Source: Candidatus Woesearchaeota archaeon (GTDB lineage: Archaea > Nanobdellota > Nanobdellia > Woesearchaeales > ARS49). Taken from it: 64,000 nt of DNA. The stretch's first letter is position 1; each line of letters starts with the position of its first letter. The notes beneath the pieces are model-generated. The model worked only from the letters and a program-made list of their open reading frames with translations. It was not told the origin of the DNA and ran no database searches. Shown piece after piece: positions 1 to 64,000 of this stretch. The translations under genes and the position numbers were made by a program. Where the stretch lies: contig JAGVZE010000013.1 in NCBI GenBank assembly GCA_018302815.1, positions 1 to 64,000 on the forward strand, read 5' to 3'.

Positions 1-49
1 TGACATGCATGACGAACTTCCATCAAGCAACATTACACGAATTGATTAT

Positions 50-106
50 TTAATACCGCCGCAGCAAGCTGCGGGGTATTGAACCCAGAAAGGAATAAAC
101 AGAGGA
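50..106. repeat. Partial copy of palindromic element, right half
   Basis: This is a nested hairpin: AATACC (52-57) pairs with GGTATT (75-80), and CCGCAG (59-64) pairs with CTGCGG (69-74) around loop CAAG. It is followed by GAACCC and an end resembling GAATAA. The core AGCAAGCT...GTATTG.ACCC and the terminal AAATAA-like sequence match the right half of the elements at 16016-16168 and 17629-17781. No left half is visible, although the window starts only 50 bases upstream. The element abuts the broken end of a glycosyltransferase gene. Confidence 0.6.
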
Positions 107-763
107 TACGGCTCGAGCCTCAAAACAGGAATTCGAAACGCAAAAGGACAATGGATACTCATAACCGACTGCGACCAAACTTACCCCATAGAAGACATTC
201 CAAAACTTGTGGCCGGAATGGATGAAGGATACGACATGGTCGTCGGCGCGCGCACAGGAAAAGAAGTACACGTTCCGCTCATCAGACGACCACCAAAAGC
301 AGTCCTTCGCTGGCTCATAAATTATTTATCCGGGCAGAAAATCCCTGACTTCAACTCAGGCCTTCGAGTGTTCAAAAAAGACCTTGCGTTACGGTTCTTC
401 AGCCTGTTCCCCGACAGATTCAGCTTCACAACGACAATCACAATGGCCGCGCTTACAAACGGATATGAAGTCAAATTCATTCCCATCAACTATTACAAAC
501 GAGAAGGAAAAAGCTCCATCAAGCCAAAAGACTTCATTAATTTCTTCAACCTGATCATACGGCTCACGCTCTACTTCAAACCGCTTAGCGTGTTCATACC
601 CGTCAGCATATTCTTCATACTAATCGGAACGGTAAAACTCGTCATCGACTTTGCCGGCCTCAACAGATTCGGCCTTGGAGGCGCTCTCGCAGTCATATTC
701 GGCATCCAACTAATACTTCTTGGAATGATAGCTGAAATAATAATCAGAAGGACAAACCTGTAA
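83..763 (+). pseudogene. GT2 dolichyl-phosphate-type glycosyltransferase, 5' end missing
   Basis: About 226 codons of a family 2 glycosyltransferase can be read from 83. The frame opens just after a TGA (80-82) that lies in the palindromic element. The segment starts at the conserved NRGYGSSLKTG region, then TDCDQTYP (metal-binding DxD equivalent) and VVGARTGKE. Two membrane helices close the protein (about residues 130-180 counted from the ATG at 209), as in DPM1/ArnC-type enzymes that load sugars onto a polyprenyl phosphate. The N-terminal nucleotide-binding strand and the usual DDGSTD motif are absent, and none of the three frames of 1-49 supplies them. The gene is therefore broken by the element, or the upstream junction is a rearrangement or assembly join. 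A start at the internal ATG 209 would give a catalytically incomplete protein. The next gene begins one base after its stop. Confidence 0.75.
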
Positions 764-764
764 A

Positions 765-1655
765 ATGCAGAAAAAACAAAACGACTGGCTCTGGCAGTGG
801 ACACGATACCACTACAAAGAATCAGGCACTTTCCTTTTTGAAGAATGGATTTATCCGAACACGCTCTTAGACTTCAAAGACAAAACAGTAATCGACTGCG
901 GGTCAGGCTCAGGAGACCACCTCATCAACCTCTCGCCAATCATCGCGAAAGGAGTTGGTCTTGACCTCAACGCGGCCCCAGTCACGAAAAAAAGGTTCAA
1001 GAAATATCCTAATCTCGCCGTAAAGGAAGGGGATCTTGCCACGGTCAAACTAAAAGAAAAATTTGATATTGTCTACAGCATAGGCGTTTTGCACCACACA
1101 GACAGCCCTTTCGCAAGTTTCAATAATATAAAGAAGTTCGCAAAACCCGGCGGAAAAATCATCATCTGGGTCTATAGCCACGAAGGAAATTTTTTGAACA
1201 GGACTCTGCTTGAATTCGCCAAGAGATATTTTTTCCTCAAACTACCAAAGCCAATTCTTGCACTATTCGGACACCTTTTCACCGCAGCACTGTATCTGCC
1301 TATTTACACGATCTACCTTTTGCCGCTGAAATTTTTGCCATTCTACGAATACTTCCAAAACTGGAGAAAAATGGACTACTACCGCAACTTTGTCAATGTA
1401 TTCGATAAGCTCAATGCGCCAACAACACACTTCATAAAGAAAAGCGACCTTATAAAATGGTTCACCAAAAAAGACTTCAAAAACATCCACATCTCAGCAT
1501 ATAAAGGCGTTAGCTGGAGGGCCAGCGGAACGACCTTACAAAACGACAAGACAAACGCCGACCAGAATGCTCAAGACAGCGAAAATCCTTTCCAAATTGA
1601 TGCGCTCGCCCAAGTAATGCCTAGCCAAAATGGCAACGAAAACGTACTGAACTGA
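765..1655 (+). CDS. Class I SAM-dependent methyltransferase
   Basis: A 296-residue protein with a Rossmann methyltransferase fold. Motif I is VIDCGSGSGDHL (about residues 42-53), an acidic strand-2 end follows in GVGLDLN, and motif IV-like VYSIGVLHHTDSP comes next. These are typical of Methyltransf_11/25 enzymes that act on small molecules, lipids or sugars; the substrate cannot be read from sequence. A hydrophobic stretch near residues 145-190 suggests membrane association. The start ATG lies two bases after the stop of the broken glycosyltransferase, so the two were probably one transcript for envelope glycolipid work. The C-terminal 40 residues overlap the convergent SMR-like gene by 120 bases and look low in conservation, so the ancestral stop may have been nearer residue 255. 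Confidence 0.8.
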   Translation: MQKKQNDWLWQWTRYHYKESGTFLFEEWIYPNTLLDFKDKTVIDCGSGSGDHLINLSPIIAKGVGLDLNAAPVTKKRFKKYPNLAVKEGDLATVKLKEKFDIVYSIGVLHHTDSPFASFNNIKKFAKPGGKIIIWVYSHEGNFLNRTLLEFAKRYFFLKLPKPILALFGHLFTAALYLPIYTIYLLPLKFLPFYEYFQNWRKMDYYRNFVNVFDKLNAPTTHFIKKSDLIKWFTKKDFKNIHISAYKGVSWRASGTTLQNDKTNADQNAQDSENPFQIDALAQVMPSQNGNENVLN

Positions 1656-1868
1656 AGCAACCGGGAAAACAACCGACACTTCGTTCGAACGCAAAACAAA
1701 AATCACGAGAAGATTACCAAGACCATACAAGAACACGCCGAACAAGAAAACCCTATTTCTCCACCAATTAGACAATGAAAGCTTGTTCACACTGCGCTTG
1801 AGAAGCGTCGTGCTAAACGCGACAAGGAACGCGGCGAATACAGTCAAGATGAAAGATGACGGATTCAT
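1536..1868 (-). CDS. SMR/EamA-like four-helix membrane protein (ArnF-like subunit)
   Basis: A 110-residue protein with four predicted membrane helices, starting MNPSSF. Small proteins of this fold act as dimers, either as drug exporters or as flippases of lipid-linked sugars (ArnE/ArnF, undecaprenyl-phosphate aminoarabinose). The start at 1868 is chosen because its ATGA overlaps the stop of the upstream paralogue (ends 1865). The partner gene plus the ArnT-like transferase immediately upstream favour a lipid-linked sugar flippase over a drug pump; this is inference from context. The 3' end overlaps the plus-strand methyltransferase by 120 bases. Confidence 0.75.
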   Translation of the reverse strand: MNPSSFILTVFAAFLVAFSTTLLKRSVNKLSLSNWWRNRVFLFGVFLYGLGNLLVIFVLRSNEVSVVFPVASVQYVFVAILARHYLGERINLERIFAVLSILVGVCLVVL

Positions 1869-2203
1869 TTGTTCCTTCCTAACGCCAACGCCGCGACTCC
1901 GCAAACGATGAACGCTATTCCAACCCAATTAGCAACAGTCATAACCTCGCCAAAAAGCCACATCCCAGCAAGACTAACCCACACATAACTTGTCGCAAGC
2001 ACAGGAAACACCTGAATCAATTCACCAGTCTTCAACGCCAAAATGAACAAAACACCCGCGATGAAATAAAACAAAACCGCGAGCGCAAGCTCCCAATTCG
2101 TGAAAATAACCGGAAGCTTCACAGCCCCAAGCTTATAAAAAATCTGGCCTGGAGTCGTGAACGCTGTCGCGAGCAAAGCCAAGAAAAAAGCGCGCAAGTT
2201 CAT
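1865..2203 (-). CDS. SMR/EamA-like four-helix membrane protein (ArnE-like subunit)
   Basis: A 112-residue protein with four predicted helices, starting MNLRAFFLALLAT. The motif ALKTGELIQVFPVLATSYV, followed by LFGE and a last helix ending in a positively charged tail, is characteristic of EamA half-units. It overlaps the ArnT-like gene upstream and the second SMR-like gene downstream by 4 bases each, so three genes form one tightly coupled minus-strand operon. A heterodimeric flippase that feeds a lipid-linked sugar to the ArnT-like enzyme is the most economical reading. A lone quaternary-ammonium transporter is less likely given the neighbours. Confidence 0.75.
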   Translation of the reverse strand: MNLRAFFLALLATAFTTPGQIFYKLGAVKLPVIFTNWELALAVLFYFIAGVLFILALKTGELIQVFPVLATSYVWVSLAGMWLFGEVMTVANWVGIAFIVCGVAALALGRNK

Positions 2204-3648
2204 GACCGCACGCCCGACTCGTTCTTAACAAGGTAAAACTTCAAATCGAACGTCTTGAAAAGCCCGCTGAAATACTTAGGAGCGATACGCTCCTCATGGA
2301 CAATGGTTCTGTTCGATTCTTGCTCTTCGCTGACCAGATACACAAGCGCGTAACGCGACATCAGCTCATCAACAGGAGTTTCGTAACCTTTGTAGCTGGA
2401 ACCCTCCATATTCTCCCTCACTGAACGATAATCTCTCGCGTAAAACTCATTCAGGAAATAACTCATCTCTCTTCCTAGCACCAAAGAATTTGGCGAAGTG
2501 TTGTCAACAATAGACTGCGCGACCCGCTCATTGCGCTCTGAAGAAGCCTGAATAAGTGCCGCTAGCAAACCGCACACGATGAGCGAGAGCACCACAATTG
2601 CGAAATAAGCTTTACGGGAATGCCTGCCAAAAATCCGAGAAAGAACCGAGGAGAGAAGCAAATAATACCCTGGAATCAAAAACAAGGTCAGCGGAAGGAT
2701 ATAACGATACTGCACTACAAGCATAAGAGTCGGCTTTGAAACCTCAGAAGTGTACACTATCATACTGAAAAACAACAAAGCAGTCACGCTGTTGAAAAGA
2801 ACTTCCCATTCATTTTTCCTGAACAGAACGAGAACCATGCCTGGATACAGAATCAAAAGCAGGACCATCTGATAAAACAAGTTGATGAAAAACAGCTCCC
2901 AATTGCCCAACGTGACAAAAGGATTGCTGCCCTGACCATAAAACTGGTCCCAGAACGCATACGCGGTCAAAAAAGGCGAACCGTAGACAACCCAATTATA
3001 CGCAAGATGAAGCGAGCCGAAAGGAATCGAACCCGCAAGCATCCAAGCGAATTTCTTTCTATTCTTCCACAAAGCAACAGCGAAAAAACCCAAGAAGAAC
3101 ACAAAAGCATTCACTTTGAGCAAGAACGCGAATCCGAAACACAATCCCGCAAGAAAATGGTCTCGCGAGCTTTTACTCAAATACAAATACCAGCCAAGAA
3201 GAATGAAAAAAGTCAAAGCATAATCCGTGAAAATCGTGAACGAATAATAAACAAAAGGAGGATATGCAAGATAAAGAAGCGCGGCAATCGATGGAATATT
3301 GAGACGCTTAAGAAGCCGCACGAATATGAAAACCCCAAAGATATGAAAAATCATCCCTGAAAGAAAAACTGGCTTTAACCCGAACAATATGAAAGGAGCG
3401 AGCAAAACATACATACCCGGCGGGTACCGTGGGAAATAGCGCTCGCCATCACTTGGAAAATGATAGCCGTGAAGCTCATTATCAGTCCAAAACTTGCCTT
3501 CAGTTAGAAGATATGCTCCTCTCAAATAATGATGCTCGTCATTAACCAAATAATAACTTGGATAAAACAAAACGCAAAACAGCACATAAATAAGAAGAGA
3601 TGCGTAAATTACGCGCTCATCACCCGCAATATTCTTGAGCTTATCCAC
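2200..3648 (-). CDS. ArnT/PMT-like integral membrane glycosyltransferase
   Basis: About 482 residues with some ten or more membrane helices. The first luminal loop contains the acidic NDEHHYLRGAYLL motif and then YFPRYPPGMYVLLAPF, the signature of GT-C enzymes (ArnT, PMT_2 family) that transfer sugar from a polyprenyl phosphate donor outside the membrane. A C-terminal soluble tail of about 100 residues follows. A perfect palindromic TATA-like ATTTATAAAT lies at 3670-3679; 26 bases downstream is a GTG at 3648, so a leaderless GTG start is preferred. ATG 3657 and TTG 3663 are also in frame but lie too close to the box. The gene heads an operon with the two SMR-like proteins. The acceptor (lipid or protein) is unknown. 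Confidence 0.85.
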   Translation of the reverse strand: MDKLKNIAGDERVIYASLLIYVLFCVLFYPSYYLVNDEHHYLRGAYLLTEGKFWTDNELHGYHFPSDGERYFPRYPPGMYVLLAPFILFGLKPVFLSGMIFHIFGVFIFVRLLKRLNIPSIAALLYLAYPPFVYYSFTIFTDYALTFFILLGWYLYLSKSSRDHFLAGLCFGFAFLLKVNAFVFFLGFFAVALWKNRKKFAWMLAGSIPFGSLHLAYNWVVYGSPFLTAYAFWDQFYGQGSNPFVTLGNWELFFINLFYQMVLLLILYPGMVLVLFRKNEWEVLFNSVTALLFFSMIVYTSEVSKPTLMLVVQYRYILPLTLFLIPGYYLLLSSVLSRIFGRHSRKAYFAIVVLSLIVCGLLAALIQASSERNERVAQSIVDNTSPNSLVLGREMSYFLNEFYARDYRSVRENMEGSSYKGYETPVDELMSRYALVYLVSEEQESNRTIVHEERIAPKYFSGLFKTFDLKFYLVKNESGVRS

Positions 3649-3669
3649 ACCCCCCATACCCAAAAATCG

Positions 3670-3702
3670 ATTTATAAATGTTTGCGTGCATACTTTTTAT
3701 AC
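3670..3702. promoter_or_regulatory. Divergent TATA-like boxes for ArnT-like and GMC genes
   Basis: ATTTATAAAT (3670-3679) is a perfect palindrome and lies 26 bases from the GTG at 3648 on the minus strand. CTTTTTATAC (3693-3702) lies about 26 bases upstream of the ATG at 3724 on the plus strand. Both distances fit archaeal TATA-to-start-site spacing and leaderless mRNAs. Confidence 0.6.
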
Positions 3703-3723
3703 TCGATACACGGCAAAAGCAGT

Positions 3724-5238
3724 ATGATATACGTAATAGGCTCAGGACCCGCAGGAGTCTCCTGCTCCAAAGCATTGCTTGAACGCGGTGAAAAAATCAC
3801 CATGCTTGACGCTGGCAACGAACCTGAAGAAAAAATCACGCAAAAACTTGAACTGTTCAGAAAAAATCCAGACCATACTGAAATAACGTCCCTGAAGGGA
3901 ACTTTAGATACGCGTGGACAGGACAGCCCGCTCAAACTCAGCTACGGCTCAGACTATCCATATCAAGGCACGCCGAAAATCACGGAAAAAAACGTCCTTT
4001 GCAGGACAAGCCACGCGCAAGGGGGACTTAGCACTGTTTGGGGCGCGGCAATAATGCCGTATCTTGCAAAAGACTGCTCAACTTGGCCGCTCAAATATTC
4101 AGAACTCGACACTTATTTCAAGAAAGTTCTTGAATTCATGCCAATCGCGGGATATAAAGACGAACTTGAAGAATATTTCCCCCTTCATTCCAAGCCCACA
4201 CCATACCCTCGTTGCAGCCAGACAAAACTCCTTCTTGAAACAATGAACAAAAACAAGAAGAAGCTTGCGAGCCAAAATATATTCTTTGGACACGCGCGCC
4301 TAGCCGTGCATTTCAACGGAACAAAAGACAAACCAGCCTGCATAAAATGCGCAAACTGCCTCTACGGATGCCCCCTGCAAATAATCTATTCCTCAAGCTT
4401 CACTCTCAAAGAACTCCTCAAAAACCCGAACTTCAACTATGAACAAGGAATCATCGTTGAAAAAATAAGCGAAGAAAACGACACCGCGATAATCCATGCC
4501 GGCGATAGTAAAAAAAATAAAAAACTGACCTTCAGAGGCGAACGCGTGTTTGTGGCGTGCGGAAGCGCGCTAACCACACGAATAATGATGAAAAGCCTCG
4601 ATGTAAAAGAAATAACGCTAAAAGACTCCCAACACTTCGTAATACCATGCTTAACATTACGGCGGGCAAAGGGAGTATCAAATGAAAAACTACACACGCT
4701 CAGCCAAGCGTTCATCGAACTAATACCTTCCGAAGGCAAATCGGCACACCTGCAAATATACACCTATAACGACCTATATGAACAAAGACTCAAACAAATG
4801 TTCGGCAAAATGTACTCTCCACTAAAACCGATCCTGAACCTTTTGCTTGAAAGAATAATCGCAATTCAAGGATACCTTCACTCGGACGACTCAAGCGAAA
4901 TCACGATAAAAGAAAATGGAAACGAATTACAACAGGAATTGAATCCTCTGACTGAAACGAAAGCAAAACAAATAATCAAGCTTCTTAGAAGAAACACATT
5001 CAAACTAGGATTCACACCAATTCCATTCATGAACAAACTAAGCAAAAGCGCAGGAGGAAGCCACATCGGCTCAAGCTTTCCAATGGGAACAAAAAGCGAC
5101 CTTCTCGGACGTCCAATCGGCCTTCAAAGAATACACCTAGTCGATTCAAGCGTGCTCCCATCAATAGCCGCGCAAACAATAACGCTAACAGCCATGGCAA
5201 ATGCTTATAGAATAGGAGCGACAACAAACCTCAAATGA
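3724..5238 (+). CDS. GMC-family FAD oxidoreductase with ferredoxin-type cysteine motif
   Basis: A 504-residue protein. The N-terminus MIYVIGSGPAGVSCSKAL is a dinucleotide-binding GxGxxG motif, followed by an acidic residue at the end of strand 2 (LDAGNE). The C-terminus has the GMC fold pattern HIGSSFPMG and SVLPSIAAQTITLTAMANA, including the conserved His. In mid-protein CIKCANCLYGCP matches the classic [4Fe-4S] pattern CxxCxxCxxxCP, which most GMC enzymes (choline or glucose oxidase) lack, so an iron-sulfur relay to FAD and a dehydrogenase rather than oxidase reaction is likely. The start is set by the TATA box at 3693. It overlaps the next gene by 4 bases; partnership with that epimerase suggests oxidation of a sugar or lipid alcohol. 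Confidence 0.85.
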   Translation: MIYVIGSGPAGVSCSKALLERGEKITMLDAGNEPEEKITQKLELFRKNPDHTEITSLKGTLDTRGQDSPLKLSYGSDYPYQGTPKITEKNVLCRTSHAQGGLSTVWGAAIMPYLAKDCSTWPLKYSELDTYFKKVLEFMPIAGYKDELEEYFPLHSKPTPYPRCSQTKLLLETMNKNKKKLASQNIFFGHARLAVHFNGTKDKPACIKCANCLYGCPLQIIYSSSFTLKELLKNPNFNYEQGIIVEKISEENDTAIIHAGDSKKNKKLTFRGERVFVACGSALTTRIMMKSLDVKEITLKDSQHFVIPCLTLRRAKGVSNEKLHTLSQAFIELIPSEGKSAHLQIYTYNDLYEQRLKQMFGKMYSPLKPILNLLLERIIAIQGYLHSDDSSEITIKENGNELQQELNPLTETKAKQIIKLLRRNTFKLGFTPIPFMNKLSKSAGGSHIGSSFPMGTKSDLLGRPIGLQRIHLVDSSVLPSIAAQTITLTAMANAYRIGATTNLK

Positions 5239-6062
5239 CAACATACGCAGTAACCGGAGCCAGCGGATACGTCGGATCAGTTATCTGCCAGTGTCTGCGA
5301 GCCAAAAAACACACAGTCATAGAGCTTGGAAGAAATTTCAAACAAAAATTTGTGCTTGGAGAAGAAGTCTACCCCAGCACGCTTAAAGAAGCTGATGTTT
5401 TAGTTCACTGCGCGTGGGATTTTAGCCTTAAAAACAAAGAAGACATATGGCGCGTCAACGTAGAAGGCAGCCAAAAACTTCTTACGGCCGCAAAAAATAT
5501 CAAAACAATATTCATAAGCACGCTATCAGCGTTTGACGGCGCAAAATCACTATATGGGACGGCGAAGCTCGAAGTCGAAAAAACCGCACTTGAACTTGGA
5601 GCCACAGTAATCCGCCCAGGACTCATCTTCGGCAAAAACGCAGGAGGAATGGTGGGCTCGCTAATGAAACTCACTAACAAACTTCGAATCATACCAGTAG
5701 TTCGGCCAAGACAGCATTTCCACCTATGCCATGTAAAAGACCTAGCAGAACTAATCTACCACCTCTCACTGTTTGAGCCTCCAGCTGTTCCAATAGTTGC
5801 GGCCTGCGAAAAACATCTAACTTTTCGAACAATACTAAAAACCCTGGCAAAAGCGCAAGGCAAAAAAATATTTCTTCTTCCAGTCCCATACTTCTGCGCG
5901 TATCTGGGACTCAGAACACTCGAACTAATCGGGCTGAACCTTGGCTTTCGAAGCGACAGCCTAAAAGGGCTCCGATACGTGAATGAAAATATAGATTTTG
6001 AGCCCACACAAAAAACACAAATCGAATTCAGAGAATTTAACGAAGACACAGCAGTAGAATGA
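5235..6062 (+). CDS. NAD(P)-dependent epimerase/dehydratase family protein (extended SDR)
   Basis: A 275-residue extended short-chain dehydrogenase. The N-terminal TGASGYVGSVICQ is the nucleotide-binding TGxxGxxG motif, and SLYGTAKLEVEK carries the catalytic YxxxK; Ser/Thr residues of the triad precede it in FISTLSAF. The family interconverts nucleotide sugars or reduces lipid and sugar ketones; the substrate is not identifiable. ATGA overlaps with the GMC oxidoreductase upstream and with the Ogg glycosylase downstream imply a shared transcript, though repair and sugar chemistry are probably not functionally linked. Confidence 0.85.
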   Translation: MTTYAVTGASGYVGSVICQCLRAKKHTVIELGRNFKQKFVLGEEVYPSTLKEADVLVHCAWDFSLKNKEDIWRVNVEGSQKLLTAAKNIKTIFISTLSAFDGAKSLYGTAKLEVEKTALELGATVIRPGLIFGKNAGGMVGSLMKLTNKLRIIPVVRPRQHFHLCHVKDLAELIYHLSLFEPPAVPIVAACEKHLTFRTILKTLAKAQGKKIFLLPVPYFCAYLGLRTLELIGLNLGFRSDSLKGLRYVNENIDFEPTQKTQIEFREFNEDTAVE

Positions 6063-6853
6063 ACACATTCAATCTAAAACACACCCTTGAATCAGGACAG
6101 TTCTTCAGATACGATCCCATGGGTGAGTGGAACTATCTTGCTGAACGCGACAAGTTTTTCAAAATAAGGCAAATAGGCAAAAAAATAGAATTTGTTGGAA
6201 CATCGCCGGAACACATAAACCGACTTTTTGGATTAGACCAAAAATATTCTAAAATAATCAAGAACTTAGCTGAAGATGAAACTCTAATTCCTGCGCTTGA
6301 AAAATACAACGGACTTCGAATAATGCAGCGCGATCCTTGGGAAACGCTTGTAAGCTTCCAATGCAGCATAATGAGCAACATCAAGAAAATAAAACTCAAT
6401 TTGAACCTCATCGCAAAAGAATTTGGAAAGCCGCTCGCTCTCGACTCAGTCAAACAACACTCATTTCCAAATCCGGGAGAAATAAACGACTTGGACCGGG
6501 TGAAATCGTGCGCTACCGGCTTTCGAGCAAGATACATACACGCAGCGAACGCTCTTGTGGATGACAAATATTTCGAGAATCTAAGAAAGAAGAAGTATGA
6601 AGATGCACACTCTGAACTGATGGAACTGCCAGGAGTTGCGGCAAAAGTCTCAGACTGCATCTGCCTATTCGCGCTTGACAAAATGCAAGCGTTCCCCGTG
6701 GATGTCTGGATAGAACGAATAATGAAAGAAACGTATCCTGAAACGAAAAACATGAAAAATGATGAAATACGACAGTTCGCGTGGGACAGATGGGGCAAAA
6801 ACGCAGGATACGCACAGCAGTTCCTTTATCACTGGGCAAGACTTAAGGACTGA
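6059..6853 (+). CDS. 8-oxoguanine DNA glycosylase/AP lyase, Ogg1 type
   Basis: A 264-residue protein of the HhH-GPD superfamily with the extra N-terminal Ogg domain (residues 1-85, beginning FNLKHTLESGQFFRY). The helix-hairpin-helix is LPGVAAKVSDCICLFALDK with the catalytic lysine in AAKVSDC, and the catalytic aspartate lies in AFPVDVW, closely matching human OGG1. It removes 8-oxoguanine opposite cytosine and cleaves the abasic site by beta-elimination. There is no iron-sulfur cluster motif, as expected for Ogg1. It overlaps the epimerase upstream by 4 bases and the convergent hypothetical gene by 11 bases. Confidence 0.93.
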   Translation: MNTFNLKHTLESGQFFRYDPMGEWNYLAERDKFFKIRQIGKKIEFVGTSPEHINRLFGLDQKYSKIIKNLAEDETLIPALEKYNGLRIMQRDPWETLVSFQCSIMSNIKKIKLNLNLIAKEFGKPLALDSVKQHSFPNPGEINDLDRVKSCATGFRARYIHAANALVDDKYFENLRKKKYEDAHSELMELPGVAAKVSDCICLFALDKMQAFPVDVWIERIMKETYPETKNMKNDEIRQFAWDRWGKNAGYAQQFLYHWARLKD

Positions 6854-7775
6854 ACGGAGGAGCCTTACGCACCCTAAAAGCCTGCCGGCGGACGTAGTCG
6901 TCATTAGTGTTTTCCATATAAAAACTTTTACCGTTGAAAGCCAATACACCCCCCTTTAAGTAATACGTACTTCTTGAGTGAATCGGCGGAGTACTTAATT
7001 CAACCGAATGCACATAGCCATGATGCCCACATACTCCATTCGTCAGTTGATATACCTCGCCAGCATGAACACCACCCGCCCCGCACACCTCTTCCAAAAA
7101 CCCACCAACCTTCGCGCTCACCCTGCCCGCGACCAATCGCCCACGTAACGAACTACGCCTTGCTGCGAGAACCAAATCCTCAACATATGGAACGCTCACT
7201 GTCTGTCGCTTTGAAAAAGAGGCATCTAGCAACCTATATTCAGTTTCAACCTCAACTTCGTTAAAATAAAAACGATTTCCCGTATACTTGTGCAGAGTAC
7301 ACTTATTCCACTCACCACGCAACACCTCGCAACCCGCTATCAAAACAGGATTACTCTCAAACTCCAACACTTTCCTGCGAGTCTGAAAATCAAGCTCGTT
7401 TGGAAGCAGAACCCAACGTCCTCTTGTTTTTCTCACATATCTGAGCCAACAAGCAAAAGGCTTATGGGTTTCTCTCATGCTATCTGTACCGTTCAGAAAC
7501 CCCGTGCTGCGCTCATAGCTTTGCAAACCATCACGCGCAGGAACGTTATACACTCTAACAGAAATGTCCGTTGATTGAACCGGCTGGACATAGAATCCGC
7601 CATTCTGCACATAATCCTCAAGGGATGCACCAGCGGACAAGGCGTCGACTAATACTCTTTGACCATATTCATACACGCCAAACTGCACAAAGCGATTCCC
7701 TGCAGCAAGCAAGGTATCAGGCTGACCTCCCCACGCGAGCGCATCACGTACACTCTCACGAAGTTGTTTATCCAT
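6843..7775 (-). CDS. Hypothetical soluble protein
   Basis: I do not recognise this 310-residue protein. It has no signal peptide or membrane helix, and is rich in beta-prone segments, aromatic residues and Val/Arg. A possible peptidase- or nuclease-like region around residues 235-275 contains CGHHGYVHSVELS, with several His residues that could bind metal; that is only a pattern observation. The start at 7775 rests on a TATA-like TTTTTAAAT (7797-7805) 26 bases upstream; an in-frame ATG two codons earlier lies too close to the box. The 3' end overlaps the convergent Ogg gene by 11 bases. It is transcribed alone. Confidence 0.75.
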   Translation of the reverse strand: MDKQLRESVRDALAWGGQPDTLLAAGNRFVQFGVYEYGQRVLVDALSAGASLEDYVQNGGFYVQPVQSTDISVRVYNVPARDGLQSYERSTGFLNGTDSMRETHKPFACWLRYVRKTRGRWVLLPNELDFQTRRKVLEFESNPVLIAGCEVLRGEWNKCTLHKYTGNRFYFNEVEVETEYRLLDASFSKRQTVSVPYVEDLVLAARRSSLRGRLVAGRVSAKVGGFLEEVCGAGGVHAGEVYQLTNGVCGHHGYVHSVELSTPPIHSRSTYYLKGGVLAFNGKSFYMENTNDDYVRRQAFRVRKAPPFSP

Positions 7776-7796
7776 GTGCACAAACCCCCACTCCCC

Positions 7797-7805
7797 ATTT
7801 AAAAA
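7797..7805 (-). promoter_or_regulatory. TATA-like box for the hypothetical gene starting at 7775
   Basis: On the minus strand this reads TTTTTAAAT, centred 26 bases from the ATG at 7775. The spacing supports a leaderless message and that start choice. Confidence 0.55.
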
Positions 7806-7887
7806 TGTTTCTTTTTAATAACTCGACAGTGGTTAACTTACTCTTTGAAAACTTTAAATAACCGCAAGGTACCTGCTAACCTGTCCA

Positions 7888-8289
7888 ATGAAAGCCCTCT
7901 CACTCAAGCAACCCTGGGCTGAACTTGTCGTTTCGGGCAGGAAAACTATCGAGATACGCAAATGGAACACGCACTTTCGCGGAGAGTTTCTGGTACACGC
8001 ATCACTAAACACTAACAAAGAAAGCGAAAAGGAATTCGGATTCTCCAATCTGCCAATAGGATGCATAGTCGGCAAAGCAACGCTTGTCGATGTCAAGAAA
8101 TATCATACTAGGGCTGAGTTCGAGAAAGATTCCGAGCAACACTTCGCAAAAGGATGGTTCGACCCCAAAGCCCACGGGTTCATGCTCAAAAACGCAGAAC
8201 GATTGGAGCCGAAACCTCTAAAAGGCAAGCTCAACTTCTTTGAAACAGAATGGGAAGAGCCACACACGAAGAAATTGACAGAGTACTAA
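7888..8289 (+). CDS. ASCH/PUA-like domain protein
   Basis: A 133-residue single-domain protein. The N-terminal MKALSLKQPWAELVVSGRKTIEIRKW is the ASCH signature: a Gln-Pro-Trp loop, a GxKxxExR pattern and a beta-barrel core. The family binds RNA or modified nucleosides, and some members are nucleoside amidohydrolases or coactivators. A TATA-like TTTAAATA (7852-7859) precedes it. It overlaps the endonuclease III gene by 40 bases and probably shares its transcript, which raises a role in nucleic-acid maintenance without proving it. Confidence 0.85.
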   Translation: MKALSLKQPWAELVVSGRKTIEIRKWNTHFRGEFLVHASLNTNKESEKEFGFSNLPIGCIVGKATLVDVKKYHTRAEFEKDSEQHFAKGWFDPKAHGFMLKNAERLEPKPLKGKLNFFETEWEEPHTKKLTEY

Positions 8290-8906
8290 GAATCCTTGTC
8301 AAAGAAGAAGGGTCTTTGACAATGCTTGGGCGGATGGGAGTCAAATATGATGCTTTCAAAGTCCTGATATCAACCATACTCTCCGCGCGCGCAAAAGACG
8401 AAGTCACTGAAGTTCTCGCTGAGAAGTTATTCGAGCTGTACGATACTGCGCAGAAACTTGCGCGGGCAAAACAAAAAGATGTGATTCCGATCATTCGCAA
8501 GATTGGGTTTTACAATGCCAAAAGCAGGAATATAATAGAGACATCGAAAATACTAGTTGAGAAATATAATGGACGAGTGCCAGATACTCTTGAACAACTA
8601 ACTGAACTGCCCGGCGTTGGAAGGAAGGTCGCGAACTGCGTTTTGGTGTACGCGTACAAAAAAGACGCGATACCGGTTGACACACACGTTCACCGTTTGA
8701 GTAATAGGATTGGGTGGGTAAAGACAAAAACTCCTGAAGAAACTGAAAAAGAACTTGAGAAGATATTGCCGAAAAAACATTGGCAAGCAATCAACAACGC
8801 TCTTGTGACGCACGGCAAGACAATATGCGCGCCAGTATCGCCATTCTGCTCCAAATGCCCAATCTTTAAATATTGCAAGAGAAACGGCGTTGGAAGGAGC
8901 AGATAA
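8250..8906 (+). CDS. nth: Endonuclease III (thymine glycol DNA glycosylase/AP lyase)
   Basis: A 218-residue protein spanning the full Nth family. It carries helix-hairpin-helix LPGVGRKVANCVLVYAYK with the catalytic lysine, the catalytic aspartate in IPVDTHVHRLSNR, and a C-terminal [4Fe-4S] cluster CAPVSPFCSKCPIFKYC (spacing Cx6Cx2Cx5C). It excises oxidised pyrimidines and nicks at abasic sites. The start used overlaps the ASCH gene by 40 bases; a later in-frame Met at residue 25 would cut into the first helix. With Ogg and two Nudix enzymes in this region the window has a notable share of oxidative-damage repair genes. Confidence 0.95.
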   Translation: MGRATHEEIDRVLRILVKEEGSLTMLGRMGVKYDAFKVLISTILSARAKDEVTEVLAEKLFELYDTAQKLARAKQKDVIPIIRKIGFYNAKSRNIIETSKILVEKYNGRVPDTLEQLTELPGVGRKVANCVLVYAYKKDAIPVDTHVHRLSNRIGWVKTKTPEETEKELEKILPKKHWQAINNALVTHGKTICAPVSPFCSKCPIFKYCKRNGVGRSR

Positions 8907-8909
8907 AAA

Positions 8910-9311
8910 ATGGCAGACGTAAACAAAGCAGCAGCATTGTGCATACAAGACAAAAAACTCCTCGTTGTGAAGAAAAAAGGAATGGAAGAACTTCTCTCAC
9001 TTGGAGGCAAAATAGAACCTGGTGAAACGGAAGAAGAATGCATCATACGCGAAGTAAAAGAAGAAGCAAGATGCGAAGCCACACATATCAAGCGTTTCGA
9101 GACGTTCGAGGGAATGACGCACGATGGAAAACGAACTTTGCGCTTAGCGTGCTATTTCTGCGAACTAAACGGAACACCAACCATCAATCCTGAAGACCAA
9201 ATAGAAGGACACTGCTGGATAAATAGGGATTATTCCAAACAGGGCATAAAACTCGCAGGAATGCTTGAACTCAAAATTGTACCAGCGCTTGTCAAAAAAG
9301 GACTTCTCTAA
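8910..9311 (+). CDS. Nudix hydrolase, MutT/ADP-ribose type
   Basis: A 133-residue single Nudix domain. The Nudix box runs GGKIEPGETEEECIIREV then KEEA, with all catalytic glutamates. It hydrolyses a nucleoside diphosphate linked to another group; position next to endonuclease III suggests sanitation of oxidised nucleotides, but ADP-ribose or other substrates are equally possible. The start is 3 bases after the nth stop, so the genes are probably co-transcribed. Confidence 0.9.
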   Translation: MADVNKAAALCIQDKKLLVVKKKGMEELLSLGGKIEPGETEEECIIREVKEEARCEATHIKRFETFEGMTHDGKRTLRLACYFCELNGTPTINPEDQIEGHCWINRDYSKQGIKLAGMLELKIVPALVKKGLL

Positions 9312-9348
9312 CACAAACCATTTAAAGAAGGAAAGCTGAACAAGCACA

Positions 9349-9918
9349 ATGGTCAACATGATAAAAGTGCTCATAGCAGTATTCGTGCTTGAACTCATAA
9401 TCGGCATCGCAATTCTTGGAAAGAACCTCACACGAGCGCTCATCTTCAGGACAGCAAAGACCAAAAACAACGAAGGAATATTTCTGGAAGCAGCCACAGG
9501 CGCGCTTGCCGCGATAATATCAATTGTGTATTACACCCAAAACAAACCTGACGCCACAATATTAATGTGGCTGGGACTAATCGTATTCTTTTGCGGAGGA
9601 ATACTGCAATTCATAGCGCGAAAACAGCTTTTCGAGGATAAAACATTTGAGGAGAGGGCAAGACAGAGTTTGGAAGCTGCGACAACCGGAATTTACAGCG
9701 TGATTCGACATCCAAGCAAGACAGCACTCCTCCTAATGCTGCTAGGCATCTGTCTTTCAATGGGAAGCTATTGGAGCTTAGGATTGCTATTCGTCCTATT
9801 TTTGCCGAGCGTACTATATAGAATAAGCCAAGAAGAAGAACTACTGCTCGACGAATTCAACGACAGATGGCTCGCGTACAAAGAAGATACGAAAAAATTG
9901 ATACCATACATTCTCTAA
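9349..9918 (+). CDS. Isoprenylcysteine carboxyl methyltransferase-like membrane protein
   Basis: A 189-residue protein with about five membrane helices. The C-terminal GIYSVIRHPSKTALLLMLLG and the EEELLLDEFNDRWLAY tail match the ICMT/PEMT family (phospholipid N-methyltransferase or isoprenylcysteine O-methyltransferase), where the RHP motif and the Glu-rich tail hold SAM. In prokaryotes the substrates are mostly unknown and may be lipids. TATA-like TTTAAAG (9321-9327) lies about 25 bases before the ATG, fitting a leaderless message. Confidence 0.85.
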   Translation: MVNMIKVLIAVFVLELIIGIAILGKNLTRALIFRTAKTKNNEGIFLEAATGALAAIISIVYYTQNKPDATILMWLGLIVFFCGGILQFIARKQLFEDKTFEERARQSLEAATTGIYSVIRHPSKTALLLMLLGICLSMGSYWSLGLLFVLFLPSVLYRISQEEELLLDEFNDRWLAYKEDTKKLIPYIL

Positions 9919-9957
9919 ACCAGAACACATATAAACACTCCAATGCCTAAAAGAACC

Positions 9958-10899
9958 ATGCCGAAAAAAGAGACACGCTCAGAACGAATCGTCGCATTCA
10001 TATCTAACGCGACAAAAATCGGCTTTAGCGCGCTCAAACTCTTCCTTCTCTTATTCTTCGCATTCCTATTCATCGGAACATTCGCCAGCATATCTCCTGG
10101 CGGACTTGGCGATGGAAATGTCGCAGTAATCCCAATCGAAGGCCTCATAACAACAGGCACGTCAAGCGCATTCAGCGCTGCTGCGAACAGCAAAGACATC
10201 GTCGAACTAATCGAAGATGCGAGCGAACAGAAACGAATCAAAGCAATACTTCTTGAAATAAACAGCCCGGGAGGAGCCCCTGTCGCAACTGACGAAATAG
10301 CAAGCGCCATACAGAGTACGAACAAGACTGTCATCGCAGTCATAAGGGAAACCGGCGCATCGGGAGCATACTGGATAGCAACCGCAGCAGACAAAATATT
10401 CGCAAACCGAATGAGCGTCACAGGAAGCATAGGAGTCACGGCGAGCGGGCTCGAATTCAGCAATTTCATCACAGAGCAAAATATCACGTACAGAAGACTG
10501 GTCGCAGGAAAATACAAAGACGTCGGAACACCCTGGAGAGCGCTTGGAAATGAAGAACAAAAACTCTATCAGGATTTGCTGGACACCCTTCATGAACAAT
10601 TTATCAGTTCAGTTTCAAAGAATAGAAACCTTCCGGAAGAAAAAGTACGCGAACTCGCGACCGGCTGGGTCTATCTTGGCTCAGAAGCCAAAGAACTAGG
10701 ACTTGTGGACGAAATAGGCGGGCGCAAAGAAGCTCTGACGTATCTTGAGAAATCACTCAACATAACAGCAGAACCAGTTGAATACTCCAAACCTAAAACA
10801 TTCTTTGAAGAACTCACCAAAATGACATCAGAAGGATTCTACTCTCTCGGACAAGGAATGGGCTCTAGCTTCTCAAACCAAGGCATCTCACTTACCTAA
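9958..10899 (+). CDS. sppA: Signal peptide peptidase SppA-type serine protease (S49)
   Basis: About 313 residues with one N-terminal membrane anchor (around residues 25-45) and an S49 domain. The nucleophile Ser is in ETGASGAYWIATAADKI and the general-base Lys in RLVAGKYKDVGTPWR; the oxyanion region is SPGGAPVATDE. The short form (one repeat) matches archaeal and Bacillus SppA and digests cleaved signal peptides in the membrane. A TATA-like ATATAAAC (9929-9936) is 26 bases from ATG 9958, preferred over ATG 9943. The 3' end overlaps the convergent DUF192 gene by 12 bases. Confidence 0.92.
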   Translation: MPKKETRSERIVAFISNATKIGFSALKLFLLLFFAFLFIGTFASISPGGLGDGNVAVIPIEGLITTGTSSAFSAAANSKDIVELIEDASEQKRIKAILLEINSPGGAPVATDEIASAIQSTNKTVIAVIRETGASGAYWIATAADKIFANRMSVTGSIGVTASGLEFSNFITEQNITYRRLVAGKYKDVGTPWRALGNEEQKLYQDLLDTLHEQFISSVSKNRNLPEEKVRELATGWVYLGSEAKELGLVDEIGGRKEALTYLEKSLNITAEPVEYSKPKTFFEELTKMTSEGFYSLGQGMGSSFSNQGISLT

Positions 10900-11283
10900 G
10901 AAAATCGAGCCTTCACCAATATTCTTCGCTTCGCCCGCATTAACTTCTAAAACATACCTTGCAGGAAGAGAACGGTAAGAAACACAAGATTCCTCTTTGC
11001 ACGCAGGAACATCACGCTTAACCTCGACTACTGTTCCGTTAGAAGCGATAAAGACCATATCAAGAGGAATATACGTGTTCTTCATCCAAAAAGCTCTTGG
11101 CTGTTCCTCATCAAAAACAAAAAGCATACCTCTCCCACTTGGAAGACTTTCGCGATACATAAGACCGTGCGCGTGCTCATCCGGAGTGTTTGCTATTTCT
11201 ACAAAAAAAGAATCGCCAGAGTCAAAAGATACGGAGTTTTGAGAGCACGAAAGAAGCAGAAAGATTAGAAGCACTCGCCTCAT
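10888..11283 (-). CDS. DUF192 family lipoprotein
   Basis: A 131-residue protein: a short signal sequence ending at a lipobox-like LLLSC, then a DUF192 beta-barrel with the family signatures HGLMYRESLPSGRGMLF and RAFWMKNTYIPLDMVFI. The family is widespread in archaea and bacteria, secreted or periplasmic, and its biochemical role is unknown to me. It overlaps the Dph2-like gene upstream by 4 bases (ATGA), so it is the distal gene of that transcript. It is convergent with sppA. Confidence 0.9.
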   Translation of the reverse strand: MRRVLLIFLLLSCSQNSVSFDSGDSFFVEIANTPDEHAHGLMYRESLPSGRGMLFVFDEEQPRAFWMKNTYIPLDMVFIASNGTVVEVKRDVPACKEESCVSYRSLPARYVLEVNAGEAKNIGEGSIFLGK

Positions 11284-11993
11284 TTCTTACCCTTGCCTTG
11301 AGAAAGCCCCATTCCCGACATCCAAATAGGAACCTCGTATGCGGACTTATCCTTCTCAAGCTTCAAAATACCTGCATCTATCAAGTCATCAATGTTAAGC
11401 ATCTTATCAGCCTCATCAGGAATCCTTGGACAGGCAGTGTTCACCCAAAACTGGATGAACGGAAAGTTCTCGAACTGGCGCATATCCATCTCATCGCACG
11501 CGAACAGGAAATACTCCTTGCCGCTTATGCGTGAAAGCTCCATTGCCCGCACAAGATTCTTCTGGCCCATCTTAGTGCTCACGATGATTCCAACCTTATT
11601 CGACATCAAAAATTTGCTCAACTGGCCGCGCTTGCGGTTCTCAAAACGCTCAACAATCTTTGAATCCAGCTTTCCTAAATTCTGCGTCACTGGATTCCAC
11701 AAGTACACATCCTGACGGGTTTTTATCGCGACCTGAATAGGATGAAACTCTCCAGAACCCACAAAAAGCCAAGCATCAACATGCTCTTTTATTTTTTCAG
11801 CTTCCATCGCATTACAGCCAAGAACCTGCCCTGCAAGCATCGCGGTCTTTAACTGGTCAAGAACATCCTTGATCTTGTGAGCGTGCTGGATGGTTGTCAC
11901 AACACCCCATCTAAGCTTTGGAAGCTCATCTAACTTTATCTTAGGAAGCTTCACATCGATTGAGCTCTTAGCGTGAACGTGCATCAGTTTCAT
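11280..11993 (-). CDS. Dph2-like protein lacking the first domain
   Basis: About 237 residues homologous to domains 2 and 3 of archaeal Dph2, the radical enzyme that starts diphthamide synthesis on elongation factor 2. GQVLGCNAMEAE holds the second cluster cysteine, then SGEFHPIQVAI and IVSTKMGQ, and VNTACPRIPDEA holds the third. The usual first domain, which supplies the first of three cysteines for the [4Fe-4S] cluster, is absent. The short start is not an annotation error of choice: a TATA-like CTTTTTAAAC (12015-12024) sits 26 bases before ATG 11993, and the region further upstream is a divergent plus-strand gene. Cys in FLFACDEMD is an extra candidate ligand. It may work with a second subunit, or may have lost the classical function. 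Confidence 0.85.
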   Translation of the reverse strand: MKLMHVHAKSSIDVKLPKIKLDELPKLRWGVVTTIQHAHKIKDVLDQLKTAMLAGQVLGCNAMEAEKIKEHVDAWLFVGSGEFHPIQVAIKTRQDVYLWNPVTQNLGKLDSKIVERFENRKRGQLSKFLMSNKVGIIVSTKMGQKNLVRAMELSRISGKEYFLFACDEMDMRQFENFPFIQFWVNTACPRIPDEADKMLNIDDLIDAGILKLEKDKSAYEVPIWMSGMGLSQGKGKK

Positions 11994-12014
11994 AACATAT
12001 AGACCAGAATGGCT

Positions 12015-12044
12015 GTTTAAAAAGATTTCCGAAAGCATTAAAAG
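12015..12044. promoter_or_regulatory. Divergent TATA-like boxes (Dph2-like and small membrane protein)
   Basis: GTTTAAAAAG (12015-12024), read as CTTTTTAAAC on the minus strand, is 26 bases from ATG 11993. CATTAAAAG (12036-12044) on the plus strand is 27 bases from ATG 12067. Both genes would be leaderless. Confidence 0.55.
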
Positions 12045-12066
12045 AACAGCACGGGATAAGAATATC

Positions 12067-12297
12067 ATGAGCCTTGCAAGCATAGTCCTTCTGGCAGTCG
12101 TCCTTGTACTCGCAGTCATGGCCATAAAATTTCTAATCGGACTCATAAGAACAGTCGTATCGACAGGACTACTCATAATCGCGGCAGGAATTTTACTTAG
12201 CATCGTAACCGGATATGACTTATTCAACATAGGACCAACAGCGTTCGCAGCGCTCGACACTATGAACCAGACAGTTCAGAATTTTCCAGCACCATAA
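12067..12297 (+). CDS. Small two-helix membrane protein
   Basis: A 76-residue hydrophobic protein with two predicted membrane helices (about residues 4-25 and 29-50) and a short polar C-terminus. There is no recognised domain. The TATA-like box at 12036 supports a leaderless start at this ATG. The last 22 bases overlap the convergent exonuclease gene. Small orphan membrane proteins of this kind are common in reduced archaeal genomes; function unknown. Confidence 0.7.
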   Translation: MSLASIVLLAVVLVLAVMAIKFLIGLIRTVVSTGLLIIAAGILLSIVTGYDLFNIGPTAFAALDTMNQTVQNFPAP

Positions 12298-13034
12298 CGC
12301 GTCTTTTGCCACAAACTTGGAATAACCATCTTTGCCAGCGGTTTTAAATTCAATATGTCCTCTTCATTATACATCACAAGTTTCTCCAAATATTCACGAT
12401 CGCCCGTCGAACGCCACATCTCCCACAAATAAATTGCATCCTGACCGCTCATATGCTCTACCTCTTCGCACCTCTTTATCTCCATCTGTTTTTCTATCGA
12501 CTTCAATCCTCCGACAATGCCAAGGCGCTGGCAAACAAAACGAAGGTCGATATGAGGCACGTCAAACTTCATGCCAAAATAACGCTCGATTATAGGCACA
12601 TCAAACGAGGCCCCATTGAACGTCACAATGAGCTTGTACTTCTCAAGCTCTTTTTGCAAAATATTTTTGTCAAGATTGAAACCTTTGACAAGCGTTTTTG
12701 TTTCCACCCCATCAGAAAGCCCGATGACAGTAATACCTGAATGATACCCATTCGTTTCTATATCAAGATAGAGCGCTTCATCTTTGAACGTGTTGAATAG
12801 ACGCCACTGCTCGGAAAACGGAAGAGATTTGGCGAAAAAGCGCGCGTTTTGCGAGCGAAGGTTATGAGCGGCATCTGAAAGAATCTCATCGCAGCGCTGT
12901 TTTCGGGTGGTTCCCATACCATTTATTTTTGATATAGATAGAAAATCATCCCACGATTTGATTGATTGCGCCCACAACATCTGCTCAAAACGCAAACGAA
13001 CCTTCGGGAGAAGAACAAACGATTCTTGCAGCAT
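12276..13034 (-). CDS. DEDDy 3'-5' exonuclease (RNase H-like, YprB family)
   Basis: About 252 residues. An N-terminal helical segment of 85 residues contains an HhH-like SISKINGMGTTRKQRC stretch. The nuclease domain follows with exo I ALYLDIETNG (DxE), exo II LIVTFNGASFDVPII and exo III YNEEDILNL (YxxxD), giving all four acidic residues. The YprB-like family trims nucleic acids; substrate here unknown. The start at 13034 has GGAGG just upstream and lies 29 bases from the palindromic box at 13058-13068; longer in-frame starts would cross that box. The gene is convergent with the small membrane protein and divergent from the next gene. Confidence 0.88.
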   Translation of the reverse strand: MLQESFVLLPKVRLRFEQMLWAQSIKSWDDFLSISKINGMGTTRKQRCDEILSDAAHNLRSQNARFFAKSLPFSEQWRLFNTFKDEALYLDIETNGYHSGITVIGLSDGVETKTLVKGFNLDKNILQKELEKYKLIVTFNGASFDVPIIERYFGMKFDVPHIDLRFVCQRLGIVGGLKSIEKQMEIKRCEEVEHMSGQDAIYLWEMWRSTGDREYLEKLVMYNEEDILNLKPLAKMVIPSLWQKTRYGAGKF

Positions 13035-13057
13035 ACCTCCGAGAATAAAAACCAAAA

Positions 13058-13068
13058 GCTTTAAAAGC
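13058..13068. promoter_or_regulatory. Palindromic TATA-like box shared by divergent genes
   Basis: GCTTTAAAAGC is a perfect inverted repeat centred at 13063. The exonuclease ATG (13034) lies 29 bases away on the minus strand. On the plus strand transcription would begin near 13089, leaving an 18-base leader with GGTGA (13092-13096) before ATG 13107. Confidence 0.5.
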
Positions 13069-13106
13069 GCTCCGAGCATATGTCCAGTGAGGGTGACAAG
13101 GGACAA

Positions 13107-13919
13107 ATGCCAGCATTCGCACATCACATAGATAGTTGTAAACGCCTTTTCGAAAAGTTCAAACTATTAAAAGAAAGCCGCCAATTCGCGCTAGTCGCTG
13201 TAGGCAGCGTAATACCCGACCTTGAAGAATACAAAATCCTAAAGAATGTCCACTGGCGAGCCCACGCATTCCTCGAATACCTACTCAAAAAAGACCCGAA
13301 ATACGCGCCACTCGCGCTAGGAATGATTTTCCACGAAGAAATGGACAAAGCGATAGACAAACACTTCGTCAATCCAAACATGCCGAAAATGGCAAAATTC
13401 CTCGACAAATACCAACTAAATTCAGTGCCTGACGCGGCGCACTATTACCTAGATCATGTTTCATGCCTTGACTTCGTAGACAACGACCCAGGACTTGTCC
13501 TTCTCGCAGAACAAGCGCGCGGAAGGCTAAAAGGACGCCACTCGCGAAAAATAGCGCGCCACCTAAGCACGTTCTTCGAAGGCGATGAACAACTGGTTTT
13601 GAGCGCTATCAAGACATTCCAAGAATTCGACCTGCGCCAATACCTAACAGCAGAACGCGCGGCCGCGATGTACGGAACATTCATGACTATGAAAGAGACA
13701 TTCGGCCAGAAAAAAGAAGTTGGCATTTTCGATAAAATACGCCTCGTCTTCAACTACCTGCGCTACCGCACGAGCAACAAAGAACAAAAAATAAAGGAAG
13801 CGTGCGAGAAAGCGAAACAGACATTCAAAGAACACCGCAAAGCGTACAAAATAGCATGCCGCAACATGACCAAGAAATTCTCCCAGCTAAACGCAATCCA
13901 CAACCTCGGACTCAAATAA
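13107..13919 (+). CDS. Zinc-dependent phospholipase C-like alpha-helical hydrolase
   Basis: About 270 residues, mostly helical. MPAFAHHIDSC, GSVIPDLEEY, WRAHAFLEYL, GMIFHEEMDKA and AHYYLDHVSC provide regularly spaced His and Asp residues in the order seen in zinc-dependent phospholipase C-like proteins of archaea and bacteria, which often begin MPA.VTH. The family assignment is by pattern and moderately sure; substrate unknown. The basic C-terminal 60 residues are probably coiled-coil. The start is ATG 13107, preceded by GGTGA; the in-frame ATG at 13080 is too close to the promoter. Confidence 0.7.
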   Translation: MPAFAHHIDSCKRLFEKFKLLKESRQFALVAVGSVIPDLEEYKILKNVHWRAHAFLEYLLKKDPKYAPLALGMIFHEEMDKAIDKHFVNPNMPKMAKFLDKYQLNSVPDAAHYYLDHVSCLDFVDNDPGLVLLAEQARGRLKGRHSRKIARHLSTFFEGDEQLVLSAIKTFQEFDLRQYLTAERAAAMYGTFMTMKETFGQKKEVGIFDKIRLVFNYLRYRTSNKEQKIKEACEKAKQTFKEHRKAYKIACRNMTKKFSQLNAIHNLGLK

Positions 13920-14005
13920 AGAAATTGCCCACCATGAACCACTCCATAAAAGCCATACAGTTCAAAGTTGTCGAAATGACCAAATGCATAACACCTTGGT
14001 GAACA

Positions 14006-15001
14006 ATGCCAACAGTCATAAATCTCTTACCATTCACAGCCAATACGCGCTTTAAAAACACGCAAGCGCAACTCATACGAGCAACGAACCTGAGCGTTAT
14101 CTTCGAACTACAACGCAAGCTCCCTGTCGCCGTGTTAAAACTATACCTGCAATCTTTCGAAGAGAGCGGCGGCGAAACAATTATCTGGAATGACGAAGCG
14201 AGCGGACTTATCGAAACCAAGCTAACACCCGATGAAAAATCATACCACCGAGAGAAAAACGCGCTCAACTCCATAACCCACTCCTGCATCCCGCGGATAT
14301 ATCATAGTGGAACCGTTGATGCGACTACTGGTTCCGTACCCTATTTGCTTTTGCAGCACTTCCGCGGAAAAAATCTCGCCGATACCGAACAAGAAAAATT
14401 ATCTCCCGCTCACATGCGCAAGACATTCATTTGCATCTGCCACGCGCTAGACGCCACCCACTCACAAGGATACCTGCATTGTGACATCAAACCCAGCAAC
14501 ATAATTGTCAACAGCAACCGCGCAGCGCTCATAGATTTTGGCCTTAGCATCCATAAGGACAATCAAGAACTTGATGATATCGTAAGAGGAACCCCTTCGT
14601 ACGTTAGCCCTGAACAGGCGCAAGCCAGAACGCTTGATGAACGAACGGACATATATTCTCTTGGCGCCACCCTCTACTACGCATTCACAAGACAAACGCT
14701 ATTTGGCGCCAGATCAGCAATAGGATATCTTACTGCGCACCTTCATGAACCTGTCCCAATGGAACCGCTCGAGAACACGCCAAAACCAATCAAAGAGATT
14801 ATCTTGCGCTGCCTTGAAAAAGACAGAGACGCACGATACAATAATGCGAGAGAACTCGCGCATGAACTTGAAAATATCACATCGCGGAACCTATCCTCAT
14901 CGGATCGCGTGTATATCCGCATCTCAACACCTTCAGATGCCACATCCCACCCGTCAGGAGATACAGTGGGTTTCGTGAAGCCTGCACCACTTCGAACATA
15001 A
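14006..15001 (+). CDS. Hanks-type (PknB-like) serine/threonine protein kinase
   Basis: A 331-residue cytoplasmic kinase with no membrane segment. The kinase lysine is in VAVLKLYL, the catalytic loop is GYLHCDIKPSNIIV (HRD replaced by HCD, with Asp retained), the metal-binding motif is LIDFGLS, and the activation-loop end is GTPSYVSPEQA. The glycine-rich loop is not clear at the N-terminus. It resembles bacterial PknB enzymes more than archaeal RIO or piD261 kinases, suggesting transfer. The C-terminal 40 residues are Ser/Thr-rich and may be autophosphorylated. GGTGA (13998-14002) precedes the ATG; it lies in the stop region of a possible 22-codon leader ORF (13934-14002). An FHA protein is encoded 2.8 kb away and a dual-specificity phosphatase at 42.9 kb. 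Confidence 0.9.
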   Translation: MPTVINLLPFTANTRFKNTQAQLIRATNLSVIFELQRKLPVAVLKLYLQSFEESGGETIIWNDEASGLIETKLTPDEKSYHREKNALNSITHSCIPRIYHSGTVDATTGSVPYLLLQHFRGKNLADTEQEKLSPAHMRKTFICICHALDATHSQGYLHCDIKPSNIIVNSNRAALIDFGLSIHKDNQELDDIVRGTPSYVSPEQAQARTLDERTDIYSLGATLYYAFTRQTLFGARSAIGYLTAHLHEPVPMEPLENTPKPIKEIILRCLEKDRDARYNNARELAHELENITSRNLSSSDRVYIRISTPSDATSHPSGDTVGFVKPAPLRT

Positions 15002-15082
15002 AATTCATCAGTTATGCCATTTAAAAACATCCGAGGAGAGAAGAGCAAAGCCTTATAAAGCACTGTCCTCTCAAATGACCTA

Positions 15083-15424
15083 ATGAGCAAGAAAGACGAA
15101 ATAGCAGCCCAACAACAGCAGCAAGAGGAAGAAGTTAGAAGAACGCCTGTTCCGCGCGGAAAGCAACTGCTTGGAATCTGCGAACAGCGCGTAGGCGGAA
15201 GCCGAATGAAAGTGCGCTGCATGGACGGCAAAGTACGAATCTGCAGAATCCCGGGACGTTTAAAACGAAAACTATGGGTGCGCGACGGCGACATTCTTCT
15301 TATAGAACCTTGGGAACTAGGCGGCGATGAAAAGGGCGATGTCATATTCAAATACAAATCAATACAAGTCGAACACCTGCGCAGAAAAGGCCTTCTAAAA
15401 GAAATGATGCGCGAAGAATTTTAA
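15083..15424 (+). CDS. eif1A: Translation initiation factor eIF-1A
   Basis: A 113-residue archaeal/eukaryotic initiation factor with an OB fold (MKVRCMDGKVRICRIPGRLKR then LWVRDGDILLIEPWEL). It binds the A-site of the small subunit and promotes initiator tRNA placement. The N-terminal tail contains a run of glutamines and glutamates (residues 8-18), an unusual low-complexity extension. TATA-like CTTATAAAG lies near 15050-15058, about 28 bases upstream. The stop overlaps the convergent gamma-glutamylcyclotransferase-like gene by 4 bases. Confidence 0.95.
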   Translation: MSKKDEIAAQQQQQEEEVRRTPVPRGKQLLGICEQRVGGSRMKVRCMDGKVRICRIPGRLKRKLWVRDGDILLIEPWELGGDEKGDVIFKYKSIQVEHLRRKGLLKEMMREEF

Positions 15425-15720
15425 GGAGCGCAATAAATCCACGCTTCAGCCCTGCTTTTCAACACTACTTTCTTTCGCGCATACGCATCAGTCTCGTATT
15501 CATCAAAAATGATAAGCTCCTTCTCCTGCAACTCAAGAACCAAACCGTCTATCGACTCACCTTCCTTTCGCTTCGCGATAAAATATGACCTGCCTTCAAT
15601 CTCCACACTCTCGCGCGTGAAACCTTCAAGAACATCAGGCACGCCAAACACAATCCTTCCTAAAAGGCGCAATTGCACCGAAATATCTCCAAGCGTTCCA
15701 TAAACAAATAATCGATCCAT
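15421..15720 (-). CDS. Gamma-glutamylcyclotransferase-like (AIG2) protein
   Basis: A 99-residue protein with the GGCT/AIG2 fold: the N-terminal RLFVYGTLGD is the diagnostic YGTL loop, and the acidic catalytic-type residue lies in IIFDEYETDAYARK. Family members cyclise gamma-glutamyl amines or peptides, but many small prokaryotic members have no proven substrate. It is close to the minimal length of the family. It ends 4 bases into the eIF1A stop on the other strand. Confidence 0.88.
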   Translation of the reverse strand: MDRLFVYGTLGDISVQLRLLGRIVFGVPDVLEGFTRESVEIEGRSYFIAKRKEGESIDGLVLELQEKELIIFDEYETDAYARKKVVLKSRAEAWIYCAP

Positions 15721-15735
15721 AACTCCACAGAAAAA

Positions 15736-15987
15736 TCAAGGTATTAACTGTCTTTCGAAACTTTGATTGCCATAACATCCCGCATACTGCGACCAAGAAC
15801 TATACGCGGCGCAGTTTCCCCTGCACAACTGATAACGATAACCGATTCCGTACTCATCGAACTCGCAAGGTCCTGTAAAGAAACACTGGCATGATTCCGA
15901 TCCTCTGCTGCCCTCGACCACCAAGACAAGAGAGATAAGAACAGCGCAGGCCAACGCGATTTTAAGCAATTGACGCGGACGATGCAT
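15736..15987 (-). CDS. Small secreted cysteine-rich protein
   Basis: About 83 residues: a basic start (MHRPRQLLK), a hydrophobic signal helix (residues 10-26), then a mature part of about 55 residues with six cysteines spaced CxC, x5, C, x12, C, x3, C, x10, C. The even number and close packing suggest three disulfides outside the cell. There is no database-type family I recognise. A TATA-like ATTTTTTAAG lies 26 bases before ATG 15987, supporting this start over the GTG two codons upstream. A longer frame in the same stretch (15744-16010, minus strand) has no signal and is a shadow. Confidence 0.65.
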   Translation of the reverse strand: MHRPRQLLKIALACAVLISLVLVVEGSRGSESCQCFFTGPCEFDEYGIGYRYQLCRGNCAAYSSWSQYAGCYGNQSFERQLIP

Positions 15988-16015
15988 AAACACAAGAAAG
16001 ATGCAGGCACTTAAA

Positions 16016-16168
16016 AAATAAAGAAATTGCCTGAAAACTCGCTATCCAACGCAGCAAACTGCGGGGTATTACGCGAGTTTTCTTCTGCGGGACCGGCAAT
16101 TTCTGTCTTTCATTTTGGGAACGTCCAGCCGTAGCAAGCTGCGGAGTATTGGACCCAAAATGAAATAA
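16016..16168. repeat. Two-domain palindromic element, copy B (153 bp)
   Basis: The left domain has an outer stem AGAAATTGCC (16022-16031) with GGCAATTTCT (16095-16104), a middle stem GAAAACTCGC (16033-16042) with GCGAGTTTTC (16073-16082), and an inner hairpin CGCAG/CTGCG with loop CAAA (16050-16063). A single-stranded linker CTGTC joins it to the right domain: TTTCATTTTGGG (16108-16119) with CCCAAAATGAAA (16154-16165) and an inner hairpin around AGCAAGCT. The copy at 17629-17781 has the same length. It lies between the start of the Cys-rich gene and the end of thioredoxin reductase. Confidence 0.9.
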
Positions 16169-16172
16169 CCGA

Positions 16173-17102
16173 TTACTTAGCGTACTCATGCGAAGCCAAA
16201 GAACCAGTCACAAACTTATACGCCTCAAGCGCAGCTATCGAACCCATCCCTGCGCTAATGACCGTCTGCTTGTACGGAATAGAAGTAAGATCGCCGCACG
16301 CGTACAAACCGGGCGTCTTTGTTCTCGTAAGAGCGTCAACAACAATCTCGCCAACAGCATTAGTCTCTATAAGACCCGTCACCATATCAGTGTGGGTCTC
16401 CCAGCCAATCTCTGAAAAAATACCCTGCACTGAAAGCTCACGGCGATTCTTTGTGTTCACTTCCTCTATGATTAACGCTTTCACGAACTTATCACCCTGA
16501 ATCTCAACAGGAGAATGATTTGTGATAATCTCAATTTTAGGCTCTTTTTTTGCGATTTCAACAGTCACTTCATCAGCCCTGAACTGGTCTCTTCGGTGCA
16601 CAAGATACACCTTCTTCGCAATACGAGCAAGCTCTAACGCTCCTTCCAATGCGCTGTTGCCGCCGCCTATAACCACCGTCTCTTTATTCGGGAACAAAGG
16701 AGCATCGCAAGTCGTGCACGTTGAAAGACCCCTGCCGAAAAACTTGTCCTCACCAGCGATGTTGAGCTTACGCCTCTCTCTTCCGTAGCAAAGTATGACC
16801 GTCTTAGAATCAAGTTTTTTGCCGTCCTCAAACTCTATTGTGAAGTTTTTACCTTTTGAAATACTGGCGACTCTGGATTCGAGAATCTCGGCGCCCCACT
16901 TCTTTGCCTGCGCCCAAAACTTCTTCATCAGTTCAGGACCAGGACCCTCATAACCCGGATAATTCTGAATATCATTCGTGGAATTCGTCTCACCGCCAAT
17001 ATTCGGACCTGTAACAAGAAGCGTCTTAAGTTTTTTCCTTCCGGCATAGATAGCAGCAGTCATACCCGCTGAACCTGCGCCCACGATAATCACATCATAC
17101 AT
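16173..17102 (-). CDS. trxB: Thioredoxin reductase-like flavoprotein
   Basis: A 309-residue low-molecular-weight thioredoxin reductase. It has FAD-binding MYDVIIVGAGSAGMTAAIYA, redox-active STCTTCDAP (CxxC; most homologues have CATCDG), an NAD(P) site VVIGGGNSALEGALELA with HRRDQFRA, and a C-terminal FAD motif PGLYACGDLT. It passes electrons from NAD(P)H to a thioredoxin-like protein. The HRRxxxR sequence argues for NADPH. The start at 17102 is supported by GCTTAAATAG (17125-17134) 27 bases upstream, hence leaderless. The palindromic element begins 5 bases past its stop. Confidence 0.93.
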   Translation of the reverse strand: MYDVIIVGAGSAGMTAAIYAGRKKLKTLLVTGPNIGGETNSTNDIQNYPGYEGPGPELMKKFWAQAKKWGAEILESRVASISKGKNFTIEFEDGKKLDSKTVILCYGRERRKLNIAGEDKFFGRGLSTCTTCDAPLFPNKETVVIGGGNSALEGALELARIAKKVYLVHRRDQFRADEVTVEIAKKEPKIEIITNHSPVEIQGDKFVKALIIEEVNTKNRRELSVQGIFSEIGWETHTDMVTGLIETNAVGEIVVDALTRTKTPGLYACGDLTSIPYKQTVISAGMGSIAALEAYKFVTGSLASHEYAK

Positions 17103-17205
17103 AAAACGCAATTCCACTCACTGACTATTTAAGCATTATGAATATGTCAAAAACACCATTACAGAATAGAAATCTATATTAAACGCCAAACTGCGAGCGA
17201 AGCTT

Positions 17206-17619
17206 ATGAACAACGAACACAACCTCTCAACGCTCGTCATAATCATTCTTGCGAGCGTAAGCCTCATCGCAACACTCTTCTTCGAAACTAGGCTCACATC
17301 CTGGGCCGCGCTTGAAATGGTCATCTTCCTATTCTCCATGATGGTCACGACAGCGCTATTCTTCGGCCTTTGGCTTGATGAACCATGGACGCAATCCCTT
17401 GCAATAATATTCTTTAGCGGCTCGATTGCGAACATGCTCTGGATGTTCGGCATAACACCCGCCAAGCTCACATTCCTCTTCGGAATACTAGTGAACGTCT
17501 GCGGAATCGCGATTGCGCTCTCAAAAGTAGAGAAGCCTTTGTCATACGACATCCAAACATACGAAGTCGAAGAAGCGAAACGGGACTTGGCTGAAAACAA
17601 GAAGAAAGGCAAACGCTGA
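17206..17619 (+). CDS. Four-helix membrane protein
   Basis: A 137-residue protein with four predicted membrane helices (about residues 9-30, 36-56, 64-84 and 88-106), then a charged cytoplasmic tail of 30 residues rich in Lys and Glu. No family is recognised. A TATA-like ATATTAAAC is near 17172-17180, leaving a leader of a few bases. The palindromic element copy C starts 10 bases after its stop and may serve as its 3' end. Function unknown. Confidence 0.75.
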   Translation: MNNEHNLSTLVIIILASVSLIATLFFETRLTSWAALEMVIFLFSMMVTTALFFGLWLDEPWTQSLAIIFFSGSIANMLWMFGITPAKLTFLFGILVNVCGIAIALSKVEKPLSYDIQTYEVEEAKRDLAENKKKGKR

Positions 17620-17628
17620 GCGCCTGCT

Positions 17629-17781
17629 AAATAAAGAAATTGCCTGAAAACTCGCTATCCCTCGGAGCAAAGCTCCGAGGTATTACGCGAGTTTTCTCCT
17701 GCTGGACCGGCAATTTCTGTCTTTCAGTTTGTGTCGTGTTTCCGAAGCAAGCTTCTGGGTATTGAACCCAACCTGAAATAA
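17629..17781. repeat. Two-domain palindromic element, copy C (153 bp)
   Basis: The length and outer sequence match copy B: AGAAATTGCC...GGCAATTTCT and GAAAACTCGC...GCGAGTTTTC are conserved. The innermost hairpin changes to CTCGGAG/CTCCGAG (17661-17679) and remains perfectly paired, although copy B has CGCAG/CTGCG there. In the right domain CAT:ATG of copy B becomes CAG:CTG (in TTTCAG 17722-17727 and CTGAAA). These paired changes show that folding, not sequence, is conserved. The copy fills the space between a plus-strand gene and the FHA gene, 3' to both. Confidence 0.9.
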
Positions 17782-17782
17782 A

Positions 17783-18190
17783 TCAGTCGAAATCTATTCG
17801 AATCATATTCGCGCCAATAATAATCTCATCACCAGTTCGAATCTCACAAGAAATTCCTGATTTAACAGGGGCGGTGATGTTATTACGATAAATACCGGTT
17901 CCGTGCTTCGAGCCCAAATCCTCAATAAACCATTTTTTAAAAATCCAAAAACCTTTTTGGTGAATTCGAGCATGAGTTCGAGAAACTACTGAGCCATCAA
18001 GAACAAGAGCATTAATAGGATCACGCCCAACAGAAATATCCAATAGTGAAGTCGTCACAATCTTTAATTTATCAGCACCTTTTATGACTGCAGGCTGAAC
18101 CAGACCACCCCACAATTTAAACCAATCAGTATGGGTTCCAAACAAGGCATCTTCACGATACCAACTGCCAGTCCTCAATGAAAATCTCAT
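17783..18190 (-). CDS. FHA-domain phosphothreonine-binding protein
   Basis: A 135-residue protein. Residues 40-130 form an FHA domain with ISVGRDPINALVL, the phosphothreonine-binding VVSRTHARI, and a final LGSKHGTGIYRNN loop. The N-terminal 40 residues (Trp-rich, LFGTHTDWFKLWGG) are of unknown type. FHA proteins recruit partners phosphorylated by Hanks-type kinases, and such a kinase is encoded at 14006-15001. A TATA-like GTTATAAAATC lies 28 bases before the start. The palindromic element copy C adjoins its stop. Confidence 0.92.
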   Translation of the reverse strand: MRFSLRTGSWYREDALFGTHTDWFKLWGGLVQPAVIKGADKLKIVTTSLLDISVGRDPINALVLDGSVVSRTHARIHQKGFWIFKKWFIEDLGSKHGTGIYRNNITAPVKSGISCEIRTGDEIIIGANMIRIDFD

Positions 18191-18250
18191 AATTAAATAA
18201 AATGAGTTTGATTTTATAACACTTTGCTTTCAAAAGAACCACAAGCTGAA

Positions 18251-20854
18251 TCAATTCCCCGAAAAGAACTTGTGCAATTCCATATACAAAAATCCTGAAA
18301 AAGAGACACCTAGAATCATCCCTAATTCTGTTGCGGAAAGAGCGACCGTGCTGAAGACCTCCTGCAGCAAAGGCACGTAAAGAACCGCGAGCTGCAGACC
18401 CATACTCGAACCTATCGCAAGATACAACCACATATTAGAGAAAGGCTTCACGAAAAATATCGGCTTGTGCAAAGAATGGCAGCTTAGCGCAAGCAACGAC
18501 TCGAAGAAAACCACTGTAGTGAAAGCAATCGTCTGCGCCTTTGTCAAATCATCCAAGAACAAATAGAACAAACCAAGAACGCCAAGCGTCAAAAGAATAG
18601 GACGCACAACCAGGTGCTTTCCTAGCCCATGGAACACGCTCTCTCCTGGTTTTCTTGGCGGAACCTCCATCACGTTAGGCTCCGCAGGGTCAATACCCAG
18701 CGCCAGCGCCGGGAAACCATCAGTTACCAAGTTTATCCACAAAATCTGCAAAGCAAGAAGCGGCAACGGCAGTCCCGCAACCAGCGCGCAAAGGATGATG
18801 GAAACCTCGCCAATATTACTTGCGAGCAGGTAAGCCAAATACTTCTTGATATTCTCGAACACCCTTCTGCCCTCTTCGATTGCGCGCACTATCGTCGCGA
18901 AATTATCATCAGCTAGAACCATGACGCTAGCTTCCTTTGCGACATCAGTGCCTGTTATGCCCATCGAAATACCAATATCCGCCTTCTTAATCGCAGGAGC
19001 GTCATTCACGCCATCGCCAGTCATCGCGACAATGTGGCCATTGGCCTTGAGAGCTGCCACGATGTGAAGCTTGTCCTCAGGATTAACACGAGCATAAATT
19101 GAAATTTCCTCTACCTGCTTTCCAAGATCAGTCATCGCTCGAAGCTCATCGCCCGCGACAGCACGACCCTCAATACCAATCTCTTTAGCAACCGCCTGCG
19201 CAGTAGTTATGTTATCACCAGTAATCATCACAACCTTAATTCCTGCGGTCTTACACTTCTCCACTGCACCCTTAGCGTCAGGACGCGGCGGATCCATCAT
19301 CGCCTGCAATCCAACAAACACCATATCAGACTCGTACTTCTTATCGCTAGGCGAAAGGTCCTTGTACGCGAACGCGAGAACACGCAAAGCGCTCTTCGCA
19401 AACTCATCATTCTTTGAAAGAATAGCCTCCTTCTCTTTTCTTGTCAGACGCTCAATTCTGCCGTTAACCAAAATCTGCGAGCAAAGATTAAGAACAATCT
19501 CGGGCGCCCCTTTCATATAAGCCGCCTTGCGTTTGCCAACCGTATGCACAGTAGTCATGCGCTTACGTTCGCTCGTGAACTCGACTTCCTCGAGCCTTGG
19601 GAACTCATCATGCATACGCTCATCATCAAGCCCTGCTTTTCTTGCGCTCACAAGCAAAGCGCCCTCAGTAGGATCTCCAATTATCTGCCACGCATCCCCT
19701 TCCTTTTTCAAAGAAGCATTATTATTCAAAGCACCAATCCTTAGAAGCAATTCGAATTTCTTGGCATCATCGCCAAACTCGCCCTGCGGAGCGTAACCCG
19801 CACCAGAGATAGAAACAACTTTACGATTCACGAACAACTGCCTAACAGTCATCTCGTTTTTCGTTAACGTGCCTGTCTTATCAGTGCAAATGACCGAACA
19901 AGAGCCAAGAGTCTCGACGCTCGGCAAATGGCGAATCAGAGCGTTCTTCTTCGCAAGCCTTTGAACGCCAAGCGAAAGACCGACAGTCACAACAGCGGGC
20001 AACCCTTCCGGAATAGCGGCCACAGCGAGCGAAACAGCGGTCAAAAGAATAGCGGTGAACGATTCCTCGAGGCGCACAACGCCAACAACGAAAACCAGCA
20101 CTGCGATGAAAATAACTATCATCCCAATCTTCGCGCTCAATTTAGCGAGAGTCTTTTGAAGCGGAGTAGCCTCAGTCTTAGTCTCCTGAATAAGCGTAGC
20201 TATTTTGCCAATCTCTGTTTGCATACCTGTTCCCACAACAACCGCGCGCGCATGTCCGCTAGTAATAATAGTGCTAGAGAACAGCATGTTCTTCCTGTCA
20301 GCCACGCCCACTTCCTTTGCGATCACACTAACCAGCTTCTTTTCAGGAAGGCTTTCACCCGTTAACACCGCTTCCTGCGCGCCCAAATTCATCGCCTCAA
20401 GAAGACGGCAGTCCGCTGACACTTTATCACCCGTGTTCAATATCAGAACATCACCCGGCACGACCTCTGTCGCATCCAAAATCATCTGCTTTCCATCACG
20501 AAGCACTGTCGCTTTAAGCGAGATAAGCTTCATCAAAGCCTCGATAGCGGCTTCAGCGCGGTATTCTTGGAAGAACCCTAACAACGCGTTCAGGACGACG
20601 ATGATGCCAATCACGTAGAAATCAATGTATTCCTCAACTATAAGAGAGATTATCATCGCGCCGAACAAAATCCAGACAAGCGGGCTCTTGAACTGCGAAA
20701 GAAGAATAACCAACGGATGTATTCGCTCGGCCTCTTTTAGCCTATTCTGGCCGTATATCTTCAGCCGCTCACTTGCATCCTCAGTAGAGAGTCCTTTATC
20801 AGAAGAACGAAAATGCTCGAGCACCTCTTTTTCTGATGAACGGTAAAAGTCCAT
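18251..20854 (-). CDS. Calcium-transporting P-type ATPase (P2A/SERCA type)
   Basis: About 867 residues, full length. Actuator-domain TGES is in VLTGESLPEKK, the phosphorylation site is CSVICTDKTGTLTKNEM, the hinge is MTGDGVNDAPAIKKADIG, and ten helices are expected. Calcium ligands of SERCA are present: the TM4 motif AAIPEGLPA, TM5 ASNIGE and TM6 NLVTDGFPA, so both calcium sites may exist. It pumps Ca2+ (or Mn2+) out of the cytoplasm. The start is ATG 20854, with TATA-like CTATATAAAG centred about 29 bases upstream; the longer TTG start at 20872 is too close to that box. It is transcribed alone. Confidence 0.94.
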   Translation of the reverse strand: MDFYRSSEKEVLEHFRSSDKGLSTEDASERLKIYGQNRLKEAERIHPLVILLSQFKSPLVWILFGAMIISLIVEEYIDFYVIGIIVVLNALLGFFQEYRAEAAIEALMKLISLKATVLRDGKQMILDATEVVPGDVLILNTGDKVSADCRLLEAMNLGAQEAVLTGESLPEKKLVSVIAKEVGVADRKNMLFSSTIITSGHARAVVVGTGMQTEIGKIATLIQETKTEATPLQKTLAKLSAKIGMIVIFIAVLVFVVGVVRLEESFTAILLTAVSLAVAAIPEGLPAVVTVGLSLGVQRLAKKNALIRHLPSVETLGSCSVICTDKTGTLTKNEMTVRQLFVNRKVVSISGAGYAPQGEFGDDAKKFELLLRIGALNNNASLKKEGDAWQIIGDPTEGALLVSARKAGLDDERMHDEFPRLEEVEFTSERKRMTTVHTVGKRKAAYMKGAPEIVLNLCSQILVNGRIERLTRKEKEAILSKNDEFAKSALRVLAFAYKDLSPSDKKYESDMVFVGLQAMMDPPRPDAKGAVEKCKTAGIKVVMITGDNITTAQAVAKEIGIEGRAVAGDELRAMTDLGKQVEEISIYARVNPEDKLHIVAALKANGHIVAMTGDGVNDAPAIKKADIGISMGITGTDVAKEASVMVLADDNFATIVRAIEEGRRVFENIKKYLAYLLASNIGEVSIILCALVAGLPLPLLALQILWINLVTDGFPALALGIDPAEPNVMEVPPRKPGESVFHGLGKHLVVRPILLTLGVLGLFYLFLDDLTKAQTIAFTTVVFFESLLALSCHSLHKPIFFVKPFSNMWLYLAIGSSMGLQLAVLYVPLLQEVFSTVALSATELGMILGVSFSGFLYMELHKFFSGN

Positions 20855-20956
20855 GTAAAGATTGCTAGGCAATTCTCCTTTATATAGTTAATTGAGCGCT
20901 CTTACGCGACAAAGCTTAAAAACAACACATGCTTTCCAATATCAAAAGGTGATACC

Positions 20957-21808
20957 ATGACAACCGCGCAAGACCTCCTTAAAACCAACTATGTCTCAGC
21001 AGACATCAACGACACAATCGCATCGCTCCTTGGCAAGTTCAAGAAAGCAAAACAGCATTTCGCGCTCGTATTCGACAAAAATGAGTATATGGGCGTCGTA
21101 GAGCGACGATTCCTTCTTACCAGCAGAATAAACGTGGCAGAGATGAAAGTCAAGAACGTCGTCAAGAAACGAAGCAAATCAAAGACCCCATTCTACGTCC
21201 CTGAACTCTGCATTTCGGATGACGTCAAGAAAATATGCAAACTCATGAACGCGGCAAACATCCACGCGCTCCCTGTCCTTGAAAAAGGCAAAGTTCTCGG
21301 AGTCGTTCGAGCGTGGGATCTTGTGCAAGCGATCTCTTCAGAATACAAAAAAGTCACCTGCGAACAGCTCGCCTGCCTAGACCTTGTAACAGTCAAAGAG
21401 AACGACACCATATCAACAGTAATCAACGCGATCAGCAAGCACAGCATCGACCACATACCAGTCGTCGATACATTGGGCAAAACTGTCGGAATGATAGCGC
21501 TATCAGACCTTCTTGAGAACCCTCGAATATGGGGAGCGGAAGGACAGCACGTGCCTAAAGGAGCCAGCAGGCAGCCAGGAAAACGCGCAGGCTACCAGCA
21601 CGGCGAGAAAACAAGCAACATGGATCTGCCGATAAAAAACATAATGAGCAAAGTAAATGTTTGCTGCACGACCCCATCGACAACAATACCTTCTGCGGTC
21701 AAATTGATGGCAGACGGCGGAGTTTGCAGCATCATACTGATGCAAAACGGCAAAGCAGTCGGAATCCTCACTATGAAGGATATTCTCGCTGACTACGCCA
21801 AATCATGA
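20957..21808 (+). CDS. Protein with four CBS domains
   Basis: A 283-residue protein made of two CBS pairs: residues about 5-130 and 135-283. The second pair contains IDHIPVVDTLGKTVGMIAL and CSIILMQNGKAVGILTMKD, typical CBS strands with adenine-nucleotide or S-adenosyl ligand pockets. The insert GASRQPGKRAGYQHGEK between domains 3 and 4 is basic and may touch nucleic acid. There is no fused catalytic domain. It is preceded by AAAGGTGATACC, a strong ribosome binding site, and overlaps the PEBP gene by 4 bases. A sensory or regulatory role is likely; the ligand is unknown. Confidence 0.88.
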   Translation: MTTAQDLLKTNYVSADINDTIASLLGKFKKAKQHFALVFDKNEYMGVVERRFLLTSRINVAEMKVKNVVKKRSKSKTPFYVPELCISDDVKKICKLMNAANIHALPVLEKGKVLGVVRAWDLVQAISSEYKKVTCEQLACLDLVTVKENDTISTVINAISKHSIDHIPVVDTLGKTVGMIALSDLLENPRIWGAEGQHVPKGASRQPGKRAGYQHGEKTSNMDLPIKNIMSKVNVCCTTPSTTIPSAVKLMADGGVCSIILMQNGKAVGILTMKDILADYAKS

Positions 21809-22260
21809 AGCTCACAAGCGTATTCAAAGAAGGCGAAAGCATACCATCAAAATACACCTGCGATGGAGCGAATGAAACCATAACCCTTTCTGTGAGCGAT
21901 GTTCCATCATCGGCTAAAAGCCTCGCGCTTATAATGGACGATCCGGACATCCCTAACTTTGTCAAAAAGAAGTTTGGAATAACTGAATTTGTGCACTGGG
22001 TTCTGTTCAATATCGCGCCGAATGTCAAGACGATCGGGCCTTCAACTCACGGGGTAAACGGAAAAAATAGCAGCGGCGAGAACAAGTATGCAGGACCCTG
22101 CCCTCCTGACAAAGAACACAGATATTTCTTTCGGCTTTACGCTCTCGATAAAATTCTAGATTTGAAAGAAGGCGCGACCAAGGAACAAGCGCTTGACGCG
22201 ATGAAAGGACACGTTCTAGCTGAAGAGCAATTGATAGGAAGATATAACCGCGTGAAGTAG
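21805..22260 (+). CDS. PEBP/YbhB-YbcL family protein
   Basis: A 151-residue protein with the PEBP fold: SKYTCDGANETITL, LIMDDPDIPNF, FVHWVLFNI and GPCPPDKEHRYFFRLYALD carry the anion-pocket residues (DDPD, H, GP.PP..HRY). Family members bind phospholipids or anions; prokaryotic functions are little known. It overlaps the CBS gene (ATGA). The T-rich stretch after its stop (22262-22305) is a probable transcription end. Confidence 0.92.
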   Translation: MKLTSVFKEGESIPSKYTCDGANETITLSVSDVPSSAKSLALIMDDPDIPNFVKKKFGITEFVHWVLFNIAPNVKTIGPSTHGVNGKNSSGENKYAGPCPPDKEHRYFFRLYALDKILDLKEGATKEQALDAMKGHVLAEEQLIGRYNRVK

Positions 22261-22261
22261 T

Positions 22262-22305
22262 ATTCTTACACGAATGTTATTTTATTGTTACTCTCTAGTT
22301 TTAAC
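22262..22305 (+). terminator. T-rich probable archaeal terminator after PEBP gene
   Basis: The sequence after the stop has several T runs, including TTATTTTATTGTTAC and TAGTTTTAAC, without a strong hairpin. This is the usual form of archaeal termination. The rest of the 134-base gap holds the promoter of the next gene at 22364-22373. Confidence 0.35.
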
Positions 22306-22363
22306 ATTTTAAGCATAACTAAAGTCTAAAAAAGACTTATGATAAGCCCAGTATAGACATAAC

Positions 22364-22373
22364 ATTTAAATAG
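22364..22373 (+). promoter_or_regulatory. TATA-like box of the glucan operon
   Basis: ATTTAAATAG is centred 27 bases before a GTG start at 22395. It is the only strong TATA-like element ahead of the six genes from 22395 to 26960, which are joined by overlaps or short gaps. Confidence 0.6.
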
Positions 22374-22394
22374 AAGTCACAACATTTCTCCAGC

Positions 22395-22661
22395 GTGATA
22401 CGCTCAAAAGGTAACGTGAAACGCCAGCGTTCAACGTACCAGGAGATACGCCAGAAAATAATCGACGAGTTCTCCAGGGGCGAGCGCACGGTCAACCAGA
22501 TCGCCAAATCGACCGGCCTCACCTGGAGAACCGTCGACCTTCATCTAATCTGGCTCACTGGAAAAGGCGCCATCGAACCGGTCTTCTTAAGCGAATACGT
22601 CAAGATATACAGAAAGAAAGAACATGCAGAATCCCGACTCGTGAAACGAGGTGGAACATGA
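22395..22661 (+). CDS. Winged helix-turn-helix transcriptional regulator
   Basis: An 88-residue wHTH protein. The recognition region is RTVNQIAKSTGLTWRTVDLH followed by the wing LIWLTGKGAIEPVF, with a basic tail. No effector domain is present. A leaderless GTG start is supported by the TATA-like box 27 bases upstream. It is the first gene of the glucan operon and overlaps the GT4 gene by 4 bases, so it is a good candidate for an autoregulator of storage-glucan metabolism; the operator is not identified. Confidence 0.85.
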   Translation: MIRSKGNVKRQRSTYQEIRQKIIDEFSRGERTVNQIAKSTGLTWRTVDLHLIWLTGKGAIEPVFLSEYVKIYRKKEHAESRLVKRGGT

Positions 22662-23866
22662 GCAAAATCAAAGTCTTGATGTTCGGCTGGGAGTTCCCTC
22701 CATTCAAAAGCGGAGGGCTTGGAACAGCCTGCCACGACCTCACAAAAGGGCTCGCGCAAGAAGACGTCAAAGTCACGTTTGTAATGCCACACGCGCCAAA
22801 TGGAGCAAACGCGAAATTCGTCAAACTAATCGGAACAAACGCTCTTGCCAAAAACGTCAACATCAAGACAGTCGACAGCCCGCTCACACCATACATGAAC
22901 GAGAGCACGTACGAACAACACCTCTCAAACGGCGGCAAAAATAACGCGATTTATGGGAAGAATTTGATATTAGAAGTCAAACGGTACACCGCGCTCGCAG
23001 AACACGTCGCACGCAATGAAGAACACGACATCATCCACGCGCACGACTGGATGACGTACCAAGCCGCGATAAAAGCCAAACGCGCAAGCAAAAAACCGCT
23101 CGTCGTCCACCTGCACGCAACCGAATTCGACAGAACAGGAGGACACCCAGACCCGCGCATCAGCCACATAGAATACGAAGGACTAAACGCAGCGGATGTC
23201 GTAATCACCAACAGCGAATTCTCCAAAAAAAACATACTCACGCACTACAAAATTCCCGCGAACAAAATAAAAGTCGTACACTGGGGCATCGATGAGGAGA
23301 ACATACCAAAAGGAACATACAAAGCAGCGAACGAAAACATCGTGCTATTCCTTGGACGAGTCACAATCCAAAAAGGACCAGACTATTTCATCGAGACAGC
23401 AAAAAAAGTGCTCGAATACGAACCGAACACGACATTTGTCATAGCAGGCGATGGCGATATGCTCCCTCGCATAATCAACAGAACCGCAGAGCTTGGAATC
23501 GCGAACAACGTAATATTCACAGGAGCCTTGCGCGGAGACGACGTGCACAAAGCATTCAAAACAGCCAAACTATACGTCATGCCAAGCGTATCAGAACCAT
23601 TCGGACTTGTCGCGCTTGAAAGCATCAAAAATGGAACGCCCGTCCTTCTTAGCAAAACAAGCGGCGTCTCAGAAGTCGTACAAAACGCGCTCAAAGCAGA
23701 CTTCTGGGACATCGATTCAATGACGAACAAAATAGTAAGCGTGCTGCGCCACAGCGCGCTTCGCGAAGATCTAAGCACTAACGCGAAACAAGAATCAGCG
23801 AAATTCACTTTACGAGAACCGGCAAGAAAAGTCAAAGAAATATACGAAACATTGAGGAAACATTAA
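22658..23866 (+). CDS. Glycogen synthase-like glycosyltransferase (GT4/GT5 type)
   Basis: A 402-residue GT-B glycosyltransferase. The N-terminal MFGWEFPPFKSGGLGTACHD carries the GGLG loop typical of starch and glycogen synthases, HAHDWMTYQA is the second domain-1 signature, and the C-terminal EPFGLVALESIKNGTPV contains the Ex7E nucleophile-type motif. It probably extends an alpha-glucan from ADP- or UDP-glucose; sucrose-phosphate-like or trehalose-type reactions cannot be excluded. GAGGTGG precedes the ATG. It lies between the regulator and the GH57 enzyme. Confidence 0.88.
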   Translation: MSKIKVLMFGWEFPPFKSGGLGTACHDLTKGLAQEDVKVTFVMPHAPNGANAKFVKLIGTNALAKNVNIKTVDSPLTPYMNESTYEQHLSNGGKNNAIYGKNLILEVKRYTALAEHVARNEEHDIIHAHDWMTYQAAIKAKRASKKPLVVHLHATEFDRTGGHPDPRISHIEYEGLNAADVVITNSEFSKKNILTHYKIPANKIKVVHWGIDEENIPKGTYKAANENIVLFLGRVTIQKGPDYFIETAKKVLEYEPNTTFVIAGDGDMLPRIINRTAELGIANNVIFTGALRGDDVHKAFKTAKLYVMPSVSEPFGLVALESIKNGTPVLLSKTSGVSEVVQNALKADFWDIDSMTNKIVSVLRHSALREDLSTNAKQESAKFTLREPARKVKEIYETLRKH

Positions 23867-23909
23867 AAAGGACATAAACTATGAACAACAATAAAGGGGT
23901 AAAAAGGGG

Positions 23910-25127
23910 ATGACAAACGTTTGCCTGTACTTCCAGGTTCACCAGCCGTATCGAGTACGCAGATATACGCTCTTCGACATAGGCAAAAACAGCCAGTACT
24001 TTGATACTGAGAAAAACAAAGAAGTTTTGCACAAAGTCGCAAAAAAATGCTACATACCCGCAACGCGCGTGATACTAGACTTGATTAAGAAGAATCCTGA
24101 TTTCAAAGTCGCGTACAGCATATCAGGCACGGCAATCGAACAATTCCAAGAACATTCTCCTGAAACACTCGAACTGTTCCAAGAACTCTCTGATTCAGAC
24201 AGAGTAGAATTCCTGAACGAAACATATTACCACAGCCTAAGCGCGCTATACGACAAAGACGAATTTTCCCAGCAAGTAAAACAACACCAGAAAATCGTCA
24301 AGAAATTATTCGGACAAAAACCGACGGTCTTTAGGAACACTGAATTGATATATAACAACGAAATAGCAAAGACAGTCCAGTCGCTCGGCTACAAAGCTAT
24401 ACTCGCGGAGGGCTGGGACGGAGTGCTCGGCTGGAGAAGCCCGAACTACGTCTACAAAGCCAGCGGAACCAAACTAAATCTTTTACTCAAGAACTACAAA
24501 CTTTCAGATGACATCGCGTTCAGATTCAGCGACAAAAAATGGAACGGCTGGCCGCTCACCACTGAAAAATTCGCATCCTGGGTCGCGCCCATACCTGGCG
24601 ATAGCGTGAATCTCTTCATGGACTACGAAACATTCGGCGAACACCAATGGGCAGACACAGGAATATTCAACTTCCTAAGGCATTTGCCATCGGCGCTGCG
24701 CAAACACAACATAGGATTTAGCCATCCGAGCGAACTTGCCGCAATTGATGCAAAAGACGAACTCGACATACACCACCCCTTAAGCTGGGCTGACGTTGAA
24801 AGAGACACAAGCGCTTGGCTTGGAAACAAAATGCAGCAAAGCGCGGCATCAACAATATTCAAGCTCAAAAATGAAGTGCTGGCGTCGGGCAATGCTTCGC
24901 TCATAGACTCTTGGAAAAAACTCACGACCTCGGACCACTTCTACTATATGTGCACCAAATGGTTCAACGATGGAGACGTACACAAATACTTCAGCCCGTA
25001 CGAAACCCCATACGAAGCATACATCGCGTACATGAACATAGTGCAAGACATACAACACCAGCTCAAAATGTCAAAACCAAAACTATTCTCAAGCTTCACA
25101 AAATATCTCAAAGAGGTGAGCGCATGA
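23910..25127 (+). CDS. GH57 family alpha-amylase/4-alpha-glucanotransferase
   Basis: A 405-residue GH57 catalytic domain. Conserved region 1 is LYFQVHQPYR, region 3 with the nucleophile Glu is FRNTELIYNN, and region 4 with the acid Asp is LFMDYETFGEHQ; region 5 follows in LPSALRKHNI. The size matches short archaeal GH57 alpha-amylases, without the branching-enzyme C-terminal helices. It cuts or rearranges alpha-1,4-glucan made by the synthase encoded upstream. It is followed after a 4-base overlap by two genes for small related proteins, an arrangement suggesting partners of the enzyme. Confidence 0.92.
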   Translation: MTNVCLYFQVHQPYRVRRYTLFDIGKNSQYFDTEKNKEVLHKVAKKCYIPATRVILDLIKKNPDFKVAYSISGTAIEQFQEHSPETLELFQELSDSDRVEFLNETYYHSLSALYDKDEFSQQVKQHQKIVKKLFGQKPTVFRNTELIYNNEIAKTVQSLGYKAILAEGWDGVLGWRSPNYVYKASGTKLNLLLKNYKLSDDIAFRFSDKKWNGWPLTTEKFASWVAPIPGDSVNLFMDYETFGEHQWADTGIFNFLRHLPSALRKHNIGFSHPSELAAIDAKDELDIHHPLSWADVERDTSAWLGNKMQQSAASTIFKLKNEVLASGNASLIDSWKKLTTSDHFYYMCTKWFNDGDVHKYFSPYETPYEAYIAYMNIVQDIQHQLKMSKPKLFSSFTKYLKEVSA

Positions 25128-25462
25128 AACGAACAAAACAAGCTAAACCCAAAAAAACTGTGACGGTGACTATCGAGCGAAAAATACTTGGCAAAGCGCC
25201 TGAAAAATACACGTTCAACCTCGATGATGGACGAAAAATACAAAGCGTACTCGAACTAGTCGACGAACTCGAAACCATGACTGAAGACGCGTTCAAGCAC
25301 TACGTCACTGAAACAGAAAACCACTTCGCGAACTGGATAGAGCACGTATTCAGCGAAAAACACCTCGCAGAAGACCTTCGCAAAGTCCATAACAAAATCG
25401 ACGCGCAAAGAACAGTGCTAAAACACCTCGTAAAAACACTCCTTGAGGAAAAGAAAAAGTGA
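25124..25462 (+). CDS. Small protein with DUF5752-like domain, copy 1
   Basis: A 112-residue protein. Residues 25-90 form a compact domain: FNLDDGRKIQSVLELVDEL, then MTEDAFKHYVTETENHFANW and an LAEDL end. I associate this pattern with the family labelled DUF5752, named from memory. The same domain occurs in the next gene and at the C-terminus of the transketolase subunit at 33011-34099. A basic N-terminal tail and a Lys-rich C-terminus flank it. The start ATG has GAGGTG in front and overlaps the GH57 stop. No catalytic residues are apparent, so a docking or ligand-sensing module is more likely than an enzyme. Confidence 0.8.
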   Translation: MKRTKQAKPKKTVTVTIERKILGKAPEKYTFNLDDGRKIQSVLELVDELETMTEDAFKHYVTETENHFANWIEHVFSEKHLAEDLRKVHNKIDAQRTVLKHLVKTLLEEKKK

Positions 25463-25995
25463 AAACCCAAAACGTTCCTGAACAGCACACATTCTGGCTC
25501 AAAGGAGGCAAAGCCATAAAGAATCTGCAAGAGCTTGTTTCACACCTGGAAACAATGGATGAAAATACGTTCAAACACCACGTCAATGAACACAAGAACG
25601 ATTTTGCTACATGGGTAGAGCACGCGATTGGAAACAGAAAATTGGCTTTACGGCTCAGCTCGGTTTCAACCCCTGAACACATGGCGCACCACATACAAGA
25701 CCACTTGGTTGAAATCGTAGACAAAAAAGAAAAATCAGTGAAAAAACCTGAATTACCGACTAAAATAGTCACGCCAAACGTCACTAAACTAAGCCTTGCG
25801 CACAAACACGAGAGAATTGTAACATCAAACAAAACTCAACTTATGCTAAACCATCCGCCGCACAGAATACAATCTATGCATAAGACACAACTGTTCCTTT
25901 CATTAAAACAAAAACACCTGCCGCTCGAACTTGCGAGCTATCTCGTGTTTGGTGTCGTTGTTGGAGTCGCGCTAGCGATTTTAATGCTACTATGA
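25459..25995 (+). CDS. Membrane-anchored protein with DUF5752-like domain, copy 2
   Basis: A 178-residue protein, GTG start overlapping the previous stop (GTGA). Residues 10-65 repeat the domain: FWLKGGKAIKNLQELVSHL and FKHHVNEHKNDFATWVEHA, ending LALRL. A basic linker of about 85 residues (contains KTQLMLN and KTQLFLS, a short internal repeat) leads to one C-terminal membrane helix (LASYLVFGVVVGVALAILML). The domain would face the cytoplasm, so this may tether soluble glucan enzymes or granules to the membrane; that is inference. It overlaps the PfkB kinase gene by 4 bases. Confidence 0.8.
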   Translation: MKTQNVPEQHTFWLKGGKAIKNLQELVSHLETMDENTFKHHVNEHKNDFATWVEHAIGNRKLALRLSSVSTPEHMAHHIQDHLVEIVDKKEKSVKKPELPTKIVTPNVTKLSLAHKHERIVTSNKTQLMLNHPPHRIQSMHKTQLFLSLKQKHLPLELASYLVFGVVVGVALAILMLL

Positions 25996-26960
25996 AATAT
26001 GAAGTCATAACTATCGGATCGATAAGCACAGACATATTCATGGTCTCGCACAGCAACAAAATTGAGCTTTTGCGAGTGCACGGCCATGAAGACCTCGCCG
26101 TGCCAGTAGGCGGCAAAGTTCTTGTGGAAGAGACGCACACCGCCATTGGCGGAGGAGGGGCGAACTGCGCTGTAAGCTTCTCACGCCTTGGCTTTAGAAC
26201 TGCATATCTTGGCAAAGCAGGAGCTGACAAACGAGGAGATGAACTACTAACTGAACTTAGAAACGAAAAGGTGACCTTCCTTGGACCGCGCGAAGGAGAA
26301 ACCGGACTCTCATGCATCCTTTCTGGCATCAAGAACAGGACTATTTTTTCATACCGCGGAACAAACAACAATCTGCGAGCTTCTGAAGTTCCTTGGAAAA
26401 AACTTGACGCGCAATGGTTCTACCTAGGATCGTTATTAGGCGAGAGCTGGAAAACAAGCGTCAAAATCGCCAAATATGCCTTGCGTGAAGGAATACCGCT
26501 TAGCTGGAACCCCTCGATTTACCTATGCGAAATGGGCACTCGAAAATTAAAACCTGTGCTGGATGCGTGCAAAATACTCATACTGAATAAGGAGGAAGCA
26601 CAGGCTCTTTCAGGAACGAACAAACAAACTTCTGCATTACTACGAGAACTGCACAAACTAGTACCGCTCGTAGTCATAACAGACGGACCCAACGGGGCAG
26701 ATAGCTTTGATGGAAAAGAACAATGGCACATAATGCCAAAAGATGTAACTGTGGTTGAGCCGACAGGAGCGGGAGACAGCTTCGCATCAGCTTTTGTTGC
26801 TGCGCATTTGCTCGGCAAAGACGTTCCTACTTGCTTAAGATGGGGAGCAGCACAAGCAAACTCGGTGATACAACACTTCGGATCCACGCACATACTGTTG
26901 AATAGAAGAGAGATTGAAAGAGCGGCGAAAAAAAGTGGGAAACTCACAAAAAATCAGTGA
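25992..26960 (+). CDS. PfkB-family sugar kinase
   Basis: A 322-residue ribokinase-fold enzyme. The N-terminal substrate region contains AIGGGGANCAVSFSRLG, and the C-terminal anion-hole and catalytic aspartate lie in VEPTGAGDSFASAFVAA. It phosphorylates a sugar, sugar phosphate or nucleoside with ATP; the neighbours (glucan synthase, GH57) favour a hexose or its phosphate, possibly feeding glycolysis. It is the last gene of the operon; its stop overlaps the convergent dioxygenase gene by 17 bases. Confidence 0.9.
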   Translation: MKYEVITIGSISTDIFMVSHSNKIELLRVHGHEDLAVPVGGKVLVEETHTAIGGGGANCAVSFSRLGFRTAYLGKAGADKRGDELLTELRNEKVTFLGPREGETGLSCILSGIKNRTIFSYRGTNNNLRASEVPWKKLDAQWFYLGSLLGESWKTSVKIAKYALREGIPLSWNPSIYLCEMGTRKLKPVLDACKILILNKEEAQALSGTNKQTSALLRELHKLVPLVVITDGPNGADSFDGKEQWHIMPKDVTVVEPTGAGDSFASAFVAAHLLGKDVPTCLRWGAAQANSVIQHFGSTHILLNRREIERAAKKSGKLTKNQ

Positions 26961-27744
26961 GAAAATGGACTGTCCTTTCACGCACTGAGTCGATTTCTAC
27001 TTTTGAGATATCCCTTGCCCCATACAAATACTGCACTAATTCTTCAGCAGGGCGCCTGCCTTTTCTTCCGTGAGCAACTCGCAGATTGTCAATGATGAGA
27101 AGATCGCCTGGCTTTAACACGAACGATTTCTCTTTTGCGCGAAGATTTATGCCGAACTTGGCGAAGAAATCCATCTCTTTTTGAGCGCCTTTTTGCGATG
27201 CGCGTTTCGCGTCCTTATTGAACCACTGCGCGATACGATCCTCACGCATATAGCCAAGCTCGCAGTTTTCCTGCATCGCATCAAAAAGCTGAGCTGCGCA
27301 CAGCAAACGACCGCTGTTGAAATCCTTCCAACCAGCGCCATTCTTCTTGCAGTACTTCACAAGATTAGATTCGACGTCTTTTTGTTCCATTAACAGACCA
27401 TCGATTTGAAGCAGACGGGTCGCGACATCGCTTGCGTTTTCTCCTTTAGGAATATGCAGACAGATAAGCGCGTGAACCCTTGATACCTCTTCTGTTGGAA
27501 TGAGCGGCAAACCCATCTCAAAATGAAGCGACATATGGTCGGTCTCAATCGCATCCTGACAAGACTTGTGCGGAATACGAGCAAGATTGTCCAAAACAAC
27601 ACGCCTCGCAAACGGCAAATCAGAACGAGAACGCCACTCAACAAGAAAATCCGAAAGAACCGCATCAGCGTTTGCGACATCACGCAAAAGAACAAAGCCC
27701 TCTCGGAAAAACTCGTCAGCAATGGATGTGGAAAGCAGTTGCAT
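26944..27744 (-). CDS. Fe(II)/2-oxoglutarate dioxygenase-like (TauD/clavaminate synthase type)
   Basis: A 266-residue jelly-roll protein. SLHFEMGLPLIP provides the HxE metal ligands (as in clavaminate synthase), and KPGDLLIIDNLRVAHGRKGRRPA provides the distal His and the 2-oxoglutarate-binding Arg. It would couple O2 and 2-oxoglutarate to hydroxylation of a small molecule; the substrate is unknown. Such an oxygen-dependent enzyme is unusual in a genome that otherwise looks fermentative. TATA-like sequence (GGTATTTATTG, near 27771) lies 27 bases before the ATG. It is monocistronic and convergent with the sugar kinase. Confidence 0.82.
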   Translation of the reverse strand: MQLLSTSIADEFFREGFVLLRDVANADAVLSDFLVEWRSRSDLPFARRVVLDNLARIPHKSCQDAIETDHMSLHFEMGLPLIPTEEVSRVHALICLHIPKGENASDVATRLLQIDGLLMEQKDVESNLVKYCKKNGAGWKDFNSGRLLCAAQLFDAMQENCELGYMREDRIAQWFNKDAKRASQKGAQKEMDFFAKFGINLRAKEKSFVLKPGDLLIIDNLRVAHGRKGRRPAEELVQYLYGARDISKVEIDSVRERTVHFLTDFL

Positions 27745-27829
27745 ACTCGCTTTTTAGCACAGGTCAATAAATACCTTTCTGCACTCGACCACCAATTTCT
27801 TTTTAAACTTTCAAAATAGTTTTGTTAGT

Positions 27830-28129
27830 ATGAAACAAGAATACGTCGGAATCATCCTTCACCTGCCAGGAGAAGAAAGAAAACTACCCTTCAATCAAGG
27901 CCTTGCCGAACTCGACATAGGCGATGCACTGCGGATTGCCGATAAAATCCATTGCATAAACGGAGGCGGATACGCCAATACGCCCCAAGGATGCTATCTT
28001 AGCATAAACGCAACAATGGATTTAATAGAATACAAACACATACGCGGCATCAAACGAAACCACGAAACCATGCCCGCTGAACCAACAGTCCACGACCTCG
28101 AAGAACTTCTTAAGCCGCCGGCGCAATAA
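27830..28129 (+). CDS. Hypothetical small protein
   Basis: A 99-residue soluble protein with no family I recognise. There is a conserved-looking glycine/asparagine cluster (CINGGGYANTPQGCY) and a C-terminal acidic Leu-rich segment (VHDLEELL). A TATA-like TTTTTAAAC (27800-27808) is placed for a leaderless start at this ATG. It is followed by the aldolase gene, which has its own TATA-like box within the gap, so co-transcription is optional. Function unknown. Confidence 0.75.
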   Translation: MKQEYVGIILHLPGEERKLPFNQGLAELDIGDALRIADKIHCINGGGYANTPQGCYLSINATMDLIEYKHIRGIKRNHETMPAEPTVHDLEELLKPPAQ

Positions 28130-28175
28130 TTTAAATACCGCAGGAACGTTTCTTAACCTAAAAATCAGGTGACAT

Positions 28176-29087
28176 ATGCTTGTAACGCTAAAGAAAATAC
28201 TCCAAAAAGCGCACAAAGAAGGATACGCAGTAGGCGCGTTCAACATAAACAATATGGAGATTTGCCAGGCAATCGTTCGAGCGGCTGTCGCACAAAAAGC
28301 CCCGGTCATCCTGCAGACCTCTGAAGGCGCAATAAAGTACGCCGGAATCGAATATCTAAAAGCCATCGCAGAGGCAGCGTCCAATGAAAAAATACCTATT
28401 GCGCTCCACTTAGACCACGGAAGAGATATTGAAACCGTGAAAGCCTGCATCAAAGCAGGCTGGACAGGCATAATGTACGACGGAAGCCACCTGCCCTTTG
28501 AAGAGAACGTCAAAAACACCAAAAAAGTCGTACAGTGGGCGCACAAAAAAGGAATAGGGGTCGAAGGAGAATTAGGAACAATAGGCGGAGCAGAAGAATC
28601 AATAGTTTCGCGCAAAATAATTTACACAAACCCAGAGGCCGCCCGCGAATTCGTTCGCAGAACAGGAGTCGATGCACTAGCAGTTGCCATCGGAACATCG
28701 CACGGAGCGTACAAATTCGAAGGCGCAGGACGCCTTGACATACACCTACTCAAAACACTCAAAGAACAGCTGAAAATACCGCTAGTTTTGCACGGAGCCT
28801 CAGGAGTTCCAGCGAGCCTTGTCACAATGGCAGCGCGATACGGCGCACAACTTGGAAAACCAGAAGGAGTCCCTGACGACCAAATAGCAATCGCGGTCAA
28901 AAACGGCATCAACAAAATCAACACAGATACTGATATAAGATTGGCATTTGATGCGGCAATACGCAAATTCATAGCCGAAAAACCAGAAGACTTCGACCCA
29001 AGACACATTTTATCGCCAGCGCGCGAACTAATACAACAAGTAGTCGAACACAGGATGAAACTGTTCGGGAGCGATGGGAAGGCTTAA
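28176..29087 (+). CDS. fba: Class II fructose-bisphosphate aldolase
   Basis: A 303-residue TIM-barrel aldolase. Zinc-binding HLDHG is in IALHLDHGRD, then the second zinc site EGELGTIGG, IGTSHGAYKF and VLHGASGVP, all hallmarks of class II (bacterial-type) aldolase. It interconverts fructose-1,6-bisphosphate with dihydroxyacetone phosphate and glyceraldehyde-3-phosphate. Many archaea instead use the class I archaeal type, so this form, together with type I GAPDH at 59.7 kb, marks a bacterial-style sugar pathway. AGGTGAC precedes the ATG and TTTAAATA lies at 28130-28137. Confidence 0.94.
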   Translation: MLVTLKKILQKAHKEGYAVGAFNINNMEICQAIVRAAVAQKAPVILQTSEGAIKYAGIEYLKAIAEAASNEKIPIALHLDHGRDIETVKACIKAGWTGIMYDGSHLPFEENVKNTKKVVQWAHKKGIGVEGELGTIGGAEESIVSRKIIYTNPEAAREFVRRTGVDALAVAIGTSHGAYKFEGAGRLDIHLLKTLKEQLKIPLVLHGASGVPASLVTMAARYGAQLGKPEGVPDDQIAIAVKNGINKINTDTDIRLAFDAAIRKFIAEKPEDFDPRHILSPARELIQQVVEHRMKLFGSDGKA

Positions 29088-29113
29088 ATACCACAATTAC
29101 CACTTTTACCACT

Positions 29114-29344
29114 ATGACCACTCTTAAAACAATTAAAATTAGCGAGGAAAACTACAAATGGCTAGTGAGCTATGCAGGCAAACTTCAGGAAAGAACACAG
29201 GAACCAGTATCAATCGATAAAGCGCTTTCCAGCCTACGCCCACAGAAACTCAGCATGTATGCAGGAATGTGGAAAGAATACGACGACAAAAAACTAAAGG
29301 AAAAACTCAAACGAGGCTGGAAATGGGAAATCCCGTCATTTTAG
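29114..29344 (+). CDS. VapB-like antitoxin
   Basis: A 76-residue protein. The N-terminal KTIKISEENYKWLVSYAGKL resembles ribbon-helix-helix or AbrB-type antitoxins of archaea, and the basic/aromatic C-terminus (KRGWKWEIPSF) would wrap the toxin. It overlaps the PIN-domain gene by 22 bases, the standard order of vapBC. It would bind its own promoter and neutralise the nuclease. Confidence 0.85.
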   Translation: MTTLKTIKISEENYKWLVSYAGKLQERTQEPVSIDKALSSLRPQKLSMYAGMWKEYDDKKLKEKLKRGWKWEIPSF

Positions 29345-29718
29345 ACACTGACATAATCATCGACTTCATCAAAGGCAGAGAAAACGCAGTACGGTTCATA
29401 GAACAAAATGAAGGAGATATCACATTCGGCACAACGACAATAAACACATTCGAACTTTATCTCGGCGTGCAAGACTCCCCTTACAAGGAAAAACAGCTGC
29501 CGAAACTCCAAGAAGTCATAGACAAATTGATTGTTCTACCAATAACGCTTGCCGCATCCAGGCGAGCAGCCCAGATTCAAGGTATGCTGCAAAAAAACGG
29601 CAACGCCCTTGACTTCAAAGACCTCTTAATAGGCGCCCTTGCAATCGAAGAAGGATTCGCTATCAAAACCAACAATAAAAAACACTTCGAACGAATACCC
29701 GAACTGGAACTTGTATGA
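29323..29718 (+). CDS. VapC-like PIN-domain ribonuclease toxin
   Basis: A 131-residue PIN domain. Acidic residues are placed as in VapC: ILDTDIIIDFIKG (first Asp), NTFELYLG (Glu), ALDFKDLLIGALA (Asp) and KTNNKKHFERI near the C-terminus. The family cleaves tRNA or rRNA under stress. ATG 29323 starts inside the antitoxin gene; the earlier in-frame ATG at 29269 would add a basic non-PIN segment. It overlaps cutA by 4 bases, so the toxin pair lies inside a metabolic transcript. Confidence 0.9.
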   Translation: MGNPVILDTDIIIDFIKGRENAVRFIEQNEGDITFGTTTINTFELYLGVQDSPYKEKQLPKLQEVIDKLIVLPITLAASRRAAQIQGMLQKNGNALDFKDLLIGALAIEEGFAIKTNNKKHFERIPELELV

Positions 29719-30029
29719 AACCAATCATCTGCTACATAACAACCCATGACAAAAAAAGCGCGGAAAGCATAGGCGCAGAGCTGCTAAAGAAAAAACTCGC
29801 CAGCTGCATTATGACCATACCAGTAATCCATTCGCAATATGCTTGGAAGGGTAAAATCGTTCACGATAAAGAATCTCTTCTGATGATCAAGACATTTGAT
29901 ACGAAATTCGATGCTCTACGAAAGCTAGTCATTCAACTCCACCCATATGAAGTTCCCTGCATCATCGCAACTCCCATAACGTTCGCACATCCAGAATACA
30001 TCAAGTGGAGTGTGGAGGCAGTAAGATGA
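29715..30029 (+). CDS. cutA: CutA family protein
   Basis: A 104-residue trimeric CutA1-fold protein: CYITTHDKKSAESIGAELL, LASCIMTIPVIHSQYAWKGKI and LHPYEVPCIIATPIT match the family across its whole length. It was first linked to divalent cation tolerance; the true role is unsettled. It overlaps vapC upstream and the small membrane protein downstream by 4 bases each. Confidence 0.93.
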   Translation: MKPIICYITTHDKKSAESIGAELLKKKLASCIMTIPVIHSQYAWKGKIVHDKESLLMIKTFDTKFDALRKLVIQLHPYEVPCIIATPITFAHPEYIKWSVEAVR

Positions 30030-30463
30030 GCTTTAGCAGAATACTGGGATTTTCAGCGATAACAACGCTTCTTGCGCTCGCGGTTGTCGCGCCTTCATTC
30101 GTGCCAGTGAGCCTGCCAATATTTTTCGTCCTAATACTTGTCGCAGGATTCGCTAACACTCAATTCTTTGGCAACACGACAACCGAAGACCAAGTAGAAA
30201 CCGCAAGCATTTTGTTCCTGATGCTTAGCGCAATAGCAATAGTCCTTGGAGCCACCACAAACGTGTTCCAATCCCTAAACTCCCGCGCAACGTATTTCGA
30301 ACTTCCACTGCTATTTCTAGGACTCTTTGCTCCTGTGTACGTTCAAGCAAGGCTGCACAAACACCATTTCCCGCTTGCTCCTCTCGCATATAATCTTGCA
30401 AGCGCAGCAGTCATCTACCTTGCAATACTCGGCATCAATTTGCTAATCGGAGGAATCGCGTGA
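30026..30463 (+). CDS. Integral membrane protein, 4-5 helices
   Basis: A 145-residue hydrophobic protein, starting MSFSRILGFSAIT. Helices are predicted near residues 5-24, 27-45, 57-78, 88-106 and 118-143. No family is recognised. It sits between cutA and rpiB with ATGA-type and GTGA-type overlaps, so it is translated in the sugar-phosphate operon. Function unknown; a transport accessory is possible but unsupported. Confidence 0.75.
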   Translation: MSFSRILGFSAITTLLALAVVAPSFVPVSLPIFFVLILVAGFANTQFFGNTTTEDQVETASILFLMLSAIAIVLGATTNVFQSLNSRATYFELPLLFLGLFAPVYVQARLHKHHFPLAPLAYNLASAAVIYLAILGINLLIGGIA

Positions 30464-30894
30464 TAGTCCATCTTGGTTCGGACCACGCAGGATTCAAACT
30501 CAAAGAACAGCTGAAACAGTATCTAAAGAAAAATGGATATTCAGTCAAAGACCATGGCGCCAACAAACTCGTTACTACGGACGACTATCCTGATTACGCA
30601 CACGCAGTCGCTAAGGCGTTGCGCAAACGAAAAGAAGACAAAGGAATACTCGTATGCGGCAGCGCGGAAGGAATATGCATCGCCGCCAACAGGCACAAAG
30701 GAATAAGAGCGGTCGCGGTCTGGACGCTGCAAAACGCAAAACTAAGCCGGCAGCACAACGACGCGAACGTGCTTTGCCTATCAGGCTGGCAGCTCCCGCT
30801 TTCAAAAGCTAAAACAATTGCAAAAACGTGGCTTGAAACTTCATTCTCAAACGAAGAAAGGCACATACGCCGAATACGGAAAATAGAACCATGA
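30460..30894 (+). CDS. rpiB: Ribose-5-phosphate isomerase B
   Basis: A 144-residue RpiB/LacAB protein. The N-terminal VHLGSDHAGFKLKEQL and the active-site region GILVCGSAEGICIAANRHKGIRA, with the catalytic Cys, are diagnostic; His and Arg of the phosphate site follow (SRQHNDANVLCL). It interconverts ribulose-5-phosphate and ribose-5-phosphate. GTG start overlaps the previous stop. It lies directly before the epimerase that shares its substrate. Confidence 0.94.
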   Translation: MIVHLGSDHAGFKLKEQLKQYLKKNGYSVKDHGANKLVTTDDYPDYAHAVAKALRKRKEDKGILVCGSAEGICIAANRHKGIRAVAVWTLQNAKLSRQHNDANVLCLSGWQLPLSKAKTIAKTWLETSFSNEERHIRRIRKIEP

Positions 30895-31544
30895 AAGAAC
30901 TTTTACCAGGCATCCTTGCGACAACGCCAAAACAGCTAAAAGAACAGCTCGATAGAGTCAAATGGGCGCCGAAAATACACATTGACATAATGGACGGCAA
31001 ATTCGTAAAGACGAAAACAATACAGGCCCTCACTCTCAAAAAATACCTGCCAAAAGCACAGCTGCAAATACACTTGATGGCAAACAAACCCCACAAATAT
31101 ATCAAAACATATTCACGCCTTGGCGCTGCCGAATTCATCATACACTCTGAAGCAACCGAACATTCGTGCGAAACACTAGAAGAAATACGCCTTGCAGGAA
31201 TGAAATCAGGACTAGCATTCAATCCGGAAACAAAAGTTGGATACCACTCGCATTCACTCGTTCATGCAGACCTCGCTCTCGTGATGACAGTCCATCCTGG
31301 GCTTTTCGGACAAACATTCCTTAAGACGCCGCTGCACAAAATCGAAGAAATAAGAAAAATCAACCCCTTGATCAATATAGGACTCGATGGCGGGGTGAAC
31401 CTTGCCAACGCAAGATTAGCATCAGCTGCTGACTTTTGCATCGCAACCAACGCAGTCACCCTTACGCCAAACCCGAAAGAAGCATACCAAGAACTTCTTG
31501 ACAGAATGTGTCATCAGGCATATAAATCACGAAATGCTCGATAA
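30891..31544 (+). CDS. rpe: Ribulose-phosphate 3-epimerase
   Basis: A 217-residue TIM barrel. HIDIMDGKFV (metal-binding His and Asp), QIHLMANKPHKYI, MTVHPGLFGQTF and IGLDGGVNLAN (second catalytic Asp) are all present. It epimerises ribulose-5-phosphate to xylulose-5-phosphate. It overlaps rpiB by 4 bases; the two-subunit transketolase follows after the JAMM-motif gene, so the non-oxidative pentose phosphate enzymes are clustered. No transaldolase is visible in the window. Confidence 0.93.
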   Translation: MKELLPGILATTPKQLKEQLDRVKWAPKIHIDIMDGKFVKTKTIQALTLKKYLPKAQLQIHLMANKPHKYIKTYSRLGAAEFIIHSEATEHSCETLEEIRLAGMKSGLAFNPETKVGYHSHSLVHADLALVMTVHPGLFGQTFLKTPLHKIEEIRKINPLINIGLDGGVNLANARLASAADFCIATNAVTLTPNPKEAYQELLDRMCHQAYKSRNAR

Positions 31545-31547
31545 TTC

Positions 31548-32261
31548 GTGAAATTCGGAAAAATCGCCCGATCAATCACTTTGGCAGGACTCCTAAGCAC
31601 GACAACATGCACAACAGGCGGCGCGCCAATGCCAGAACCGGTAACACTCGTTTCACGACTACAAAATTCTACAAGTGAACTTTACCGCATAGGAATAGAA
31701 TCGACAAAAGACAACATAGAGCGCGGAGGAATAGGAGTCATTGAAAGCGACAGGCTTGTCATCTACGAAATAGAAAATGACGTACGCGCTGATGAAGAAA
31801 GATACTCGCGATTCGCAAATGGAGAAAACTCACTTTATCCACACCTGATGCAAAGAGTTCAAACCGCATCAACAGTACAGGTAATCTGCACACCTAGCGC
31901 GGCGAACGCATTCCTTGGCACGGCCAACTTACTCATAGCAGACCTCTCACGCATAATGACGATGTCATTAGAACTCAGACTCGCAGAAGCCCAAGAAGTT
32001 TATCCGAGGTTCGATGCGCACGTACGACACCACATGTACATCGCGGATTCGCAAAGAACTGAAGAACTAAAAGACAAACCGCGAACTTTCTGCTTCCACA
32101 CACACTGGAATGGAGCTCCACCAAGCGAAGTTGACGTACAACTAAGCCACACGCGCCCTGAAGTAGTCATATCAATAGGACCGCTCGCACGAGCAATATA
32201 CTACATCAACAAAGGACAAACTGAAATCATCCATCAAGATTCCCCAACCGCCCTGCGGTAA
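31548..32261 (+). CDS. JAMM/MPN-motif protein with signal sequence
   Basis: A 237-residue protein from a GTG start. A short signal-like N-terminus ends in a possible lipobox (LAGLLSTTTC). The C-terminal domain has FCFHTHWNGAPPSEVDVQL, a JAMM-type zinc motif HxH-x6-SxxD (one residue shorter than the usual x7), followed by EVVISIGPLARAIYYI, the strand that normally ends an MPN domain. A glutamate in IYEIENDV could act as the general base. If secreted, it would be an extracytoplasmic JAMM peptidase, unlike known deubiquitinase-type archaeal members. It begins 3 bases after rpe stops and precedes the transketolase genes. Confidence 0.7.
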   Translation: MKFGKIARSITLAGLLSTTTCTTGGAPMPEPVTLVSRLQNSTSELYRIGIESTKDNIERGGIGVIESDRLVIYEIENDVRADEERYSRFANGENSLYPHLMQRVQTASTVQVICTPSAANAFLGTANLLIADLSRIMTMSLELRLAEAQEVYPRFDAHVRHHMYIADSQRTEELKDKPRTFCFHTHWNGAPPSEVDVQLSHTRPEVVISIGPLARAIYYINKGQTEIIHQDSPTALR

Positions 32262-32307
32262 TGTTTATAAACAAAGCCAGCTCATTCTTCGATAAAGAGG
32301 TGAACCA

Positions 32308-33048
32308 GTGGATACGCTAAGATTGGCAATCGTCAAAGTCATCGCAGCCCACGGCGGAAACCTCGCAACCAACCTTGGAGCCGCAGACATACTCTCAACG
32401 CTCTACTCAACAGCAAAACTTGGGAAAAAAGGCAACGACCGCGTATTTGTGAGCAACGAAGAACTCTTACCCGCAGTCCATTGCGCGCTAGCATACATAG
32501 GATACTTCTCCAAACGGGAACTGCACACGAATTTTACGCAAACTGTAAAAAAAGAAATGATTGGAATTGATATCAAAATGCCTCCTCTTGGCCAAACGCT
32601 CAGCATCGCGGCAGGATGCGCCCTTGCAGCCAAGATGGACAGGAATGACAAAACAATCTATTGCCTGATCGGAGATGGAGAGCACAACATCGGCCAGATT
32701 TGGGAAGCCTTGCTTTTCGCATCCAAACACCACCTGACAAACCTGATAGTAATTATCGATAGAAATGGAATACAACACAGCGGACACACAGAAACCATAA
32801 TGCCCCTTGAGCCACTTCGAACCAAATACGAAAGCTTGGGCTGGAACGTAATCGAAGTTGACGGCCATAACGCGCAACACATCAAGGAAGCACTCGTTGA
32901 CGCGAAAAAAGCAAAACGGCCAACCACCATAATCGCCCATACGACACCCGGCAAAGGAGTCTCTTTCGCAGAAAACAAAACAACATACATAGATTCGAAA
33001 CTAACCGCAAATGAAACACAAACCGCACTCGAAGAACTTAGCGAATGA
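32308..33048 (+). CDS. Transketolase, N-terminal (alpha) subunit
   Basis: A 246-residue thiamine diphosphate-binding subunit. AAHGGNLATNLGAADIL, PLGQTLSIAAGCALA, CLIGDGEHNIGQIWEAL (GDG metal/ThDP motif) and VIIDRNGIQ are present. Archaeal transketolase is often split into two genes. GTG start with AGAGGTGA in front and a TATA-like TTTATAAA at about 32265. It overlaps the beta subunit by 38 bases. It transfers two-carbon ketol groups between sugar phosphates. Confidence 0.93.
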   Translation: MDTLRLAIVKVIAAHGGNLATNLGAADILSTLYSTAKLGKKGNDRVFVSNEELLPAVHCALAYIGYFSKRELHTNFTQTVKKEMIGIDIKMPPLGQTLSIAAGCALAAKMDRNDKTIYCLIGDGEHNIGQIWEALLFASKHHLTNLIVIIDRNGIQHSGHTETIMPLEPLRTKYESLGWNVIEVDGHNAQHIKEALVDAKKAKRPTTIIAHTTPGKGVSFAENKTTYIDSKLTANETQTALEELSE

Positions 33049-34099
33049 GCTGCTAGGATTCCTGCTCGACCTCAAGAAAAACAAAGATGAGATAGTCTTA
33101 TTGAGCCCTGACGAAGTTTGCCATCCTAGCGTGATATCAGCTGGAATCACACACCAAAACATAATAGGCGTCGCAGCAGGACTCGCCCTGGAAGGAAAAT
33201 ATCCAATAATACTAACGAACACCGCGTTCACACCAAGCATGAACTATGCCCAGATAAAACACTCAATCTGCCAAAACGACCTTCCGATAACAATACTAGC
33301 ATACGGAGAACCTAAAGACCTTGCGATTTTACGCAACCTGCCTCTAACGCTAATATCGCCCGCAAGCATCAAAGAAACAGAACAATTCATCGTGTCCACA
33401 ATAACGAGCAAAACCCCGAGCTACATACTAATCCCTGAAGAAATCAAACCAATATCAAACGAGACTCGTCCTGGAAAAGCCGCAATCATCCGAACAGGAG
33501 AAGACGTGACCATCATCACAACAGGGCCCCTTGCACACACAGTCCTATTAACCGCTGACAAACTCTCGCGCCAAGAGATACGCTGTGAAGTAATCTATTC
33601 GCCCACAGTGCACCCAATCGACAAACACCTAATAGTCTCAAGCGTGCACAAAACACGATGCATGGTTGTAGCCGAAAGAACAGAAGGACTCGGACTATTT
33701 GTTGCCGAAGTGCTTTGCGAACATTCGCCAGCACCACTAGAAAGAGCCTTCGGAACACCGGATGATAATGAAATAATACGCGCGGTAAGGCACGCGCTCC
33801 TTCGTAAAAGCGAAAATATATGCACGACTGTGCCCGAGATTCATGGACACGCGCCACTACAGTCAGATTTGCATTTCAACCTGCACAACGGAGGAGTAAT
33901 CAGAAGCGTGCCGGGACTGCACCAAGCGATGCTTGAAATGAACCAAGAAATATTCAACCACCACGTGAACGAGAACAAAAATGACTTCGCCACATGGGTA
34001 AAAGAAGCAGTCAAAGACGAACTTCTCGCAAGCAAACTTTTTGCGCTTAAGACGAAAACAGGAATGACTGCCACTCTTGCAACTTGGCTGCAACGCTAA
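33011..34099 (+). CDS. Transketolase C-terminal (beta) subunit fused to a DUF5752-like domain
   Basis: A 362-residue protein. Residues 1-285 are the pyrimidine-binding and C-terminal transketolase domains (GVAAGLALEGKYPIIL, TGPLAHTVLLTADKL, VVAERTEGLGLFVAEVL). Residues 290-362 are an extra domain: FNLHNGGVIRSVPGLHQAM, then FNHHVNENKNDFATWVKEA and LLASKLFAL. This matches the two small proteins of the glucan operon (25124-25995) nearly residue for residue in the HHVNE.KNDFATWV core. Normal beta subunits stop near residue 300. The fusion implies that the domain works with sugar-phosphate enzymes, perhaps as a docking or ligand-sensing module. Confidence 0.9.
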   Translation: MKHKPHSKNLANELLGFLLDLKKNKDEIVLLSPDEVCHPSVISAGITHQNIIGVAAGLALEGKYPIILTNTAFTPSMNYAQIKHSICQNDLPITILAYGEPKDLAILRNLPLTLISPASIKETEQFIVSTITSKTPSYILIPEEIKPISNETRPGKAAIIRTGEDVTIITTGPLAHTVLLTADKLSRQEIRCEVIYSPTVHPIDKHLIVSSVHKTRCMVVAERTEGLGLFVAEVLCEHSPAPLERAFGTPDDNEIIRAVRHALLRKSENICTTVPEIHGHAPLQSDLHFNLHNGGVIRSVPGLHQAMLEMNQEIFNHHVNENKNDFATWVKEAVKDELLASKLFALKTKTGMTATLATWLQR

Positions 34100-34141
34100 A
34101 TTCTCGCAAGATATTTAAGCCGCATATTCGAAACAACTTCC

Positions 34142-34897
34142 ATGGCAGAAGGCGATGGATTCACTTGGGCGATAATCGGAACTTTCGTCGGCGGAACCTG
34201 GTTCTTGTCAGGACTTCGAACATGGAATCTAAAGCGACGAATAGAAAACACTCCGACTAGCGCTATTCGAAGCATAGCAATGGGCCTTGTGGAGATACAG
34301 GGCACGGTCAAAGAACACACAAAACTTCTAAACGGACCACTCACCGGAAAACCATGCGTCTACTACAAGTACGAAATACAAGAATACCGACAAAAAGGCA
34401 AGCATTCTGAATGGGTCACAATAAAAAGCGGCGAGCAAAAAACACTCTTTTGCGTAAAAGACAAAACAGGACAAGTTTTGGTCGATCCAAATAAAGCAGA
34501 CATAGACATCCCAGCAGACATTGACAAGCAGACCGGAATATTCAAAGACCTGCCGCCAAGCATCAAAAAATACTGCGAAAAACACATAGAGACAAAAGGC
34601 TGGTTCGGAATTCGCAAAACACTTCGCTTCGTAGAGCGCCACTTAGCTCCTGAAGACAAAGTATTCGTGCTTGGAACAGCAGGCGATAACCCATACAAAG
34701 AAGAAGCCACAGCGCAACAAAGCGTCGAAGACGTGATGATACAGGCAAAAAGAGGAAATCCTTTTTACATATCAGATACGCACGAAAAAGACGTCCTTTC
34801 TTCCATGACGCGCAAAATTTATGGAGGACTAATAGGAGGAGGAGCGCTGATAATCTTCTGCCTTGGAGTAATATTGTCGTATCTTGGCGCGTTTTAG
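34142..34897 (+). CDS. GIDE-domain membrane protein
   Basis: A 251-residue protein with an N-terminal helix (residues 8-25) and a C-terminal helix (about 225-247) enclosing a soluble domain with GKPCVYYKYEIQEYRQKGK and DTHEKDVLSSMTRK. This matches the GIDE domain known from the mitochondrial E3 ligase MUL1 and many prokaryotic proteins, but there is no RING finger. It is followed by lemA, the common partner in prokaryotes. TATA-like TATTTAAG (34110-34117) is about 28 bases upstream. Function unknown; envelope stress is a guess. Confidence 0.82.
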   Translation: MAEGDGFTWAIIGTFVGGTWFLSGLRTWNLKRRIENTPTSAIRSIAMGLVEIQGTVKEHTKLLNGPLTGKPCVYYKYEIQEYRQKGKHSEWVTIKSGEQKTLFCVKDKTGQVLVDPNKADIDIPADIDKQTGIFKDLPPSIKKYCEKHIETKGWFGIRKTLRFVERHLAPEDKVFVLGTAGDNPYKEEATAQQSVEDVMIQAKRGNPFYISDTHEKDVLSSMTRKIYGGLIGGGALIIFCLGVILSYLGAF

Positions 34898-34932
34898 AAA
34901 TACTTATAAATAAAGCGCGATAAAAGCACAAT

Positions 34933-35505
34933 ATGGTATTAGGACCAATCATACTAGTCGTGGCATTGCTTGCCCTGATCACAGTTATCGTAGCCGCATG
35001 GTATATCGGCACGTACAACGCGTTCATACAGCTCAAAGCAGACATCCCAAAATCCATTAGTAATATCGAAGTTCTTCTCAAGCAAAGAAACGATGAACTG
35101 CCAAAGCTCATCGCGTCCGTCAAAGGATACATGAAACACGAAAAAGGAACACTTGCTGAACTCACTAAAGCACGAACAGCGTGGATGCGAGCCAAAACTC
35201 TCGAACAAAAGGCAGCACTCAACGACCAAATAAGCTCTGCGCTCAAAACAGTCTTCGCAGTAGCAGAAAATTATCCAAAGCTCGAGGCGTCCGCCAACTT
35301 CCAACAGCTGCAAGGCAGAATAAGCGGGCTTGAGAACGAAATAACCGACAGACGAGAATTCTACAACGACTCAGTCACGACTTACAATGTTCGAATCAAA
35401 CAATTCCCTGCGAACATAGTAGCGCGCAACATGGGACTTTCGGAAACATTCGAACTGTTCAAAGCACGACCAGAAGAACTCAAAGACGTCAAAGTCGAAT
35501 TCTGA
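34933..35505 (+). CDS. LemA family membrane protein
   Basis: A 190-residue protein with an N-terminal membrane helix (residues 5-27) followed by a LemA four-helix domain: YNAFIQLKADIPKSISNIEV, LLKQRNDELPKLI, YPKLEASANFQQLQGRISGLEN and FYNDSVTTYNVRIKQFP. Most of the protein is predicted to be on one side of the membrane. TATA-like CTTATAAATA near 34904-34913 gives it its own leaderless start 35 bases after the GIDE gene. Role unknown despite wide distribution. Confidence 0.94.
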   Translation: MVLGPIILVVALLALITVIVAAWYIGTYNAFIQLKADIPKSISNIEVLLKQRNDELPKLIASVKGYMKHEKGTLAELTKARTAWMRAKTLEQKAALNDQISSALKTVFAVAENYPKLEASANFQQLQGRISGLENEITDRREFYNDSVTTYNVRIKQFPANIVARNMGLSETFELFKARPEELKDVKVEF

Positions 35506-35509
35506 TAGT

Positions 35510-35538
35510 TATACTTTTTTCCCTTTTAAATCTTATGA
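35510..35538 (+). terminator. T-rich probable terminator after lemA
   Basis: ATACTTTTTTCCCTTTTAAATC follows the lemA stop within 10 bases, with no hairpin. The 114-base gap then holds a TATA-like box (CATATAAAC, about 35568-35576) for a short downstream ORF. Confidence 0.35.
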
Positions 35539-35619
35539 ATTTCCCTTCTTGATTCTCTGTTCCACCCACATATAAACGACAACACCCACACATATCACAA
35601 CAAGAAAGAGGTGATTGAC

Positions 35620-35703
35620 ATGCACAACGAAACATGTATGATAACAAGACAAGGCGAATACGGACCGATGACAGTAGACCTTTGCAAACTGCTGGTCGTT
35701 TAA
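35620..35703 (+). CDS. Possible 27-residue small protein
   Basis: This short ORF begins at ATG 35620 with a near-ideal ribosome binding site (AGAGGTGAT, 35607-35615) and a TATA-like CATATAAAC 45 bases further up. The peptide has two cysteines (MHNETCMITR and VDLCKLLVV), no signal and no known relatives. It overlaps the stop of the convergent regulator-Nudix gene by 4 bases. The combination of promoter, binding site and correct spacing makes it more than a random ORF, but expression is unproven. Confidence 0.45.
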   Translation: MHNETCMITRQGEYGPMTVDLCKLLVV

Positions 35704-36347
35704 TCGAACAGCAAAGGATTGAACGAACCATCTTCAAGGCGGGCAGAATGAACCTTCAAACGCTCATCCAGAAGATTGGTCAGCATCCACACATCAGATT
35801 GTATAACCTTGCCGCTCTTTAACTGCTCTTTTGAGAACCACTCGAGCGTTCCTTTCTTTTTCACATTTGAGCTGACCAAGAACATCAACCAACTGTTCTT
35901 CGCTTTACCACCCGACAAGATATGCTCGTCAACAACAGCGCAAGTGACAGCGTTATCCAAATCCAAACCTGCCTCTTCTTTTGCTATACGCTTCGCTGCG
36001 CTTTCTATTGATTCATCAATAAGTATCTTTGCACCAGGCATCGCGAAAAAACCATCAAAAGGACGCTTTCGCCTTAATAAAAGACCAAACTCGCCCTTCT
36101 CGTTCTTTAGCGCAAGCACGACTACAGGAAGCTTCGAGAGCGCAGAACCATACGGCAAAAGAGGCTCGCTAGATTCACCCAAAGAATAGCCAGCCTCCTC
36201 CTTCACAAGAACGCCGCTCTCAACAAGATTGCGTACATGATACGCAAGAGCGTTAGAACGCAGATTCAAACAATCGCCGAGCTCTTTGAACGAGACAGCA
36301 CGCTTACTTGCGAACACGCCAACAAGATTCTTTAACTCTACCCCCAT
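35700..36347 (-). CDS. Winged-helix domain fused to a degenerate Nudix domain
   Basis: A 215-residue protein. Residues 1-60 are an ArsR-like winged helix (FKELGDCLNLRSNALAYHV then LVESGVLVKEEAGY), and residues 70-190 are a Nudix fold (VVVLALKNEKGEFGLLLRRK, AMPGAKILIDESIESAAKR). The Nudix box ends RIAKEEAGL instead of REUxEExGU, so one catalytic glutamate is replaced by Ile. The domain may therefore sense rather than hydrolyse a nucleotide sugar or ADP-ribose, like the NrtR regulators. TATA-like TTTTTAATG lies about 27 bases before ATG 36347, inside the 3' end of the upstream Nudix gene. Confidence 0.85.
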   Translation of the reverse strand: MGVELKNLVGVFASKRAVSFKELGDCLNLRSNALAYHVRNLVESGVLVKEEAGYSLGESSEPLLPYGSALSKLPVVVLALKNEKGEFGLLLRRKRPFDGFFAMPGAKILIDESIESAAKRIAKEEAGLDLDNAVTCAVVDEHILSGGKAKNSWLMFLVSSNVKKKGTLEWFSKEQLKSGKVIQSDVWMLTNLLDERLKVHSARLEDGSFNPLLFD

Positions 36348-36371
36348 GAAATCGGCAAGACAAACAACACA

Positions 36372-36833
36372 TTAAAAATGTTTGCTGAGCTTATCAACCA
36401 TGACAAGCTCATCGTATATGCCCTCTATCAAGTCAAATCCTTTCGCCTCTTCTAAATCCACCCAGCGAAAGGTAGTTAGCGCATCGCAAAGGCGGATTTC
36501 ACCTTCATGCCCCTCACACCAAAAACTCACGATCACGCCGTGCGCTTTGTCCGGACGCTCGAACGCCATACTAGTCACATAACCGGTTCTCTTGACACTC
36601 AAGCCAACCTCTTCCTTAAGCTCCCTTCTTAAAGCAGCCTCGAGCACTTCATACCACAACCCGCCCGCATTAGGAACTTTCGAATGATAATCCGCGCGCT
36701 CAACCTTGCCGCCAGGAACCGTCCACTTGCCAGGAAACGCTTTTTCCTTATCGCTTCGCTTGACTATGAGATATCTTCCTTGGCTCATCACGATGCCAGT
36801 CACGGAAACATAGAACGCTTTCTTTTCATCCAT
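36372..36833 (-). CDS. Nudix hydrolase
   Basis: A 153-residue Nudix protein: AFYVSVTGIVMSQGRYLIV, VPGGKVERADYH and a box ending ALRRELKEEVGL with the full set of glutamates. A 15-residue insertion (HSKVPNAGGLWYEVLE) splits the box from its usual spacing, as in some archaeal homologues. It hydrolyses a nucleotide derivative of unknown type. Start at ATG 36833 from a TATA-like element (GATTATTTAGG, near 36860) 27 bases upstream. The regulator-Nudix fusion gene follows it by 24 bases. Confidence 0.88.
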   Translation of the reverse strand: MDEKKAFYVSVTGIVMSQGRYLIVKRSDKEKAFPGKWTVPGGKVERADYHSKVPNAGGLWYEVLEAALRRELKEEVGLSVKRTGYVTSMAFERPDKAHGVIVSFWCEGHEGEIRLCDALTTFRWVDLEEAKGFDLIEGIYDELVMVDKLSKHF

Positions 36834-36883
36834 ACAACTCAAAAAACAGAAAGAACCTAAATAATCTCGCTCAAAAAAATTGA

Positions 36884-37498
36884 CTAATTATTGATGATGA
36901 CGTTCCCGTACATCTTCGAATCCTTAGGAGCAGGATAGAAAAGATGAGGTCTTGGAATCGCAGCGACAAGAACAGGAGGGCCCGGAAGCACATCAAGATC
37001 GTCATACGGCTCCATGGTGACTTCTATAGTCTCATACGGATCGAAATAAGTCACGGCCTCATAATTGAACCTTGCTATGCCGCCGAACTGAGTCGTGAAA
37101 GTGCCAAGCGATAACCTGTAGCCAGAATCATCATCTACAAGCCACACCTCATACTGAGCGTTAATCCTGTCTGAAGGCTGCAAATCCTTGGTTGAAAGCT
37201 CAAGCGAAGCGTACGGGACATTTGCCCAAACTGAACTTCTTAGCTTCGCGCTGCCCCTCGCGTAAAAAGGAGCGTAGCCGCCCCTGCCTACTCCAACAAA
37301 TTTATCGGCCTGAGCAGGCTCCAGATAAACAAAATCATCTATACGCGGATAGTTCATCCTGGCATCATAATGAGTCACGCGCTCAACGCCAAGCCTGCGC
37401 TCGATCTCGAAAGGAGTCTTATATTGTTCATAGAGTGCGGCAAACGAGGGAATAGCCAAAAGCGCTGCAACGATTGCAAATATCAATATTTTTCTCAT
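36884..37498 (-). CDS. Secreted protein with RskA-like domain, copy 1
   Basis: A 204-residue protein with a clear signal peptide (MRKILIFAIVAALLAIPSFA). The mature part contains YEVWLVDDDSGYRLSLGTF and a run ending YETIEVTMEPYDD, resembling the extracytoplasmic beta domain of anti-sigma-K factor RskA. No membrane helix or sigma-binding part is present, so it is a stand-alone surface domain. Archaea lack sigma-70 factors, so a structural or surface-binding role is more likely. It overlaps the upstream paralogue by 4 bases. Confidence 0.75.
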   Translation of the reverse strand: MRKILIFAIVAALLAIPSFAALYEQYKTPFEIERRLGVERVTHYDARMNYPRIDDFVYLEPAQADKFVGVGRGGYAPFYARGSAKLRSSVWANVPYASLELSTKDLQPSDRINAQYEVWLVDDDSGYRLSLGTFTTQFGGIARFNYEAVTYFDPYETIEVTMEPYDDLDVLPGPPVLVAAIPRPHLFYPAPKDSKMYGNVIINN

Positions 37499-38283
37499 CG
37501 TAATCTATCCTCAAACAATGAAGTTGAAGTGCTAAGCGCAGTCCTTGTGACGCCTATATCTCCCCAAAGAACAACCTCTCCCGGAGTCGGATCAAAATCA
37601 GGGTACTGCTCAACAGTCACCATAACCGACTCGAACATCTCAACTTTACGCTGGAATTCTATGAAGCCTGAAAAAGTAAGCTTAACGCTAGGAACCAATG
37701 ACCCGAGGCTTAACGAATATCCTGAATCCTCATCGACAAGCCACGCCTCGTAAAGCAAACCTTCTCCTATGGGAGGCAAATCTGTCACTGATATGAAAAC
37801 CTGAGTCCTAGGGCCTGCCTTGTTAAGACCCTGCCCGAAAGCATCGCCGACGCTAACAATTCGGGCAGTTCCTTTGCCATACACTGCTTGGCCCTGGATG
37901 ATAGTATTTGGCCCCTCAAATGGAAGAAGGTCCACAGACCTATCAAGGCGCGCGAACCCACGCATGTTCGGGTCGAAATTGCTGATTCTGCCAGGATTGC
38001 GACCTTGATTTGTATAAGTGTTAGTGTCGAGATTAAAGACGCTAGAGAATGCGCTTGTGGAACCAGTGTTCAGGATACGGTAACTTGGACCTTTCGAACC
38101 GAAATTCACAAACTGACGCTCGTAATATTCACCAAAATATTGCTGGCGAGAATACGGGTCATCAAGCCTTCTTTGAGTTCCTGCGTAACCGCTGTAGCCT
38201 CCAAAACCAGCCTCATTCAAAGCGACAACAATAGTACCTGAGAGAAGGACGATGAATATTATGACTGAAATTATGTGCCTCAA
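37495..38283 (-). CDS. Secreted protein with RskA-like domain, copy 2
   Basis: About 262 residues with a signal peptide (RHIISVIIFIVLLSGTIVVA). A Tyr/Gly/Arg-rich spacer of 110 residues leads to YEAWLVDEDSGYSLSLGSL and ESVMVTVEQYPDFDPTPGEV, the same domain as the downstream gene. The start chosen is TTG 38283, with AGAGGTG six bases upstream and a TATA-like TTTATATATAC near 38320-38332; no in-frame ATG gives a signal peptide. The pair may form an extracellular complex; function unknown. Confidence 0.75.
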   Translation of the reverse strand: MRHIISVIIFIVLLSGTIVVALNEAGFGGYSGYAGTQRRLDDPYSRQQYFGEYYERQFVNFGSKGPSYRILNTGSTSAFSSVFNLDTNTYTNQGRNPGRISNFDPNMRGFARLDRSVDLLPFEGPNTIIQGQAVYGKGTARIVSVGDAFGQGLNKAGPRTQVFISVTDLPPIGEGLLYEAWLVDEDSGYSLSLGSLVPSVKLTFSGFIEFQRKVEMFESVMVTVEQYPDFDPTPGEVVLWGDIGVTRTALSTSTSLFEDRLR

Positions 38284-38438
38284 ACATACACCTCTTTTCA
38301 GTCCAATATGATGAATACAGTATATATAAAGGTTTGGTCTTATCAAAATGGGTTTTTAAATAGTCCCTCACGAGTGGTGAATAATGGAAAAGCTTATAAA
38401 GGTGAAAAGGAGCAAATGGACAGTTAAAAAGGAACAAA

Positions 38439-39548
38439 ATGACCCACGAGAAACCAGCAAATGCGCCACAAGATGCGAGCGGAAAAGGTGAAAACATGAC
38501 TACTCCCCTATTCATACTCCAAAATACAAATTCGATAAATGGCATCAATCCACGTTCGAGCAACCCACCCGCACAAGAAGAACGCACCATCCCTTTTCCC
38601 GTCACACTCATCACGGACCCACGCATACACGAGAGCCAGTTCTACCAAGCACTCAGCTCCCAATTCCCAAACATGAACATGCGCTGGAGACCTGAAGATC
38701 CCACTGCACTCTACCTATTTAATGGGGAGATGCCCATTGGAAAACTCCACACAGGAAACAATGTATATCACCCCTCGATGTACGAAGGAAGACTTACCCC
38801 AAACGGACCAAGAAAGACGCTCATCCTTCGTAATTATGCTAGAGAAGACCATAACCAATTCCCCTTTGATGTACAAAGATTCACGATTGACGTCCTTTGC
38901 GACCATATATTTTTCAAATACCGGGAAGTTGAACGAAAACTCAAAGAGCGAGCAGAAGATCTTACGGTCCTTACACGCTACAAAATCAACGGCCTTTGCG
39001 AACCTGAAATCGCAGAACTTGAAGAGCGTCTACGACCCGGCAAAGACTCGTACGCGGGATTCTTAGGCCAGACAGAACGGCTAAGAGATGCCATACGAGC
39101 GGATGCCAAAACACTCGCAAGCCACGGCATACGACACGAATACCTCGGAAAAATCCTAGAAACACTCGTTGACCTAGCTCAAACCCGTTTCTTCCAAATA
39201 TTAAGACGGTACGGGGTTGATGCACATTTCAGAGAACAAAGCAACGGAGTTCTTGTGAACGGAGTGCATAGGGTGCGCGTCCAAGGCTGGTGCGGATACC
39301 AATACTGCCCCTGGTGCGAAATCGCACTCAAAAACTACGCCGGCAAAGACCGAATATCAGAAGATAGATTGAAGCGCCACATAACAAAATACGATTATAC
39401 CCTGACCAATGAACGCAACGGAACCACCATATACTTCTCAGGACTCCTCCCCCACCTCATCAGAGACCACCACTTCTTTGAGGGAAACACCCCCTATCGA
39501 CTCGACCCAAAAGCAGCACTTGAGTGCCTTGAACTCAACAAACTATGA
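38439..39548 (+). CDS. Hypothetical protein with C-terminal Cys/His cluster
   Basis: A 369-residue soluble protein I do not recognise. The N-terminal 120 residues are Pro/Asn-rich. A helical, acidic middle (residues 165-260) is probably coiled-coil. Then WCGYQYCPWCE (Cx4Cx2C) and HLIRDHHFF suggest a zinc site, giving a C-terminal zinc-finger-like end. ATG 38439 is used; ATG 38496 with GGTGAAAAC ahead is an equally good start. A TATA-like CTTATAAAGG lies at about 38391-38400. It is the first gene of a six-gene overlapping cassette; the next gene overlaps by 4 bases. Confidence 0.75.
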   Translation: MTHEKPANAPQDASGKGENMTTPLFILQNTNSINGINPRSSNPPAQEERTIPFPVTLITDPRIHESQFYQALSSQFPNMNMRWRPEDPTALYLFNGEMPIGKLHTGNNVYHPSMYEGRLTPNGPRKTLILRNYAREDHNQFPFDVQRFTIDVLCDHIFFKYREVERKLKERAEDLTVLTRYKINGLCEPEIAELEERLRPGKDSYAGFLGQTERLRDAIRADAKTLASHGIRHEYLGKILETLVDLAQTRFFQILRRYGVDAHFREQSNGVLVNGVHRVRVQGWCGYQYCPWCEIALKNYAGKDRISEDRLKRHITKYDYTLTNERNGTTIYFSGLLPHLIRDHHFFEGNTPYRLDPKAALECLELNKL

Positions 39549-40600
39549 CACTCACTGACAAAATAAAGAAAAACTGGGCGCGAGCAGCAGGCGCAGTCTT
39601 AGCAGGAATTTCTGCAAGCTACGCTCTTCGGGGCGCATTCGACATCTCACGCTTTCAAAACTATACTTGGGAAACAGACCCACTAAAAGCAGGAACGTGG
39701 ATAGGCGGAACAATGCTTGCCGCCGGACTTACGTACGCACTCGGACCCAAAATAGTAAAAGAAACCAAAAAAGCACGCAAAAAACTAGGAAAGCTCGGCT
39801 GCATCGCAGCAGGCGTAAGCCTCACAGGACTTTTAGGGCTTGGTTATGTGAACCACAATGTCACAAGAATAGGCGCGTGGGACCCAGTGAAAACAGCACA
39901 AGAAATAGGCACTGTTCTTGACAGCGAAAATCCCATAAGAAAGAGGAATGAGCATTTCATCGACACGTACGTACTCAATTCTCCAATAGATGGGTGCAGG
40001 CGTTCAGACGCGATACGATTCCCTGAGGGAATTGAACTATACGATAATGGCGTTGAACTAGAAAAAGGAATACCCGGGAAAGTAGGACCTCCTACGTATA
40101 CTACCAGACGCGTGCTCAAAACACCAACAGGAAACATAACCTTGTTTGATTATGAAATGAAAGACCACCCCGACTTTAAACACGTTGGCATATTCTCACC
40201 GGGCGATTTCAACCGAACAAACAGCTACAATCAACGAATTGACCAATACCCTCTCCAACTTATCCTATCCCCCGATAGTGTAATCCGTGCAGAAGCAACA
40301 GGCCTTACAGGAACAGTCCTCGCATGCAGGCCAGATTATGGAACGCTATACACCGCTGAAAAAATCACATTCACTGACCTTGCAACAGGCGAACAACTTT
40401 TTGGAGGACCCCTTGAAAACATAACAGTACCTGCTCAAGGACCTCTACATTATGATGAAACCTTGGATGAACTCACCCTGCAATTCTACAAAGACAACGA
40501 AGTGCGAGTAAGAACAATCGACGGAATAGAAACCGTCGTTGCGCATGGAAAAGAACACTGCGACAAATACGGATACGCTTTCGAGGCGCAACTAAGATGA
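39545..40600 (+). CDS. Hypothetical protein with two N-terminal membrane helices
   Basis: A 351-residue protein. Two or three hydrophobic segments lie in the first 110 residues (AAGAVLAGISASYALRGAF, TWIGGTMLAAGLTYALG, CIAAGVSLTGLLGLGYV), separated by a very basic loop (KETKKARKKLGK). The remaining 240 residues are beta-rich, with no recognised family. It belongs to the overlapping cassette between the Cys-cluster protein and the GH15 enzyme, so it may anchor the cassette to the membrane. Function unknown. Confidence 0.75.
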   Translation: MTLTDKIKKNWARAAGAVLAGISASYALRGAFDISRFQNYTWETDPLKAGTWIGGTMLAAGLTYALGPKIVKETKKARKKLGKLGCIAAGVSLTGLLGLGYVNHNVTRIGAWDPVKTAQEIGTVLDSENPIRKRNEHFIDTYVLNSPIDGCRRSDAIRFPEGIELYDNGVELEKGIPGKVGPPTYTTRRVLKTPTGNITLFDYEMKDHPDFKHVGIFSPGDFNRTNSYNQRIDQYPLQLILSPDSVIRAEATGLTGTVLACRPDYGTLYTAEKITFTDLATGEQLFGGPLENITVPAQGPLHYDETLDELTLQFYKDNEVRVRTIDGIETVVAHGKEHCDKYGYAFEAQLR

Positions 40601-41556
40601 TTCACCCAAACGGGCTCTTCGCGGCAGCAAATTCTGCTGCGACAGGATATCACCGCATCTGGATAAGAGACAATGTTTACACACTGCTTGGTTTTGAAGC
40701 GCAAGGGCAGTTCGATATTTCCATCAAGGCAGTCCACGCGCTTCTTGACATAATCAAGAAACACGAACACAAAATAGACTGGATGATAAAACAACCGCAC
40801 CCGAAAGAAAAGTGGCGATACATACACCCAAGATACGACCCGAACGGAAACGAAGTTCTGCAGGACTGGGGAAACAAACAAAACGACGCAATCGGAGCGC
40901 TTCTTTGGAAAATAGGAGATTTGGACAAGAAAGGCAGAATGACCTGGCGATTGGGCGATAAAGAGATCGTACAAAAACTAGTTCACTATCTTGAAGCCAT
41001 AGAATACTGGCACGATGAAGACAACGGAATGTGGGAAGAAAACGAAGAGGTCCACGCGAGCAGCATAGGGGCTTGCCTTGCAGGACTGCTTGCAGTTCAG
41101 CAAATCGTCAAAGTTCCCCTGCACTTGATAGCACACGCAGAACACGCGCTGCGAACTTTACTTCCGCGAGAAAGCGTTACGAAAGAAACTGACCTTGCAC
41201 TCCTTAGTTTGATATGGCCGTACAATGTCGTGACCGCAGCTGAACGCGAACAGATACTTTTCAATGTCGAAACTAAACTTTTGCGAAACAAAGGAGTCGC
41301 AAGGTATATTGGAGATAGATATTACAACAACGGAATGGGCGAAGCCAGCTGGACAATGGGACTGCCGTGGCTTGCGATAATCCATCGCGCGCTCGGCGAT
41401 TCGCAGAAATACTACTTTTATCTTAACAAGACGCGTGAATCTGCAAACGAGAAAGGCGAACTGCCAGAACTCTATTACGCAGAAACCTCAGTGCACAACG
41501 AAAACACGCCTTTAGCTTGGGCGATGAGTTTGTGGAAGGTGGCGGAACATGAGTGA
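40597..41556 (+). CDS. GH15-like glucan hydrolase (glucoamylase/phosphorylase kinase-like)
   Basis: A 319-residue alpha/alpha toroid protein. YHRIWIRDNVYTLLG is the substrate-binding RDN motif, DWGNKQNDAIGALLWKI follows, the catalytic Glu region is GMWEENEEVHASSIGACLA, and GELPELYY and NTPLAWAMSLW complete the GH15 signature. It lacks the usual N-terminal beta-sandwich of archaeal glucoamylases, so it is about half size. It would release glucose from alpha-glucans or act on isomaltose-type links. ATGA overlap upstream and an 8-base overlap with the HExxH gene downstream tie it to the cassette. Confidence 0.85.
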   Translation: MIHPNGLFAAANSAATGYHRIWIRDNVYTLLGFEAQGQFDISIKAVHALLDIIKKHEHKIDWMIKQPHPKEKWRYIHPRYDPNGNEVLQDWGNKQNDAIGALLWKIGDLDKKGRMTWRLGDKEIVQKLVHYLEAIEYWHDEDNGMWEENEEVHASSIGACLAGLLAVQQIVKVPLHLIAHAEHALRTLLPRESVTKETDLALLSLIWPYNVVTAAEREQILFNVETKLLRNKGVARYIGDRYYNNGMGEASWTMGLPWLAIIHRALGDSQKYYFYLNKTRESANEKGELPELYYAETSVHNENTPLAWAMSLWKVAEHE

Positions 41557-42121
41557 TGTGACTTTAAACGATTTAAAACGCTGGAAAAATCAAACACTTG
41601 AAACCGCGCTCGCCTGCGGATTCGATCCCAACGATATCACACGCCTATCAGAACAACGAACGGTTAAAATAAATACCTTGCCCGGAAGCCCGCCCGATAA
41701 TTCAATCGTTCAATTCGGCTGGTGCAAATATGATTTTGGCCGCAGAAAACAAATACGAATTGAAGTGTACGAACAGCCAAGATTCTTCAAAACAATTCCT
41801 GAATTAATACAAATATATCAATCCATAAGCCAGCCAGTCTCACAACAAATCGCAGCAGCAAATGAAATACTGGGCGCTGAACAATTCCGAGAACTCGCCT
41901 GCCAAAGCGGAATGGACCACGAACTAATGGGACACGGATATCACTATCTAAAAAAATACGACCACGGAGAAGACGTCGCGTGCCTCACACAAATACAACT
42001 CGCAGCACACCGCGCAAGAACAAAACCTGAATGGAAATTAGTCGTTCAAACACTACCTGCGCTGCTAGGACAATTAAAAGAACTCGATTTTCTGAAAACA
42101 TGGAGATACGAAGATGAGTGA
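41549..42121 (+). CDS. Putative HExxH metalloprotein
   Basis: A 190-residue soluble protein. GMDHELMGHGYHYLKKY contains an HExxH zinc-protease motif at about residues 128-132, with His residues after it; a downstream acidic third ligand could be the Asp or Glu of DHGEDVACL. There is no signal peptide. I do not recognise the family, so the peptidase reading is motif-based only. It lies between the GH15 gene (8-base overlap) and the TraB remnant and intact gene. Confidence 0.65.
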   Translation: MSDVTLNDLKRWKNQTLETALACGFDPNDITRLSEQRTVKINTLPGSPPDNSIVQFGWCKYDFGRRKQIRIEVYEQPRFFKTIPELIQIYQSISQPVSQQIAAANEILGAEQFRELACQSGMDHELMGHGYHYLKKYDHGEDVACLTQIQLAAHRARTKPEWKLVVQTLPALLGQLKELDFLKTWRYEDE

Positions 42122-42143
42122 AGAACGCAGACTGATGGGATGA

Positions 42144-42200
42144 GAACCGACAATGCTCAAGCTGCACCAAGAAAAAGGAATCAAAGTGAGGCGAATATGA
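42144..42200 (+). pseudogene. 3' remnant of a TraB/GumN-like gene
   Basis: An open stretch of 18 codons ends LHQEKGIKVRRI and a stop at 42198-42200. The end of the intact neighbour (42883) reads WEKEGVKVRRIQ, and at base level AAAGTGAGGCGAATA is identical in both (42183-42197 and 42860-42874). The remnant therefore looks like the last 18 codons of a second copy, left after a tandem duplication and deletion. Its stop overlaps the start ATG of the intact gene. Confidence 0.6.
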
Positions 42201-42883
42201 AACTACCATTCGTATGGGAACTTGAATACACTGGAGTGGTTTCGCACGCAGCAGGAACTCTACACTATGCATTCCCCATTTATCCAAGAGAGAGTTTCAC
42301 CCCTCTCGTCATAGATAAATCAATGACGCTCACCGAAATTGTATTTCCATCAAGCACGCTCGCATACTCACCCTTCACACAGGAGAAAATATGTGAAATC
42401 ATAGAGCTTCTAAGAAAAATCCCTAATCGAGCACCACTCACTGAACAAGAAAGAACAGAAATCACCAAACTCATCAACCACCATCAATTTATCGATGTGG
42501 CAATAATGCAAGCGTCCCGCGAGCAGGAAACTCCAGTTAGGGAACTGGAAACCGATTCTGAGCACGACAGTCCATATCTCAATCAACATTCAAGAACGTA
42601 TTCACCAGAAGAAACCTTTGCGATGAAATTCATGTACACTGGAGGGCACACAAATTACTTCACTGACGTTGTCAATGAAGGAAGAGTCCTAACACGCAGA
42701 AATTTCACTCCACTCCAATGGAAGAATTATTGTAATAGAAACAAAGTCATGGCTGAACGCGCAGTCCCCTATCTAAGAGAAGCGCCCACGCTTGTCGCTG
42801 TAGGCTTGGGGCACTACTTAGGCCCTGGAAACATACTTGAACGCTGGGAAAAAGAAGGAGTCAAAGTGAGGCGAATACAATGA
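42197..42883 (+). CDS. TraB/GumN (TIKI-like) family protein, short form
   Basis: About 228 residues. VVSHAAGTLHYAFP near the N-terminus and VAVGLGHYLGPGNILERW at the C-terminus match the paired GTxH and GxGH motifs of the TraB/GumN superfamily, which includes TIKI metalloproteases. The middle has a long charged helix region. Start ATG 42197 overlaps the remnant's stop; the ATG at 42140 lies in the remnant. No signal peptide is present. Its likely role is a metal-dependent peptidase, judged only from the motifs. It overlaps the phosphatase gene by 4 bases. Confidence 0.75.
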   Translation: MKLPFVWELEYTGVVSHAAGTLHYAFPIYPRESFTPLVIDKSMTLTEIVFPSSTLAYSPFTQEKICEIIELLRKIPNRAPLTEQERTEITKLINHHQFIDVAIMQASREQETPVRELETDSEHDSPYLNQHSRTYSPEETFAMKFMYTGGHTNYFTDVVNEGRVLTRRNFTPLQWKNYCNRNKVMAERAVPYLREAPTLVAVGLGHYLGPGNILERWEKEGVKVRRIQ

Positions 42884-43464
42884 ATGGAATCATCAAAATC
42901 GGAAGTTTGGAACATCAGGCATACATGGCAGGGCTGAAATCAGATATCGCCTGCTTCAAGCACTCATTCGGAACGATAGATTGGGTCACTCAAAGAATCG
43001 CGCTCGGACCATACCCGTTCAATAGAGAACATGAACTCGTGCAAGAAGGCGTGACCCACACGCTAAATGTAGGCGATGGAACATACCATCCGCTCTTCAG
43101 AAAAGACATTTTCAAAGAAGTGGCAGGAATACACATTTACGACCTTCGAGAGATACCAGTTACAACGGCGAAAGAAGCGCTTTCAAAACTACACCAAATG
43201 CTCCACACGGACAGAGATTCCAAAGTGTACGTGCACTGCTCAGCAGGGCAGAACAGAAGCCCGAACATCCTTTGGCTCTACCTGATCGCATTAGGCCTTG
43301 CGCCTCAAGACGGCATACAACTCATCTCAACAGCGCGCCTTGATGCAATACCAGGACATCAACTGCTCGTACCACGAAACTCGAAACTCATCGAAGAAGC
43401 GCAGCGTTTCGGAAAAGAGACTTTGCAGACATTCTATGCGCCCGTACTAAATATAAAGATATAA
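42880..43464 (+). CDS. Dual-specificity/protein tyrosine phosphatase
   Basis: A 194-residue cysteine phosphatase. The P-loop is VHCSAGQNRSP (Cx5R), and the general-acid Asp is expected in IYDLREIP, upstream. It removes phosphate from proteins, nucleotides or glucans; laforin-like glucan phosphatases share this fold, and a GH15 gene two positions upstream makes a glucan substrate worth testing. No carbohydrate-binding module is visible. It closes the six-gene cassette. Confidence 0.9.
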   Translation: MNGIIKIGSLEHQAYMAGLKSDIACFKHSFGTIDWVTQRIALGPYPFNREHELVQEGVTHTLNVGDGTYHPLFRKDIFKEVAGIHIYDLREIPVTTAKEALSKLHQMLHTDRDSKVYVHCSAGQNRSPNILWLYLIALGLAPQDGIQLISTARLDAIPGHQLLVPRNSKLIEEAQRFGKETLQTFYAPVLNIKI

Positions 43465-43485
43465 TATAAAGAAAAAAGAAAAAAT

Positions 43486-44484
43486 CTACTCGCCAGACAG
43501 CACTCCTACGCATCTGCCTTCTACACAGCCGCAGCTTCCGCCGCAGTCGAGCGTTCCTGGAGCGCAGTTCATAGTGCACATAACTCCCTCACAGGACGGC
43601 TTTGCAAACAAAGGACCGCACGTAGTTGCATGACAGCACGTGCTTGGAGCGCAGTCGACAGCAGTGTCACACTCCTTTTGAGGAGGATCCATCTGCGCCA
43701 CACACCTGCCCTGCATGCAATCTACATTTCTCATCACAGGCTGCTGCAACGGATCGATGCAGGACGCCATCAAAACAGAACACTGCTCAGCGCCGCACTT
43801 CTGCTCGTAAAACACAGGAGCCTTGTGGACAGTCTTTGGAGCCGCAACCTTGTACGGACCGCAAACACCGCTCACGCCCAAAATCTGACAATCGCTCTTG
43901 TCAAGACAAGAGTTCTCGAAACACTGCTCCGGATTTTGCTTCCAAGATCCATCCTCGCACAACCAATGAGCTGAGGACAAATCTGTTGATTCAGGACAGG
44001 ACGCAAACTCACAGTTCGGATCTGTTCTTTCCACAGAACTTCCATCAGGGCAAATCTTAGCTTCTTCTGTGCACGCAACAGGCTCGTTCCAACCCTGCCT
44101 TGGCGCAGTCTGGCACTTGCCGCTCAAACATTTAGTTTCCAAATGGCCCGCGATACCCGTGCAAAAATCAGGACACTGCTTTGAAGTATCAACTAATTCA
44201 GCTGGACCAACCAGACAATCTCCCGTTTGCCTTGAAACACCGCAGGCGCAGTCCGTGTCAATTGCGCACTCGGACGACTGAACAGGCATCGGGCACGGCG
44301 CGAACTCGCAATTCGGACCTACTCTGCCTACAGCAGAACCGTCGGGGCAAATCCTTGCGTCCATCGTGCAAGCAACGGGTTGCTCAGAACCAGGAGCACA
44401 AGAAATGAGAAAAACAAGAAGAAATAAAGAAATCACCTGAAAAATCGATTGTTTACAAATGTTCAGGTGATTTCTGTCTTTCAT
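43486..44484 (-). CDS. Cysteine-rich lipoprotein with CPDGS repeats
   Basis: About 332 residues, lipobox in FLLVFLISCAPG. The mature part has over 30 cysteines and two copies of a unit reading ARICPDGSAVGRVGPNCEF and AKICPDGSSVERTDPNCEF, each closing with CP. The same unit occurs in the cyclophilin lipoprotein at 58220. The C-terminal part is rich in CC, CGG and CxC. The protein is probably disulfide-stabilised on the cell surface. The n-region of the signal peptide (from ATG 44484) is encoded by palindromic element D; GTG 44436 is an alternative start that avoids most of it. Function unknown. Confidence 0.8.
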   Translation of the reverse strand: MKDRNHLNICKQSIFQVISLFLLVFLISCAPGSEQPVACTMDARICPDGSAVGRVGPNCEFAPCPMPVQSSECAIDTDCACGVSRQTGDCLVGPAELVDTSKQCPDFCTGIAGHLETKCLSGKCQTAPRQGWNEPVACTEEAKICPDGSSVERTDPNCEFASCPESTDLSSAHWLCEDGSWKQNPEQCFENSCLDKSDCQILGVSGVCGPYKVAAPKTVHKAPVFYEQKCGAEQCSVLMASCIDPLQQPVMRNVDCMQGRCVAQMDPPQKECDTAVDCAPSTCCHATTCGPLFAKPSCEGVMCTMNCAPGTLDCGGSCGCVEGRCVGVLSGE

Positions 44485-44535
44485 TTTGGGTTGCTCTTTT
44501 GCATCACCCTGCAAACCAGTCAGCCCAAAATGAAA
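44422..44535. repeat. Two-domain palindromic element, copy D (114 bp, divergent)
   Basis: It shares the left edge AAATAAAGAAAT, the linker TTTCTGTCTTTCATTTTGGG and right arm CCCAAAATGAAA with copies B and C. The outer stem differs: GAAATCACCTGAA (44429-44441) pairs with TTCAGGTGATTTC (44462-44474), 13 perfect pairs. The inner right hairpin is TTTGCA (44498-44503) with TGCAAA (44510-44515). The left inner hairpin of B and C is missing, making it shorter. It overlaps the 5' end of the Cys-rich lipoprotein gene. Confidence 0.85.
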
Positions 44536-44566
44536 CCAAAAAACACCTCTTTTGAAATCAACCATC

Positions 44567-45292
44567 TCACGCTACCTCATACGCAAGGCTCACCTGCGCA
44601 GAAACGTGAACATCGCCAGGTGAAATGGGCGTTGAAGGCGCACCGGCAGATTCTGATTTCAAAGCCATCACATCATAGCGAGCGTACGGAAGCGCAACAT
44701 AGCTGTTCTCAGAAACACTTCGAACCTTTCCAAGGCTCACTCCTGAACCGTCCGCAAGAGCTACTGCCTTTTCTCTCGCGTTTTGAGCCGCGCTCTTTAG
44801 AGCCTGCGTTTTAACCTCACGCTGCTTATCATCAGACAATTCAAAACTTATGCTCTCGACATTGTTCGCGCCGGCCTCGATTGCGACGTCAAGCAAAGAA
44901 CCGACCACGGAAAGGTCCTTTGTCGAAACAACGAAAGCGTTGCTCACTCTGTAACCTTTGTCGACCATACGCTCAAGATTTCCATCCCATTCCTGAACGC
45001 GCTCAACGCGATAATCTGAAGTCTTAATCTCATCATCGCGAACGCCTGCTGAAGAAAGAGCTACCATCACCTGTGAAGCCACCTGCCTGTTCTTATTCTG
45101 AGCGTCCTGCGCGGTGAAACTCATCGTCTCAACACGGAACCTTAACTTTGCCAAATCAGGAGCAACATCAAACTCGCTAGTACCCTGCACGTTAAGGGTA
45201 TGCGACTCACCTTGCTGCTCCATAATCACACGGGTTTGGCACGCGGTCAACAAGACCAGCAATGCCACCAAAAATATAGATATTTTGTTCAT
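44567..45292 (-). CDS. SIMPL-domain (DUF541) lipoprotein
   Basis: A 241-residue protein: lipobox ALLVLLTACQ, then a SIMPL domain with LNVQGTSEFDVAPDLAKLRF, TSDYRVERVQEW and AREKAVALADGSGVSLGKV. The family forms oligomeric rings outside the cytoplasm in bacteria and archaea; its activity is unknown. Start ATG 45292 is preceded by AAAAGGTGATAACC. It is downstream of a membrane-anchored regulator gene on the same strand with a 42-base gap. Confidence 0.92.
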   Translation of the reverse strand: MNKISIFLVALLVLLTACQTRVIMEQQGESHTLNVQGTSEFDVAPDLAKLRFRVETMSFTAQDAQNKNRQVASQVMVALSSAGVRDDEIKTSDYRVERVQEWDGNLERMVDKGYRVSNAFVVSTKDLSVVGSLLDVAIEAGANNVESISFELSDDKQREVKTQALKSAAQNAREKAVALADGSGVSLGKVRSVSENSYVALPYARYDVMALKSESAGAPSTPISPGDVHVSAQVSLAYEVA

Positions 45293-45334
45293 GGTTATCA
45301 CCTTTTCTCTTATTAATGGAGATTTATTAATACC

Positions 45335-45883
45335 TTATTTTTTAGTTAGCCTTGAACCTAACCTTCCTTGATGCAGTTTCTGCTTCACGACTAGACAAAT
45401 GAGCAAAAATGTAATGAAAAGGAATGCTCCGATAAGAACATAAGGCCAAACAACAGCAGGCTCAGGAGCTATTGCCGCGGACTTTGCCATAAACAAAGCA
45501 GACTCATCAGCCACACTAGATTCCATAGCCATTGACGCAACTTCTGGAACTTTGAATAACTGCCTGATTGAAACTATCCCACCAAGAACCGAGAACACCC
45601 AAACTCCAAGCATAAGCCAAATCTTGCCCTGCTCAGGATAAAGAACACCCCTGCCCTTTTGAGTAAGAGAGAAATATTTCCACTTGCGACCCTCATCGTG
45701 CTTCTCAACAAGCCCTGCTTTCTCAAGCGCCTCAAGATGCTCTTTCATCGTAGGAACCGCGACGCTCAAAGCGGATGCCAGCTCGCTTTGCATATGCCTC
45801 CTTGAACCAAGAAGCTTTAGCGCATCAACACGCACATCGCTCGCGAGCGCCTTCAACGTAACCTTGTCAAGCTTCACATCCAT
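45335..45883 (-). CDS. Membrane-anchored winged-helix regulator
   Basis: A 182-residue protein. Residues 1-85 form an ArsR/MarR-type winged helix (LASDVRVDALKLLGSR, SELASALSVAVPTMKEHLEAL). Two membrane helices follow (about 93-112 and 148-168) with an extracytoplasmic loop of 35 residues between them. Such one-component membrane regulators transmit an external or membrane signal directly to DNA. Neighbour SIMPL lipoprotein is a candidate target. The start is set at MDVKLDK; four residues upstream a TTG or GTG type start is also in frame. Confidence 0.85.
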   Translation of the reverse strand: MDVKLDKVTLKALASDVRVDALKLLGSRRHMQSELASALSVAVPTMKEHLEALEKAGLVEKHDEGRKWKYFSLTQKGRGVLYPEQGKIWLMLGVWVFSVLGGIVSIRQLFKVPEVASMAMESSVADESALFMAKSAAIAPEPAVVWPYVLIGAFLFITFLLICLVVKQKLHQGRLGSRLTKK

Positions 45884-45898
45884 ACAAACACCCAAGCG

Positions 45899-47533
45899 CT
45901 ACCGCTTTTTATGCTTTGCGCGCTCAAGCCATAACTCAATGAACATCGCCGCGCTCCAAGCCTGAACGGGCGAACCTTCTGACTTGAGCTCTTGAGCGCT
46001 GCTTAGTTCTGCACAGTGCCCAATTGCACCCATCGAAAGAAGCTCACGCCTGCTAGCTTTGAAAAGCTGCGCGACATAAGGCTCAAAATGAGCGTAATCG
46101 AGCCGTGAAAGAACAACGCCCGCCAAATTATTTATCCAAAACCAACTATCGCCGTTATGATAACTATACGCAAGCTCGCCTGAATGCTCGCGGACAAACG
46201 ATTTGGAACGCGTATCAAGAGTGGAAAGACCGCCCCAAGAAAGCCACAGATAGGGCAGTATAGCGTCAAAACAACGCACCCATTCCTTCTTGGACAACAA
46301 TTCAGGACACGCATACGCCGCGATGAAAACATTAGGACGAATAGAATAGTCACTCACTCCATCGATAAGCACACCTGCCTTGTGGAATTCTTCACGAACT
46401 CGTTGTTTAAGAGATTCTTCCCAGTCAACAGGAATACCAAGAGTTCTTGCAAGACGGCACGCCGCAAGAGTTAGCGCCTGAATCTCGATGCGCGCGCCAG
46501 ACCTATCAATGCTATCCATCCAAGTCTCTTTAGCATCGTTAACAACAAGACCATTGACCAAACATTTTTTGACCTCGGACAAATAATATGACAAACGGTC
46601 CTTCACGTAAACACGTTCAGCATCACTTAGATCGTCAACAATATTTTCAATTTGAAGGAAAAGCCAGCCGGAATCAGCAATAGTTCGCGTAAAAGTTCCT
46701 GCAAGCTTGCCCTTGGGCAAAATCTTTGATAGGTGCGAAAACAAAATAACCTTAGCCAGAACACGCTCATCAGACTCCCACAAAGCAGTCACGCAAATCA
46801 ACTCATCGCGCGCCCAATGCTGATGGAACCACGGCAAACCAGCGAACAAACCATGACCCTGATGCAAAACTTTGAGCGAGTACTGAGCGCTATGAAGCGC
46901 GACATCATCATGATGAATCTGCGCTATTTTGATCATCTCATCCGCAAGCCGCTCTTTTGCCGACCATCCTTCACGCGCAAGCTTCACAGCGGATTCTCTA
47001 TCAGTTGAAAACGCCGAGCAAAAACTGCCAAAAGCTTTGCATCCGCGAAGCACGTAACGCTCATACGGCGGGCTGCCCCTTAACTTATCAAAAGAATAAT
47101 CGCACTCCTCCCATTTGTTCAAAAGCTCAAAACGACAGCCGTGCGATGCAAGGTAAAACGAATATTCCTCTCCGGCAGACTCACGCGCATCATTCCTCTT
47201 CTCAAAACGAAGGACCAGAGTATCGCCTTCAAACGACCAATCATAATGACGGCCCCAAACACGATTATCGAAATTCTGCTTGCAATCGAAAAAAACATCC
47301 ACCGCAGAAGCGCACTCGTAGAAAAAAACAGGAAGACGCCTTGCGAACCAAAAAGAATCGGACTCGCGCACGATACGCCACAACTCGCTTGTTCCTTTTT
47401 TGCTATTCGAAGAAAAACCGGTGATGGTCTTGAACATACGACCCTTGTCGTGGAAAAACACACCAGAATAACGCGAATCAAGCCCGAACAATGCGAAAGA
47501 ACCATTCAGGTTCGAAACTAAAAAAGAGCTCAT
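45899..47533 (-). CDS. Glycogen debranching enzyme C-terminal type (amylo-alpha-1,6-glucosidase, GH133-like)
   Basis: A 544-residue protein with the GDE_C toroid: WFHQHWARDELI, ETWMDSIDRSGARIEIQAL, YSYHNGDSWFWINNLAG and SPVQAWSAAMFIE are characteristic. The first 180 residues are the N-terminal beta-rich GDE_N domain (FHDKGRMFKTITG). The enzyme hydrolyses alpha-1,6 branch points. It overlaps galT by 4 bases. With GT4, GH57 and GH15 it gives the cell a near complete glucan turnover set. Confidence 0.92.
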   Translation of the reverse strand: MSSFLVSNLNGSFALFGLDSRYSGVFFHDKGRMFKTITGFSSNSKKGTSELWRIVRESDSFWFARRLPVFFYECASAVDVFFDCKQNFDNRVWGRHYDWSFEGDTLVLRFEKRNDARESAGEEYSFYLASHGCRFELLNKWEECDYSFDKLRGSPPYERYVLRGCKAFGSFCSAFSTDRESAVKLAREGWSAKERLADEMIKIAQIHHDDVALHSAQYSLKVLHQGHGLFAGLPWFHQHWARDELICVTALWESDERVLAKVILFSHLSKILPKGKLAGTFTRTIADSGWLFLQIENIVDDLSDAERVYVKDRLSYYLSEVKKCLVNGLVVNDAKETWMDSIDRSGARIEIQALTLAACRLARTLGIPVDWEESLKQRVREEFHKAGVLIDGVSDYSIRPNVFIAAYACPELLSKKEWVRCFDAILPYLWLSWGGLSTLDTRSKSFVREHSGELAYSYHNGDSWFWINNLAGVVLSRLDYAHFEPYVAQLFKASRRELLSMGAIGHCAELSSAQELKSEGSPVQAWSAAMFIELWLERAKHKKR

Positions 47534-48453
47534 TCGCGATAGAAAGCAGCAGCTTCCTCCGGAGAAACACTATTGATGATAATTCCCGACTGCAGTTCAA
47601 ACCCAGCCCACATCGCAACCCTCGGACAAACTTCAATATGGAAATGGAAATCATCTCCCTTTGGGCCATAGAAAACCAGCATATTGTAATCAAGATTATT
47701 TATTTTCCTTAGAACTCTTCGCAAAATCTTCGAGAGCGCATTGAAATCAACACCATCCAATCTAGCGATATGCTTCTTTGGGAAAATCCAAACCTCATAA
47801 TTGAACCTCGAAGCATAAGGAGTGAACGCGAGGAATTCGCTGTTCTCAAAACATTTGCGAGCGCCGCTACGTTCAACCTCAACAATCGCGCAATAAGGAC
47901 ACTGCATGAATTTACGCATCGCAGCAAGCTTCTCTTCAACCTGCGGCGGAACTTTCGCAAGCGCTATCGCCTGACTATGAGAATGAACGAGCGATGTGCC
48001 GCCGTACAAACCCTGATTCTTGAAAACAGAGACGTATTTGATATTCTCTTTGCGCTCAAGATTTGCGATAACCCTCGCATACGTATGAAGCACATCGGCT
48101 ACATCTGCCTCGGACAAATCAGAAAGCTGCCTATCGTGCCTTGGCGTCTCAACAATCACCTGATGATGCCCGAACGCTGAAGCGAAAGTGAAAAAACGGT
48201 TATGTATTGTCTCAACAGGACTTCCTTCTGGCTTCACCGCAGAATACAAATTGTCAAACCAGCGCACCTTCCAGCCGCCATTCTGAGGAATCCTGCCCGA
48301 TTCAGGAGGAGTCAAATGCTCATTGCCAGGGCAAAAATTACACACGCCCTCACGCTTGACCTCACCTGGCGAGAGCTCATGAGGGCGCTTGCTCCTATGA
48401 GGATTGATAATAACCCAGCGGTCCAAAATGTAGTCTTTACGCAGCTCGCTCAT
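47530..48453 (-). CDS. galT: Galactose-1-phosphate uridylyltransferase (HIT superfamily)
   Basis: A 307-residue GalT. Zinc cysteines CNFCPGNE and CPYC, active-site TSLVHSHSQAIAL (HxHxQ with the nucleophile His) and the second half FHFHIEVCPR are present. It exchanges UMP between UDP-glucose and galactose-1-phosphate, though homologues also act as ADP-glucose phosphorylases, which would fit the debranching neighbour. TATA-like TTTAAATA (48493-48500) and GAGGCGAT before the ATG mark the start of this minus-strand operon. Confidence 0.92.
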   Translation of the reverse strand: MSELRKDYILDRWVIINPHRSKRPHELSPGEVKREGVCNFCPGNEHLTPPESGRIPQNGGWKVRWFDNLYSAVKPEGSPVETIHNRFFTFASAFGHHQVIVETPRHDRQLSDLSEADVADVLHTYARVIANLERKENIKYVSVFKNQGLYGGTSLVHSHSQAIALAKVPPQVEEKLAAMRKFMQCPYCAIVEVERSGARKCFENSEFLAFTPYASRFNYEVWIFPKKHIARLDGVDFNALSKILRRVLRKINNLDYNMLVFYGPKGDDFHFHIEVCPRVAMWAGFELQSGIIINSVSPEEAAAFYRE

Positions 48454-48573
48454 ATCGCCTCGTTTTGATTACAATGAAAGAAAAATGCGTATTTAAACCC
48501 TCCTGAGCAAAAACAGTAAGATTTATAAACCACCTGCTACTTCTTTCAGACATTATTCTCGGAGATTATCAAA

Positions 48574-49194
48574 ATGGCAGAAAACGAACAGAGTGAGGAG
48601 CAAAAACCAGCGGGACTTCCAACGATAGCAGGCGCTCAAAAGGTCGTCGAAACAACACCTGAAGAGAAAAAAGAAACGCCAAAAGTCGAGAAGAAACAAG
48701 AAGAACTCGGCACGCACATCTTCGCCCTTAGAACAACCGCGAACAGAGAAGACCAAGTCATGGATTTTCTCGTCAGCAACATCAAGAAAAAGAAACTCCC
48801 AGTCTATTCAGTCATACGCCCCCACGGAATGAGAGGCTACATCTTCGTTGAATCTTTCGACAAGCAAAGCGCAGAACAAGCAGCATTCAACGTGCCATAC
48901 GCACGAGGCATACTGCCAAAAGAAATCAACTATTCAGAAATCGAACACATGCTCGAACAGGTCAAGAAAGAAGTCGACATAAGAAAGAACGATGTCGTCG
49001 AAATCATCTCAGGCCCATTCAAACGAGAGAACGCTAAAGTCTCGCGAATCGACAAGACCAAAGAAGAGGTCGTAGTCGAACTACTCGGAGCCGCGGTGCC
49101 CATCCCAATAACAGTCAAGATGGACTCTGTCAAAGTCATCCGAAGAGAAAACGAAACTCCGGCAGAGGACTCCAAATCCGAAGAAGAAATCTAG
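48574..49194 (+). CDS. spt5: Transcription elongation factor Spt5
   Basis: A 206-residue archaeal Spt5. A charged N-terminal extension (about 45 residues) precedes the NGN domain (FALRTTANREDQVMDFLV, RGYIFVESFDKQ) and the KOW domain (DVVEIISGPFKRENAKVS). It binds the RNA polymerase clamp and couples to ribosomal protein genes. It is upstream of the L11 gene as in many archaea; the usual secE gene is not in front. TATA-like TTTATAAAC at about 48521-48529. Confidence 0.95.
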   Translation: MAENEQSEEQKPAGLPTIAGAQKVVETTPEEKKETPKVEKKQEELGTHIFALRTTANREDQVMDFLVSNIKKKKLPVYSVIRPHGMRGYIFVESFDKQSAEQAAFNVPYARGILPKEINYSEIEHMLEQVKKEVDIRKNDVVEIISGPFKRENAKVSRIDKTKEEVVVELLGAAVPIPITVKMDSVKVIRRENETPAEDSKSEEEI

Positions 49195-49232
49195 CGAAAG
49201 GTTTTTAAATGACGCATTAGGGGAACACAACT

Positions 49233-49973
49233 ATGGCAAAACAAACTATTGACGCAATGGTCGAAGGCGGAAAAGCAACAGCAGCGCCCCCACTAGGACC
49301 AGCACTAGGACCACTAGGCGTCAACATCGGCCAAGTCATCTCTGAAATCAACAAGAAAACATCAGACTTCAAAGGAGTCCAAGTCCCAGTCAAAATCACA
49401 GTAGACGAAGACAAAAACGTTACAATAAGCGTAGGAACCCCTCCTGCCTCAGCGCTAATCAAACAAGAAGCGCACATCGAGAAAGGAAGCGGAAGCCCTA
49501 AATCAGACCTCGTCGCAGACCTTAAAATCGAACAAGTCATCAAAATAGCCAAAATGAAGGGCGATGGCCTTTCCGGCAAAACCATGTTCGATCGCGTCAA
49601 AGAAGTCGCAGGAACCTGCAACAGCATGGGCGTAATGATAGAAGGAAAACGCGCTGTCGAAACCATAGCGGACGTCAACAGCGGCGCATACGATACTGAA
49701 ATCAAAGCGGAAAAAACAGAACTCTCAGCCGAAGAACTACGCGAACTCGAAGACAAGAAGAAGAAGCTCGCCGCAGACATCGAGAAGAGAAAAGCAGAGT
49801 TCATGGCAACCGCAAAGCAGATCATCGAGAGCATGGCAGGACAACCACGAGGAAGCATCAAAGCAAAACTCATGGAAGCCAAAATCCCTACCACCATCAT
49901 CGAGGAACTGCTCCCAGTCGAAAGCGCAAAGCCAGCCGAAGGAGCTGCAGCAGCTGCGCCTGCGAAGAAATGA
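49233..49973 (+). CDS. rpl11: Ribosomal protein L11 with C-terminal extension
   Basis: A 246-residue protein. Residues 1-155 are L11: APPLGPALGPLGVNIGQV is the thiostrepton-region signature, and GTCNSMGVMIEGK ends the RNA-binding domain. About 85 further residues form a Lys/Glu-rich helix (ELSAEELRELEDKKKKLAAD) and an Ala-rich tail, longer than the usual archaeal L11 of 160-170 residues. The tail resembles stalk-protein linkers. The L1 and L10 genes that usually follow are absent; a lipoprotein gene overlaps by 4 bases instead. Confidence 0.95.
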   Translation: MAKQTIDAMVEGGKATAAPPLGPALGPLGVNIGQVISEINKKTSDFKGVQVPVKITVDEDKNVTISVGTPPASALIKQEAHIEKGSGSPKSDLVADLKIEQVIKIAKMKGDGLSGKTMFDRVKEVAGTCNSMGVMIEGKRAVETIADVNSGAYDTEIKAEKTELSAEELRELEDKKKKLAADIEKRKAEFMATAKQIIESMAGQPRGSIKAKLMEAKIPTTIIEELLPVESAKPAEGAAAAAPAKK

Positions 49974-50287
49974 TAACTCAGCTGAAACAAGCCAGTATCT
50001 TTTCAATTTTTATTCTTCTTTTATCCTGTCAAGCACAGCAACCGCTTCAATCTGAAGAAATATCTTCTGATGAACCATCCGGAATCTGCACGATGGGATT
50101 CACCTGGGGCAAAAATATCGAAACAGGCCTTTGCTATTACCACAACACAGGATGCCTTCCGAAAGGATACGAACACGCAGACGTCGTCAAAGACTGCGAC
50201 TGCGAAAACTTGGATTCTTCGAACAAATATCCCGAAATGGCGTTCGAAACCTGCATAATGAGCAAACAAAACGCCGCGCTCAACTAA
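49970..50287 (+). CDS. Small cysteine-containing lipoprotein
   Basis: A 105-residue protein with a signal sequence ending in the lipobox IFILLLSCQ. The mature part has six further cysteines (GICTMGF, LCYYHNTGCL, DCDCEN, ETCIM). No family is recognised. It overlaps the L11 stop (ATGA), so it may be expressed with the ribosomal operon, an odd context for a surface protein. Confidence 0.75.
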   Translation: MITQLKQASIFSIFILLLSCQAQQPLQSEEISSDEPSGICTMGFTWGKNIETGLCYYHNTGCLPKGYEHADVVKDCDCENLDSSNKYPEMAFETCIMSKQNAALN

Positions 50288-50329
50288 CACTCCAAAACCT
50301 TTTAATACTTTTAAACTGTTGAACAAGTC

Positions 50330-50884
50330 ATGACCGTATCAAGAGGTGTCGGCAACATACTTCTAACAGCAGCGGGCGCCGCCATAGTCATCGTGACAAT
50401 CGTAATCATCGCAAGCCTTCTTGGAAGCGACACTCCTGTGGACTATTTAATTAGCAAAAGCCTTGAACTAAGAAAAGCGCAAGACCCTGTCCAAAGAGCG
50501 CAACTAATCACGGAAATCGATGACATAATAACAAACGCGGACAGCTCTGAACTTCTCGATCAATGGAACAGGATGATGGGATGCCTTGCGACAAGCTGCC
50601 CGAATGAAGCATACCTTGATCTGGTACTTGTCACGACGGCAACTTTCGAAGACGATTTGCCTCAAAGCGCGCTATTAATCAACGTCATCGCTACCGCAAA
50701 ATACTGGGGCGATCCTGAACACTTGCTTGAGTTCTCCCGCGCGCTAAGCATGGCGAATGAAGACATCGAAGAACTTGCCAGCAAAAAAACGCGCAATGCA
50801 TGGCAGGACGTCGTCGAATGCAACAACACCTGCCCTGAAAAAGACGACCTTCTTTTCGACCTCATAGAGACACTAGTCCAATGA
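50330..50884 (+). CDS. Membrane-anchored hypothetical protein
   Basis: A 184-residue protein with one N-terminal membrane helix (LLTAAGAAIVIVTIVIIASLL) and a mostly helical, acidic soluble domain. Two CP-type cysteines (TSCPNEAYLD, NTCPEKDDLL) may form a disulfide outside the cell. No family is recognised. TATA-like TTTTAATAC or TTTTAAACTG (50297-50317) precedes it. It overlaps the next gene by 4 bases. Confidence 0.72.
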   Translation: MTVSRGVGNILLTAAGAAIVIVTIVIIASLLGSDTPVDYLISKSLELRKAQDPVQRAQLITEIDDIITNADSSELLDQWNRMMGCLATSCPNEAYLDLVLVTTATFEDDLPQSALLINVIATAKYWGDPEHLLEFSRALSMANEDIEELASKKTRNAWQDVVECNNTCPEKDDLLFDLIETLVQ

Positions 50885-51681
50885 ACGCGCGAAAACCAAT
50901 CCTCATCGCAGCGACGCTCATGGTAGTCATCATGGGCCTGCTCGCGTTCAAACCGAGCGATCAGTTCACAGACATAACAGAAAGAACAAACCTGCGCATC
51001 ACGCAGACAATGGAGCTTCCGTTTAAACAGCCATTCACAATAAGCGGACTTGCAATCTCAGGAAACTGGATGGGACCAGGATTCGCGCAAGTCTGGCTTG
51101 TCGGGCAAGGAGAGAAAAAACTCGTGCTCGATACTGACAATCTAGAAAGACCACAATTTGAAATGGCCTGCGATGAAAGCTGCAAAGTGAATCCAATCGT
51201 GCCTGAAAAAATACTCCTAGTCGTCACAGGAGGACAGCTCTCACTCTATGACGTGCACTACGCAGTACCCTTCGAACCTGCAGGAATGGCGCTTTGCCCC
51301 AACTGCAGAAAAGTCAGCCAGAAAGGAACACCCGACCACGGAGTGTTCATGATAGTAATCCTGCTATTCATATCAGTTGTCGCGTCACAAGCGCTCACAA
51401 ACTCCTGCACCACGCAAGGAAGACGAAGAACGGTAACCGGAATATTAGTAGTATCATTTCTAGTGCTCACAACAGTGTTCGGGGTCAGCGTCGCCGCGCC
51501 AACAAGCGAGCTTGCGACAACCGCAAAACAAGGAGCCAGCATAGTCGCAGCGCTAGGAGTCCTCGCGCTATTCTCGATAGGAATCATAGAGATACGAAAA
51601 CGCGACCCTCCTTTTGACCCGCAGAGCAAAATATGGAACGCGCTCGAAGAGGCTGAAGACGAATGGGAAAGAAAAAAGTAA
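50881..51681 (+). CDS. Membrane protein with beta-rich ectodomain
   Basis: A 266-residue protein. A signal anchor is followed by an ectodomain with LAISGNWMGPGFAQVWLV and a CDESCKV pair, then two or three membrane helices (about 150-170, 182-205, 216-235) and a charged tail. The ectodomain matches that of the protein at 52501-53043 (AVSGNVAGSGLVNIYLTD). The pattern isGn..G.G...v.L recurs in surface proteins of uncultured archaea, from memory. Function unknown; it overlaps the next gene by 19 bases. Confidence 0.72.
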   Translation: MNARKPILIAATLMVVIMGLLAFKPSDQFTDITERTNLRITQTMELPFKQPFTISGLAISGNWMGPGFAQVWLVGQGEKKLVLDTDNLERPQFEMACDESCKVNPIVPEKILLVVTGGQLSLYDVHYAVPFEPAGMALCPNCRKVSQKGTPDHGVFMIVILLFISVVASQALTNSCTTQGRRRTVTGILVVSFLVLTTVFGVSVAAPTSELATTAKQGASIVAALGVLALFSIGIIEIRKRDPPFDPQSKIWNALEEAEDEWERKK

Positions 51682-52430
51682 GCCCTGCATTGAACATCAC
51701 TCATAAAGTGCAAGACCTTCTAAAAGAAATAGTGAAAGCTCCCCCTGAACCTTTAAAACAGGAAGAAGTGGAAGAAACGACAGAGCCTGAAACACAAATC
51801 GAACGACACGAAATGGTCGAAGAAGAACCTGATCCTGAAGAACTCGAAGAACAATCTTGGAAAGAAGAACGCGAACGAAGACGCGATATCGCCCGTGAAG
51901 AAATACTCTCGAACCTCAACCACGCAACGGAACAGTGGAAAGAAACAGGAGACGTTGGAATCCATCTTGAACCGCCAGTGCCATTTAGCGAAAAAATACG
52001 AAAACTGCTTGGCAAAATGCGCGCGAACCAACAAATTCTCACAGGAAAACTGCAAGTCCAACTATCAAATGCGAGAAGCGTCCAACAATCGATTGCTCAA
52101 AACCTGAAACAAGTCATAAACGCAAAACTCGAAGAGAGGCGCGTTGCAAAAGAACATGCAAGGCTGATTGCAGAGCAAGCAAAAATAGAATCTATTCATC
52201 AAAAACAGGCACCTGAACTAATAGACCCACAACTACCGCAGACACCGCAACGAATACAACAACCAATCCCTACACCGCCACGTCCAGCAGTACAGACTAC
52301 TCCAGTTACCCCCATAACCCGCGCTGACCATACCACCATAGAAAAAGAATGGCAGGAAGTCGTGCAAAAACTCTCGCCGTCAGAACGCGAGGAGATAGAA
52401 AGAATGCTAGACCAACTCTCAAACCGATGA
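51663..52430 (+). CDS. Coiled-coil, Pro-rich protein
   Basis: A 255-residue soluble protein, acidic and Glu-rich in the first 80 residues, helical in the middle (long run of Gln/Leu/Lys heptads, residues 110-175), Pro/Thr/Gln-rich at 180-225 and a short helical end. No family is recognised. It lies between two membrane proteins sharing the same ectodomain and could be a cytoplasmic scaffold for them; this is only inference from position. Confidence 0.72.
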   Translation: MGKKKVSPALNITHKVQDLLKEIVKAPPEPLKQEEVEETTEPETQIERHEMVEEEPDPEELEEQSWKEERERRRDIAREEILSNLNHATEQWKETGDVGIHLEPPVPFSEKIRKLLGKMRANQQILTGKLQVQLSNARSVQQSIAQNLKQVINAKLEERRVAKEHARLIAEQAKIESIHQKQAPELIDPQLPQTPQRIQQPIPTPPRPAVQTTPVTPITRADHTTIEKEWQEVVQKLSPSEREEIERMLDQLSNR

Positions 52431-52478
52431 TTATATAAACTTGCTTTTTATATAAAGTTTAAAGCAAATTTATAAAAG
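52431..52478 (+). promoter_or_regulatory. Clustered TATA-like elements
   Basis: Four AT-rich TATA-like stretches occur in under 50 bases: TTATATAAAC (52431), TTTATATAAAG (about 52447), GTTTAAAGC (about 52457) and AATTTATAAAAG (52467-52478). The last is 28 bases from ATG 52501 and is the likely functional box. GCTTT...AAAGC also forms an inverted repeat around the second. Confidence 0.45.
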
Positions 52479-52500
52479 CTTCATAAACAAAAACAACCTC

Positions 52501-53043
52501 ATGGAATCGCACTCACTGCTCCTTAGCATCGCTGTCCTATTCCTGATGGTGACAGTTCTCGTCACAACACAGCCAAACATAACAGGATTCGTCCCAACAA
52601 CCACTCATTCACAAACACTAGACCTTGTAAGCTCAGAAACAAAAAGATACAGCCTAACGCCAAGCTTCGGAAAACTGCACCTTGCAAGCTTCGCGGTCAG
52701 CGGAAACGTCGCAGGCTCAGGCCTTGTAAACATATATTTAACCGACGGCGAACAGAAACTTTTAGTCTACACAAACAAACGAAAAGTCAAAAGCAACCTA
52801 GCCCAAATCACAGGATACGTCCCAGCAGACCTCATAATCTCGCCCGGCGAATCACTAAACGAAACAGACACGCTTCCTAGCGGATACACAACCCAAAGCG
52901 GAACATTCACAAGCGTATGCATAGAAACCTGCGTGCTTGGACAACAATTCCTAAAAAAAGACAAAATCTTCCTTGAAGTCATAATAGAAGAGCCCGCGAC
53001 AGTACACATAACAGAAATGGCATTCTCAACCCTCGACGAATAG
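52501..53043 (+). CDS. Secreted or anchored beta-rich surface protein
   Basis: A 180-residue protein with an N-terminal hydrophobic anchor (LLLSIAVLFLMVTVLVTT) and a beta-rich mature domain: FAVSGNVAGSGLVNIYLTD and ICIETCVL-like cysteines (VCIETCVLGQ) near residue 140. It is related to the ectodomain of the protein at 50881-51681. No further domain is present. Function unknown; surface adhesion or polymer binding is possible. Confidence 0.72.
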   Translation: MESHSLLLSIAVLFLMVTVLVTTQPNITGFVPTTTHSQTLDLVSSETKRYSLTPSFGKLHLASFAVSGNVAGSGLVNIYLTDGEQKLLVYTNKRKVKSNLAQITGYVPADLIISPGESLNETDTLPSGYTTQSGTFTSVCIETCVLGQQFLKKDKIFLEVIIEEPATVHITEMAFSTLDE

Positions 53044-53075
53044 GTTTATAAACCCACTTTCTCGAAACCGAACCT

Positions 53076-54728
53076 ATGCATGCATTCATAGAAGAACTAA
53101 AAGAGCACATAACAAAAGGAATAGGCAAGGAAGAACTAAGCAGAATAAAGACCAAGCTAACCAAAAAACACGGCCTTGCCAACGTTCCGACAGATTCTGA
53201 ACTCATAATGCAAGGAGTTGCGCTCGTATCCAAACCTGTACGAACGCTCTCAGGAGTCGCGCCTCTTGCGCTAATGAGTATGCCTTTCGCCTGCCCGCAC
53301 GGCAAATGCATATACTGCCCAGGAGGACCCGGCAGCGCGTTTGGCGATGTGCCGCAAAGCTACACCGGAAAAGAACCGAGCACGCTTCGAGGCATACGAA
53401 ACCATTTCGACCCTTATTTGATCGTATTCAACAGGCTTGAACAGTTCATAGTGAACGGACACCTGCCTGACAAAACAGAAATCATCGTACAAGGAGGAAC
53501 ATTCCCCGCGATGCCACTTGAGTATCAGCAGGACTTCATAACATACGCACTCAAAGCCATGAACGACTTTGGCGAAAAATTCGTAACACCCGCAGTAGAT
53601 CTGAAAAAAATAGCTGAATTCTTCGAACTACCTGGCGAAATAGGAAGCCCCGATAGAACAAAAAAAATCCACGAAAAAGAACTAGCTCTAAAACAAACAA
53701 GCACACTTGAAACAGAACAACAAAGAAACGAAAGTTCTGCCATACGCTGCGTCGCGCTCTGCATAGAAACAAAACCAGACTGGTGCCTTGAACCGCACAT
53801 AAACAACATGCTTCGCCTCGGAACAACACGCATAGAAATGGGAGTTCAGTGCCTACGCGCAGACGTGATGAAACTAACAAACAGAGGACACGATTTGAAA
53901 GACGTCGTCAAGGCAACACAGCTCATGCGAAACAGCCTGCTAAAAGTAGGATATCACATGATGCCCGGACTTCCCGGAATGAACGCACAAAAAGACAGAG
54001 AAGATTATGAAGAACTATTCGCCAATCCTGCTTACCGCCCCGATGCTTTGAAAATATATCCAACCACAGTCATGAAAGGAACAGGACTCTTTGGCATTTG
54101 GAAAATAGGAAAGTACACACCACTCACCACAGAAGAAGCCGCAGACATCATAGTCGAAGCAAAAAAACACATACCAAAATGGTGCAGGATAATGCGAGTT
54201 CAAAGAGACATACCAAGCACTGTTATCGACGCAGGACCAAACATGACAAACCTGCGACAGCTAGTCGAGAAAAAACTACAAGAACGCGGAATAAAATGCA
54301 AATGCATAAGGTGCAGAGAACCACGCGACAAACAAATAGATTGGAACGCTGTAAAAATGCTACGCGAAGATTATGACGCATCCGGTGGAACAGAAGTGTT
54401 CCTGTCATTCGAAGACACCGCGAATGACCTGCTATTGGGCTTTTGCAGGCTACGCATAATCCCAGAAAGCCATCGAAGCGAAATACAAGGCAAATGCGCA
54501 GGAATACGAGAACTGCACGTCTATGGACGAGCAGTAGCTATTGGCGGCGAGGGGGAAGTACAACACCGAGGGCTCGGGAAAAAATTAATGGCTGAAGCAG
54601 AACGGATAGCGCGCGAAGAATTCAAGTGCGAAAAAATGCTCGTGATATCAGGAATCGGCGTTCGCGAATATTATTACAAACAAGGATACAAACTTGACGG
54701 ACCATACGTTAGCAAGCAAATTCAATAA
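53076..54728 (+). CDS. elp3: Elp3-type tRNA uridine(34) acetyltransferase
   Basis: A 550-residue protein of full Elp3 length. The radical-SAM cluster is CPHGKCIYCPGGPG (Cx4Cx2C), followed by the TIM-barrel core (IVQGGTFPAM, IETKPDWC, GVQCLRADVM), a zinc-binding C-rich segment KCKCIRCRE, and a C-terminal GNAT acetyltransferase domain (RGLGKKLMAEAERIAREEF). It makes cm5U-type modifications on the tRNA wobble uridine from acetyl-CoA. TATA-like GTTTATAAAC at about 53043-53052. It is monocistronic; a structured intergenic region follows. Confidence 0.96.
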   Translation: MHAFIEELKEHITKGIGKEELSRIKTKLTKKHGLANVPTDSELIMQGVALVSKPVRTLSGVAPLALMSMPFACPHGKCIYCPGGPGSAFGDVPQSYTGKEPSTLRGIRNHFDPYLIVFNRLEQFIVNGHLPDKTEIIVQGGTFPAMPLEYQQDFITYALKAMNDFGEKFVTPAVDLKKIAEFFELPGEIGSPDRTKKIHEKELALKQTSTLETEQQRNESSAIRCVALCIETKPDWCLEPHINNMLRLGTTRIEMGVQCLRADVMKLTNRGHDLKDVVKATQLMRNSLLKVGYHMMPGLPGMNAQKDREDYEELFANPAYRPDALKIYPTTVMKGTGLFGIWKIGKYTPLTTEEAADIIVEAKKHIPKWCRIMRVQRDIPSTVIDAGPNMTNLRQLVEKKLQERGIKCKCIRCREPRDKQIDWNAVKMLREDYDASGGTEVFLSFEDTANDLLLGFCRLRIIPESHRSEIQGKCAGIRELHVYGRAVAIGGEGEVQHRGLGKKLMAEAERIAREEFKCEKMLVISGIGVREYYYKQGYKLDGPYVSKQIQ

Positions 54729-54737
54729 GTCAAGAAC

Positions 54738-54888
54738 ATGCGTGAGGCGAGCACCTGCCAAGAACTAAAGTGCTTGGCTTGTTCAGCGCTCGCTATCTGA
54801 AAACAAGTGCACGCATTTTCTGGATGCAGAAACGCCAGACACTGCTCTTAATCCACTGGTTAAAGCCAGTGACTTTCTGGCTTTTCTT
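54738..54888 (+). other. Highly structured intergenic region after elp3 (possible RNA or palindromic element)
   Basis: Domain 1: ATGCGTG (54738-54744) pairs with CACGCAT (54810-54816), enclosing GCGAGC (54747-54752) with GCTCGC (54788-54793) and GCCAAG (54757-54762) with CTTGGC (54773-54778). Domain 2: GCCAGA (54834-54839) pairs with TCTGGC (54876-54881), enclosing CACTGG (54854-54859) with CCAGTG (54866-54871). A TTTTCTTT stretch follows. All stems are perfect. The two-domain plan recalls the elements at 16 kb, but the sequence is different. There is no TATA-like box on the plus strand inside the gap, so the region may be a processed 3' end, a terminator or a mobile palindrome. Confidence 0.5.
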
Positions 54889-54944
54889 TGTAAAACCATC
54901 AAAAAGCTCCATAGATAGTTCGCATTACGCCAAAAACAAAAGAA

Positions 54945-54954
54945 CATTTAAATA
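54945..54954 (+). promoter_or_regulatory. TATA-like box for the FkbM methyltransferase gene
   Basis: CATTTAAATA is centred 28 bases before a GTG start at 54978, consistent with a leaderless message. It is near palindromic and could also serve the minus strand. Confidence 0.5.
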
Positions 54955-54977
54955 ACAATTTTGAACGGAATCTTAAA

Positions 54978-55754
54978 GTGAAAATACTAACCGCATTTGG
55001 CGCCATACGCGCTATTAAAAATTGGCCAACCTACCTCAAAGACTACTTTAAAAAAATAAAAAAGAAACACATAGTATACTTATTTCGAAACGGCCTTAAA
55101 ATAAAAACACGAGCAGGCAGCTCAGATAGAGGAATCCTAACAGAAGTCCACATATTGAAAATATACCAACGGCACGGAATTGAAATACTACCAAATGACA
55201 CTGTACTCGAGATTGGAGCTCACATCGGAACATTCACAATTTTAGCCTCAAAAAAAGCAAAAAAGGTCTACTCTTTTGAACCATACCCTGAAAATTTTAA
55301 CCTGCTCAAAGAAAATCTTGCGTTAAATAAGATAACAAATGTCGCCCCAATAAGAAAAGCAATCACTGAAAAAAATGGAACGTCAGAATTATACATCTCA
55401 AATATCAACACCGGCTCACATTCAATATTCCCGAAATCGGAAAAAGACAATAGTGTGACCGTTGAAACAACATCACTTCCTGACGTCATGAGAACGCACA
55501 AAATCAAAAAAATAGGCCTTCTCAAAGTAGACTGCGAAGGCGCTGAATACCCTATATTTTTCTCACTACCCGATAAGACCTTTGAAGCCATACGACAAAT
55601 AAGCATGGAATACCATCCTACAGAAAAATACAACATAGAACAACTAAAAAACCTTCTTCAAAAACACCAATTTAAAGTTACCATGACCCGCAACAAATTC
55701 CGAATGATTTACGCTAAGAAAACAGCCACAAGCGCAAAGCTCATGCCCCCTTAA
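54978..55754 (+). CDS. FkbM-family methyltransferase
   Basis: A 258-residue class I methyltransferase. VLEIGAHIGTFTILASKKAK is motif I, SFEPYPENFNLLKENLALN is the FkbM signature, and LLKVDCEGAEYPIF is the typical KxDxEG motif. It O-methylates a sugar or small molecule, often in surface polysaccharide clusters. GTG start set by the upstream TATA-like box. The gene is visibly more AT-rich than its neighbours, consistent with recent acquisition, and is bordered by the palindromic region. Confidence 0.9.
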   Translation: MKILTAFGAIRAIKNWPTYLKDYFKKIKKKHIVYLFRNGLKIKTRAGSSDRGILTEVHILKIYQRHGIEILPNDTVLEIGAHIGTFTILASKKAKKVYSFEPYPENFNLLKENLALNKITNVAPIRKAITEKNGTSELYISNINTGSHSIFPKSEKDNSVTVETTSLPDVMRTHKIKKIGLLKVDCEGAEYPIFFSLPDKTFEAIRQISMEYHPTEKYNIEQLKNLLQKHQFKVTMTRNKFRMIYAKKTATSAKLMPP

Positions 55755-55810
55755 TCCGAATGTTGCTTTATAAAAGTGCAGAAGAAGAAAGTTATTTATT
55801 CCCCTGATGA

Positions 55811-56089
55811 TTGATACTTCTTATCGACCTCACAAACGTCATCCGCCCGCCATCGCTTGAACAACTTCTAATAGAACTACCAGTGACTTTCAAACTGACA
55901 CAAGGGGCTTGGCTTAATGTCGATCTTGAAGATGAAATAATCTACATAGAACCCCAGAACGGATATCTATTTGAAATCGAACCGGGAGTTGGAGCCACAG
56001 CGGAAGCTAGCGATGAACACACACTGCTGGTCGGGTATAAACAACAATTGTACGCGTTCTCATACCGACAACAGCAGAAACCCTTTTAA
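55811..56089 (+). CDS. Hypothetical small protein
   Basis: A 92-residue protein from a TTG start; the overlapping ATG at 55807 opens a different, very short frame. LIDLTNVIRPPSLEQLLIEL is amphipathic, and beta-strand-like segments follow (DEIIYIEPQNGYLFEIEPG). No signal or membrane helix, no recognised family. A TATA-like TTTATAAAAG lies near 55766. It ends 23 bases before the NSUN gene. Confidence 0.55.
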   Translation: MILLIDLTNVIRPPSLEQLLIELPVTFKLTQGAWLNVDLEDEIIYIEPQNGYLFEIEPGVGATAEASDEHTLLVGYKQQLYAFSYRQQQKPF

Positions 56090-56112
56090 AGGCCCCTTCT
56101 GAGAATAGAGAT

Positions 56113-57069
56113 ATGGAACTAAAGCCGTTCGCGGACGCAGGCAAATACGTCTTCAAAGAAAAGTTTGTAGAGCGCTATACAAAGCTCACGGACTGGGAGA
56201 CGTTCAAGAAATACACGCTTAGCTTTCTTCGCAAAAGCATCCGCATCAACACGCTCAAAATAAACGTAGAAGAATGCCTTGCGCGGCTTGAGAAAGACTG
56301 GAACCTAGAACCAATCCCTTGGTGCAAAGAAGGATTCTTCATCGAACACAAAGGCGGACGATTGGACGTTGGCAACACAATAGAACACGTCCTTGGCTAC
56401 TATTATGTACAGGAAGCCGCAAGCATGATACCTCCTGTCGCTTTGGACCCGCAGCCAGGCGAAACCATCCTTGACATGGCAGCCGCGCCCGGAAGCAAAA
56501 CATCACAAATCGCACAATACATGCAAAACAAAGGAATACTAATCGCAAACGACGTCAAAGGCGATAGATTGGCCGCGCTTGGAATCAACCTTCAACGCCT
56601 TGGCATAAGCAACGTCGCAGTGACTTTAATGCAAGGACAACAATTCGCAAGCTCAGGAATAATGTTCGATAGAATCCTCCTAGACGCGCCCTGCACGGGC
56701 ACAGGAACAATACGCAAAAGCCCAAAAACAATCAACATGTGGAACCCTGACTCAATACGACGAATGTCCAAACTGCAGCAGAAATTGATAGAAGTCGCCT
56801 GGAGCTGCCTTAAACCAGGAGGAACTTTGGTGTACAGCACGTGCAGCACTGAACCAGAAGAAGACGAAGCTGTCGTAAGCGGACTTCTTGAACGACACCC
56901 TGATGCCAAAGTCGTCCCAACAATGCTACCAATATCACACAAACCAGCATTCACCGAATTCGAAGGCGATCAGTACAACCCACAAGTCGCCAACTGCCTG
57001 CGATTATTCCCACAAGACAACGATACAGAAGGATTCTTCGTCGCAAAAATAGTGAAGCAAAATGACTGA
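56113..57069 (+). CDS. NSUN-type RNA (cytosine-C5) methyltransferase
   Basis: A 318-residue protein of the archaeal Trm4/NSUN6-like group. The SAM site is ILDMAAAPGSKTSQIAQYM, the two catalytic cysteines are in LLDAPCTGTGTIRKS and VYSTCSTEPEED, and GFFVAKIVK closes the domain. It methylates cytosine C5 in tRNA or rRNA. No PUA domain is attached. It overlaps the next gene by 8 bases. Confidence 0.94.
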   Translation: MELKPFADAGKYVFKEKFVERYTKLTDWETFKKYTLSFLRKSIRINTLKINVEECLARLEKDWNLEPIPWCKEGFFIEHKGGRLDVGNTIEHVLGYYYVQEAASMIPPVALDPQPGETILDMAAAPGSKTSQIAQYMQNKGILIANDVKGDRLAALGINLQRLGISNVAVTLMQGQQFASSGIMFDRILLDAPCTGTGTIRKSPKTINMWNPDSIRRMSKLQQKLIEVAWSCLKPGGTLVYSTCSTEPEEDEAVVSGLLERHPDAKVVPTMLPISHKPAFTEFEGDQYNPQVANCLRLFPQDNDTEGFFVAKIVKQND

Positions 57070-57463
57070 AGTCTACGATTGGAAAGCCCACGACAAATGG
57101 GAACAAATGACTCGCAGCCAAGAATTAGCTCTAAAAGATGCCGAACGAAAGAGAGCATATGGAGAACTTACTGATGCGATAAACCAAGAAAAAGAACACA
57201 AACTAGAAACAATACTCGCAGGCGCGACAACCTGCATACCACTCTACGCGACAATCGCCGGCATACCTTACGCCCACGAAAACGCGACCAATCTAACACT
57301 CGCAGCAATAGGAGCCGCAACAACCATCGCGCTCTCCAAATACACCATGTTATTCTATCAACGGTACGTTCAAGCACGACAAGAAACGCTGTCCGTCAAA
57401 GACTATGTTGAAAGAGTGACACGGGAATTTGATAAACTTCTTCGAAGAAAAGAAATGAAATAA
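57062..57463 (+). CDS. Small membrane hairpin protein
   Basis: A 133-residue protein: a basic helical N-terminus (residues 1-48), two hydrophobic segments (LETILAGATTCIPLYATIAG and LTLAAIGAATTIALSKYTM), and a charged C-terminal helix. No family is recognised. It overlaps the NSUN gene by 8 bases and ends one base before the convergent lipoprotein gene. Function unknown. Confidence 0.72.
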   Translation: MTEVYDWKAHDKWEQMTRSQELALKDAERKRAYGELTDAINQEKEHKLETILAGATTCIPLYATIAGIPYAHENATNLTLAAIGAATTIALSKYTMLFYQRYVQARQETLSVKDYVERVTREFDKLLRRKEMK

Positions 57464-58147
57464 TCACCAATCGATAGACAAGCCAAAATAACTCGACTTG
57501 CCATCAGAATAAAACACCGGCCGTATCTTCCTTTCCTCTTCACCGTAAAATTCCTGCCCCGCCAAAACACCAACATATCTTGAAGGACTATCCGTCAACA
57601 AGTCATAAACATCATAAGACATTCCTCCGAGAAGAAAACTGAGCGAAACCCACAAATCCTCTTTGCCCAAATCCGAATTTTTATCACGCGCGATTCCTCG
57701 AATAGCATGAACGTAAAAACTAACCTTGTTGCATACTGCAAGCCATTGCAAAGTGGGCTGCAAAGCAATTGGAACAATCTCGTTTCTAAGCAGCTCCCTT
57801 AAAGTCACCTGAGAAACAAACATTGAAGCCGGTCCCGCGATATTAAAAAGCGATTCTTCAATATCAGAAATTTCAGCATACTTAAACTGAGTATCTCCAA
57901 ATGTCAGATTACCAGCAGAGTAGCGCGGCAAAACATTCACCTTTATGGAATCAGCGCCAATCGCTTCAGCCGCAAGCGCGTGGCTACCCTCATGAATGCC
58001 AACAGACCCGAAATACCCCAAAGCAACGTTCGCAGGCATAGCGTACAATCCAACATCGCGCTCCAAAGACGAATCCGAAGACTTACAGCCAGAGAGCGAA
58101 ATAAGCGCTGCAATAGAAAAATTACTTATGAATCCTTTTAATCCCAC
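57464..58147 (-). CDS. Lipoprotein with HExxH (M50-like) motif
   Basis: A 227-residue protein from a leaderless GTG (TATA-like GCTTAAATGC at 58169-58178, 26 bases upstream). Lipobox ALISLSGCK, then VGIHEGSHALAAEAIGAD, an HExxH site in the setting typical of M50/site-2 proteases (HExxHxxAA...G). The rest has a few hydrophobic stretches but not the full set of S2P helices, so the fit to M50 is partial. It may be a membrane-tethered protease on the cell surface. It is divergent from the cyclophilin lipoprotein. Confidence 0.72.
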   Translation of the reverse strand: MGLKGFISNFSIAALISLSGCKSSDSSLERDVGLYAMPANVALGYFGSVGIHEGSHALAAEAIGADSIKVNVLPRYSAGNLTFGDTQFKYAEISDIEESLFNIAGPASMFVSQVTLRELLRNEIVPIALQPTLQWLAVCNKVSFYVHAIRGIARDKNSDLGKEDLWVSLSFLLGGMSYDVYDLLTDSPSRYVGVLAGQEFYGEEERKIRPVFYSDGKSSYFGLSIDW

Positions 58148-58168
58148 TAGCAGAAAAAGTTTAAAAAC

Positions 58169-58197
58169 GCATTTAAGCGTTCCGACACATTTTTAAC
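58169..58197. promoter_or_regulatory. Divergent TATA-like boxes (HExxH lipoprotein and cyclophilin)
   Basis: GCATTTAAGC (58169-58178) lies 26 bases from GTG 58147 on the minus strand. TTTTTAAC (58190-58197) lies 26 bases from ATG 58220 on the plus strand. A further TTTAAAAAC at about 58160-58168 is too near the minus-strand start to be its box. Confidence 0.55.
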
Positions 58198-58219
58198 CTA
58201 GCGCATTTACGAAACGCGC

Positions 58220-58939
58220 ATGAGATACCTTGCAGTCATCTTATTGATGCTCATCGCGTGCGGAGCGCAAGCGCCGATCGAATCCAATCAAACTATTGAG
58301 AATCACGGCACAGACAACATAACTAATGAAACACCGCCTGAAAGCGTGCGCTGCACACAAGATGTCCGCGAATGCCCAGATGGAAGCTTTGCCGCGCGCG
58401 AACCGCCAAAATGCGAATTCAAAGAATGCCCAGCAAGCGCGCCAAAAGCAGAACTAGCCCAAACGGAGGAAACCACCATGAACACAATGATCGAAATGGA
58501 AACCACACTAGGAAAGATGAAAATCAAACTCTACGATGACAAAGCGCCAAAAACAGTCGAGAATTTCAAAACACTCGTTTCAAAAGGATTCTACGACGGC
58601 ACAATATTCCACCGAGTAATCAAAAACTTCATGATACAAGGAGGAGACCCAACCGGCACGGGAATGGGCGGCCCAGGATACGAAATCAAAGACGAATTCA
58701 GCCCAGGCTTGAAACACAACAAGAAAGGAATACTGTCAATGGCAAACGCAGGACCAAACACAGGAGGATCACAATTCTTCATCACGCTAGCAGCTACGCC
58801 ATGGCTTGATGGCAAACACGCAATCTTCGGAGAACTAGTCGAAGGCGTGGACGTGCTTGACAAAATAGGAAGCACGCCAACAAGTTCAGGCGATAAACCA
58901 AAGACAGAAGTCAAGATAATCAAAGCCAAACTAGTATAA
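58220..58939 (+). CDS. Lipoprotein cyclophilin-type peptidyl-prolyl isomerase
   Basis: A 239-residue protein. Lipobox [12 protein letters not shown], then a linker with the CPDGS unit ([18 protein letters not shown], closing with ECP), then a cyclophilin domain (residues 90-239) with [20 protein letters not shown] (catalytic Arg), GGSQFFITL and [12 protein letters not shown] (Trp retained). It assists folding of secreted proteins on the outer surface. The CPDGS unit is shared with the Cys-rich lipoprotein at 43486, pointing to a common surface partner. Confidence 0.92.
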
Positions 58940-58972
58940 TCCTATTTTAATTAATTTTTATTCAATTCTTTG
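58940..58972 (+). terminator. T-rich probable terminator after the cyclophilin gene
   Basis: TCCTATTTTAATTAATTTTTATTC follows the stop directly, with repeated T runs and no GC hairpin. The rest of the 93-base gap to 59033 shows no other element. Confidence 0.4.
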
Positions 58973-59032
58973 ATGATATGAAGTTATCGACGATAAAGTT
59001 TGCACTCTCATATGTAAACATAGGTAAGACAT

Positions 59033-59710
59033 ATGATATTAGAATTCACTTCTCTGAAACACCGAAATGAATTTAAAACTAACACGCAGAAGCGCCAGAT
59101 AATGCTTGATTTGATACTAGACTATATTTCAGGGCCGCCGATTCTACGATCCAATATGAGTCCAGAAGAGATTCTAGATACAATCCACACTGAACTAGTC
59201 AGATACCCTGATTACACAATTGAATTCAACGAAAGCATCTACCGAAATGACGAAGACGGACCTAATGGAGTCATTGCTGAAATCGGAAGCGATTACGATT
59301 ATTGCAAAGGCACCCGCACAGGATATATGCGATACGAACGATTTCACATCATGACTGGCAACTGGGCGATAGGAAAAGGAGACCCTTGCGGAGATTACTG
59401 TGTTTCTGGAGATTATACTAAAGACCTCATCGCTATTCCCGTCAATGCTGGCTTGTTCAGAACAAAAAACAATGTTCGAAACCAGATCATCAAAAGACTC
59501 CAGCCAAAAATACCCCGACCATTTGTCTATTCACTGTTGATTTTACAGACTAACCGAGGCTTAACAATACCAAACCACGGAATATTCACAACAGATCTAA
59601 AAAGCGCACCAATCGATCTTGAAAACCATAGACTTCCCTGCGGAAAATACGAAGGCGCAGTTGCAGACATACTTCTTGGCAAAATGAAACGCGCGATGCT
59701 GAAGATTTAA
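59033..59710 (+). CDS. Hypothetical protein
   Basis: A 225-residue soluble protein with no recognised family. It has a Tyr/Gly-rich acidic centre (IAEIGSDYDYCKGTRTGYM) and paired cysteines (DPCGDYCVSGDY). The plus strand here has more T than in neighbouring genes, so its composition departs from the window trend and may reflect later arrival. The stop overlaps the convergent GAPDH gene by 4 bases. The start ATG has no clear ribosome binding site; other starts further in cannot be excluded. Confidence 0.7.
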   Translation: MILEFTSLKHRNEFKTNTQKRQIMLDLILDYISGPPILRSNMSPEEILDTIHTELVRYPDYTIEFNESIYRNDEDGPNGVIAEIGSDYDYCKGTRTGYMRYERFHIMTGNWAIGKGDPCGDYCVSGDYTKDLIAIPVNAGLFRTKNNVRNQIIKRLQPKIPRPFVYSLLILQTNRGLTIPNHGIFTTDLKSAPIDLENHRLPCGKYEGAVADILLGKMKRAMLKI

Positions 59711-60696
59711 AGCAGCTTCACAACGTCAACCATCCTGCAACTGTAGCCCCACTCGTTGTCGTACCAGCCCTGAACTGAAACCATGTTGCCGTCAATAACC
59801 ATAGTCTGGTCGGCGTCAAATATGCAGCTGTTCGGGTTGTGGATTATGTCGCGGCTTACAAGCGGTTCCTCGCTATATTCGAGAATACCCTTCATATGAT
59901 ACTTCGCGACTTCGCTAAACAGCCAGTTGATCTTCTTGATATCCGCGGGCTTTTCAAGCTCGGCAACAAAATTGACAATGCTGCCGTCGGGAGTTGGAAC
60001 ACGCCAAGCAAAACCATCAAGCTTGCCTTTAAGAGCAGGGATAACCTCGCCAACAGTCTTTGCAGCGCCAGTAGTTGTTGGAATGATTGAAACTGCGGCA
60101 GAACGCGCTCTTCGCAAATCCCTGTGAGGCGCGTCAACCAAGCGCTGGTCTGCAGTGTAAGAGTGCGCGGTTGCCATAAAACCGCGCTTCACGCCGAAAT
60201 TGTCATGCAAAACTTTAACGATCGGCGCTAGGCAGTTAGTTGTGCAGCTAGCGTTGCTGACAATGTGATGCTTCTTCTTGTCGTAAAGATGCTCGTTAAC
60301 TCCTTTGACTAACGTAATGTCCGCGCCTTTGGCAGGAGCTGAAATGAGAACCTTCTTCGCGCCAGCCTTCAAGTGCAAGGACGCGCCCTCGCGCTCTGTG
60401 AAAAAACCAGTGCATTCTACAACGACGTCAATCTTGAGCGCCTTCCACGGAAGCTTTGATGGGTCTTTCTCACCCAAAACTTTAATGACCTTCTTATTCA
60501 CAATAAGATTCTTCTCATCAAAGCTAACAGGATAAGGAGAAATACCGTGAACACTGTCGTATTTTAGAAGATGAGCTAACGTCTTCGTGTCAGTCAAATC
60601 ATTTATGGCAACCCATTCTATGTCCTTATCAGTTATACCTGCCTGTAAAATCTGACGACCAATACGACCAAAACCGTTGATAGCGACACGAACCAT
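59707..60696 (-). CDS. gap: Glyceraldehyde-3-phosphate dehydrogenase, type I (bacterial/eukaryotic)
   Basis: A 329-residue type I GAPDH: MVRVAINGFGRIGRQILQAG (NAD site), catalytic SNASCTTNCLAPIVKVL, and GWYDNEWGYSCRMVD at the C-terminus. It oxidises glyceraldehyde-3-phosphate with phosphate. Most archaea use the unrelated-in-sequence type II form or GAPOR, so this is the bacterial style, in line with the class II aldolase at 28 kb. The start ATG 60696 has AGAGGTG in front. Convergent overlap of 4 bases with the hypothetical gene. Confidence 0.95.
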   Translation of the reverse strand: MVRVAINGFGRIGRQILQAGITDKDIEWVAINDLTDTKTLAHLLKYDSVHGISPYPVSFDEKNLIVNKKVIKVLGEKDPSKLPWKALKIDVVVECTGFFTEREGASLHLKAGAKKVLISAPAKGADITLVKGVNEHLYDKKKHHIVSNASCTTNCLAPIVKVLHDNFGVKRGFMATAHSYTADQRLVDAPHRDLRRARSAAVSIIPTTTGAAKTVGEVIPALKGKLDGFAWRVPTPDGSIVNFVAELEKPADIKKINWLFSEVAKYHMKGILEYSEEPLVSRDIIHNPNSCIFDADQTMVIDGNMVSVQGWYDNEWGYSCRMVDVVKLL

Positions 60697-60760
60697 ACGA
60701 ACACCTCTTTTTCTCATTTAACGACTTACAACCACCAAGAAAGAATGCTACTATTAAAAA

Positions 60761-61108
60761 CTAATCTGCCGCGCGCTTGGCTCTACGACCATACGCTTCA
60801 ACAAAACCCAAACCTGCGCCAAAAGCGATGCCCGCATAAGTAGCTACGTGCGGAAAGTAATCATTATGATTGATATCAAAAAATGACCCGATAAAACCTC
60901 CAATAAAAACTCCCCAAAACGGCTTACTCAAATCCAAACCAACATTTTTTGACTCATCATAAATCGTAAGCCCAGCTCCAGCCGCAGCGAAAAGAGGAGC
61001 GAGATAATATTGCGGAGGAATAACAGCTCCAAGAACGCCACCCTTGACAGCATTCCATGCGACACGGCTCTTGTTAATTGAAACTTTGCCTTCTAAATCA
61101 TCAGACAC
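60761..61108 (-). CDS. Small membrane protein
   Basis: About 115 residues with two or three glycine-rich hydrophobic stretches (GGVLGAVIPPQYYLAPLFAAA, GVFIGGFIGSFF, ATYAGIAFGAGLGFV). No family is recognised. A TATA-like CTTAATATAT (61131-61140) is 26 bases from a GTG at 61108, chosen as a leaderless start; the TTG two codons upstream is an alternative. Function unknown. Confidence 0.68.
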   Translation of the reverse strand: MSDDLEGKVSINKSRVAWNAVKGGVLGAVIPPQYYLAPLFAAAGAGLTIYDESKNVGLDLSKPFWGVFIGGFIGSFFDINHNDYFPHVATYAGIAFGAGLGFVEAYGRRAKRAAD

Positions 61109-61162
61109 ATTCAATAGAAAAGACAGAGAAATATATTAAGGTTCTGCAACGGATCGATTCGA

Positions 61163-62011
61163 CTAGCGCATGTCGGGGAATGCCTTTTCAATAACGTACC
61201 CTTTCTTTTGCAGCTGAACTATCTGCTCTCTTTCAAGACGAGCTACACCGATAAATGCGTCTTCATACTCGATATGCGTCCCAACACTCATGCAATCTTC
61301 ATTAACACTCTGCTCAAATGCAGCCATTGCATCTTTTATTTCCGGTTTCGCATCAAGCAGTGCTTGAATCCCCTCCTCAGTCATCGAAAGCATGTACGTA
61401 TTCGCAGGATCCTGGAATTCTTCAGCACGCGGGTCCACCTTGTTCCAGATAAAACTCACAGGCTTATCAGAATACGAGCACACGATAAGCTGTCCTGGAG
61501 ACATTTCCATACAAAGATCAAAATAAGGCAAATTATTCATATGTTCTTTGAGCGTGGATACAACAATCAATTCGTTCGGCGTCTCCACAAGACAGTTGAT
61601 AGTGATGCCATACGTGGTCGCTGGCCTTTGACCCTGAAACACTCCTATTACCATCTCTTCGCTGAAATTCGGTTGGTATTCTGGCAGGCATTTTTGAAAT
61701 TCGCCAGCCTCATCTGTGATAAAACCAAAATTCAATTTCGCATACAAATCGCCAAGCGACTGCGCATCCTTTACCACAATACCGAACGATTCTGGACTAT
61801 AGTCTCTCTCACGAAGACAATCAGAAGAAAGCGATGTCTCCGATTCATACAAAGTCGTGAACGCCACTGCAGAACCAACCGGCGCTAGAGTAGAAGAACT
61901 AACCTGAGCGATTGGTTCAACCGCCTGCTCACGAGGAGTAGGATTCTGACACGCGCTAAGACCGCCTGCCAACGCAAGACCTGCGAGGATTGATTCAAGA
62001 CGACGCATCAT
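61163..62011 (-). CDS. Lipoprotein with PrcB-like C-terminal pattern
   Basis: A 282-residue lipoprotein (lipobox GLALAGGLSACQ). The central domain has MVIGVFQGQRPATTYGITI, which resembles the PrcB_C domain that stabilises surface proteases in treponemes; the rest (acidic, six Cys) is unassigned. The match is by one motif, so moderate. Start ATG 62011 shares a base with the upstream gene's TAA (TAATG), so translation is coupled. Confidence 0.72.
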   Translation of the reverse strand: MMRRLESILAGLALAGGLSACQNPTPREQAVEPIAQVSSSTLAPVGSAVAFTTLYESETSLSSDCLRERDYSPESFGIVVKDAQSLGDLYAKLNFGFITDEAGEFQKCLPEYQPNFSEEMVIGVFQGQRPATTYGITINCLVETPNELIVVSTLKEHMNNLPYFDLCMEMSPGQLIVCSYSDKPVSFIWNKVDPRAEEFQDPANTYMLSMTEEGIQALLDAKPEIKDAMAAFEQSVNEDCMSVGTHIEYEDAFIGVARLEREQIVQLQKKGYVIEKAFPDMR

Positions 62012-62448
62012 TATCCACCACACAAACGAGTAGGAACTCTCAAATGACCAGAAAGCGATTTTAGAAACTCAGCACACTCTTTGGCAGAAGGCTCGTTCGG
62101 AACAGTTTTTTGTTCAGCCGCAGTCTTCAAAACCAAGCCATACCCTCTCACTTTCTCAAGAGCGCTGTTTGTGTTTGCTTGAAGAATCCCTTTCACTAAT
62201 TTCCCTAACCCTTGAAGCTCAGAATATCCATCGAATCCGCTAACTTCAGGACGCGGCGCTCTACAGGATTCAGGCAAACGCAAGCCATACTCTATCGCTT
62301 CAACAAGCGTGTTCGTGTGTTCCAAGTATGATGCTTGAAAACCAGAAAGCTGACCCGCAACCATGCCACGATTCAGCATAAATGACGCGTTCTCAGTGAC
62401 TTGGCTCCAGCCATTCATATTTTCAACGTGATTCGACCTATCGCACAT
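62011..62448 (-). CDS. Hypothetical helical protein
   Basis: A 145-residue soluble protein, mostly helical, with four or five cysteines and no signal peptide or recognised domain. A TATA-like element (GTTATTAAGG, near 62473) is 26 bases from the start. It is translationally coupled to the PrcB-like lipoprotein gene downstream, so it may be its cytoplasmic partner; no evidence beyond position. Confidence 0.7.
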   Translation of the reverse strand: MCDRSNHVENMNGWSQVTENASFMLNRGMVAGQLSGFQASYLEHTNTLVEAIEYGLRLPESCRAPRPEVSGFDGYSELQGLGKLVKGILQANTNSALEKVRGYGLVLKTAAEQKTVPNEPSAKECAEFLKSLSGHLRVPTRLCGG

Positions 62449-62503
62449 GAAGAAATCAGCTCACAGTCACCTTAATAACATTTTGCATACTCTAAACTAG
62501 AAA

Positions 62504-63118
62504 TCACTCGGTGAGCGACAAAACCCGCTCATGCGCCTTGACAATGTCCTTCTCTTGGACGTAGATTAAGAATTGAGGCGGGCAGACAAGAAGTTCGTGG
62601 ATGTTTATGTTCGCAAGAGCGATCTCGGCAGCTATCCTTGCCATGACTCCTTTCGTCTTGGTAGCTTTTTCAGCCACAGTCACGCTAATCTCGCTCAAAC
62701 CCTGCTCTACAACAGTATTCTTGAACGTCTTGCTGATTTTATCCGCATGATCAGACTTCACAAGAAGCTTGACCTTGTCAGTTCCAGTGACCATACGAAC
62801 ATTTGGAATCTTAAGCTCAGGAAGTTTATCTATCATCTCTGAAGGGCTCACCTGAACAGTCAAACACGCAATGTTATTAGTCGTACTCACGACAGAATCG
62901 CGGAATATGCCATGAAGAACACGCTCTTCCTCGTAATAGTTCGGCATCGGAAATCGGCGTATGCTTGAAATCACCGCGTCAAGAGAAGCAGGAAGCTTAT
63001 GTGCGTCAATTAAAAACTTAGCTAGCGCGCGCATATTAATGAGCTTTCGCTGCAAATCACGCATAATCGCGGGATCAGTTCGCATTGCGTGCCAGACTTG
63101 CTGGTTAATGCTCTCCAT
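62504..63118 (-). CDS. ACT-domain regulatory protein
   Basis: A 204-residue protein. The N-terminal 90 residues are helical with a possible winged-helix-like arrangement (MRDLQRKLINMRALAKFLID). The C-terminal portion is an ACT domain: GVMARIAAEIALANINIHEL with the terminal LIYVQEKDIVKAHERV. Related archaeal proteins are stand-alone ACT proteins of unknown target. ATG 63118 lies 29 bases from TTTTTTATAGG on the minus strand. Amino-acid sensing is likely. Confidence 0.85.
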   Translation of the reverse strand: MESINQQVWHAMRTDPAIMRDLQRKLINMRALAKFLIDAHKLPASLDAVISSIRRFPMPNYYEEERVLHGIFRDSVVSTTNNIACLTVQVSPSEMIDKLPELKIPNVRMVTGTDKVKLLVKSDHADKISKTFKNTVVEQGLSEISVTVAEKATKTKGVMARIAAEIALANINIHELLVCPPQFLIYVQEKDIVKAHERVLSLTE

Positions 63119-63245
63119 CAGTGAATGAGTAAGACACACTCCTATAAAAAACTACCGATTATGACCGATACGTGTCAAGATGAGCGTAAAATGGTGAATT
63201 TTGTCATAATTTATATAAAAATAACAACCCACTTAATATGAAAAG

Positions 63246-63866
63246 ATGGCGCAACTACAAACAACACAAACAACAGAACTCTCTGACTTACTCGATATCG
63301 CATACGCGCTGCGAAGCATCGAACAAAACCAGATAGAACCATGGATGCTTGGAAAAAACGAGCTTCTGCGGCCAAAAAATCCACACTTAGGACTTGTGAC
63401 CGCAGTACGCATGCCAGTAATCGGAGTTGAAAAACATTACGAAGTCGAAACACCTAACGAAACGTATACGTTCATTGTAATGCCAAACGAAGATGATGGA
63501 ATCACCAACAACAAAGTCGCGCTTCGCGTTTCAAAAACATACCATGAAGGACAACGAACACCCGGCGCGTTCATCAAAAGCGACCAGCACGAACTGCCTT
63601 ATCTTGTACATTGGGTAAAAAACCTGCCGATAGCCGACGTAACTTACGAAAATGCGCGCGAATTCTTCGCTAGAAACAACGGATTTGAAACAGAAGTTAG
63701 AAGACCTGAACTTAGCACATTCTACGACCAGTATACGCGAACACGCGCAGACGGAACAAAAGACACCCTTGACTGCTACGTGCGCATAGAACCTAAGCGG
63801 AAAAACGGCGAAAAAACAGTAATACTACACCTAGACATCGAAGTTGCGCCAAAAAAGATTAAATAG
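63246..63866 (+). CDS. Hypothetical soluble protein
   Basis: A 206-residue protein with no membrane segment. Strand-rich segments (HYEVETPNETYTFIVMP, LDCYVRIEPKR, VILHLDIEVAPKK) suggest a mixed beta fold, loosely CYTH-like, but I cannot place it. TATA-like ATTTATATAAAA (about 63209-63220) is upstream. It is followed by the 2-hydroxyacid dehydrogenase start. Function unknown. Confidence 0.72.
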   Translation: MAQLQTTQTTELSDLLDIAYALRSIEQNQIEPWMLGKNELLRPKNPHLGLVTAVRMPVIGVEKHYEVETPNETYTFIVMPNEDDGITNNKVALRVSKTYHEGQRTPGAFIKSDQHELPYLVHWVKNLPIADVTYENAREFFARNNGFETEVRRPELSTFYDQYTRTRADGTKDTLDCYVRIEPKRKNGEKTVILHLDIEVAPKKIK

Positions 63867-63901
63867 TCAACGAACGCTCCTCCATAACAAAAAGAGGACA
63901 A

Positions 63902-64000
63902 ATGGCAGCAATAACATTCTTTGAACTAGACCAATTCGGACTTGGCGACAAAAAAGACTACATAAAAGAACACCTAAAAAAACACAACATCACGTTCGTC
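63902..64000 (+). CDS. Probable D-2-hydroxyacid dehydrogenase, N-terminus (cut by window end)
   Basis: The 33 visible codons run from ATG 63902 to the window edge without a stop: TFFELDQFGLGDKKDY then IKEHLKKHNITFV. The pattern resembles the first strand and helix of D-isomer-specific 2-hydroxyacid dehydrogenases (lactate, phosphoglycerate), but the NAD-binding motif lies beyond the window. AGAGGA precedes the ATG, and ATTAAATAG (about 63858) is a possible promoter. Confidence 0.55.
   Translation, partial: MAAITFFELDQFGLGDKKDYIKEHLKKHNITFV

Follow-up and report, generated by a model that had tools for sequence, protein, structure and literature searches.

Palindromic elements of Woesearchaeota resemble transposase-free IS200/IS605 derivatives and carry a guide letter coupled to their insertion site

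We analyzed a 64,000-nucleotide stretch of a Candidatus Woesearchaeota archaeon genome (contig JAGVZE010000013.1, positions 1 to 64,000; hereafter the window) and can say with high confidence that the three hairpin-rich repeats within it, copies B, C, and D, are non-autonomous elements of the PATE kind, in which two IS200/IS605-like ends appear to be joined without a transposase gene and which would be moved by TnpA to sites chosen by a guide. Judging from sequence comparisons, it is very probable that a small transposase transports such elements in the form of folded single-stranded DNA and that an internal stretch picks the landing site by base pairing. The analysis ties a large palindrome family of Woesearchaeota to a known mechanism of single-strand transposition, and the more than 100 natural copies allow DNA-guided target choice, until now shown with engineered IS608 guides, to be read from sequence.

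Copies B and C, described in an earlier note on this DNA, lie where it had placed them and are equal in length; their inner left hairpins read CGCAG/CTGCG and CTCGGAG/CTCCGAG, respectively, and their right stems differ by CAT:ATG versus CAG:CTG, as had been reported. Copy D was likewise confirmed to retain TTTCTGTCTTTCATTTT and to have a new left stem. The element boundaries were redrawn from the transposon ends, giving 147 bp each for B and C and 111 bp for D, all on the minus strand, which we infer to be the active one. Copy B, a non-autonomous element with two hairpin domains, spans 16017..16163 and is followed by its target, host DNA reading AATAA on the plus strand and TTATT on the active strand (16164..16168), as defined from the insertion boundaries in tRNA and genes and from the alignment of copies. 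Its left domain contains the inner hairpin CGCAG/CTGCG (16050..16063) and a guide, GTATT on the plus strand (16066..16070), matching the element's own end AATAA, and its right domain contains an inner hairpin (16129..16144) and a second guide GTATT (16146..16150), which, under the Y-Z rule described below, pairs with the target letter at 16167. Copy C (17630..17776), flanked by two convergent genes, has guides GTATT in its left (17680..17684) and right (17759..17763) domains and the target AATAA at 17777..17781 on the plus strand. Copy D (44423..44533) is a short form without guide hairpins and lies in frame in the lipoprotein signal peptide of an open reading frame (ORF) at 43486-44565 (minus strand).

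The suggestion that these copies represent a genome-wide family was borne out. A search of the 1.55-Mb, 26-contig genome with copy B matched the query itself and about 20 further places at E ≤ 4e-4, and 16 copies, distributed over both strands of seven contigs, could be parsed end to end. The elements measure 70 to 294 bp, in which a transposase gene would not fit, and their ends, AAAGAAAT.. and ..TGAAAT, are not terminal inverted repeats. The consensus on the printed strand reads AAT|AAAGAAATTGCC ... GGCAATTTCT-GTC-TTTCATTTTGGG ... CCCAAAATG-AAAT. The left domain of a 70-bp copy (L022) is a plain loop, and other copies have one, two, or three hairpins nested there. Most left domains, like the right domain, contain an inner hairpin in which GCAGCAAGCTGC is followed by GGGGTATT. 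This GCAGCAAGCTGC-GGGGTATT palindrome is shared with the parent copies described below, each of whose two ends carries it. Domains are freely gained, lost, and inverted among copies. One copy (L012; G000:C6 near 18270-18343) contains in its linker a different two-hairpin sequence (TCAAAAATCACTA..TAGTGATTTTTGA, CTCGGAATTCC..GGGAATTCCGA), perhaps a second element family that landed in the first.

Precise insertion is evident at three sites, none of which shows a target duplication. The 70-bp copy interrupts a 3' fragment of tRNA-Pro (TTCGAAT|element|CACAG); the corresponding sequence of the intact tRNA, located about 100 bases away, is TTCGAATCACGG. A 147-bp copy (L002:1504-1650; G000:C24:83216-83362) lies in frame in a radical-SAM methylthiotransferase-like gene, before the C-terminal part, where it accounts for 49 extra codons that are exactly those missing in 17 relatives; the joined flanks read DEKAKER|MSGRNYAYK, compared with DEKAKEGMAGRN and similar sequences in the relatives. 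Copy D splits the signal peptide in frame with 37 codons, and its joined flanks read MVDFKRGVFWFLLVFLISC|APGSEQ. Another copy (L006) is likewise in frame within an ORF. The ORF hosting copy D stays open and receives from the element a new ATG at 44484, so that the host protein may have a longer or re-started N-terminus. At the tRNA locus (L022:1326-1570, minus strand; G000:C15), a second copy of the 3' half of tRNA-Pro(CGG), together with the bases after it, occurs about 100 bases downstream, which resembles an attachment site or a partial tRNA duplication.

Several copies, B and C among them, are located between convergent genes or a few bases past a stop codon, a distribution that would also suit elements of mobile origin of which many copies are now retained as putative transcription terminators or 3'-end hairpins. 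We regard such reuse as unlikely, because the position needs no function: TNATT frequently overlaps a stop codon or comes after one, where an insertion does no harm.

The origin of the elements from IS200/IS605-type transposons is suggested by a longer parent element. Six contig ends of this genome bear two recurrent ends, one of which (AATAAAGTTACTTG..hairpin..GGGGTATTA) is found on C3, C8, and C18 and the other (..hairpin..GGGGTATTGAACCCAGAAAGGAATAA) on C11, which is the window start, C18, and C26; together they look like a longer repeated element omitted from the assembly. Positions 1..93 of the window (minus strand) thus appear to be the end of a TnpA-coding copy cut by the contig edge, with the same end at two other contig ends, a hairpin at 59-74, the guide GTATT at 76-80, and the target AATAA at 94-98. 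Read on the other strand, this end leads into ATG GAA GTT CGT CAT GCA TGT (MEVRHAC), with the tnpA start codon at position 23. The earlier observation that the window holds no transposase accordingly stands for everything except positions 1-98, an insertion-sequence end with the first seven tnpA codons at the contig edge. These seven codons are also the extent of the gene in this genome's assembly, which holds no complete TnpA-coding copy.

A complete element is present in genome G003, of the same family, where two copies of about 540 bp at different sites share 544 identical bases, have matching ends, and carry tnpA as their sole gene (protein start MNVRYASHC). The encoded protein is a Y1_Tnp transposase (PF01797, 110 bits) with the HLH motif and scores 124.8 bits against the IS200/IS605 model NF033573 (cut-off 55) and 19.4 bits against the REP-associated model (cut-off 80). 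Its sequence is related to those of ISHp608 TnpA and other transposases of solved structure; the 2xm3-2xqc chains we take to be ISDra2 TnpA. Close relatives are encoded in G041 (84%) and G043 (59%). The parent copies have no counterpart of the outer stems by which the short elements are closed at their very ends. In the G003 species, a 50-base solo-hairpin form of the parent (L122, 96-167) directly abuts the end of a full element, which implies that element ends themselves act as targets. The one Y1 protein found in this genome, encoded at C26:244315, was considered as the mobiliser and rejected, as its flanks have none of these ends. That locus (L031) encodes a second, diverged Y1 transposase with other flanks and adjoins a tRNA-like sequence with an intron-like insert and LAGLIDADG-looking ORFs.

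The earlier note had likened the repeats to REP/BIME palindromes mobilised by a Y1 transposase. A Y1-mobilised genome-wide family is supported by the parent with matching ends and an IS200/IS605 TnpA; the REP/BIME assignment did not hold. Spread by a domesticated REP-associated transposase (RAYT) would account for palindromes at gene ends and for a Y1-type enzyme, and a Y1 protein does occur in the genome, but the TnpA with matching ends belongs to the IS200/IS605 group and falls far below the REP cut-off; the GTAG tetranucleotide is absent 5' of the palindrome, where the active strand has AATAC or variants; both the ends and the insertion site of the elements are defined; and the transposase gene is itself part of the mobile unit and is multicopy in G003, contrary to the definition of REP systems (PMC8266576). 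We therefore consider a REP/BIME origin very improbable.

Movement by an IS200/IS605-type TnpA makes a prediction on the insertion sites. In IS608, the target is not read by the TnpA protein; instead, each hairpin is preceded on its 5' side by a guide, and these guides pair with the cleavage sites as well as with the target, which remains in the left flank (PMC5934647), and such DNA-guided target choice predicts complementarity between guide and target. The active strand was assumed to be the reverse complement of the printed strand, that is, the tnpA sense strand; the guide was taken as the conserved GTATY beside the hairpin and the target as the flanking AATZA (5'-TZATT on the active strand, with Z complemented), so that Y and Z should be complementary. 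Among 80 covariance-model matches that were fetched, 77 copies from 35 genomes could be parsed, and Y and Z pair in 67 of them, compared with a shuffled mean of 37.0 (0/20,000 shuffles); with one entry per genome and letter pair, they pair in 36 of 44, compared with 17.6 (0/100,000). The mutual information between Y and Z amounts to 0.75 bits and does not exceed 0.33 bits for any other position pair.

The rule, fixed beforehand, was then applied unchanged to a held-out set of 60 unfetched copies, of which 45 were parsed. Pairing was found in 35 of the 45, versus 17.2 expected from shuffles, and in 25 of 33 collapsed entries, versus 13.0 (0/50,000 each), and 44/45 have A as the next letter of the flank. 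The shuffles leave some shared descent in place, and the result survives collapsing by genome; when T-A pairs are removed, the collapsed held-out set has no excess of its own (12/20 versus 10.3), because the remainder is nearly all G-C. Over both sets, T occurs with A in 63/67 copies, G with C in 28/32, C with G in 10/15, and A with T in 1/8. The rule is therefore firm with T and G; with C it is suggestive, and with A it is absent. At the left end, with the cleavage site inside the element, 48 of 52 copies pair (shuffled mean 40.9), as do 24 of 28 collapsed entries (19.1; 28/50,000). At the right end, Z belongs to the host DNA, being present in the intact tRNA and in joined gene flanks that are coding, and the coupling there is therefore most simply explained as target choice. 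By these statistics, insertion takes place 3' of a short, fixed target complementary to the guide beside the hairpin. Related elements in G444, a genome of the same class (L260-L263), have AATAA flanks and, where the guide would lie, GGTTTT, possibly reflecting another guide register; they were excluded from the held-out set by its rule.

The compensatory stem changes first seen between B and C hold up across the long copies of the family. In an alignment of 14 long copies, two-sided changes affect 10 of 39 pairs, compared with a shuffled mean of 3.4 (0/500), and the covariation score is 0.156, compared with 0.083 for shuffled alignments and at most 0.067 with slid partners. The signal comes from the right stem and from the inner hairpins of the left domain; the outermost left stem is nearly invariant. 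Wobble cells on the printed strand comprise 105 A-C versus 41 G-U, a difference driven by few columns, and correspond to 30 versus 24 distinct events. In one copy (L010), the inner loop is reverse-complemented between unchanged arms, the signature left when template switching occurs between inverted repeats. This process is known to homogenise arms and to invert spacers (PMC8604942), and a similar case is made for RNA hairpins (PMC8794818). Because template switching between arms also yields compensatory change, covariation alone is not proof of selection on RNA, and such switching combined with selection for single-stranded DNA hairpins suffices to explain the changes observed. Compensatory change had earlier been taken as a mark of REP elements or structured RNAs; the change is real, and the mark is not specific, being equally expected for single-stranded DNA hairpins and for arm homogenisation by template switching. 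A structured RNA family, riboswitch-like or sRNA, duplicated around the genome would show the clear consensus fold and the covarying stems, the latter not specific to RNA, but is extremely improbable given the absence of Rfam matches in the window, the precise insertions in a tRNA fragment and coding genes, the link between guide letter and flanking host DNA, and the free gain, loss, and inversion of domains. Covarying hairpins in intergenic archaeal DNA are thus not necessarily RNA genes.

For the transposition of these elements, we propose the following mechanism. On the strand opposite to the printed one, each domain would form a hairpin in single-stranded DNA, and the Y1 HUH transposase TnpA, provided in trans by a longer copy, would bind both hairpins. 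Each hairpin's 5' guide (AATAC or a variant of it) would pair with a cleavage site; at one end this site is the flanking TNATT, and at the opposite end it is a TTATT belonging to the element. The strand would then be excised by TnpA as a circle and inserted 3' of a new, guide-chosen TNATT without target duplication. The stem arms would be kept complementary because TnpA needs the hairpins and because changes are copied between arms by template switching.

Of the 353 genomes examined in the order, at least 61, mostly Woesearchaeota, contain covariance-model matches; this count is a lower bound, since only 8 candidates were scored per genome. In a draw of 279 genomes across the phylum, 25 had matches, 23 of them from the same order and 2 from the same class. 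The end pattern, searched in approximately 85,000 species genomes, was found chiefly in Woesearchaeota, with one Aenigmatarchaeota bin and one further archaeon, and gave zero matches in the viral contigs searched. End-pattern matches in Flavobacterium, Membranihabitans, Algoriphagus, Aurantibacter, and Planctomycetales look like chance, with neither hairpin nor element adjoining, and were rejected. Among open-access papers, we found none describing this Woesearchaeota palindrome family, although a description may exist elsewhere. Tentatively, the family may have repeatedly re-set its own insertion site across the archaeal order by single changes in its DNA guide, with hairpins rebuilt by nesting, inversion, and arm copying, and with closed outer stems that may mask the ends and restrain movement; we regard this broader scenario as possible rather than probable.

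Several known systems invite comparison. Rickettsia palindromic elements are likewise about 100-150 bp long and lie in frame inside protein genes, whereas the ends and target of the Woesearchaeota elements point to a Y1 transposase. REP/BIME elements with RAYT share the palindromic structure, the mostly intergenic location, and Y1-type enzymes (PMC8266576), whereas the elements described here lack GTAG, have a TnpA from another clade, and are defined, two-ended units. Related by TnpA sequence are IS608 (ISHp608) and ISDra2 of the IS200/IS605 family, which likewise have a hairpin near each end, an adjoining guide, and a short target kept in the flank (PMC5934647); in contrast to these, the window elements are gene-less, their target is TNATT, and the parent carries tnpA only. 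The PATEs of Haloquadratum walsbyi likewise have palindromes near both ends, contain no gene, lack terminal inverted repeats, and cause no target duplication; their ends resemble those of IS605-type elements, and they too occur in a terminal-only form of about 50 bp (PMC3119063), represented here by L122. Unlike PATEs, the Woesearchaeota elements have stems closing over their very ends, nested hairpins, covarying arms, and covarying guide and target letters.
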